Virus record (IMG/VR): IMGVR_UViG_3300033143_005624
Coordinates: 1 to 27,101 of that record
Reading direction: 5' to 3' (one strand)
Origin: a virus
DNA length: 27,101 nt
The notes under the pieces are model-generated. The model did no database searches and was not told the origin of the DNA. It worked only from the letters and a program-made list of their open reading frames with translations. How positions within the stretch are numbered: the first letter of the stretch is position 1; each line of letters begins with the position of its first letter. Made by a program: the position numbers and the translations under genes. Below, one piece after another: positions 1-27,101 of the stretch.

Positions 1-228
1 GTACTTCTTACTCGGCAGCTTGACGACCACGTCTTCCTCCTGGAGCTTGTGCAGCTGATTCCAGAAGGCCGTCGTGGCCTTGTTCAGCTTAGCGCGAGCG
101 TAGCCGAAGTAAGCGAGCCTCATCTCCATGAATCCTTTCTCATGGCAGGTAAGGTTGCCTTCTTCGTCCACGGTTCCGAGCTCACGGATGATGATCTTCC
201 GTCCGTCCGTCATGTTAGGCATGTTCAT
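1..228 (-). CDS. Hypothetical small phage protein, 3' end cut by window edge
   Basis: The frame stays open from ATG at 228 to the window edge, giving 76 codons without a stop. An AAGGAG ribosome binding site (plus-strand ctcctt, 235-240) supports this start. A second in-frame ATG lies two codons in (222). The visible protein begins MNMPNMTDGRKIIIRELG and reads as a soluble mixed-charge protein with an acidic stretch (TVDEEGN) and a Lys/Ala/Trp-containing middle. I recognise no family. It is the last visible gene of the minus-strand train of tiny genes and lies downstream of the methyltransferase gene, separated from it by an inverted repeat. The plus-strand frame over the same bases has no ribosome binding site and is treated as a shadow. 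Confidence 0.7.
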   Translation of the reverse strand, partial: MNMPNMTDGRKIIIRELGTVDEEGNLTCHEKGFMEMRLAYFGYARAKLNKATTAFWNQLHKLQEEDVVVKLPSKKY

Positions 229-268
229 TACTTTCTCCTTTGGTATGAGACTACTATCCGTAGCCTCC

Positions 269-308
269 ACCTACACATCATCGATCATTAGACCTCTGAT
301 GTGTAGGT
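269..308. repeat. 12-bp perfect inverted repeat between genes
   Basis: ACCTACACATCA (269-280) and its exact reverse complement TGATGTGTAGGT (297-308) flank a 16-nt spacer. It sits between the methyltransferase stop codon (320) and the ribosome binding site of the next minus-strand gene (start 228). It would form a strong hairpin in minus-strand mRNA. No U-tract follows it, so a processing or attenuating stem-loop or a protein-binding site is as likely as an intrinsic terminator. Confidence 0.7.
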
Positions 309-319
309 AGTGAGTACGG

Positions 320-736
320 TTATTTCCTTACTAGCCTCAGGAAGATGGATGAAACCCTACCATCTATCTGATCGTGGATCTCGAATCCTATTTCCTCTAG
401 AGGCTTAATGAACACCTCTATGTATCTTTCAGGAGCTATGTCGTTACACTTGTTGTTATCGTAGTCTTCATACTCACAGTAGTCGATCACTTCGAGAAGC
501 GTACCACTCTTTGTTATTTTCTCAAGTGCTTTCACGAAGTCTTTCATACAATGAGTATTGTATCGAAGACTGTATGACATAAAGACTATATCATACTTAT
601 CACTTTCAGCAAGCTCTCCAATACCAAGCCAAACACTTGTTCCATAAGATGGATCGAGATTTCCATCTATCCGATCCGCCTCTGGAATAATCCATCTGTC
701 TGGATCTACTCCGCATCCTAGGTCTAGTATCTTCAT
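320..736 (-). CDS. Class I SAM-dependent methyltransferase-like protein
   Basis: The protein has 138 residues from ATG at 736. The N-terminus MKILDLGCGVDPD is the class I methyltransferase motif I (DLGCG, S-adenosylmethionine-binding glycine loop). Later segments fit the rest of the Rossmann fold: an acidic residue after strand 2 (RIDGNLD), then DIVFMSYSLRY at the motif IV position and a SGTLLEVIDY strand. It is short for the family (usually 200 or more residues), so it is a minimal catalytic domain with no target-recognition domain, and its substrate cannot be inferred. An in-frame extension up to 781 exists, but I chose 736. The preceding small membrane gene ends in TAA one base before this ATG (TAACATG), and motif I normally starts within a few residues of the N-terminus. 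The ribosome binding site (GGTGG) is modest, so translational coupling is likely. Confidence 0.8.
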   Translation of the reverse strand: MKILDLGCGVDPDRWIIPEADRIDGNLDPSYGTSVWLGIGELAESDKYDIVFMSYSLRYNTHCMKDFVKALEKITKSGTLLEVIDYCEYEDYDNNKCNDIAPERYIEVFIKPLEEIGFEIHDQIDGRVSSIFLRLVRK

Positions 737-737
737 G

Positions 738-884
738 TTACCACCAGATTGCTCGGACGAAGAATCCGAGTCCAGCACCACAGAGCCAGCAGACGATCAT
801 TACCATCACCAGCTGGCGGTTCTTAATATCGATCACCGTTCCAGTGATCTCTCCGACTTGTTCTCTCGTGAACTTGACTTCCAT
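738..884 (-). CDS. Small single-pass membrane protein
   Basis: This is a 48-residue protein starting at ATG 884 with a GGAGAAG ribosome binding site. The N-terminal part (MEVKFTREQVGEITGTVIDI) is soluble and charged. Residues 25-46 (LVMVMIVCWLCGAGLGFFVR) form one hydrophobic helix with a GxG motif, and the protein ends in WW. The start overlaps the upstream stop (TAATG) and its own stop lies one base from the methyltransferase start, which fixes both neighbours' boundaries. Function unknown. Small inner-membrane proteins of this sort are common among phage early and accessory genes. It is probably an N-out or N-in single-span peptide without a cleavable signal. Confidence 0.75.
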   Translation of the reverse strand: MEVKFTREQVGEITGTVIDIKNRQLVMVMIVCWLCGAGLGFFVRAIWW

Positions 885-1174
885 TAGCTTCTCCTTGCTA
901 CCTTGTCCAACTCTTTGTGCAGCCTCTTGATGTCTTCCTTTACCTCTGTGTAGAGACCGAGCTTCAAGGTTCTCGTGAGCTCGATGATGTCTCCAGGATA
1001 ACCGTAGCGCTTCAGCCTCCTCTTGACGGCTGAGACCTCCGCACTACTTGGCGGCTGAGTGACTCCGCCACAGTCACACATCTTGTGCTCCTTAATATAA
1101 GGAACACGATGAGGCTCAAAAGAATGAAGCCTCGCTGTCCTAGCCTTACTATCGATTCCTTTCTTGTTGCTCAT
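884..1174 (-). CDS. Hypothetical protein with CxCGG motif
   Basis: The protein has 96 residues from ATG 1174, preceded by a GGAGG site. Its start overlaps the upstream stop in an ATGA junction (1171-1174). The first 31 residues are basic (MSNKKGIDSKARTARLHSF). Then comes MCDCGGVTQPP, with two Cys next to a Gly pair, and a C-terminal half predicted to be helical and charged. A second start at ATG 1081 is also plausible. It has its own AAGGAG six bases upstream and would give a 65-residue protein starting MCDCGG. Either two products are made from one frame or one site is fortuitous. No family recognised. Confidence 0.7.
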   Translation of the reverse strand: MSNKKGIDSKARTARLHSFEPHRVPYIKEHKMCDCGGVTQPPSSAEVSAVKRRLKRYGYPGDIIELTRTLKLGLYTEVKEDIKRLHKELDKVARRS

Positions 1175-1425
1175 CTTTCATGCCTCCCGTGGCCGCGATC
1201 GCTCCGCCACATCGCATCCCACTCTTCCGGCGTCACCATCTTCTTCTCTCCCTTAACGTTGACGTACGGAAGTTTGTTGAGGTCGATAGGAAGAGACGCC
1301 AGCAGCATCAGGTCATACTTCTTTCCGATCGTAAGAGACTCAAGAGCCTCTTGAGCGGTATGTCCTTCACCGTAGAACTTATCTCCGTACCTTGTTACGA
1401 ATCCGAATACAGCTTTCTCTTTCAT
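1171..1425 (-). CDS. Hypothetical small protein
   Basis: The protein has 84 residues from ATG 1425, with GAAGGAG at optimal distance. A longer reading to 1473 exists, but its first residues overlap the end of the upstream gene and have no ribosome binding site. The N-terminus (MKEKAVFGFVTRYGDKFYGEGHTAQEALESL) resembles a small beta-beta-alpha domain of the kind seen in HicB-like and DUF1902-like antidote folds. That is only a structural impression; no diagnostic motif confirms it and no toxin partner is visible. The C-terminus is basic and His/Arg-rich. The stop overlaps the next start (ATGA). Confidence 0.7.
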   Translation of the reverse strand: MKEKAVFGFVTRYGDKFYGEGHTAQEALESLTIGKKYDLMLLASLPIDLNKLPYVNVKGEKKMVTPEEWDAMWRSDRGHGRHER

Positions 1426-1447
1426 TAGTTCTTCTCCTTCTTGTGGT

Positions 1448-1573
1448 TTAGTACATCTCATGAGTAGTTCCATAAGTAGCTTTCATGCTCTTAAGGAACT
1501 CTCTGGTCTTCTTCTCTACAATCTCTTCGAATTCCTTGTTAGAAATTCGGATGAGCAGGTTTATCTTTTTCAT
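1448..1573 (-). CDS. Very small helical protein
   Basis: This is a 41-residue protein starting MKKINLLIRISNKEFEEIVEKK. ATG 1573 follows AAGGAG closely. The frame continues upstream to 1642 inside the preceding gene, but that extension has no ribosome binding site. Residues 10-35 are a charged amphipathic helix. The start lies 35 bases inside the 3' end of the preceding gene, an overlap typical of this gene train. Function unknown. Confidence is limited by the size. Confidence 0.5.
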   Translation of the reverse strand: MKKINLLIRISNKEFEEIVEKKTREFLKSMKATYGTTHEMY

Positions 1574-1799
1574 TCTTCTCCTTATTCCTTCTAAGTTTGT
1601 CAGCTTCCTCGTCGACTTCTTCCTCCGTGATCTGAGAAGCAACCAACTTGATCAGCTTCCTTTCGAAGACGTTAAGATAAGCTTCCTTGTACGTCTCATC
1701 CTCGTACTGAAGGAGTGAAGTGTCATAACGAAGCTCATCACCCGCCTCGAGTACTCCTCCTGAACGAGGTATCCACACTCTCGTTTGTTGTATTTTCAT
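1539..1799 (-). CDS. Hypothetical protein with acidic-basic C-terminal helix
   Basis: The protein has 86 residues from ATG 1799, chosen because a GGGAGA site precedes it and the SEC-C gene ends directly upstream (stop 1801-1803). The longer frame to 1856 lies inside that gene. The N-terminal half (MKIQQTRVWIPRSGGVLEAG) looks like a short beta-rich segment. The C-terminal half is a highly charged helix (EEEVDEEADKLRRNKEKNEK). No family recognised. Its 3' end overlaps the following 41-residue gene by 35 bases. Confidence 0.65.
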   Translation of the reverse strand: MKIQQTRVWIPRSGGVLEAGDELRYDTSLLQYEDETYKEAYLNVFERKLIKLVASQITEEEVDEEADKLRRNKEKNEKDKPAHPNF

Positions 1800-1800
1800 T

Positions 1801-2049
1801 TTATCTCCCGTGACACTTCTTGAACTTCTTACCGCTGCCGCAAGGACACTTCTCATTGCGGCCGATCTTCTCCGTCTCGATCACAGGAAAGTCTTTCGAC
1901 TCTTCGACTTCCTTTAGATGATCAGGACAGAGAGTAGCCTTGGTCTCCTTCCATTCTCCTTCTTTGGTGAAGACCTTCTTGATCACGATGTCTTTTAATA
2001 ACCTCGTGACACGTAGGCCTTTAACGTAACACAACGCACACTCATCCAT
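1801..2049 (-). CDS. SEC-C zinc-motif small protein
   Basis: The protein has 82 residues from ATG 2049, with AAGGAG five to six bases upstream. The C-terminus (residues about 63-82) reads [20 protein letters not shown], an essentially perfect SEC-C motif (CxC...CH). This is the zinc-binding module found at the SecA C-terminus and on many small proteins, where it mediates SecB, ribosome or other protein contacts. The N-terminal part carries a second Cys pair (CALC) and a CPDH that may form another zinc site. Here the motif is attached to a phage mini-protein with no SecA ATPase, so an adaptor or decoy role is possible but unproven. Neighbours are unidentified small genes. Confidence 0.8.
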
Positions 2050-2058
2050 TTGTTCTCC

Positions 2059-2250
2059 TTAGACTTGCTCCACAGGGATACCTAGCAGCTCAGCTTTCAA
2101 CTTCTTCACTTTGTTGTAGGTCACCATCAACTGAGCGTTATCTTCCGCTTCATCATCCATGAGTGCCTCAAGACTCTCAATGAATCTATCAGCATCTTCG
2201 ATGGTGAAGCCATCCTCCTTTACCAAACATCTTAAACATCTCTTCTTCAT
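2059..2250 (-). CDS. Hypothetical protein with CxxC
   Basis: The protein has 63 residues from ATG 2250, with an AGGAGA ribosome binding site. It begins MKKRCLRCLVKEDGFTIEDA: one CxxC near the N-terminus, then two predicted helices rich in Glu/Asp and Lys (FIESLEALMDDEAEDNAQLM and VKKLKAELLGI). A single CxxC is too little for a complete zinc site, so metal binding would need a dimer. No family recognised. Confidence 0.65.
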   Translation of the reverse strand: MKKRCLRCLVKEDGFTIEDADRFIESLEALMDDEAEDNAQLMVTYNKVKKLKAELLGIPVEQV

Positions 2251-2286
2251 TTAGTCTCCTGCGAATTAATTTTCCTGCTGACCGTC

Positions 2287-2442
2287 TTAGAAGCTAAGCT
2301 CACCTCCTCTCTTTATCTTTCCGGAGACGTAGTCCGCATCCAACATCTCCTGCCGCTTCAGGTAGCGGTTGATCTTCTCTCCGTCGACGAAGATCCTCGT
2401 TCCGTTGTTCTCCTTCTTTCCAAGTATCTCTCCGATGGTCAT
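2287..2442 (-). CDS. Hypothetical 51-residue protein
   Basis: I read this frame directly from the sequence. ATG 2442 is preceded by AAGGAGAACAAC and the stop TAA lies at 2287-2289. The protein begins MTIGEILGKKENNGTRIFVD, continues with a charged helix (GEKINRYLKRQEMLDADY) and ends KRGGELSF. The strong ribosome binding site, and the fact that the frame fills the gap between two similarly arranged genes exactly, support it. Function unknown. A plus-strand frame over the same bases (2369-2704) has no ribosome binding site and is a shadow. Confidence 0.65.
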   Translation of the reverse strand: MTIGEILGKKENNGTRIFVDGEKINRYLKRQEMLDADYVSGKIKRGGELSF

Positions 2443-2452
2443 GTTGTTCTCC

Positions 2453-2638
2453 TTAGGCTTTGATGATGTTGTTCAACGTCTCCATCGCTGTCACTGGATG
2501 CTCTTTGACCCAGCGAAGCATTCCTTTTCCTTCGTACATCTTGATGCTCTCTTTCAGCTCTTCGAGTGTACGACATCCACTCCAAGCAGCCTTCTCCAGA
2601 GCGTCATGAATCTCACGCTGTACGATCTTTCCTTTCAT
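2453..2638 (-). CDS. Hypothetical helical protein
   Basis: The protein has 61 residues from ATG 2638, with AAGGAG six bases upstream. The frame is open to 2689, but the extra residues lack a ribosome binding site and precede the AAGGAG. Sequence: MKGKIVQREIHDALEKAAWS, one Cys, then ELKESIKMYEGKGMLRWVKE, so probably all-helical. The opening (KxxIVQREL-like) resembles that of the protein at 3464-3658, which has TKQIVQRELTALIERL; the two may be distant paralogues. Function unknown. Confidence 0.65.
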   Translation of the reverse strand: MKGKIVQREIHDALEKAAWSGCRTLEELKESIKMYEGKGMLRWVKEHPVTAMETLNNIIKA

Positions 2639-2857
2639 GTCATTCTCCTTGATGAGACTTCTCGTTGTTCTTCGGCTCAAGAAGCTCATAATGTTCCATC
2701 ATAGCAGTTCGGGTGTCATTACGTTTGCCATACTGATGTCTCGTAGCTACTTATGCTTCTTCATCTTTTTACCGTCCACCTCCGAGGCATAGCCTCAAAT
2801 GAATAGCCGAGGTCCTATGCGAGCGACCTCGGCTATTCTATTTAGACTACTTCCTCC
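2639..2857 (-). other. Inter-gene region with possible micro-ORFs and hairpins
   Basis: No gene of normal size is supported here. Reading the minus strand, a hairpin (plus 2784-2796, stem GAGGC) is followed by GGAGG, but the only start in reach encodes MKKHK and stops. Two more micro-frames follow: MANVMTPELL, then a 20-codon frame starting MMEHYELLEPK that ends one base before ATG 2638. They may be leader peptides coupling translation, or remnants of a lost small basic gene, since neighbours 2858-3097 and 3174-3290 also begin MK(R/K). None has convincing independent support. Confidence 0.4.
2801..2838 (-). terminator. Long stem-loop, probable terminator or processing site
   Basis: A perfect 14-bp inverted repeat, GAATAGCCGAGGTC (2801-2814) with GACCTCGGCTATTC (2825-2838), encloses a 10-nt loop. 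It lies 20 bases downstream of the minus-strand stop at 2858. The stem is stable, but no clean U-run follows on either strand, so intrinsic termination is uncertain. RNase processing or mRNA 3'-end protection are alternatives. Confidence 0.55.
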
Positions 2858-3097
2858 TTATCCTCGGGTCTGGATCTCCTTCTTGAGGACGCCGACGATG
2901 TTCGTGATCGCCGGAGTCTTCTTGTTCAGCAGCGACAGGTCCGTGAACGCCGTCCGAAGGATCTTCGTGGTGACCTTCGCTAAGGGATTGACAAACTCCT
3001 TAGCGAGCGTGTTGCGGATGATCGTCGACTGCCGCTTCCTGGCTTTCGCCTTCGCGACGGTCTTCGACATCTTCCTTTTCTTCTTTGCTCTTTTCAT
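2858..3097 (-). CDS. Highly basic small protein
   Basis: The protein has 79 residues from ATG 3097, with AGGAGGAAGTA upstream; the longer frame to 3127 starts inside the hairpin ahead of this site. The first 28 residues are extraordinarily basic (MKRAKKKRKMSKTVAKAKAR), like a nucleic-acid-binding tail. The rest (NTLAKEFVNPLAKVTTKILR and after) is an ordinary helical domain. Binding to DNA, RNA or the ribosome is a reasonable guess from charge alone; no family motif is visible. The gene is preceded by two stem-loops (3108-3163), one directly abutting the ribosome binding site, and followed by a 14-bp stem-loop. Confidence 0.65.
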   Translation of the reverse strand: MKRAKKKRKMSKTVAKAKARKRQSTIIRNTLAKEFVNPLAKVTTKILRTAFTDLSLLNKKTPAITNIVGVLKKEIQTRG

Positions 3098-3107
3098 TAC
3101 TTCCTCC

Positions 3108-3163
3108 TGAGGACATAGCGTCCTCACTTCTACTCACCAACTAAGAGTCTAGCTGATGAGTAG
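3108..3163 (-). promoter_or_regulatory. Two stem-loops ahead of ribosome binding site
   Basis: In the minus-strand transcript, a 10-bp stem (plus 3130-3139 with 3154-3163, one G-U pair, 14-nt loop) is followed by a 7-bp perfect stem TGAGGAC/GTCCTCA (plus 3108-3114 with 3120-3126, 5-nt loop). The second hairpin touches the GGAGG of the gene starting at 3097. A very similar hairpin-GGAGG arrangement occurs at 2779-2796. This suggests translational or mRNA-processing control. Confidence 0.5.
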
Positions 3164-3173
3164 AGTGAAGGCG

Positions 3174-3290
3174 TTAGAGGTCTAAGAAGTCTCTTTGCCT
3201 TTCATAGTACGCTATGTCCGTCTGTTTCTTCTTTCGCTTCTCTGTCCGCTTCTGTCTTCGAGCGGAACGGTTCTTAGCTTTCTTTTTCAT
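3174..3290 (-). CDS. Lys/Arg-rich mini-protein
   Basis: Read directly from the sequence: 38 residues from ATG 3290 to TAA at 3174-3176, with GAGGTGA as ribosome binding site. It starts three bases after the upstream stop (TGACAATG). The protein begins MKKKAKNRSARRQKRTEKRK and ends IAYYERQRDFLDL. More than half of the first 24 residues are Lys or Arg. A nucleic-acid or ribosome-binding role is plausible by charge. Together with the 2858-3097 gene it forms a pair of basic small proteins. No family recognised. Confidence 0.55.
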   Translation of the reverse strand: MKKKAKNRSARRQKRTEKRKKKQTDIAYYERQRDFLDL

Positions 3291-3292
3291 TG

Positions 3293-3460
3293 TCACCTCG
3301 TTCCAATTACAATCAGACGTGCAACACATTCAGAAGAAGAACAAGTCTTAGCTTCACCTGAATAGTTACTTCCACAGCATGGACACATCTTGATGCCGTC
3401 CTGTCTCTGCGTCTGCATTAAGACACTCAGCGCGCAGAGTCTTATCTGCTCTAGCTTCAT
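3293..3460 (-). CDS. Small zinc-ribbon-like protein
   Basis: Read directly from the sequence: 55 residues from ATG 3460, with the near-perfect site AAGGAGGTGA upstream, ending in TGA at 3293-3295. After a helical start (MKLEQIRLCALSVLMQTQRQ) comes KMCPCCGSNYSGEAKTCSSS followed by ECVARL. The CPCCG plus C...EC pattern (residues about 26-45) is a treble-clef or ribbon-type zinc finger. The start overlaps the ribosome binding site of the preceding gene's end. Function unknown; small zinc-ribbon proteins recur through this window. Confidence 0.7.
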   Translation of the reverse strand: MKLEQIRLCALSVLMQTQRQDGIKMCPCCGSNYSGEAKTCSSSECVARLIVIGTR

Positions 3461-3463
3461 TCA

Positions 3464-3658
3464 TCACCTCCTTCGGATCTCTTCGATTAACTTCTCAACG
3501 CCGAACGTATAGTTCGACAATGCTACTAGGTCTAGTCCGCGAACGATCTTCCTTTCCTTGATGAGAGTATTGAGACGTATACCAGCCGTCTCTAACCTCT
3601 CAATGAGAGCGGTGAGCTCTCGTTGTACGATCTGCTTTGTCTCTTCCGTTCCTTCCAT
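3464..3658 (-). CDS. Hypothetical helical protein, first gene of minus-strand train
   Basis: The protein has 64 residues from ATG 3658, with GGAGGGTGT as ribosome binding site; the frame open to 3691 adds residues with no site. It starts MEGTEETKQIVQRELTALIE and continues as charged helices to a basic end (EEIRRR), so probably a coiled-coil or helical bundle. It is the promoter-proximal gene of the leftward train. Its stop codon lies inside the ribosome binding site of the next gene. Function unknown. Confidence 0.65.
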   Translation of the reverse strand: MEGTEETKQIVQRELTALIERLETAGIRLNTLIKERKIVRGLDLVALSNYTFGVEKLIEEIRRR

Positions 3659-3682
3659 ACACCCTCCATGGTACGGTATAGC

Positions 3683-3711
3683 CATATACATACCACCGTA
3701 GCATGTATATG
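3683..3711. repeat. Inverted repeat, possible operator
   Basis: CATATACAT (3683-3691) and ATGTATATG (3703-3711) are perfect reverse complements separated by 11 bases, a spacing close to two DNA turns between half-site centres. The repeat lies 25-53 bases upstream of the first leftward start codon, where a repressor or activator of that operon would bind. A hairpin in the 5' leader is the alternative. Confidence 0.5.
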
Positions 3712-3822
3712 ACGGGTGGCCATATGACCGGAGAAATCGCTTTTGTTTTTAAAATCCTCTACCCCCCGGGTTGTATGTATTGAGTCAGTTTCAAACCAAA
3801 ATTTACCGAAAATTTTCAACCC

Positions 3823-3847
3823 AAATTTGAGGGTCTACTACTATAAC
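3823..3847 (+). promoter_or_regulatory. Phage promoter-like element, copy 1
   Basis: The box AAATTTGAGGGT (3823-3834) is followed, after exactly 7 bases, by TATAAC (3842-3847). The same 12-nt box with the same 7-nt spacing to a TATAAT hexamer recurs at 3973-3997. A CAGTTTCAAAC motif (3786-3796) lies upstream here, as it does in copy 2. No start codon follows closely, so this copy may be a secondary promoter or regulator-binding site. Confidence 0.5.
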
Positions 3848-3972
3848 ATCCATACCGCCAACCCTGAGAAGCAACCCGCAGATTTTCCTCAACCTACCGC
3901 AAAATACCCTATAATCAACCCCGAAATCAACAATTAGATGCTACGTTGACACACAAACCCAGTTTCAAACTG

Positions 3973-3997
3973 AAATTTGAGGGTGTATTAGTATAAT
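3973..3997 (+). promoter_or_regulatory. Phage promoter-like element, copy 2, driving 4005
   Basis: AAATTTGAGGGT (3973-3984), 7 bases, then a perfect TATAAT (3992-3997). CAGTTTCAAAC (3960-3970) lies immediately upstream. There is no recognisable -35 hexamer at the usual distance; the box just upstream of -10 is reminiscent of activator-dependent phage promoters such as T4 middle promoters, although the box sequence differs. The expected transcription start is at or next to the ATG at 4005, so the message would be leaderless. Confidence 0.65.
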
Positions 3998-4004
3998 ACG
4001 CAAT

Positions 4005-4127
4005 ATGAAGATTGATTTCTATAGTGAAAAGCCTGTGTTCGACAAAGATGACCCATGTCAAACCGCTACATGTATCTGGAGAGGCTCATTTCATTGGGGA
4101 GACTGCTGTGTTCGACAAGGTGACTGA
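4005..4127 (+). CDS. Small Cys-rich protein from leaderless message
   Basis: The protein has 40 residues from ATG 4005, eight bases after a perfect TATAAT, so the mRNA probably starts at or beside the AUG. It begins MKIDFYSEKPVFDKDDPCQT and carries a Cys pattern in its second half (C18, C23, then DCC at 33-35). The codon and amino-acid pattern looks genuinely coding. It ends in TGA at 4125-4127, overlapping the next small gene by 20 bases. The motif PVFDK reappears as VFDK at the start of that gene in another frame. This may reflect a local duplication (CTGTGTTCGACAA occurs at 4033 and 4106) or a frame disruption of one ancestral gene. Function unknown. Confidence 0.5.
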   Translation: MKIDFYSEKPVFDKDDPCQTATCIWRGSFHWGDCCVRQGD

Positions 4128-4236
4128 TGTTCTCTTAGCACTTTTGCTAGGAGCATCGGTGTTTGCTCTAATCTATTTGTTATTGTACTTGCCTAAAATT
4201 GTAATATACTTGACTACAGTATTAAAGGGGTTTTAG
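4108..4236 (+). CDS. Small membrane protein
   Basis: The protein has 42 residues. I chose GTG 4108 because GGGGAG lies six bases upstream (4096-4101). The open frame extends to a TTG at 4012, but that start has no ribosome binding site and almost no leader. The protein is nearly all hydrophobic after a short head: VLLALLLGASVFALIYLLLY, then LPKIVIYLTTVLKGF, so one long or two short membrane spans. Its stop TAG directly precedes the next ATG and lies in that gene's translation start region. Small hydrophobic phage proteins can be holin-like, but no lysis gene is visible and I do not assign that role. Confidence 0.6.
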   Translation: MFDKVTDVLLALLLGASVFALIYLLLYLPKIVIYLTTVLKGF

Positions 4237-4497
4237 ATGATTGAAAAAGATAAGATTATTATCCTAGAAACGGAACAAGAGCTTAAAGAAATGATTGTCA
4301 ACTCAATGTTGAAGCCGGAAATGGGATTTGTAGCAGAAAAGGATGAAAAGTTGATGAGGAAGGGAGTTGTTGGCTATATCAAGGGTGTTCCTGTCGTTTT
4401 TAGTCCTAGTCAGGAGTTTTATCAGGACAACCAGAAAGGAGCTGATGATGGTACAGATCCTCCTAGTGGATGTGGAGGTTGCGGAGGTTGTAGTTAG
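4237..4497 (+). CDS. Hypothetical protein with Gly/Cys tail
   Basis: The protein has 86 residues from ATG 4237, with AAAGGGG upstream and no gap after the preceding stop. Residues 1-60 form a compact alpha/beta-like domain (MIEKDKIIILETEQELKEMI and GVVGYIKGVPVVFSP). The C-terminus is acidic and then ends PPSGCGGCGGCS, three Cys spaced by GG. Such a flexible Cys/Gly tail could bind metal or be a site of modification; I know no named family for it. It is cotranscribed with the flanking small membrane and secreted-type genes. Confidence 0.7.
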   Translation: MIEKDKIIILETEQELKEMIVNSMLKPEMGFVAEKDEKLMRKGVVGYIKGVPVVFSPSQEFYQDNQKGADDGTDPPSGCGGCGGCS

Positions 4498-4555
4498 TCA
4501 TAAGCGGCATATTGTATGATATATGCTACAAAATGATTTGGACAGGAGAAGTTAA

Positions 4556-4876
4556 ATGAAGATAGGTAAGAAGATACTAGCGACAGTCACTGTCATTGGG
4601 GTGTTTTTGCTAGGTATGACTGTGTTTTCTGCAAGGACACAGGAAGATAGAACGTCATCTAGTCTCGGAAGCCCTTTGGTCGTCATTATGAAGGAGGGGA
4701 GGCCGGCTTTGACGATATTTCATGACGTTGAGCTGCGTTTGAGGAAAGATGGCGTAGTGACCTGGAAGTATGTTGCGATTCCTCCCGAGATTGAAGAGCT
4801 TATGAAGCAGCAACGGATGCCTTTGGAGCCCGAAGAGAAGGTCAACTCTGACGACTTGTGGACAGATGAGCCTTAA
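4556..4876 (+). CDS. Exported or membrane-anchored small protein
   Basis: The protein has 106 residues from ATG 4556, with AGGAGAAG upstream. The N-terminus is a textbook signal sequence or anchor: basic MKIGKK, hydrophobic ILATVTVIGVFLLGMTVF, then SARTQE, where VFSA could be a signal-peptidase site. The rest is soluble, with a beta-like stretch (SPLVVIMKEGRPALTIFHDV) and an acidic C-terminus. It probably acts in the periplasm or on the outer face of the membrane. Role unknown; superinfection exclusion and envelope modification are possibilities for this architecture. Last gene of the short rightward unit. Confidence 0.7.
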   Translation: MKIGKKILATVTVIGVFLLGMTVFSARTQEDRTSSSLGSPLVVIMKEGRPALTIFHDVELRLRKDGVVTWKYVAIPPEIEELMKQQRMPLEPEEKVNSDDLWTDEP

Positions 4877-5164
4877 CAGTAGAAAGTGTTCATGAAGTAG
4901 GCAATCAGCGCGTTTTTTAGCGAAATTAAGCGATTTTTAGCTGGATTTTGACGATTTTGTCGTCGAGATCTGGCTTTAAATTGTTGTAGAAGCATGGTGA
5001 AAGATGCGTGAGCTACCGTGAAAAATGCACGATTTTACTGACATCCAGCGGGATTTTCGAGGAAAACTGCGCGATCACTGAGGTTTTAAGGGGATTTTTT
5101 GGGATTTTGCGGTGGGCTGGAGCAATTTTAGTAGAAGATACTAAAAGATAATAAAAATTATTAC
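4877..5164. other. Non-coding, GATTTT-rich region
   Basis: No frame is supported in these 288 bases. GATTTT occurs seven times (4932, 4944, 4953, 5031, 5052, 5093, 5103), with related forms such as CGTTTTTTAG and CAATTTTAG. A small hairpin GACGA/TCGTC lies at about 4950-4964. The region ends at the terminator at 5165-5192, so any rightward transcript of 4005-4876 would carry it as a long 3' UTR. It could be a small RNA, a protein-binding repeat region or an origin-like element. Confidence 0.5.
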
Positions 5165-5192
5165 GGAACGTCCTAAAGGACGTTCATTTTTG
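5165..5192. terminator. Bidirectional intrinsic terminator
   Basis: The perfect 8-bp stem GAACGTCC (5166-5173) / GGACGTTC (5178-5185) with loop TAAA is followed on the plus strand by ATTTTTG. On the minus strand the same stem is followed by a U-rich stretch (complement of 5150-5160). It separates convergent units: the rightward small genes ending at 4876 and the leftward Cys-rich genes ending at 5213. Confidence 0.85.
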
Positions 5193-5212
5193 AATGACTT
5201 TTGTTAGGAACA

Positions 5213-5518
5213 TCACGAATAGGTAGGGTGTTGGAAGGAAAAGTGATCAGATCCATTGGTATTACTGAAGTTTGACCGATAAATCATGCCGTTAACGTAC
5301 ACAGACACGACAATATCAGATCCCATTGGAGGTGCGTGCATAAACTTCACCATGTTGCCTCCAATGAGGGTATAGTCTTCACCGGGACACTGCAGTAGGC
5401 CGTTGACAAACACGTAAGGGACTTGTAAGCCACAGCGCTCACAGCTTGTATTGTCAGGGAAGCTGTGACCAAGAGTGCGACAAAGGTCTTTTATCAACTG
5501 TTTTGCTGACTCAGTCAC
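5213..5518 (-). CDS. CxxxGH...CxxCG family protein, paralogue 1
   Basis: The protein has 101 residues from GTG 5518, with AAAGGA seven bases upstream; the GTGA junction overlaps the upstream stop. The N-terminus carries the shared signature LIKDLCRTLGHSF, then CERCGLQ (residues about 7-32). The four metal ligands are likely Cys, His, Cys, Cys, as a compact zinc ribbon. The C-terminal 65 residues differ from the other paralogues and read as beta-rich (FVNGLLQCPGEDYTLIGGN; IVVSVYVNGMIYRSNF). Small phage and prophage proteins with CxxxGHxW...CxxCG are widespread (DUF1660-like) and have no established function. Last gene of the leftward unit, just before the terminator. Confidence 0.75.
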   Translation of the reverse strand: MTESAKQLIKDLCRTLGHSFPDNTSCERCGLQVPYVFVNGLLQCPGEDYTLIGGNMVKFMHAPPMGSDIVVSVYVNGMIYRSNFSNTNGSDHFSFQHPTYS

Positions 5519-5862
5519 AGAAAAATCCTTTGTTGAACATAATTTAGGTTGGCGGGGACCATATATTTGACAATGACATCTCTTCCATGCGTATGATCTA
5601 TTTCAACGGTGTAGTTAACTATAGTTCCTTCCATCTCAAGAGTGGTCAGCACGTGACTAGCTACCCGAACCATCTCGTACTGAAGCTGTGGAGTGTTAGG
5701 CATCCCTACAAATTTAGATAGATTGTCTTGTAAAGTCTTCTTAACCAGAACTATAGGTCCTTCACCACAGCGTTGACATTCAAAAAGATCTGGTTTCATC
5801 TCATGGCCGACTGCTCGGCAGATGTCTTCTTTAAGTTTCTTTGCTCTCTGTGTCTGTTCCAC
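5515..5862 (-). CDS. CxxxGH...CxxCG family protein, paralogue 2
   Basis: The protein has 115 residues from GTG 5862, with only a weak purine-rich site (AAGAAA), so coupling to the upstream gene (overlap 32 bases) is likely. Signature: LKEDICRAVGHEM near residue 11-23, then ECQRCGEG at about 28-35. The remaining about 80 residues include a helix (MVRVASHVLTTLEMEG) and a beta hairpin (IVNYTVEIDHTHGRDVIVKY). This hairpin echoes that in paralogue 5 (VQIEISITEDIG), so the variable domain may also be related. Function unknown. Confidence 0.75.
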   Translation of the reverse strand: MEQTQRAKKLKEDICRAVGHEMKPDLFECQRCGEGPIVLVKKTLQDNLSKFVGMPNTPQLQYEMVRVASHVLTTLEMEGTIVNYTVEIDHTHGRDVIVKYMVPANLNYVQQRIFL

Positions 5863-6097
5863 GTTTCTTAGCTCTGTCTAGTATACTGTAACGTCTCACC
5901 ATTAGATCTGAGTACTTAACTTTAGGTTGGATTGGTCTCTGTTCTCCACAGCGACGGCACTCCTCGTAGCTAGCCCAAGTGTCTATAGTTATTCTTGTAG
6001 CTACTCCAGGAGGTGACTTGACTTTTTCCTCTATCTCCTCAGGACCTCCCCAGTCATGTCCTACAACTCGACAGATGTTCTTTTTAAACTCACTCAT
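5831..6097 (-). CDS. CxxxGH...CxxCG family protein, paralogue 3
   Basis: The protein has 88 residues from ATG 6097, which overlaps the upstream stop (ATGAGTGA). The frame is open to 6130, but that part belongs to the preceding gene. Signature: FKKNICRVVGHDW, then a 25-residue insertion containing TRITIDTWASY, then ECRRCGEQRP. The longer gap between the two ligand pairs suggests an extra beta hairpin within the zinc ribbon. The C-terminus is basic (SILDRAKKRGTDTESK). Confidence 0.75.
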   Translation of the reverse strand: MSEFKKNICRVVGHDWGGPEEIEEKVKSPPGVATRITIDTWASYEECRRCGEQRPIQPKVKYSDLMVRRYSILDRAKKRGTDTESKET

Positions 6098-6245
6098 CTT
6101 TCTTTGACCACTCTGCCCAAGGGTCTTCAACCTCTTCTTGCATAGAACACCTTCTGCATATTTTATAAGAAGCTACTCGCGTAAAGGAGATAGCCCAATC
6201 ATGCCCCATCATATCACAGATGCGATTATGTGGTTGCTCCGCCAA
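6090..6245 (-). CDS. CxxxGH...CxxC family protein, paralogue 4 (minimal)
   Basis: The protein has 51 residues. I chose TTG 6245 because GGGGAGG lies nine bases upstream and no ATG occurs before the signature. An open frame to 6359 runs through the upstream gene without a site. Signature: NRICDMMGHDWAISF, then SYKICRRCSMQ. In this copy the Gly after the second Cys pair is Ser. It ends with an acidic tail (EEVEDPWAEWSKKDE) and is essentially the zinc-ribbon core alone, with no variable domain. It overlaps both neighbours. Confidence 0.65.
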   Translation of the reverse strand: MAEQPHNRICDMMGHDWAISFTRVASYKICRRCSMQEEVEDPWAEWSKKDE

Positions 6246-6420
6246 TGTTCCATTCCTCCCCTGAATAAACTGATCTGAGTCTTGCGAAACAGTTCGAACA
6301 AATAATTTTTCCGTTAATGGTAGCGATAGGATTAACAGTACAACACAACTTGGGCTCAAAAGTTAAGATCCAATGATCAACATACTTCGGAGTCATGTCT
6401 GGTAGATTACCTTTACTCAT
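6226..6420 (-). CDS. Small Cys-rich protein
   Basis: The protein has 64 residues from ATG 6420, overlapping the end of the preceding gene (stop TAA inside ATGAGTAA), with a weak site. It begins MSKGNLPDMTPKYVDHWILT. It carries two Cys pairs, KLCCTVNP and IICSNCFARL, in a ribbon-like arrangement different from the CxxxGH family. It lies inside the paralogue array and is probably another zinc-binding mini-protein. Function unknown. Confidence 0.6.
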   Translation of the reverse strand: MSKGNLPDMTPKYVDHWILTFEPKLCCTVNPIATINGKIICSNCFARLRSVYSGEEWNIGGATT

Positions 6421-6622
6421 CAATATCTATTTTGTAGATAGCTCTTGAATTATAAACAGTAAGTCCTATATCTTCTGTTATAGAAATTTCAATTTGAACT
6501 TCTGTTACCTTCTCACAACGCTTACACTCTTTAATATACTTTCCTTGAAAGTAAACTGGCTCCTCCCATTCATGACCAACTGCTCTGCAGATGTCCTTTT
6601 TGAGTTGATGCTCTCTAGCCAT
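6413..6622 (-). CDS. CxxxGH...CxxC family protein, paralogue 5
   Basis: The protein has 69 residues from ATG 6622 with GGAGAG 12 bases upstream, a long spacing. Signature: MAREHQLKKDICRAVGHEW at residues 1-19, then KECKRCEKV at about 32-40. The C-terminus is a beta hairpin (EVQIEISITEDIGLTVYNSR). Residues KKDICRAVGHE are almost identical to paralogue 2 (KEDICRAVGHE), pointing to recent duplication. It overlaps the upstream 39-residue gene by 8 bases. Confidence 0.75.
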   Translation of the reverse strand: MAREHQLKKDICRAVGHEWEEPVYFQGKYIKECKRCEKVTEVQIEISITEDIGLTVYNSRAIYKIDIDE

Positions 6623-6734
6623 TTTGAATGTGTTCTCTCCAGAGAGACTCTATAAACTTGCCGAGGATCTTAAAGTTACCGCAAGAACACTCAAAGCCGT
6701 TCTTAATCTGTTTTAGTTTGTGTTCCTTTTTCAA
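6615..6734 (-). CDS. 39-residue CxC mini-protein
   Basis: Read directly: TTG 6734 lies seven bases after GGAGAT, and an in-frame stop just upstream rules out a longer form. The stop TAG is at 6615-6617. It begins (M)KKEHKLKQIKNGFECSCGNF and ends WREHIQNG. One CxCG motif. The preceding gene's stop is embedded in the ribosome binding site (GGAGATAA). Small and unrecognised, but the tight overlaps on both sides argue that it is translated. Confidence 0.5.
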   Translation of the reverse strand: MKKEHKLKQIKNGFECSCGNFKILGKFIESLWREHIQNG

Positions 6735-6739
6735 AGTGG

Positions 6740-6838
6740 TTATCTCCGCTGATGTTCTTTATGGTCATCGTTGACCCATCTACTACAACTACATTGTCGT
6801 TGTCTTAGATGCGTTTTAATACTATATCGCTTACTCAT
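6740..6838 (-). CDS. 32-residue CxC mini-protein
   Basis: ATG 6838 overlaps the stop of the preceding gene (ATGAGTAAG). The stop TAA sits within the next gene's ribosome binding site. The protein begins MSKRYSIKTHLRQRQCSCSR and ends HKEHQRR: basic, His-rich and with one CxC. The frame is open further upstream (6925), but those residues are the antiphase of the membrane-protein gene. Very short, so supported mainly by the overlap pattern. Confidence 0.4.
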   Translation of the reverse strand: MSKRYSIKTHLRQRQCSCSRWVNDDHKEHQRR

Positions 6839-7007
6839 AACCACACCTGCATGTAGACAACACGCGATTACCATCCGGAGTAGTAAAAGCATAGCCGGAG
6901 ATACTATCTTCATGTACAAACACAATAGCTACTCCGCATGTCTTCAATAGTACATAAAAGCTAAAGCCGACTATCAATATTGCTATGATGGTGGGAAGTA
7001 GTTTCAT
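6831..7007 (-). CDS. Small membrane-anchored or exported protein with CxC tail
   Basis: Read directly: 58 residues from ATG 7007 to TAA at 6831-6833. The N-terminus is a hydrophobic span (MKLLPTIIAILIVGFSFYVL) and may be a signal anchor. The rest is short and ends STCRCGYE. The start lies only 7 bases from the 3' end of the tmRNA (7015) and has no ribosome binding site outside the tmRNA body. If tmRNA maturation cuts there, this gene would be translated from a message with a 7-nt leader. Function unknown. Confidence 0.6.
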   Translation of the reverse strand: MKLLPTIIAILIVGFSFYVLLKTCGVAIVFVHEDSISGYAFTTPDGNRVLSTCRCGYE

Positions 7008-7014
7008 AAATCAA

Positions 7015-7377
7015 TGGAGCGAGGGAGATTCGAACTCCCGTCCTGAATGCATTCTCGTTCAGATGATACTGTTGTGCCCAGTTAGGTATGAGCGACCACG
7101 TCAGGGATGAATAGGCTTGTTACGGTGTCCCATTCACTTTCCACCACCTGATTCTACTAACTCCGAGCTGAAAGAATCAGGAAAAATACTCGGAGGTTAT
7201 GGAGCTTAGGCTGGTACTAGTACACGCCCGAAGGCTTGTTCTACTACTTCCTCAGCTACCGCTAGAAGCTTATTAGGCTTAGCAGTTATTGTTTTGGTCT
7301 CCTTTTAACGAGGCCAAGAGACCAACCTCGAACAGCATCTGACGACAACTTCATTCAGTCGATATCCTTTTCGCCCC
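7015..7377 (-). ncRNA. ssrA: Phage-encoded transfer-messenger RNA (tmRNA)
   Basis: tmRNA rescues ribosomes stalled on messages lacking a stop codon by acting first as an alanyl-tRNA and then as a template for a degradation tag. On the minus strand the 5' end GGGGCGA (7377-7371) pairs with TCGCTCC (7022-7016) as a 7-bp acceptor stem with one G-U. The 3' domain has GGAC, a 5-bp T-stem GGGAG/CTCCC with loop TTCGAAT, and discriminator A at 7015. CCA is not encoded (TTG follows). Near the 5' end, GGATATCGAC resembles the conserved GGAUUCGAC. An internal tag frame (7283-7206) starts after AACTGCTAA. The length, about 363 nt, is normal. The 5' 23 nt lie inside the upstream gene's 3' end (stop 7355). 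Unusual only in being on a phage and overlapping a gene. Confidence 0.92.
7206..7283 (-). other. tmRNA tag-peptide reading frame
   Basis: Within the tmRNA the probable resume codon is GCT (7283-7281) and the frame ends in TAA (7208-7206). The tag would have 25 residues, starting AKPNKLLAVAEEVV and ending FGRVLVPA. That is long compared with typical tags of about 10-15 residues, and it ends LVPA rather than the common ALAA; the small hydrophobic end still fits recognition by ClpXP-type proteases. Resume-codon choice is inferred from the sequence context and the position of the frame. Confidence 0.7.
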
Positions 7378-7774
7378 CATATTTAATATTTCTTACGTCA
7401 CAAATTAGTTTCTCTTCCTTAGTAAGCTCTTCAGGATAGATGATTGCATCTAAATTTATTGCCTGATAGCTGGGTATATAATGCGGCGGTGAGCTCATAC
7501 TACGAAAGATTTCAAAGGGTTGATTTACTTCAATAGATATAACGTGAATGTCAAGCTTACTAATCTTACGAGGAAAATTCTCTGTAATAGAAAAGGCAAT
7601 GATACGTCTTTCTGCTTGAAGGTTCTTCGACATAGAGTCTAGTCTTATTTGAGTCTCATAAGCTTCAAATCCTTTCCAGTTTAAGTTATGACACGACATT
7701 ATATAGCCGATGGGACCTCTATCGATTATCTCAATTAAAGGGCCTAAATAGATCCTTCCTCTCGTGAAATCCAT
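7355..7774 (-). CDS. Hypothetical protein overlapping the tmRNA 5' end
   Basis: The protein has 139 residues from ATG 7774. It begins MDFTRGRIYLGPLIEIIDRG and looks like a soluble alpha/beta protein with beta-strand-rich segments (ISKLDIHVISIEVNQPFEIF). No family recognised. TATAAT on the minus strand (7784-7779) ends four bases before the ATG, so the message is effectively leaderless and no ribosome binding site is present. The last seven codons and the stop (GGG GGC GAA AAG GAT ATC GAC TGA) are the 5' end of the tmRNA. RNase P cleavage at the tmRNA 5' end would cut this message within the GGG codon and leave it without a stop. It is the first gene of the leftward unit. Confidence 0.75.
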   Translation of the reverse strand: MDFTRGRIYLGPLIEIIDRGPIGYIMSCHNLNWKGFEAYETQIRLDSMSKNLQAERRIIAFSITENFPRKISKLDIHVISIEVNQPFEIFRSMSSPPHYIPSYQAINLDAIIYPEELTKEEKLICDVRNIKYGGEKDID

Positions 7775-7778
7775 GATT

Positions 7779-7784
7779 ATTATA
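7779..7784 (-). promoter_or_regulatory. Leftward promoter -10 for the tmRNA/Cys-rich unit
   Basis: A perfect TATAAT on the minus strand lies four bases from ATG 7774. The expected transcription start coincides with the start codon. No good -35 hexamer is visible (about CGTATT at the right distance). The upstream flank TTAATG-TATAAT resembles the flank of the rightward promoter at 3992 (TATTAG-TATAAT), but the 12-nt box found there is absent. Confidence 0.55.
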
Positions 7785-7818
7785 CATTAAAAGCATATTC
7801 TTAATACGGGAAACACTC

Positions 7819-7841
7819 AATTGTCGTAGGTATCGACAATT
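7819..7841. repeat. Hairpin in divergent promoter region
   Basis: AATTGTCG (7819-7826) and CGACAATT (7834-7841) form a perfect 8-bp inverted repeat with a 7-base loop. It lies between the leftward unit (start 7774) and the rightward structural unit (start 7897), so it may be an operator shared by both. A second weaker stem (GGTAGAAA/TTTCTGCC, 7848-7867) follows in the rightward leader. Confidence 0.45.
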
Positions 7842-7896
7842 TATTAAGGTAGAAAGTCATTTTCTGCCGTTTATTGCCTACAGCGAGGATTTTACG

Positions 7897-9231
7897 ATGG
7901 ATAGTCTTAAAGGAAAATATAAGGGGTATGACCCCATGCGCCGCAGGGATGCTGCCCAAGAGTTCCGGCTATCAGCAATTAAGAATACACTGATGTACGG
8001 GGCCGAACGTAAGCTCCAGGAGTACTTTCAAGCTAAGCGGTTGACCGCAGCAAAAGTGCTCAGTACACAGATTGATAACCTGGACATTACAGAAGATTCT
8101 GATTCAGGGTCTCTAATGTTCACAGGTAAAATTGTTGCTAAAGTGTCTTTTATTGACGACAATCAACTTAAGACAGCGGAACTACCTGTGACTGTTTTAG
8201 ATAGTCAGCTTGCGTTGGTAGACAAAGAGATTGAGAAGGCTCTGTCCGAAGCATCCGCAGAAGCTGAAGAAGCACCTATTGACCCAACTAAAGTGACAGC
8301 TTCTCTAACCGATTTTAAAGTTGTTGACGATGGTACCAAATATCTGAAGGTGTATCATACAGCAGCGTATGGTGACCTAGAACCCATTGGAGCTGTCTCG
8401 AAAGATGAGTATACTGAGGCGGAAGGGCTAGAGGCTCTCCTAACAGAGATGTTCAAGGATGAAGCTACCTCGTGGCCTGCTGATGTATCCTTCGAAGGTG
8501 AGTTTACAGAACCAGAGATTACAGAAGCTTCTCCTGCACCTGAAGATGTTCAATATGTAGTTAAAGTTGATCCTTCATTGGAGAAGGAAGCAGAGGAAGA
8601 AGTTAATATGGAGTATCGTTATAAGTCCCACGATAATATTCGCCTCTCTGTTGAAAAAGAAAAGATGAACTACGATGCGCTACAGTCACGTATCACACAG
8701 CGTGCAATCGTAACCCTTTCTGACTCCCTACGTTCCAACCGAATGGGTACCTTTAAAATCAAGGATGCCTCAACAACCTATGATCCAGAAACGAAGATGG
8801 GTACAGTTGTTGTTCAAACAGAACTTCTTGATGGGCGTGATACAAAGCTTATATCTTTAGAGGTAGCTATTAATGGAGAGTCAATGACTCTTCCTACCAT
8901 TGATCAGGTAACTTCTATGCTAAAAGAAGCTAAACCGGTCGAAAACAAACCAGTCATTAAGAAAGAAGCTAAAAAGAAGCGTTCCCTTGAAAAGAAGGCT
9001 GGTGCAATGTCCCCTTCGAACACGGATTACCAAGAAGTTCTACGTATGCCAAAGGACTTTCTACCAAAGTCTCTCAAAGAGGGCGATGTTATCGAGGTCG
9101 ATGGTCTACGATGGAAACTCACTTCTAAGAGTGAAGGACAGCTTAGTAAGCAGAAGGACACGGCTAGTCATTGGCTGTTTGAGCGTGTAAGAGGTTACGA
9201 AAAACCTATTTACAAACAGGAAAGCTATTAA
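7897..9231 (+). CDS. Putative virion-associated protein, 444 residues
   Basis: Starts at ATG 7897 with GAGG about ten bases upstream. The sequence is soluble, acidic in the middle, and has a repeated architecture. Residues about 25-120 (helix, then MFTGKIVAKVSF, AELPVTVLD, and a helix ending KEIEKAL) resemble residues about 255-345 (helix, then MGTVVVQTELL, ISLEVAINGE, IDQVTSML). Both contain a basic helix followed by a beta-sheet and a short terminal helix. The segment joining them is Glu/Ala-rich. After a basic linker (IKKEAKKKRSLEKKAG) the C-terminus forms a small beta domain (GDVIEVDGLRWKLTS). No enzymatic motif. Its position at the head of the structural block suggests a minor head or neck component, which is inference only. 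Confidence 0.8.
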   Translation: MDSLKGKYKGYDPMRRRDAAQEFRLSAIKNTLMYGAERKLQEYFQAKRLTAAKVLSTQIDNLDITEDSDSGSLMFTGKIVAKVSFIDDNQLKTAELPVTVLDSQLALVDKEIEKALSEASAEAEEAPIDPTKVTASLTDFKVVDDGTKYLKVYHTAAYGDLEPIGAVSKDEYTEAEGLEALLTEMFKDEATSWPADVSFEGEFTEPEITEASPAPEDVQYVVKVDPSLEKEAEEEVNMEYRYKSHDNIRLSVEKEKMNYDALQSRITQRAIVTLSDSLRSNRMGTFKIKDASTTYDPETKMGTVVVQTELLDGRDTKLISLEVAINGESMTLPTIDQVTSMLKEAKPVENKPVIKKEAKKKRSLEKKAGAMSPSNTDYQEVLRMPKDFLPKSLKEGDVIEVDGLRWKLTSKSEGQLSKQKDTASHWLFERVRGYEKPIYKQESY

Positions 9232-9248
9232 TTTTACGGAGTTCAGTA

Positions 9249-10325
9249 ATGCCTGATAAAAGAGCAACCCGTAGAATAGATTTAGTTCCAGATTGGATAA
9301 GAGTTACTGCTGACGAGAATGCAGTAACTGGTGTTAACCAGTCTGAGACACTAAGTTATTCTGACGGCAATATAAATAAAACCCTCAGAGCTGTTCTTCG
9401 TACGGGAAACGATTATAGTTCTGTCAGTCTGCACTTTTTAGAGATTGAAGGTAATGATGCCTTGATCTACGAAAAGAAACATGATCTTCCTCAGGAAGCT
9501 GAAAGTGACTTTAAGAAGCTGTCCGAAAGATTGACTGCTATAAAAAGAGGTGCTCTCGTTGAAGGTCTTGAGGGTGCGACAGCAGAACAGATTGATTCCC
9601 TTATTGAGGAGTACAGGAAGAGGTCTGATCAACTTCCTGATACGAATCCTGCTGATACCGGGTCTCGTACGCAAACGAGTCTCGCTCCGGGGTGGAACAT
9701 AATAGATATTGAGGGAAGACTGCTTGTTGCTTTCTCTCATGATTTTCTGAAGAAGTCTCTTGATAAATTTAAAAAAGCATTGAGTGGACCTATTCAACCA
9801 CCTGAGACTATCTACAACACGTCTTCAAGACCTCACTGTGGTCTTGACGACTTCGTTGTAAGTCGTTGGAGAAAGGTTAAGACCGCTGATGGAAACATCG
9901 TGCGTAATATGGTGCAGATTGATCGTATTGGGTCTTCAGTGCCTATTATTATCGAGAAGGTCTCTAATGAGATATACAACCGGATCTGTTCTAATCTAAC
10001 TCCTGATGCAGCTGAGTACGGAATCGCATACGATAGTGTTACTGGTAAGTGGTTTAAGGTAGCAAAGGTAGTAATGCGCACTCTGTGGTTCGATAGTGTC
10101 GCTGAGGTTAAGGAATATCAGGAAGGTGAGGTAGGTAAGTCTCCGGAAGGAGAGAAGCTTGAAGGAAAACCACCTCCTGAAACAAAACCATTTGAAGAGT
10201 TAATGGAAGAAATGCCCGAAGGATCCGCTGAAGAAAGTCTTCCTAAAGAGCCAGGAGTTATCTCTCCAGAGGATTTTCCTTTGGGAGCACCTAAACAGTC
10301 TCAATTAAAAAAAAAGGGCGAATAG
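9249..10325 (+). CDS. Putative structural protein, upstream half of frameshift pair
   Basis: The protein has 358 residues from ATG 9249, starting MPDKRATRRIDLVPDWIRVT. Residues 20-110 look beta-rich followed by a helix. Residues about 195-290 form a second domain (HCGLDDFVVSRWRKVKTADG; VQIDRIGSSVPIIIEKVSNE). The C-terminal 65 residues are Pro/Glu/Gly-rich. The frame ends QSQLKKKGE, encoded by a run of nine A followed by GGGCGAATAG. The next coding frame is -1 relative to this one, is already open across the junction, and has no start codon for more than 50 codons. The normal product may therefore be a fusion of about 1,030 residues, with this 358-residue form as the non-shifted product. Function unknown. 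Confidence 0.8.
   Translation: MPDKRATRRIDLVPDWIRVTADENAVTGVNQSETLSYSDGNINKTLRAVLRTGNDYSSVSLHFLEIEGNDALIYEKKHDLPQEAESDFKKLSERLTAIKRGALVEGLEGATAEQIDSLIEEYRKRSDQLPDTNPADTGSRTQTSLAPGWNIIDIEGRLLVAFSHDFLKKSLDKFKKALSGPIQPPETIYNTSSRPHCGLDDFVVSRWRKVKTADGNIVRNMVQIDRIGSSVPIIIEKVSNEIYNRICSNLTPDAAEYGIAYDSVTGKWFKVAKVVMRTLWFDSVAEVKEYQEGEVGKSPEGEKLEGKPPPETKPFEELMEEMPEGSAEESLPKEPGVISPEDFPLGAPKQSQLKKKGE
10307..10318 (+). promoter_or_regulatory. A9-GGG slippery site, putative -1 frameshift
   Basis: Nine A (10307-10315) followed by GGG. In the 0 frame it reads TTA AAA AAA AAG GGC GAA TAG; in the -1 frame it reads AAA AAA AAA GGG CGA ATA and continues open to 12334. A -1 shift, or transcriptional slippage adding one A, fuses the two genes. 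The -1 frame is closed by TAA at 10292-10294, so the site lies within the permitted overlap window. A homopolymer length error in the assembly would give the same picture. Confidence 0.65.
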
Positions 10326-12334
10326 AGGCTAAAGACGTAAAAGTAGGGGAGTCTGTTGTATATCTCGTAGACAACAACGAATATATAAGAGGCACAGTAC
10401 GATCTAAGTCGCCCAAGGGCGTAGATCTCGAAGTTGTAGAGATTGGGTGGATAAACGAACCTGAAGAGTTGTCATTCGCTGACGAGTATGGTCCACCCGG
10501 TTCAGGAAAGAAATCGATTATTAAAGAACTGACAGTTTCTCAAACTTCTTACTTTATCAATCCAAAAGATTTACCTTCTCCCGCAAAACCTAGTGGAGAA
10601 CCTAAAGAAGATGAGCCTCTTCCAGAAAGCGAGGGTGATGTAGAGCCTGAGCTTGGTGAAGAAGGGGAACGTTGGGAAGATATTCCAGAAGAGGGGGAGG
10701 AAGGGGTTCTTGATAAAAGTTCTTCACTTCCCTTAAGTCCTAAAGATACACATTTTTTAAAAATAGCCTCCCTTCGAAGTTGGCCAGTTGAGTGGCCCGA
10801 AGACCTTCCTGAACCGTGGATGGAAGCTCTGTATATTCGAATGCAGGAAGGTGCCGCAGGCGCTGGCGAATCTATTGCAGTTGAACCTCCAGGAACTCAA
10901 AAGCTTCCGGGACCTGGTTTTAAAAAGAAGAGGAGAGCTCTTACTCGCCCAGGTGTTGGAAGAGCTGGATTAAGACAAGAAGTAGGGTTCCTCACTAAGA
11001 AGTACAAACGCCATCGAATATTTAGAGAGAGGGCTGAAGTACTAAAGAAACAAACGGAACTTGACGACAAGGAACTTGAGCTTCTTCAAAAGCTAACTGG
11101 GCTTACTTACGTAAAACCAAAGGAGCGGGGAGGCGCTCAGTGGGACCAAGTTAAAGCCGATCCGAAAGTTTCAGCTGAACTTATAAAGTTCTACGGGGAG
11201 ATTATTAAGAGAGAGCAAGAACAGAGAGATCCCCCGCCACCAAAAGAAGAAATAGCTAAGATATTGGAGCAGTCAGCAAGTGCTGCTGAGAAGCAGTTCA
11301 AAGTGATGTCTAGTAATCCTGAACAGGCTAAACAGGAGATAAAATCAAAGACTCTGAGCAACTATAACTCAAAACAACGGCTACCTTTAATGGAAGCGCG
11401 TGTTAAGAGAGCTGAGGTTAACGAATCTGCATTTAAACCGGCTCTTTTGGAAGTTTTCTATAGATATGCTCATTGGTCTACTCTACCAGCTGCAGAGATT
11501 GGTGCACCTGAAAATGTAGAGGAACAGCTTAAACGTCTTGGTAAGGTTCGCTCTATTATAGACCAAGAAGCTGAAATTGATAATCAGCTTGAAAGTGCTA
11601 GAGCACCTCTTGAACAGCAAGCTGACAAGATTACTCAAGCGGAAGAAGCTCTGGTACAGTTCTTAAAACAGATAGGACAAACTGAAGAAGCTGACGAGAG
11701 TGCGTTGGCTCAAGCGGAAGTTTTTTCTGGACAGATTCAAGGTCTAGATGATCTTTTTAGAGACTATCTTAAGAGTCATGTAGATGATCGCTCTGAAGCA
11801 AAAATAACAGAGTTTCAGGACGAGATAGCTAAACTAGAAAATCAGCGTAAGGATGTCCTTGACGGAAAAATTTCTGAGAAAGCTCAAAAGAGTATTGATT
11901 CTCTAAGTGCTACACTTGAAAACGAATCAGGTAGATTTAAAAATCTTCTCAAAGAGAAGAAGATAAACGATCTATACAAACAGTTAGAAAAGCTTCAAGA
12001 CCAGCGCATGAAGCTAATGACTCCCGGAGAAGAAACTCTTCCTACACGAGAAGAGATTGACGAGTCCGACGCGGAAAAGAAGAAGCGTGAGGAGAAAGAA
12101 GAGACGAAAAAGAAGTTGGACGAAGAAGTTCAACGTGGTTGGGAAGCAAACGTTAATAAAGCTTTAGAGGAATGGAAGAAAGAGCAAGAGGAGAAGAAGG
12201 GGCCTGAAGCTGAAGTCCCCAGCGCTCACAAAGTATATAAAGCTCTTGAGGAAGAGAAAGAAAAATCTGAAGAGCCGGAGCCTGTAGAGGAGCCGGAACC
12301 GTCAGAAGAAAAAGAAGAAAAGGAAGAGGAATAA
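10316..12334 (+). CDS. Long coiled-coil structural protein, downstream frameshift half
   Basis: The frame is open from the A9 slippery run to TAA at 12334 (672 codons). The first conventional start is TTG 10469, which has no good ribosome binding site and gives 621 residues. Codons 10316-10468 translate to a convincing beta-barrel-like segment (VKVGESVVYLVDNNEYIRGT, then GVDLEVVEIGWINEPEELSF), so translation very probably enters from the upstream gene by a -1 shift. The rest has a Pro/Glu-rich linker, a helical region with PVEWPEDLPEPWMEAL, and long Lys/Glu/Gln coiled coils (roughly 11,000-12,200), ending in a repetitive EEPEPVEEPEPSEE tail. No enzymatic motif. The architecture suits a tape-measure, scaffold-like or internal head protein, but none can be assigned. 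Confidence 0.75.
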   Translation, partial: GRIEAKDVKVGESVVYLVDNNEYIRGTVRSKSPKGVDLEVVEIGWINEPEELSFADEYGPPGSGKKSIIKELTVSQTSYFINPKDLPSPAKPSGEPKEDEPLPESEGDVEPELGEEGERWEDIPEEGEEGVLDKSSSLPLSPKDTHFLKIASLRSWPVEWPEDLPEPWMEALYIRMQEGAAGAGESIAVEPPGTQKLPGPGFKKKRRALTRPGVGRAGLRQEVGFLTKKYKRHRIFRERAEVLKKQTELDDKELELLQKLTGLTYVKPKERGGAQWDQVKADPKVSAELIKFYGEIIKREQEQRDPPPPKEEIAKILEQSASAAEKQFKVMSSNPEQAKQEIKSKTLSNYNSKQRLPLMEARVKRAEVNESAFKPALLEVFYRYAHWSTLPAAEIGAPENVEEQLKRLGKVRSIIDQEAEIDNQLESARAPLEQQADKITQAEEALVQFLKQIGQTEEADESALAQAEVFSGQIQGLDDLFRDYLKSHVDDRSEAKITEFQDEIAKLENQRKDVLDGKISEKAQKSIDSLSATLENESGRFKNLLKEKKINDLYKQLEKLQDQRMKLMTPGEETLPTREEIDESDAEKKKREEKEETKKKLDEEVQRGWEANVNKALEEWKKEQEEKKGPEAEVPSAHKVYKALEEEKEKSEEPEPVEEPEPSEEKEEKEEE

Positions 12335-12336
12335 AA

Positions 12337-12585
12337 ATGGAACTACAAGCAATGCTAGATGAAAAGTTAAAGATCCTGGAAGCACTTCGTAATAAGCTGA
12401 GAGAGGTTGAAGAGCTTAAGCAGCGAGTAACCTCAGAAGCTCTAGAAGTTCAGGGTGCAGCTAAGCAGCTAGCTGAAATTATCAATGCGCAGAAGTCTGA
12501 GGTACCTGCGATAGTACCTTCCCCAGCTGTTGATAAATCACCTAATAATTCAAAGAAACACAAGAAGGTAGAAAGTAAGAAATAA
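12337..12585 (+). CDS. Small coiled-coil protein
   Basis: The protein has 82 residues from ATG 12337, two bases after the preceding stop, with GGAAGAGGAA as ribosome binding site. Residues 1-50 are a clear heptad-type helix (MELQAMLDEKLKILEALRNK; REVEELKQRVTSEA). The rest is a Pro/Ser linker and a basic tail (NNSKKHKKVESKK). Probably an oligomerising structural accessory or chaperone for its large neighbour. No family recognised. Confidence 0.75.
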   Translation: MELQAMLDEKLKILEALRNKLREVEELKQRVTSEALEVQGAAKQLAEIINAQKSEVPAIVPSPAVDKSPNNSKKHKKVESKK

Positions 12586-12591
12586 TTTCAT

Positions 12592-13464
12592 ATGTCTTAC
12601 AACCTAAAGCCGTCGTATCCAAACATCGACGCTCTAGACACTCGAGATAAGGCAGTCTCCGTCATCTACGGACGAACGGGTGGTGGTACTATTGTACCTA
12701 TATCCGTAGATAGCTCGGGTAGAGTGGTCATTGGCGCACCTCTAATTCTAAACACCGATAATATTGATATCGGTGATGTAGTTATTAAGGGAATAACTGA
12801 TCCTTCAGTTGTAGGTGTAAGTCCTACAGTAGGCGAAGTAAGATTTGGTATGCACCGTGTTGGTGATGCGGCAGCAGTCAATCCAAATCTACACACACTC
12901 CTTACTTGGGATCCTCGGATGACGTTTGATGGCGCGGGGAAACTGAAAGTCGATACATCCGTAACTATTGATAGTGTTGATATTGGTGATGTCAATATTA
13001 AGGGTAAAGATGTATTGGGCGGACCTGATCAGTATATTTATACTGTACAGAACACAGATCTTTCTTGGGCTCTACATACTCACGACTCTAGATTTACTTT
13101 TACAGGCGGAGCTGTTCATACAACGACAGCTGGATCTGGTACTATATTTGCTGCGGTCGCTGCAAATATTACTTCTCCAGCATATGATACCTACGCGGAT
13201 GTTGGAACAGCCTTTAACGTACAAGGATTTAATAAAAAGAGTTTTACTCTTAAGAACACAGGCGCAACTGCGTGTGACATTAGAGGTTTCGCAAGTATGG
13301 ATGGAGGAGTCACTTATGATATTCCTTTGCTTCCTCCGGCTAACTTAAACGCGGGTGGTCTTGTTTGGATTGATGATGAGAGAGCCTTTACACATTTCAA
13401 ATTTCAAGTTCAACGAAACGTTGCAGGTGACACTTCAGTACAGATCAAGGGATTTGCTGCATAA
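12592..13464 (+). CDS. Putative virion structural protein (beta-rich)
   Basis: The protein has 290 residues from ATG 12592, with no strong ribosome binding site. The N-terminal half repeats short beta motifs (TDNIDIGDVVIKGITDPS; SVTIDSVDIGDVNIKGKDVL), a pattern common in phage appendage and baseplate-type proteins. The C-terminal about 110 residues form a separate beta-sandwich (GTAFNVQGFNKKSFTLKN; ACDIRGFASMDGG; FKFQVQRNVAGDTSVQIKGF) resembling carbohydrate-binding-like modules. The TATDxG-type small genes that follow share the beta-rich style. Likely a surface or appendage protein of the particle; the exact role is unknown. Its stop overlaps the next ATG (ATAATG). Confidence 0.75.
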   Translation: MSYNLKPSYPNIDALDTRDKAVSVIYGRTGGGTIVPISVDSSGRVVIGAPLILNTDNIDIGDVVIKGITDPSVVGVSPTVGEVRFGMHRVGDAAAVNPNLHTLLTWDPRMTFDGAGKLKVDTSVTIDSVDIGDVNIKGKDVLGGPDQYIYTVQNTDLSWALHTHDSRFTFTGGAVHTTTAGSGTIFAAVAANITSPAYDTYADVGTAFNVQGFNKKSFTLKNTGATACDIRGFASMDGGVTYDIPLLPPANLNAGGLVWIDDERAFTHFKFQVQRNVAGDTSVQIKGFAA

Positions 13465-13868
13465 TGGCTACAATTACATTCTACGATAGTGGCGGAAGTA
13501 TTACATCTGTTCTTGATCCATCAGCTCTAGCGGAAGGAACAGCCTTTAACACTTATGGAACAGCTCTCGTACCGGCAGGACCTGCTGTTACCATATTAAC
13601 TCAAGCAGTTGCTGCAAACGAAACTATTCGTATTGGATCATTCTCTGTGTGGGGAGATATCGACGCTGATTTCGTCCTCAAGCAAATAGCTGGGCCTGTT
13701 CTAGGTGGAGCTAGAACATCTGCCTCCAGAACAACCGAAACGCTGGGGTTTGCTAGTCCCGCAACGGTAGCTGGTCCTTGTACAATAATTATTACTGCAC
13801 AACACTGGGGAACAGCTGCACAGACCGTACAAGCAAATTTAACAGGAACTCTAAATTCTAATACATAA
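13464..13868 (+). CDS. Putative small structural beta-sandwich protein
   Basis: The protein has 134 residues from ATG 13464, overlapping the previous stop. It reads MATITFYDSGGSITSVLDPS, then EGTAFNTYGTALVPAG, then alternating beta strands (ETIRIGSFSVWGDI; PCTIIITAQHWGTAAQTVQA). EGTAFN is shared with GTAFNVQG in the preceding protein, suggesting related modules. All-beta and Ala/Thr/Gly-rich, as in head-decoration or fibre subunits. No diagnostic motif. Confidence 0.7.
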   Translation: MATITFYDSGGSITSVLDPSALAEGTAFNTYGTALVPAGPAVTILTQAVAANETIRIGSFSVWGDIDADFVLKQIAGPVLGGARTSASRTTETLGFASPATVAGPCTIIITAQHWGTAAQTVQANLTGTLNSNT

Positions 13869-13877
13869 AGAACGATT

Positions 13878-14081
13878 ATGCCTGATAAACGAAAAGGCGA
13901 ACCAGCAGCACTGGCTCGAAAAAGGATCGAGATGCAAATCCAAGAAAAGATTTTATTGCTTAGTAGGATGGAACTGCGCCTTCTTGAAATTGAGGAAGAG
14001 ACAAAGAAGCTTGAAGAAAACCAAACTAAAGTAGAGCAGGACAAAGTCCAACTCGAAGAAGACCTCAAAAATATTCAGTAA
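13878..14081 (+). CDS. Small coiled-coil protein with MPDK start
   Basis: The protein has 67 residues from ATG 13878. It starts MPDKRKGEPAALARKRIEMQ and continues as one long amphipathic helix (RMELRLLEIEEETKKLEENQ) to the end. The first twelve bases, ATGCCTGATAAA, are identical to the starts of genes 9249 and 15326. The ribosome binding site is weak. Probably a dimeric or trimeric rod. Function unknown. Confidence 0.7.
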   Translation: MPDKRKGEPAALARKRIEMQIQEKILLLSRMELRLLEIEEETKKLEENQTKVEQDKVQLEEDLKNIQ

Positions 14082-14099
14082 ATTTTAGGAGATATATTA

Positions 14100-15269
14100 G
14101 TGGCTACAGATAACCATGGAAAACAGCCTATTAGAACTCTTGCTGACGGAGATGCTTCTGTTGGTATTCTTGATACAGGCAACTTAAGAATCGACCCAGC
14201 TAAGGAGGGAGGTAATCTTCTTAGTATCAAGTCTAATACGGACAATCTCGACGTAGCGTTGAGCACAGTAGCTACTCAGACAACTCTAGCGACTCTCAAT
14301 GGGAAGTTCACAAGCGACACTGATGATGACAGTATTGCTGGATCACAGACTTCAGCTTTAGCTCTTTCCCTTGGGCACGGTTGGGACGGATCCGCTTGGG
14401 AAAGGCTTACAACTGATGGATCCGGTTCTCTTGACGTAAATATTACAGGAGGAGCCAGCTCAGGACCTACTGACACTGACGATGACTCTATCGCTGGAGG
14501 TCAAAGCGTTGGTTTAAGTACTGGTCTTAACTACGGCTGGGATGGATCTGTTTGGGAAAGGTTACAAACAGACGGTTCGGGAGCATTGGACTGTAATGTA
14601 ACTGCTTCTGCACTTCCTTCTGGAGCATCTACATCTGCGCTTCAGACTTCAGGGAATACGAGTCTTACAACTATTGCAGGAGATACTACATCTCTTGATG
14701 GTAAGTTTGCAACCGAAGCTGATGATGGTTCAGTCGCGGCTGCCAGTACTCATCAGTCTGTAGTTAACCTTAATTATGGTTATAATGGAACTACGTGGGA
14801 GCGAATAGAGACAGACAATAGTACCAACTCTTTGTTGGTCTCGTGGGATGCTACTTCTACCTTTGCAGTCGAGATGTTGGATCAGGGTACTACTCTTGAT
14901 TCTATCTTGGCACAACTTGGGGGTACTGGTGGTACAGCAGTTTCGGATTATAGCTCAGACGACATCGCCGGAGGAAATCCTGGACCTACAACGAATCACG
15001 ACTATGACGTTGGTGGTGCAGCAAAGCTTCAGAGCGTTGTATGTTCGAGCACAGCTGCCGCTAAGTATGAGATTCAGATCTCTTCATCTAGTAAGACTGT
15101 ACACACGACTTATTGGGTTGCTCTTACGTCGGAGTCAAGTCCTTCAGTTACTATTGACTGTTCTGACTATGCAGTACCTGCTGGTGAGAGAGTTCGTATT
15201 ATCAAGGACAACTTAGAGAGTGCTGTAACTGCTATCACACTCTACACCACAATCAACACAAACGAATAA
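14100..15269 (+). CDS. Putative virion protein with WDGSxWERL repeats
   Basis: The protein has 389 residues from GTG 14100, seven bases after AGGAGA. Residues about 75-240 hold three tandem modules of about 45 residues. Each contains DDxSIAG (or DDGSVAA), a helix or strand, GWDGSxWERLxTDGSGxLD (third copy GYNGTTWERIETDNS) and a short Thr/Ala linker. The C-terminal about 100 residues are a beta-sandwich (KYEIQISSSSKTVHTTYW; YAVPAGERVRIIKDNLES). The repeat architecture with a C-terminal beta domain is typical of phage fibres or surface spikes, so receptor or sugar contact is plausible. A 14-bp terminator hairpin follows directly. Confidence 0.75.
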   Translation: MATDNHGKQPIRTLADGDASVGILDTGNLRIDPAKEGGNLLSIKSNTDNLDVALSTVATQTTLATLNGKFTSDTDDDSIAGSQTSALALSLGHGWDGSAWERLTTDGSGSLDVNITGGASSGPTDTDDDSIAGGQSVGLSTGLNYGWDGSVWERLQTDGSGALDCNVTASALPSGASTSALQTSGNTSLTTIAGDTTSLDGKFATEADDGSVAAASTHQSVVNLNYGYNGTTWERIETDNSTNSLLVSWDATSTFAVEMLDQGTTLDSILAQLGGTGGTAVSDYSSDDIAGGNPGPTTNHDYDVGGAAKLQSVVCSSTAAAKYEIQISSSSKTVHTTYWVALTSESSPSVTIDCSDYAVPAGERVRIIKDNLESAVTAITLYTTINTNE

Positions 15270-15277
15270 TCTAGCGA

Positions 15278-15309
15278 TTAAAGTGGACCTCCGAAGAGGT
15301 CCACTTTAA
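15278..15309 (+). terminator. Stem-loop terminator after 14100 gene
   Basis: A perfect 14-bp stem, TTAAAGTGGACCTC (15278-15291) with GAGGTCCACTTTAA (15296-15309), encloses a CGAA tetraloop. The A/T pairs at the base give a short U-rich end (CUUUAAU), so termination is likely but may be partial. The next gene starts 17 bases downstream, so read-through would be needed, or a promoter hidden here. Confidence 0.7.
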
Positions 15310-15325
15310 TACCAAGGTAAGAATT

Positions 15326-15934
15326 ATGCCTGATAAAGTTGGAGATCAAAACGCTCAAGACGTTGAAATAGTAGACCCTACGTCTAGTAATCGTGCGGAA
15401 GTTACGTCTGATGGGCGTTTAAAGGTAGATTCTGCTTCTGGTGGCGGGGTTACTCAAGACGTTGTTATAACTGATCCTGACGATTCAGGCAAGCAAGCTC
15501 ATGTAGACTCTGGCGGCCGTCTTTATGTTGCTGCGGTTCAACCCGAAGCTCCTCCTGGAACAGATGAAGTTATTAAGGGGGGACAGGCTACTATATTAAA
15601 GGAAGGCGGCACTGATGATTACACCTACACCATCACAAATGGTAAGACGTTGACCATTATTGCCTTCAGAGCAGGAGCCTACCTACTTAAAGAAGGCAAC
15701 ATCATCATGAGATCTAAGGTAGAGCTTTGGGATGACCCTAATGGTGATGGAACAGGGATGGCTCTCATCGATGTGTTCTATTTTGACGGGGAAAGTAACG
15801 GGGATCGAGCTGAAAGAGAAAGCCAAACGTATGTGGGAGATGGTACTGCTAGAATTATGATGAGAACTACAAACTGGTCGAGTTTTACTATTGAGACTTT
15901 CAGACAGTTCGTTGGATTTGAGGAAACTACATAA
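15326..15934 (+). CDS. Putative virion structural protein
   Basis: The protein has 202 residues from ATG 15326 (MPDKVGDQ, third copy of the ATGCCTGATAAA start), with AAGGTAAG as site. The N-terminus has two copies of a short motif: DVEIVDPTSSNRAEVTSDGR-LKV and DVVITDPDDSGKQAHVDSGG-RLYV (hyphens mark a break in the quote). The C-terminal about 120 residues are a beta-sandwich (DDYTYTITNGKTLTIIAFRA; IIMRSKVELWDDPNGDG). Likely another appendage or decoration subunit. It overlaps the next start (TAATG). Confidence 0.7.
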   Translation: MPDKVGDQNAQDVEIVDPTSSNRAEVTSDGRLKVDSASGGGVTQDVVITDPDDSGKQAHVDSGGRLYVAAVQPEAPPGTDEVIKGGQATILKEGGTDDYTYTITNGKTLTIIAFRAGAYLLKEGNIIMRSKVELWDDPNGDGTGMALIDVFYFDGESNGDRAERESQTYVGDGTARIMMRTTNWSSFTIETFRQFVGFEETT

Positions 15935-16551
15935 TGACAACCCTCGACTGCGCGTGGACATCCTTCAAAGAGATTGCGACCAAGAAGAATCTCTCTATAC
16001 AGTACGAAGAAGTAACGGACAGACATTACAATATCTTCACCGTTGATGGCATCATTACCTACCAGTGTCGTATTGCGATTGAGGACCCAGCGGGATCAGA
16101 TCAGGTTGACTTTCAAGACAATTATAAGGAGGAAGCTAACAACTCTGTAGGAGTAAAAACTCATCCCTTTACGACTTCGGACTTTGACGCAGTCTTTAAT
16201 GCCGTTGCTGCAACCTGTACAAAGAATGATACTACCAACGTTGATTTTAAGGTGACTACTGACCATACCTACCTCAACGGTTGTCGTGCCTTCAGTGAGA
16301 ACTCAACCAAGGGTGACTGGGTTGAAATGAAAATTGTTGATGTGGATAATATTTTGGGAGGCGGTGCAGGAGCTGTGGTGAATCAGTGGGTGTATAAATG
16401 GTATATGTGTCCTGGAGATGTATGCAACCTCCAAACGGTGTACGCAGGACAGATTCCGCAAAACTGTTACATACGCGTCGTCTATCACAGTATTGGTACT
16501 GAGAATGATGTTAACGTTTGGATTAACTGGTACCTACACCAAACCACCTAA
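15934..16551 (+). CDS. Putative virion structural protein
   Basis: The protein has 205 residues from ATG 15934, coupled to the upstream stop. It starts MTTLDCAWTSFKEIATKKNL and is mixed alpha/beta, with many aromatic residues toward the C-terminus (VNQWVYKWYMCPGDVCNLQT; VYHSIGTENDVNVWINWYLH). It has several Cys, unusual for exported virion parts but fine for cytoplasmic assembly. No family recognised. Last gene before the terminase. Confidence 0.7.
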   Translation: MTTLDCAWTSFKEIATKKNLSIQYEEVTDRHYNIFTVDGIITYQCRIAIEDPAGSDQVDFQDNYKEEANNSVGVKTHPFTTSDFDAVFNAVAATCTKNDTTNVDFKVTTDHTYLNGCRAFSENSTKGDWVEMKIVDVDNILGGGAGAVVNQWVYKWYMCPGDVCNLQTVYAGQIPQNCYIRVVYHSIGTENDVNVWINWYLHQTT

Positions 16552-16579
16552 TAAAAAGAGTTAGCTAATAGTTTCCGCT

Positions 16580-19459
16580 ATGGACGAGTTACAATCTAAA
16601 ATTTGGAAACAGTTATTAGAGAGAGCTGCCGAGTATACTCTTCAGACTGACGATCCCGCTAGATGGTCGAAGAATTTTCTTAACGTAGATCTCTATAAGA
16701 ATCAAGAGGAGATCGTTTCGAAAGTGTGCGATCTCAATCGGTCCTATCTAGCTATTCTTGGAGCTCGTGGATCTGGAAAGTGCAGTCTGGGAGATACTCT
16801 TCTTTTTACTGAAAAAGGTATTATAGAAATTCAAGATTTAATTCCGGACACTGTACATACAGATGAAATTCCTCTTGAATTAAATCTATCTACTAAAGAA
16901 GGTATTGAAACAACTTCTCATTTTTATAATAACGGAATAAAAACCACTCTTAACATAACAACTAAACAGGGCTTCGAATTCGAGGGGTCATATAATCATC
17001 CGCTACTTTGCTTTACTTCTAAGTTAAAATTTAAATTTAAAAACTTGGAAGATATTAAAGAAGGTGATTATCTTTGTATACAACGTGGTCAACAACTATT
17101 TGCGAAAAATAAATTTAAAGATATCGGTGGAGATGCCGCTAGATTTTTAGGTTATTTAGTAGCTGAGGGGCATTTTAATAACCACGACGCTATTACCATC
17201 ACAAATGAAGATGTAGAATTTATTGAAGATACCTCTAAAGTTTCTAAAAGACTCTCTCTTGATTTTTATTATAGAAGAAGTTCTTTTCACTATAGAGGAA
17301 TTAGACCTATGCTGGAGCGCTGGGGGATTAAAAAAGGACTCTCCAATACCAAAGAAATCCCGAAATGCATCCTTCAAAGTCCCAAGCCTATTTTAGTTGA
17401 GTTTCTCAGGGCGTATTTTGAGGGAGACGGTGGAGTTGAAATATACACAAATAAGAAGGGGTATACCAAGGGCGTTGTTACATGTTCGACTAAATCAGAG
17501 AAGCTTGCAAAACAACTCCAAGTAGTTTTAACAAACTTCGGGATTATTTCTAAAAGGTACTTCACATATAAATGTGCGACCAATACCAAAAATAAAACAA
17601 AGCGAAAGTACTGGACTATTTGTATATCTGGAGAGAATGTCGATATTTTCGCTAAAGAAATTGGATTTCTTTTTAAAGAAAAAAGTGATAAGTTACTCCA
17701 AATCACCAACAAAAAAAGAAATACCAACACGAATATTGTCCCCTTTATTTCTGACCAATTTACAAACCTTTACAATTCAATAAGTCACGAACATAGTAAG
17801 AAAGGGGTAGTTACTGGTCGAAAACTTTTATCTTATTTTAGAAATGGTCAAAAGAAAAATGTTTCATATAATTCTTTAAAAGAGATTTCTAATACGTTAG
17901 TAATTGAAAAAGAGCCTCAACTTAAAAATACTGCTCTAGATATTTTTTCTAAGAATTATTTCTTCGACAAAGTTGTATCTATCAAAAAGGGTCGTGCTCA
18001 GACATATGACTTAACCGTACCTGGATCTCATAGCTTTACTAGTAACGGTTTCATCAGTCATAATTCATTCGGAACCTGCATCGGTTTAATCAAGCTTTGT
18101 CAGGATTATCCTGGGTTGGAAATAGGCCTGTTCGCGCCCCGCGCCGATCAGGCCAATCGTTTGGTTAGTGAGTCTAAGAAAGTTCTTGCTATTGGTAAGT
18201 TAGGTGATGAAGTAAACTGGGATAAAACTACAACAGACAAACTTACCTTTAGGAATGGATCTAATATTTTAGCTTTGTCTGCCGCGGAAACATCACTTCA
18301 GGAGGGTTGGCACTTTGCGGTAGTAGTCGTAGACGAGGCTCATCGCGTTTCTAACATGTCTATGTCTGAACGTATTATGCCGATGCTTGGTAGCAAAAAG
18401 ATATTTAAGCTAGTCAAGATTGGCATCCCGATGTTCAAAAACCATTTTTATAAGAGCTTTTCTGACGACAAGTATGAGCCTATCGTACACGACTGGTTAG
18501 CATCACCTATTCTTCTTGAATCAGGATTTAAAGAAATCAAAAATGATACTGGTAAGCTCATAAAGTATCCTGTTAAGGTGTTGGACCGAATGCCTCGATC
18601 TCTTAAGATTAAGATGTTCCCATCTTATCCCGAACTCCACTACGATGGAGATATGACCGAAATTGAATTTAACACTCAGTACGGGATGATCTGGATGGAC
18701 AATATCAATTCGTTCCTCCAGGGAGACGAGCCCGAAAAACTTATTGGAGCCTTCCCCACTCTTACAGGTGCAAATGCGGGAGAAGATTATTTCTTTGGTC
18801 TTGACACGAGCTCTGGTACTTTAATGCCAGGTAAGTATGATCTTGACTATACTGCCCTTTCTATCTGGCGGAAAAGAGGAGACTTAATAAAAGAAAAGGT
18901 AGCTTGTTTCCAATGGCAAGGTGGCGAAACTCTTTCCCAGCTTGAGCAAGTAGCTGGAATTGTCCACCCACATACCGGAATATTTCCCTGTAAATTTGGA
19001 TGTATAGACTATAGTAATGTTGGAATTACAGCGGTAGAGATGTTCAAACGGTTAAAAATACCTGCTGCCGGTGTAATATTTTCAGCTACTGATTCAGTGT
19101 CTAAAAAGAACTACAAAAATGCGATGGCGGACCATTTTAAATTTGAGCTCCAAGCTGATAGGGTTAAATACCCCCGAATGGAAGATATAGAGAGTCATAA
19201 AGTCTTTCGTAAGCACTACCATGAACTTCTTGCTCTAGAATGTCATGCTGGTGTTAGCCTCAATTCAAAAATTTGCGCTCCTCCGGGCATTCATGATGAT
19301 GGAAGTATGTCCGACTTTTTAGGAGTGTATGCCTCCGATAAGTCTCAGACGTTCAAAAAGATAAGCTCTACGTACAGAATACCAGGAACAGGCATGCCTA
19401 GAAGCATAGTTGGTGGAGGGATGCCAGGAAGAGATAACGGAAAGAGGTTTCTTAAATGA
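16580..19459 (+). CDS. terL: Terminase large subunit, interrupted by an intein
   Basis: The precursor has 959 residues; mature TerL after splicing has 531. TerL is the ATP-driven DNA-packaging motor and nuclease that docks on the portal. Extein features: Walker A GARGSGK at residues 61-67, split by the intein and continuing SFGTCIG; Walker B VVVVDEAH (D585-E586 in precursor numbering); and a C-terminal RNase H-like nuclease domain with acidic residues in FFGLDTSSG (D742), GCIDYSNVG (D810) and DDGSMSDFLG (D912). The sizes of both halves fit the family. The start is ATG 16580, with a weak site. It overlaps the next gene (ATGA). Residues 68-495 are a complete intein, described separately, so the enzyme is inactive as an ATPase until splicing restores the P-loop. 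Confidence 0.95.
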   Translation: MDELQSKIWKQLLERAAEYTLQTDDPARWSKNFLNVDLYKNQEEIVSKVCDLNRSYLAILGARGSGKCSLGDTLLFTEKGIIEIQDLIPDTVHTDEIPLELNLSTKEGIETTSHFYNNGIKTTLNITTKQGFEFEGSYNHPLLCFTSKLKFKFKNLEDIKEGDYLCIQRGQQLFAKNKFKDIGGDAARFLGYLVAEGHFNNHDAITITNEDVEFIEDTSKVSKRLSLDFYYRRSSFHYRGIRPMLERWGIKKGLSNTKEIPKCILQSPKPILVEFLRAYFEGDGGVEIYTNKKGYTKGVVTCSTKSEKLAKQLQVVLTNFGIISKRYFTYKCATNTKNKTKRKYWTICISGENVDIFAKEIGFLFKEKSDKLLQITNKKRNTNTNIVPFISDQFTNLYNSISHEHSKKGVVTGRKLLSYFRNGQKKNVSYNSLKEISNTLVIEKEPQLKNTALDIFSKNYFFDKVVSIKKGRAQTYDLTVPGSHSFTSNGFISHNSFGTCIGLIKLCQDYPGLEIGLFAPRADQANRLVSESKKVLAIGKLGDEVNWDKTTTDKLTFRNGSNILALSAAETSLQEGWHFAVVVVDEAHRVSNMSMSERIMPMLGSKKIFKLVKIGIPMFKNHFYKSFSDDKYEPIVHDWLASPILLESGFKEIKNDTGKLIKYPVKVLDRMPRSLKIKMFPSYPELHYDGDMTEIEFNTQYGMIWMDNINSFLQGDEPEKLIGAFPTLTGANAGEDYFFGLDTSSGTLMPGKYDLDYTALSIWRKRGDLIKEKVACFQWQGGETLSQLEQVAGIVHPHTGIFPCKFGCIDYSNVGITAVEMFKRLKIPAAGVIFSATDSVSKKNYKNAMADHFKFELQADRVKYPRMEDIESHKVFRKHYHELLALECHAGVSLNSKICAPPGIHDDGSMSDFLGVYASDKSQTFKKISSTYRIPGTGMPRSIVGGGMPGRDNGKRFLK
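16781..18064 (+). mobile_element. Intein with LAGLIDADG homing endonuclease in terL Walker A
   Basis: A 428-residue in-frame insertion starting at Cys68 and ending His-Asn at residues 494-495, followed by Ser as the +1 nucleophile. N-terminal splice block: CSLGDTLLFTEKGIIEI. Block B-like: FEGSYNHPLLCF (His at intein residue 73). Endonuclease blocks: FLGYLVAEGHF (about 122-132) and FLRAYFEGDGGVEI (about 208-221), with acidic residues in the metal-binding positions. C-terminal block: TYDLTVPGSHSFTSNGFISHN-S. All splicing residues are intact, so it should be active. The DNA is visibly more A/T-rich (many AAA, TTT, AAT codons) than the flanking terminase, pointing to separate acquisition. Insertion right after GSGK targets the most conserved codons of the gene, a classic intein site. 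Confidence 0.93.
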
Positions 19460-19683
19460 CCGACCATGAGCAGTTAGTAGATGAAGCATCTAACTACATT
19501 ACAGCTTTAATCTATCAGTTAGGTAATTCCTATGATGTTCTACATCCACAAGATGTGGACATTACTGAATTGGGTACAGCTATAGACGCATTAACTTTCG
19601 TTAATGAAAAGCTTCATGAACAAAAGATAAAGCTAGAATCATACAGAAAGAAGTTGTTAAGCAACGTTGCCGAGGTTAAATAA
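19456..19683 (+). CDS. Small helical protein between terminase and portal
   Basis: The protein has 75 residues from ATG 19456, overlapping the terL stop (ATGA) and itself overlapped by the portal start (TAATG). All-helical: MTDHEQLVDEASNYITALIY, then an acidic middle, then VNEKLHEQKIKLESYRKKLL. Likely a coiled-coil dimer. Its position between the motor and its docking site would suit an assembly factor, but nothing in the sequence proves it, and small terminase subunits are normally upstream of terL. Confidence 0.75.
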   Translation: MTDHEQLVDEASNYITALIYQLGNSYDVLHPQDVDITELGTAIDALTFVNEKLHEQKIKLESYRKKLLSNVAEVK

Positions 19684-21368
19684 TGCCAAAGAGAAAGAAA
19701 AGCAATCCACGTATTTCGAAGAAAGGTTCCTTTGTTAAGGGGTCAATTGGATCATTTAAGAACGCTATAAGAAAAGCGGGTTCAGTAGGGAAGACCGCAT
19801 CAAGTAGCTTCGGAGGAGTAGTTGCTGGAGGTGGCGGAGGAGCGTATCCTACTTCTTCCACACCGTCCTTCTTCTATAGTCCGGAGTTGACTGTTGAGTC
19901 ATTCCTGCTACCTAAGTCTCGTCAGGAAATTCTTAAGTGGTGTCGTATCTTCTTCAACTTGGAAGCATACATCCAAAGCATCATTACGATGCACGCTGAC
20001 TATCCCTTTTCAAAGTTCGACATTTTAACAGAAGATCCTTCGGTCACAGAATTTTATAAAGAAGCGGCGTTTAGCGAAACGTTCGATCTTTACGACTTCA
20101 TTCGTAAGGCAAGCTTGAGCTACTGGAAGTTTGGAGAAGCTCTTCCATTCGGAAATATGGTTTTTAACGAAGAGGATGGAAAGTGGAATTGGGAAAGTTT
20201 TATTCTTCTAGAGCCTGAACTCGTTGAGGTACGTCAGGAGATCTTTGAGGACAAACCTCGGTTTGAACTAGTTCCTACTGAAGAACTCAAACAGATTGTT
20301 AAGTCTACGGATTCTGTAGCTCTTGAGCGTCAAAAGAACATCCCAGACGTAGTTAAGGAGAGCATTAAGAACAACCGCTTAATTCCTCTTGATAGTGACT
20401 CAATTAGTATGATTGGCCGTATCACGGACCCTTCAGCTACTAGAGGAACACCCGTTATTCAGTCACTGTTCAAGATTTTGATTTATCAAGACTGGATTCG
20501 CTTAGCTCAAGCTTCTTACGCTCAACGGTATGTATTCCCTATTGAGCTTTGGCAGCTTGGTGATGCCGAAAAGGGTATTTGGCCCACAGAGGAAGATCTT
20601 GATAGATTCAAGGATACTATCAGCTTGGCTGTACAGAATCCTCCATTCTCTCTGGTGTTTCCTCCTTTGGTAAAATATGAATCACTGAGTACTCAAGGTA
20701 AGTCTTACTTCCCAGTCACAAACGAATATCAGTATATTCATGACCAGATTCTTGTAGGACTGGGTGTTAACAAGAACCTCATCTTGGGTGAGGGGCCTAG
20801 CTTCTCAAACGTTCGTACAATGTCTCTACACAAGCTAATGATGGTCTATAAGGCTATTAGAGACCAGTTTGAGAACTGGATGATTAAATATTTCTTTCGG
20901 CCTTTAGCTGTCAAGAACGACCTCTACAAGATGGTTAAAGGTAAGAAAAAGTATATTCTTCCAACAATCTCTTGGTATAAATCTCTTGACATTGAAGAAA
21001 GAGATCAAGAGCGTAAGCTTTACTTTGATATGTGGAAACAGGGAATCATTGCTACTGAAACTTTTTTTGGGAAGTTTCCTGATCTTGATTATCACACAGA
21101 GGGGAAGAAGCTCGAAAAGGAAAGGAATACTGTCTTCGACAAAGGAGATAAACGTATCCCGTCAGGTACGTTGGAAAAGGTTGGTCCCGAAGCTCCTGGT
21201 GAGGGATTCGCTGGGGAAGGTCTTGAGATGGGTGGTCCTGAATCTCCTGGTGCACCTCCGCTAGCTCCGCCTCCACCTGGAGAAGCTCCCGAAACACCAA
21301 CGAAGGAAGAAGGTGTAGGAGCTGGAGAAGCCGTATTACCTGGCGGTGAAGCTCCTATGGTTGAATAG
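19683..21368 (+). CDS. Portal protein
   Basis: The protein has 561 residues, starting at ATG 19683 in an overlap with the previous stop. The portal forms the dodecameric ring at one capsid vertex through which DNA enters and leaves. Order of features: basic Gly/Ser-rich N-terminus (about 1-55), then a wing/stem region (PKSRQEILKWCRIFFNLEAY, SYWKFGEALPFGNMVF), GRITDPSATRGTPVIQSLFK, IRLAQASYAQRYVFPIELW, and the portal-type loop ILVGLGVNKNLILGEGPSF followed by a long helix with SLHKLMMVYKAIRDQFE. The C-terminal 60 residues are Pro/Gly/Glu-rich and probably disordered. Size and gene order (terL, portal, protease, capsid) are typical. Assigned by pattern and synteny rather than a single catalytic motif. 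Confidence 0.88.
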   Translation: MPKRKKSNPRISKKGSFVKGSIGSFKNAIRKAGSVGKTASSSFGGVVAGGGGGAYPTSSTPSFFYSPELTVESFLLPKSRQEILKWCRIFFNLEAYIQSIITMHADYPFSKFDILTEDPSVTEFYKEAAFSETFDLYDFIRKASLSYWKFGEALPFGNMVFNEEDGKWNWESFILLEPELVEVRQEIFEDKPRFELVPTEELKQIVKSTDSVALERQKNIPDVVKESIKNNRLIPLDSDSISMIGRITDPSATRGTPVIQSLFKILIYQDWIRLAQASYAQRYVFPIELWQLGDAEKGIWPTEEDLDRFKDTISLAVQNPPFSLVFPPLVKYESLSTQGKSYFPVTNEYQYIHDQILVGLGVNKNLILGEGPSFSNVRTMSLHKLMMVYKAIRDQFENWMIKYFFRPLAVKNDLYKMVKGKKKYILPTISWYKSLDIEERDQERKLYFDMWKQGIIATETFFGKFPDLDYHTEGKKLEKERNTVFDKGDKRIPSGTLEKVGPEAPGEGFAGEGLEMGGPESPGAPPLAPPPPGEAPETPTKEEGVGAGEAVLPGGEAPMVE

Positions 21369-21388
21369 TCTATTTAAGGAGAAGATAC

Positions 21389-21640
21389 ATGTCACTCAAT
21401 AAGACTGGAATAGCCGGTAAGATTAAGACAGTAGTTGCTAGCGAAAAAGAGTTTGAAGATCTCAAAAAGCAAATCATCAACACTAACAGTTTGGCAAGAT
21501 GTGTCAAGTGTGGTAAGCTTCTAGCAAAGTTAGATTCTGATTTGGTTAGCATAAAAAGAAAAGATGTTGACATAGTAGCTCAAGTGCAAAACATGAAAAT
21601 TAAATGTCCAGTTTGTCAAACGACTAACCAGATAATTTAA
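21389..21640 (+). CDS. Com-like zinc-ribbon protein
   Basis: The protein has 83 residues from ATG 21389, with AAGGAGAAG upstream. Residues 37-45 CVKCGKLLAK and 72-77 IKCPVCQTTNQ form a four-Cys zinc ribbon close to the phage Mu Com pattern (CxxCGKLLA...IKCPxC). Mu Com binds mom mRNA and activates its translation. Here a linker of about 25 residues separates the two knuckles, longer than in Com, and a 35-residue helical N-terminus has been added. An RNA-binding or translational regulatory role in head gene expression is a reasonable guess. No mom-like gene is visible in the window. Confidence 0.7.
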   Translation: MSLNKTGIAGKIKTVVASEKEFEDLKKQIINTNSLARCVKCGKLLAKLDSDLVSIKRKDVDIVAQVQNMKIKCPVCQTTNQII

Positions 21641-21641
21641 T

Positions 21642-21872
21642 ATGAAGAAGAGATCATTGTTAGCTGCAATGGACGCAGAAAAGTTTTGTCAAGCAGTAGA
21701 AGATTGGATTATTGACAACGAATGTAACCCCTCTACTCCTGAGGAGTGGGAGAGATGTTTAACTGACCTCCTTAAGAAAGGAGAGGTACAGTTTGTAGGT
21801 AATGTTGGTGAGGGAGACGTTGGAGAGTTCAAGCAGGAGTTGAAAAAGGACTACGACGTCAACGAGATTTAA
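21642..21872 (+). CDS. Hypothetical acidic helical protein
   Basis: The protein has 76 residues from ATG 21642, two bases after the upstream stop and without a visible ribosome binding site, so coupling is likely; ATG 21669 (MDAEKFCQ) is an alternative. It is helical at the N-terminus (MKKRSLLAAMDAEKFCQAVE) and acidic at the end (FKQELKKDYDVNEI). No family recognised. It lies in the small-gene cassette between portal and protease. Confidence 0.65.
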   Translation: MKKRSLLAAMDAEKFCQAVEDWIIDNECNPSTPEEWERCLTDLLKKGEVQFVGNVGEGDVGEFKQELKKDYDVNEI

Positions 21873-21887
21873 TTGGTAGAGATTGCT

Positions 21888-22457
21888 ATGGATAACATCA
21901 AAAACTGGATCATGAAAACGGCTGAAGAGCTTGGAGAGATCGTAGACGACGAATCCTATAAGACTAAAGATGGTCGTTCCATTAGTTTTCATGATGAGGC
22001 CTACGAAGAACTTCGTAAAAAAGCTACAGATGGACAACTTTCTGATGAAGTTGCTACAGCGGTTTCTGAAATTGAATTCCTTCTTGATACGGCTAAGGTT
22101 GCTACAGCTCGCATCTTAGATAAGATGGAAACTAAGGAAGGAGCTACAAAAGGCATCCCTGCAAGTCCCGCTGCTGTTGAAAAAGATCTTAAGGCGGTTC
22201 CACCACCTCTTCCATCTGGAAAGGATCCAACAAAGATCCCCGGTAAGATCAAAGAGCCTGAAACAACAAAGTGGAAGGAGATCCGTTTCAATAAGCGAAC
22301 AGGAACTTGGCAAGTCGTAATCACGACTCGTCATACTCGCAATTTTGCTACCGAAGATGAAGCTATTGACTTTACTCGGAAGGCTAGTCTTAAAAAGGAA
22401 GCTGGTAAAGGTAAAGTAGAGCAAGTTCCTCCTTCGGACGAAGAAAGCGACAAGTAA
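21888..22457 (+). CDS. Hypothetical head-module protein
   Basis: The protein has 189 residues from ATG 21888 (weak AGAGAT site); TTG 21873 would add five residues. An N-terminal helical domain (MDNIKNWIMKTAEELGEIVD and EIEFLLDTAKVATARILDKM) is followed by a Pro-rich linker (KAVPPPLPSGKDPTKIPGKI). Then comes a small C-terminal beta-alpha module (WKEIRFNKRTGTWQVVITTR, HTRNFATEDEAIDFTRKA) resembling the DNA-binding AP2-like or integrase N-terminal three-strand fold; this is only an impression. Possibly a capsid assembly accessory. Confidence 0.7.
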   Translation: MDNIKNWIMKTAEELGEIVDDESYKTKDGRSISFHDEAYEELRKKATDGQLSDEVATAVSEIEFLLDTAKVATARILDKMETKEGATKGIPASPAAVEKDLKAVPPPLPSGKDPTKIPGKIKEPETTKWKEIRFNKRTGTWQVVITTRHTRNFATEDEAIDFTRKASLKKEAGKGKVEQVPPSDEESDK

Positions 22458-22560
22458 CAGCTAACGACACCCGAAACTGTCCGACAAAAATATTATATTA
22501 ATCTATTATTTATAGACGGAAGTCTATTATACGCCGATAGTTTTACGATTTGAAACGATT

Positions 22561-22596
22561 AGGGCGACATTATTTTGTCGCTCTATTTCTATTTTT
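22561..22596 (+). terminator. Intrinsic terminator before protease operon
   Basis: Stem GGGCGACA (22562-22569) with TGTCGCTC (22576-22583), one G-U pair, followed by TATTTCTATTTTT. It sits in the 149-base gap between the 21888-22457 gene and the next start (22607). The gap also contains TATTAT followed by ACGCC (22525-22534), similar to the start region of the 3992 promoter, so a new transcript may begin here. Confidence 0.75.
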
Positions 22597-22606
22597 GGAG
22601 AAGATA

Positions 22607-22828
22607 ATGGATACGAAAGACGACAAAGAGAAAGACGGTTCTCCTGAAGCACAATTACTACGACTGTTTATGCAGAAACTCATGGGCAAAGCTCTTGACT
22701 ATGGGCGTATGTCCGGTATGTCTGATCGCAGTTTTGAACAGTTCCGTAAAAATTTGAAAGACGACTACTATCAGGCGCTCGAACATTTCACAACACTCAT
22801 TGACGAACTAGCTAAACCTCAGGAGTAA
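22607..22828 (+). CDS. Small helical head-module protein
   Basis: The protein has 73 residues from ATG 22607, directly after TTTTTGGAGAAGATA (strong site); a longer frame to 22550 lies in the terminator. An acidic N-terminus (MDTKDDKEKDGSPEAQLLRL) is followed by two helices (FMQKLMGKALDYGRMSGM and YYQALEHFTTLIDELA). Its position immediately upstream of the protease/scaffold suggests an assembly cofactor. No family recognised. Confidence 0.7.
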   Translation: MDTKDDKEKDGSPEAQLLRLFMQKLMGKALDYGRMSGMSDRSFEQFRKNLKDDYYQALEHFTTLIDELAKPQE

Positions 22829-22839
22829 CTGGACTTTAA

Positions 22840-25800
22840 ATGCCTTTACTAAAAACTGGCGTTGCCCTACATATAATTAGAACTGGTAGCTTTACGGGTG
22901 TCGCCGAAGGTGTCGAACACATAAAAAAAACTCCGCCTCAGACTCACAAAGAGGGGGAGTTTATTTATTTTGCGACAAAAGCTATAGCTGCCGACATTCC
23001 CAACGGCAACGGCGACTTCTTCCCTTGGGACCACCTCCTTGAAAGCTACCAAACGTTTATCGGACGTAATCTTTTTCTTAATCATGATTCTAGTAGCCCC
23101 CGTAATGCAATCGGTAAAGTTCTAGATGCATATCCTGTCGTAGATAAGGATACAGGGGAGAGATACATCGAGTGTCTTGCTAAGATTGATGCTGTCGCCA
23201 ATCCTGATTTAGCTAGACAGGTTTCTACAGGAATTTTAGACGCTTGCTCAATGGGTTGTAGTGTAGAAAGCTCTACCTGCTCCATCTGCGGTCACGTTAT
23301 CTATTCTGACCAAGAAAGAAAATGTCATCACATGAGTAAGGGTCTTCTTAAGGAGTACACGACTGAGATTGACCTTCCAGAGTATAAAATTGTGAAGGGT
23401 CAGAGAATAAAAGCTTTCGCTATCAACAGGGGACTAAACTTTACGGAACTGTCCGTGGTTAATGTACCCGCATGGGATAATGCAAAGATTGTTCAGGTCA
23501 TAGCAAAACTAAGAGAACGAATCGCTCAGGATCCAACCGCTGCAGTGGTTCAAGATTTGGAGGATTTACTCAAAATGGCTGAAAAACCAAAGGAAGAAGA
23601 GGAGAGTAAGGTTGAAGTTAAGGCTGAGGAGGCTCCGAAAGAGACTCCGGTCGTAGAGGCTCCGAAGTCGGAAAGTAAAGCCCCTGTAACTGAGACACCT
23701 ACTCCCGAAGCACCAGTTTCGGAGGAAACTCCTGAGCCGGTAGAGGGGAATACGGAGTCTCGCTTGAAAACTCTTTTTAAGGAGAAGCTTTCGGCTCTAG
23801 ATTATATGGATATTGCAGATCATTTTAAAAATAAGACAAAGAAGGTAGAAGCGAGTGAGGAGACGGTGGATGTTCCGACTAACACTACTCCTGATGCGCC
23901 TACACCTGAAGCTGCGCCTGCTAATGCTAGTGCAGAGCCTCAAGCGGAGGATAAGCCTGTTGACGTCCCCGAAGAGGCTGAAACTAAGATTGAGAAGGAA
24001 GCTGAAGTTGAAGAGCCAAAAAAGGAAGAGGTTCCAGTGACAGCTGAAGAAAAACCAGAGCGAAAGCTCAAAGCAATCTTTGTTTCTAAACCAGAAAAGG
24101 ACGCGTCCTATTGGGTAGTTACAGAGGATGGACGTCCTACTCTCAAGGCCACACTCGGAGCGATCTGGGGAGAACATCTAAATGAAGTTGATGATTATGC
24201 ATCGTCAACAGATTATGGTGAAGCTCTACTACAGAGAGTTCGCGACGAGGGCGTTGAAAAAGTTGCAATTTTAACAAGTGCTACTGTTTACACAGAAGCT
24301 GCGAAGCCGCCAGAAGGTGCGGCAAACGGTGTTGAGTCTCCTGTTAAGCCTTTCACAGGTAATCAGGGACAGACAATGCCCGGTAATGAACCCGCAACAT
24401 CTGCGAAGATGCGTAACCCTAAGTGGAAGCCACCTGCGCCTAATAAGGCGGACGTTGCTACTGAGAAAAATCTCATGGCCGAGCAGGAAAAGATTGTTGA
24501 GGTTGAATCTGCTCAGGAAGAGGGCAAAGATCTTGAGTCTAAAGATACTGGTCCTGCTTCACGCGGTCCTGTTGGTCCCGCAGGAGATAAATGGCCTGCT
24601 GGAAAGGGTGTAGGATCTGATCAATATACTCCTGCCGGTAAGATGGGTAAGGCTAAAATGAAGAAACTAGAGGAGGGCGTTGATATGTCAGGTGGAGATA
24701 CTGGAAAGGCGTCCGCAGGACCTTCTCCCGCTGGTGGAGATCAGTCCCCTTCTTCTAAGAGTGTTGGGAAGAGCCAATACAAACTACTTGGACCTACAAC
24801 AGGTCACAGTGGTGTTCAGAAGGAGGCTGAAGAGAAGCCTATTGAGAAGAAGGCCGATGTTCCTGTAGAAGTAGAAACTCCTGTAGCAGAAGCGGCAGAG
24901 ATGCCCGCAGAGATGCCCACAGAAGTTCCCGAAGCTGAGGCTCCGGCAGAAATGCCTGAAGCTGAAGCTCCAGCAGAAGCTCCTGGTGAACAGTGTCCTT
25001 ATGATGAAAAGGGTGACATGGAGAAGATTGAGCATATGAAATCAATGCTTGACGCCATGGAAGCCCGCGAAGATCTCGCAAAACCGCGTGATGTTCTTTC
25101 GAAGGCTATGGAGAAGTATGAATCAGCCGCAATTAAGGCTGATGAAAAGAAAGCCAAGGAAGATGAGAAAGCCCAAGCCGTAACTGAGAAGGAAGAAGCG
25201 GCTCGAGCTAAAATGGAAGAGAAGGCTCAAAAGATGCGAGACAAGGTAGAAGCAGATATTTCTAAGATGCTACCTAAAGAGTCTGAGGATGAGCCGGAGC
25301 AGGAAGTAGCATCTGAGAAGGAGGCTGAAGAGCCTAAAAAGGAAGAGAAGGAAGAGGAGAAGGAAGCTTCCGTGGAGGAGAAGGTAGAAAAGGCCTCCGA
25401 GGAAGAGTCTAAGGTTGAGGTTGAGGCAGTTGAGGAAAAACCTGCCGAAACTGAAGAGCCTAAGGAAGAAATTTCGAAGGAAGCTGAAGCTGAAGAGCCT
25501 GAAGCGGAGATTTCATATCGTGAGCGTGAGCTAGAGGCTCAGTTGACGAAATTAAAGCTTGAACAGTCTCTACGTGCTAAGGCCATTCGTTGTCAGGCAA
25601 TTGTAGATGAGATGATAGATAAGAATCTCATTTCGGCCGAAGAGAACGATGTTCAGATGCACGTACAGTCAGGGCTTCCCCTATTTGACGCAAGAGCTGC
25701 AGCATTCAAAGAAGCGATCGACAAGCAATGCAGAGATCTGTTAGCTATGGACGAACACACGCTGCAGGCATTCGCAAAGACAGTGAAACGCATCCAAGAT

Positions 25801-25935
25801 AAATCCGACGCACCAAAGCCCAAGGGAGTATTGAAGAAGGCGTTTAGGCTTCAGTACAACGAGCACACTCAGGAAGATACATTCCTTGAGGATGTATTTG
25901 GACAGATGGGCTCTCAGAAAGGGCGTACAGAGTAA
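22840..25935 (+). CDS. Prohead protease fused to giant acidic scaffold domain
   Basis: The protein has 1031 residues. The N-terminal about 220 residues are a prohead serine protease: GNGDFFPWDHL, catalytic His in LFLNHDSS (H82), Ser in DACSMGCSVE (S137), then a small zinc site (C147, C150, C162, H163/H164) in the loop TCSICGH...KCHHM, and the closing motif LNFTELSVVNVPAWDNA. Such proteases cleave scaffold and capsid N-termini during maturation. Residues about 230-900 are low-complexity Glu/Lys/Pro/Ala with repeats such as AEMPEAEAPAEAPG and a GPxGP-like stretch. The C-terminal about 130 residues are an ordered helical domain (SYRERELEAQLTKLKLEQSL; LISAEENDVQMHVQSGLPLF) that probably binds the capsid protein. 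Protease and scaffold in one chain imply self-cleavage on maturation. Confidence 0.88.
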   Translation: MPLLKTGVALHIIRTGSFTGVAEGVEHIKKTPPQTHKEGEFIYFATKAIAADIPNGNGDFFPWDHLLESYQTFIGRNLFLNHDSSSPRNAIGKVLDAYPVVDKDTGERYIECLAKIDAVANPDLARQVSTGILDACSMGCSVESSTCSICGHVIYSDQERKCHHMSKGLLKEYTTEIDLPEYKIVKGQRIKAFAINRGLNFTELSVVNVPAWDNAKIVQVIAKLRERIAQDPTAAVVQDLEDLLKMAEKPKEEEESKVEVKAEEAPKETPVVEAPKSESKAPVTETPTPEAPVSEETPEPVEGNTESRLKTLFKEKLSALDYMDIADHFKNKTKKVEASEETVDVPTNTTPDAPTPEAAPANASAEPQAEDKPVDVPEEAETKIEKEAEVEEPKKEEVPVTAEEKPERKLKAIFVSKPEKDASYWVVTEDGRPTLKATLGAIWGEHLNEVDDYASSTDYGEALLQRVRDEGVEKVAILTSATVYTEAAKPPEGAANGVESPVKPFTGNQGQTMPGNEPATSAKMRNPKWKPPAPNKADVATEKNLMAEQEKIVEVESAQEEGKDLESKDTGPASRGPVGPAGDKWPAGKGVGSDQYTPAGKMGKAKMKKLEEGVDMSGGDTGKASAGPSPAGGDQSPSSKSVGKSQYKLLGPTTGHSGVQKEAEEKPIEKKADVPVEVETPVAEAAEMPAEMPTEVPEAEAPAEMPEAEAPAEAPGEQCPYDEKGDMEKIEHMKSMLDAMEAREDLAKPRDVLSKAMEKYESAAIKADEKKAKEDEKAQAVTEKEEAARAKMEEKAQKMRDKVEADISKMLPKESEDEPEQEVASEKEAEEPKKEEKEEEKEASVEEKVEKASEEESKVEVEAVEEKPAETEEPKEEISKEAEAEEPEAEISYRERELEAQLTKLKLEQSLRAKAIRCQAIVDEMIDKNLISAEENDVQMHVQSGLPLFDARAAAFKEAIDKQCRDLLAMDEHTLQAFAKTVKRIQDKSDAPKPKGVLKKAFRLQYNEHTQEDTFLEDVFGQMGSQKGRTE

Positions 25936-26050
25936 GTCTTAGTCCTCTAGCGAAGTGACGGAAAAGTTAGACTTAAGATGGTACCTAATCATCTGAAGGC
26001 AAAACGAAACGTAAAAGGTAGTAAATCAACTATACCTATAGGAGAATAGG

Positions 26051-26521
26051 ATGGCAATAAGAATTCTAAAGGAGGTCAGCCGAGATCAGGGTCGTGCACC
26101 CGCAACTGGTGTTAGCATCATTGCTGGAATGCCGCTTGAGCTGGTTGATGCGGATACAGTTCGTCCGTACGATCAGACCGACGCAAACGATCAGGTTTTT
26201 GGTCTAGCTTCTGATAGTAACATAACGCAGCCTCTACAAGGGGCTGGGGGACTTACTGTAGGCGTGGGATTCGATTATACGAATTTTAACCGCGGTGGTC
26301 TCATTGGTGCCTTCTTGAACGGTGGTGTCTTCGAGTTGTACAACGATGGCACTGGTGTACCGTATGAGGCAGGCGATACCTACAACCTGAACGAGAATGT
26401 GTATGCTAACAGCTCTGGTCTTTTGACTTCGAGTGCTGCTGGTGATAACAAGCTCGTTGGAACGGCACTTAAGGTGGTCGGCGCTCCGGTGACTAGACTA
26501 ACCATTAAGTTGCTGATATAG
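26051..26521 (+). CDS. Putative capsid decoration/stabilising protein
   Basis: The protein has 156 residues from ATG 26051, six bases after AGGAG. It begins MAIRILKEVSRDQGRAPATG and is beta-rich and Gly/Asn-rich (GLTVGVGFDYTNFNRGGLIG; YEAGDTYNLNENVYANSSGL), ending in strands VTRLTIKLLI. Small beta proteins directly upstream of the major capsid gene are usually head decoration or head-fibre-base proteins (gpD/DUF2190-like position). Identity is inferred from location and fold style. It is preceded by a 115-base gap with no gene. Confidence 0.7.
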   Translation: MAIRILKEVSRDQGRAPATGVSIIAGMPLELVDADTVRPYDQTDANDQVFGLASDSNITQPLQGAGGLTVGVGFDYTNFNRGGLIGAFLNGGVFELYNDGTGVPYEAGDTYNLNENVYANSSGLLTSSAAGDNKLVGTALKVVGAPVTRLTIKLLI

Positions 26522-26541
26522 AAGGGGGGATAAAATAAGCT

Positions 26542-27101
26542 ATGGATAAGGTAGCTAAAGAAGAGCAGGTTTACGGCATTAACCTCACCTCCCAGCAGGT
26601 TGAGGAGCGGCTTACCCGGCTGATGAATTCACCGGGTGGACTGCAGAAGATTGCGCAGCAGATGCTTTCGCCTCTGAAGCGTGATCTATTGTTCGAAGGA
26701 CGTATCCGCCAAATTTACCAGACATATAAGTTGGCTCTTGGTGAAGAGGCAGTCTTCGATGCTGATCTTGATGTTCCTGCGGCTCGTATTAGCGTTGAGG
26801 GGCTTCCTGAGCAGCTAGAGGTAAGGTCTGATCGTATTCGTACGGAGACTTCACCTGTCACGTGTCGGCCAATGGTTCGTTGGAACGAATCAAACTTCCG
26901 TAAGTTTGATATCTTGAACCGGGCGCAGGAGCGTGGTAAGGCTTCCATTCAGTTCCAGGAGGATGGACGCGGATTTGCACTGTTGCAGTATGCATCTGGG
27001 TTGACGAACCAGCCGGAAGTGGAGTCGTTGGCAGGAACATCTGCAGCAACAAATAACCCAACAATCGTTGCCGAGACATCGGGGCGCCTCTCTCAGGAGA
27101 A
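26542..27101 (+). CDS. Major capsid protein, N-terminal part (cut by window edge)
   Basis: Open from ATG 26542 (GGGGGGAT upstream) to the window end: 186 full codons. It begins MDKVAKEEQVYGINLTSQQV and continues GGLQKIAQQMLSPLKRDLLF, EGRIRQIYQTYKLALGEEAV and DADLDVPAARISVEGLPEQL. This N-terminal arm and the following beta segment are typical of phage major capsid proteins of the HK97 fold that follow a protease/scaffold gene. Codon use is more G/C-rich and uniform than in neighbouring genes, as expected for the most highly expressed gene. The C-terminal domains lie outside the window. Confidence 0.85.
   Translation, partial: MDKVAKEEQVYGINLTSQQVEERLTRLMNSPGGLQKIAQQMLSPLKRDLLFEGRIRQIYQTYKLALGEEAVFDADLDVPAARISVEGLPEQLEVRSDRIRTETSPVTCRPMVRWNESNFRKFDILNRAQERGKASIQFQEDGRGFALLQYASGLTNQPEVESLAGTSAATNNPTIVAETSGRLSQE

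Follow-up and report, generated by a model that had tools for sequence, protein, structure and literature searches.

An orphan open reading frame of 139 codons (ORF139) runs into the 5′ end of a tmRNA gene in what is, by its sequence, a large, uncultivated phage and a distant relative of Bacillus phage G. To judge from this one contig and three related phages, ORF139 is an insertion between the ancestral tmRNA promoter region and the mature tmRNA 5′ end. Our preferred reading, to which we assign a probability of roughly 0.6, is that an orphan of ~400 bp was inserted, that ORF139 and the tmRNA would be made as one transcript, that RNase P would convert the ORF139 part of this transcript into a non-stop message, and that the overlap between the two genes is most likely a by-product of the insertion.

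The window, by which we mean the whole stretch of DNA analyzed, is a 27.1-kb viral contig (IMGVR_UViG_3300033143_005624, positions 1 to 27,101). Searching its DNA against phages returned no match; at the protein level, its portal protein shares 31% identity with the portal of Bacillus phage G. Further along the window, an intein with a LAGLIDADG endonuclease domain splits a terminase-like gene (16580-19459). The features on which the argument is built are the following.

6831..7007, minus strand: ORF of 58 aa, its ATG 7 nt past the tmRNA 3′ end and without a Shine-Dalgarno sequence
7015..7377, minus strand: one-piece tmRNA (ssrA) with tag AKPNKLLAVAEEVVEQAFGRVLVPA and G3-U70 in the acceptor stem, found by ARAGORN and Rfam RF00023
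7355..7377, minus strand: overlap of 23 nt, in which the tmRNA 5′ end takes in codons 134-139 and the TGA of ORF139 as well as two bases of its codon 133
7355..7774, minus strand: ORF139, orphan ORF of 139 codons in the same orientation as the tmRNA
7698..7725, minus strand: promoter-like site within ORF139 (TCGATA-16-TATAAT), possibly a separate tmRNA promoter
7775..7896: divergent control region of 122 bp that separates the 444-aa gene from ORF139 and corresponds to 124-141 bp in the relatives
7779..7784, minus strand: -10-like TATAAT, 4 nt before the ORF139 ATG and 401 nt before the tmRNA
7897..9231, plus strand: conserved phage protein of 444 aa, syntenic anchor with 49-51% identity to the relatives

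Downstream of the tmRNA, a run of small minus-strand ORFs extends over 5213-6622, and several of these share a common K.DICR..GH...C.RC pattern, as zinc-ribbon-like paralogues might. The same small-ORF series adjoins the tmRNA in the related contigs L013, L014, and L023.

The tmRNA is certainly real, judging from compensatory changes: all 12 acceptor and T stem pairs are kept in four related phage tmRNAs, seven of them via changes on both sides, and the G3-U70 pair is invariant across these four. The score against Rfam RF00023 (89.7 bits) is above the threshold set by the gathering score of 47, and the acceptor stem is still formed when the full RNA of ORF139 plus tmRNA is folded, with pair probabilities of 0.74-0.83. 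ARAGORN assigns a tag reading frame of 25 residues with a stop. tmRNA tags usually end in LAA; this one has VLVPA at its C-terminal end, versus ELAVA or DLVVA in the relatives. Given this ending and the long tag of 25 residues, the efficiency with which a host protease would degrade tagged proteins is uncertain. At 7012-7015, the discriminator A (7015) is followed by TTG at the place where related phages encode CCA, so CCA addition by a host enzyme would be required. Should the phage be like its relatives in this respect, it would depend on host SmpB, as no SmpB was found in a 210-kb relative or in phage G.

The mature 5′ end of the tmRNA falls at 7377 according to both ARAGORN and Rfam, and the same-strand frame is open across it, which confirms the overlap of the gene at 7355-7774 with the tmRNA 5′ end described in the initial annotation. 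Its statement that the last seven sense codons lie inside the tmRNA holds for six of them, as codons 134-139 (G E K D I D) are complete and lie with the TGA on the tmRNA side of the expected RNase P cut (7378|7377). The seventh, codon 133, is a GGG at 7378-7376 which is split by that cut, so that a single G of it would stay with the message. The length of the overlap is unremarkable, since for an ORF entering the 5′ end of the relatives' tmRNAs, the distance to the first stop ranges from 8 to 115 nt according to frame; 23 nt is thus what any insert without its own stop would give.

Related contigs were gathered via searches with the portal and 444-aa proteins, and an extra search with the 358-aa and 444-aa genes yielded one further phage contig only (L023). 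The relatives are three phages on four contigs, namely L013, L014/L015 (one phage, two contigs), and L023. In each, the tmRNA is positioned and oriented as in the window and diverges from the 444-aa gene. From the 444-aa start codon to the tmRNA 5′ end, the distance is 124 bp in L013, 141 bp in L014/L015, and 132 bp in L023, versus 519 bp in the window. No ORF139 occupies this interval in any of the three related phages with a tmRNA. An arrangement in which gene and tmRNA are well separated, named in the initial annotation as evidence against its proposal, did not occur in these phages; they are without the gene altogether.

The control region of all three relatives ends in GTGTATAA(T/G), 20-21 nt before the tmRNA. 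When other stretches of the window were compared with this region, 0 of 2160 scored as high as the 122 bp upstream of ORF139, and with a finer null, 1 of 5118 did; the similarity itself is moderate, with scores of 65-80 versus 114-141 among the relatives. In the relatives, the window's TATAAT has its counterpart 20-21 nt upstream of the tmRNA 5′ end. Of two 40-nt segments compared with the relatives, the one preceding the ORF139 ATG matches their -10 block (15 of 10268 null positions), whereas the one that immediately precedes the tmRNA shows no match to their leader (647 of 10268 null positions). Because the relatives' control region has its counterpart upstream of ORF139 and not before the tmRNA, we infer an insertion of ORF139 between the two.

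Within the divergent control region, a perfect 8-bp inverted repeat (AATTGTCG/CGACAATT) with a 7-nt spacer occupies 7819-7841. The repeat was not seen in the aligned regions of the relatives and is possibly an operator that arrived with the insertion. As a separate matter, we considered whether ORF139 was born from the relatives' control region, as the element TTGAC..ACTTCTAT.TAATTAAA, which is conserved there, resembles part of the ORF body. The resemblance (14 of 500 shuffles, one of nine tests) was too weak, and this origin was rejected.

Homologues of ORF139 above chance were found neither in viral contigs, phages, plasmids, species genomes, and related phage records nor in PHROGs, Pfam, NCBIfam, PADLOC, and PDB chains. 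The only hit, in L020 (E = 0.009), spans 36 residues, is interrupted by a stop, and was taken as chance. A hairpin or RNase III-like site within the ORF was also sought and rejected, the local folds being weak.

ORF139 is nevertheless probably a real gene, on the grounds of its length and codon usage. In 5000 dinucleotide shuffles of the stretch of 542 bp, no ORF reached 139 codons (mean 48, maximum 130), and the in-frame codon score of -0.02 per codon lies within the range of the phage's other small genes (-0.12 to +0.05). Both observations count against the reading that ORF139 is untranslated, in which the 397 bp would be leader or a junk insert, the long frame would be fortuitous, and no non-stop message would exist. 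What would fit an untranslated ORF is its orphan status, together with an ATG that lacks a Shine-Dalgarno sequence (+0.9 kcal/mol, among the weakest of 35 starts), the lowest first-position GC of the 21 ORFs compared (0.41), and a single-sequence structure model of very low confidence (pLDDT 31.5). Weighing these, we consider it unlikely that the frame is untranslated.

A shared ORF139-tmRNA transcript is plausible on present sequence comparisons, and so is the non-stop message to which it would lead once the tmRNA matures. Such a transcript is favored because the ancestral tmRNA control region now stands upstream of ORF139, and no -10-like hexamer with 5/6 matches occurs within 143 nt before the tmRNA. 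The proposal of the initial annotation that both genes share one transcript thus gains support, and RNase P maturation of such a transcript would indeed remove the stop. The tmRNA might instead have a promoter of its own inside ORF139, for example at 7725-7698, in which case most tmRNA would be made without any ORF139 message and the overlap would be silent. The site TCGATA-16-TATAAT matches at 10 of 12 positions, and tmRNA is normally needed in large amounts. However, sites of this kind are not above shuffles (2 found, 3.8 expected), there is no -10 near the tmRNA, unlike in the relatives, and any read-through from upstream would still be cut, which makes a separate promoter seem quite improbable. 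Still, this candidate promoter, which could serve the tmRNA alone, and the missing Shine-Dalgarno sequence at the ORF139 ATG are points against the shared-transcript explanation. In addition, as the ATG lies 4 nt past the TATAAT, a transcript starting at that promoter would either be a leaderless message or miss the ATG.

With insertion and a shared transcript as the preferred reading, the following course of events is proposed. An orphan gene of ~400 bp would have entered the tmRNA transcription unit and run on to the first in-frame stop within the tmRNA. ORF139 and the tmRNA would then be transcribed as one RNA from the displaced promoter, and early ribosomes would terminate normally at the TGA of the uncut RNA. 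RNase P acts only after the tmRNA 3′ end is made, ~360 nt further on, and so ribosomes behind the polymerase can reach the TGA first. After tmRNA folding, the cut at 7378|7377 would leave an ORF139 message that ends in ...AAA UAU G-3′ and has no stop. Later ribosomes would run off this cut message, and trans-translation with host SmpB would tag residues 1-132, giving ...VRNIKY-A-AKPNKLLAVAEEVVEQAFGRVLVPA. Full-length ORF139 would thus be made in small amounts, perhaps early. Most likely, then, the overlap is a by-product of the insertion that limits ORF139 yield and not an evolved rescue switch; its use as a regulatory switch is speculative.

The initial annotation had proposed such a use: ORF139 would be a rescue backup or a sensor that regulates itself, its product being tagged and destroyed from a non-stop message while trans-translation works and accumulating when it fails. 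E. coli ArfA and B. subtilis BrfA are precedents. The geometry would indeed give a non-stop message, the mature tmRNA would act on the RNA from which it was cut, and the principle is established for arfA (PMC3989581) and brfA (PMC6881298). Against this, ORF139 resembles no protein at all and no rescue factor in particular, with no match to such factors in Pfam, NCBIfam, or PDB chain sequences. It has 139 aa, compared with 71 sense codons for brfA, and a calculated pI of 5.6. Neither is the overlap conserved, as ORF139 is absent from all related phages with a tmRNA, and the comparison of relatives hence gives no sign of selection on it. That the product accumulates only when trans-translation fails was overstated, since the stop is still present on the uncut transcript and, as a matter of general knowledge, ribosomes may reach the TGA there. 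As neither a rescue-related protein nor selection on the overlap was found, the backup or sensor reading is unsupported, and we regard it as very improbable. We give equally little credence to the broader idea that the phage put a newly acquired gene under the control of its own tmRNA, with the untagged protein as a sensor of rescue capacity. If that were true, each tmRNA maturation would also turn an ORF139 message into a tmRNA substrate, and untagged full-length protein would be present only in a short time window or with trans-translation saturated. A sensor or rescue backup would matter more, but it has no support so far.

Should the shared transcript be confirmed, the phage would be a natural example, besides Carsonella, of an mRNA that loses its stop through maturation of the very RNA that rescues it. 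It would also show how a phage can gain a gene in front of a stable RNA and keep that RNA intact.

Non-stop messages generated via t(m)RNA overlap are rare but have already been published (PMC4131195), and the present case is a new phage instance of that kind. For Carsonella ruddii smpB-ssrA, Hudson, Lau and Williams 2014, citing Mao et al. 2009, describe smpB as extending into the tmRNA 5′ end, and they state that this situation was seen nowhere else (PMC4131195). As in Carsonella, a same-strand upstream CDS runs into the tmRNA here and has its stop inside the 5′ part of the mature tmRNA, and maturation should give a non-stop message; the feedback idea, too, was already stated for smpB-ssrA (PMC4131195). 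The two cases differ in that Carsonella has smpB in a reduced endosymbiont genome, whereas the phage has an inserted orphan gene, and both are predicted from sequence only. Among 115,660 valid bacterial t(m)RNAs, the same survey recorded 250 overlaps with an upstream CDS (PMC4131195 Table 4). These have identical geometry and were seen there as candidate high-frequency non-stop mRNAs, but the survey covered only known-domain proteins in bacterial genomes, whereas ORF139 is a domain-less phage ORF.

Loss of the stop by other routes is known from the E. coli arfA message, in which it results from RNase III cleavage (PMC3989581), and from the B. subtilis brfA message, in which a terminator lies inside the ORF (PMC6881298). 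As with these genes, a stop-less message would place the ORF139 product under trans-translation control; in arfA and brfA, however, the stop is lost without tmRNA maturation, and both genes encode ribosome rescue factors, to which ORF139 shows no resemblance. A further parallel is the tRNA-Sec nested in selB, whose processing was proposed to repress the protein (PMC8124441). Both involve processing of a structured RNA in an ORF, which is a whole tRNA in selB and the first 23 nt of the tmRNA here.

Huge phages with tmRNA are known (PMC7162821), and the tmRNA of the window is one-piece and phage-encoded like those of Bacillus phage G and mycobacteriophages. In phages G and Phabba, unlike in the window, the tmRNA sits among tRNA genes, and no ORF from upstream runs into it. 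It is uncommon, though not without other examples, for a CDS to end within the 5′ end of a tmRNA. Among 34 distinct one-piece tmRNAs in viral contigs, a sample limited by the search pattern and including some host- or prophage-like contigs, there are four in which a same-strand ORF of 60 aa or more ends inside the tmRNA (overlaps 1-53 nt) and another four in which an ORF ends within 10 nt upstream. The unrelated viral contig L134 has 420 codons of an ORF with an open 5′ end, which stops 1 nt inside a one-piece tmRNA, and overlaps also occur in L054 (83 aa, 49 nt) and L129 (69 aa, 8 nt). Set beside these systems, the new fact is a comparative one: insertion of ORF139, a gene absent in the relatives, appears to have displaced the control region of the very tmRNA into which it runs.
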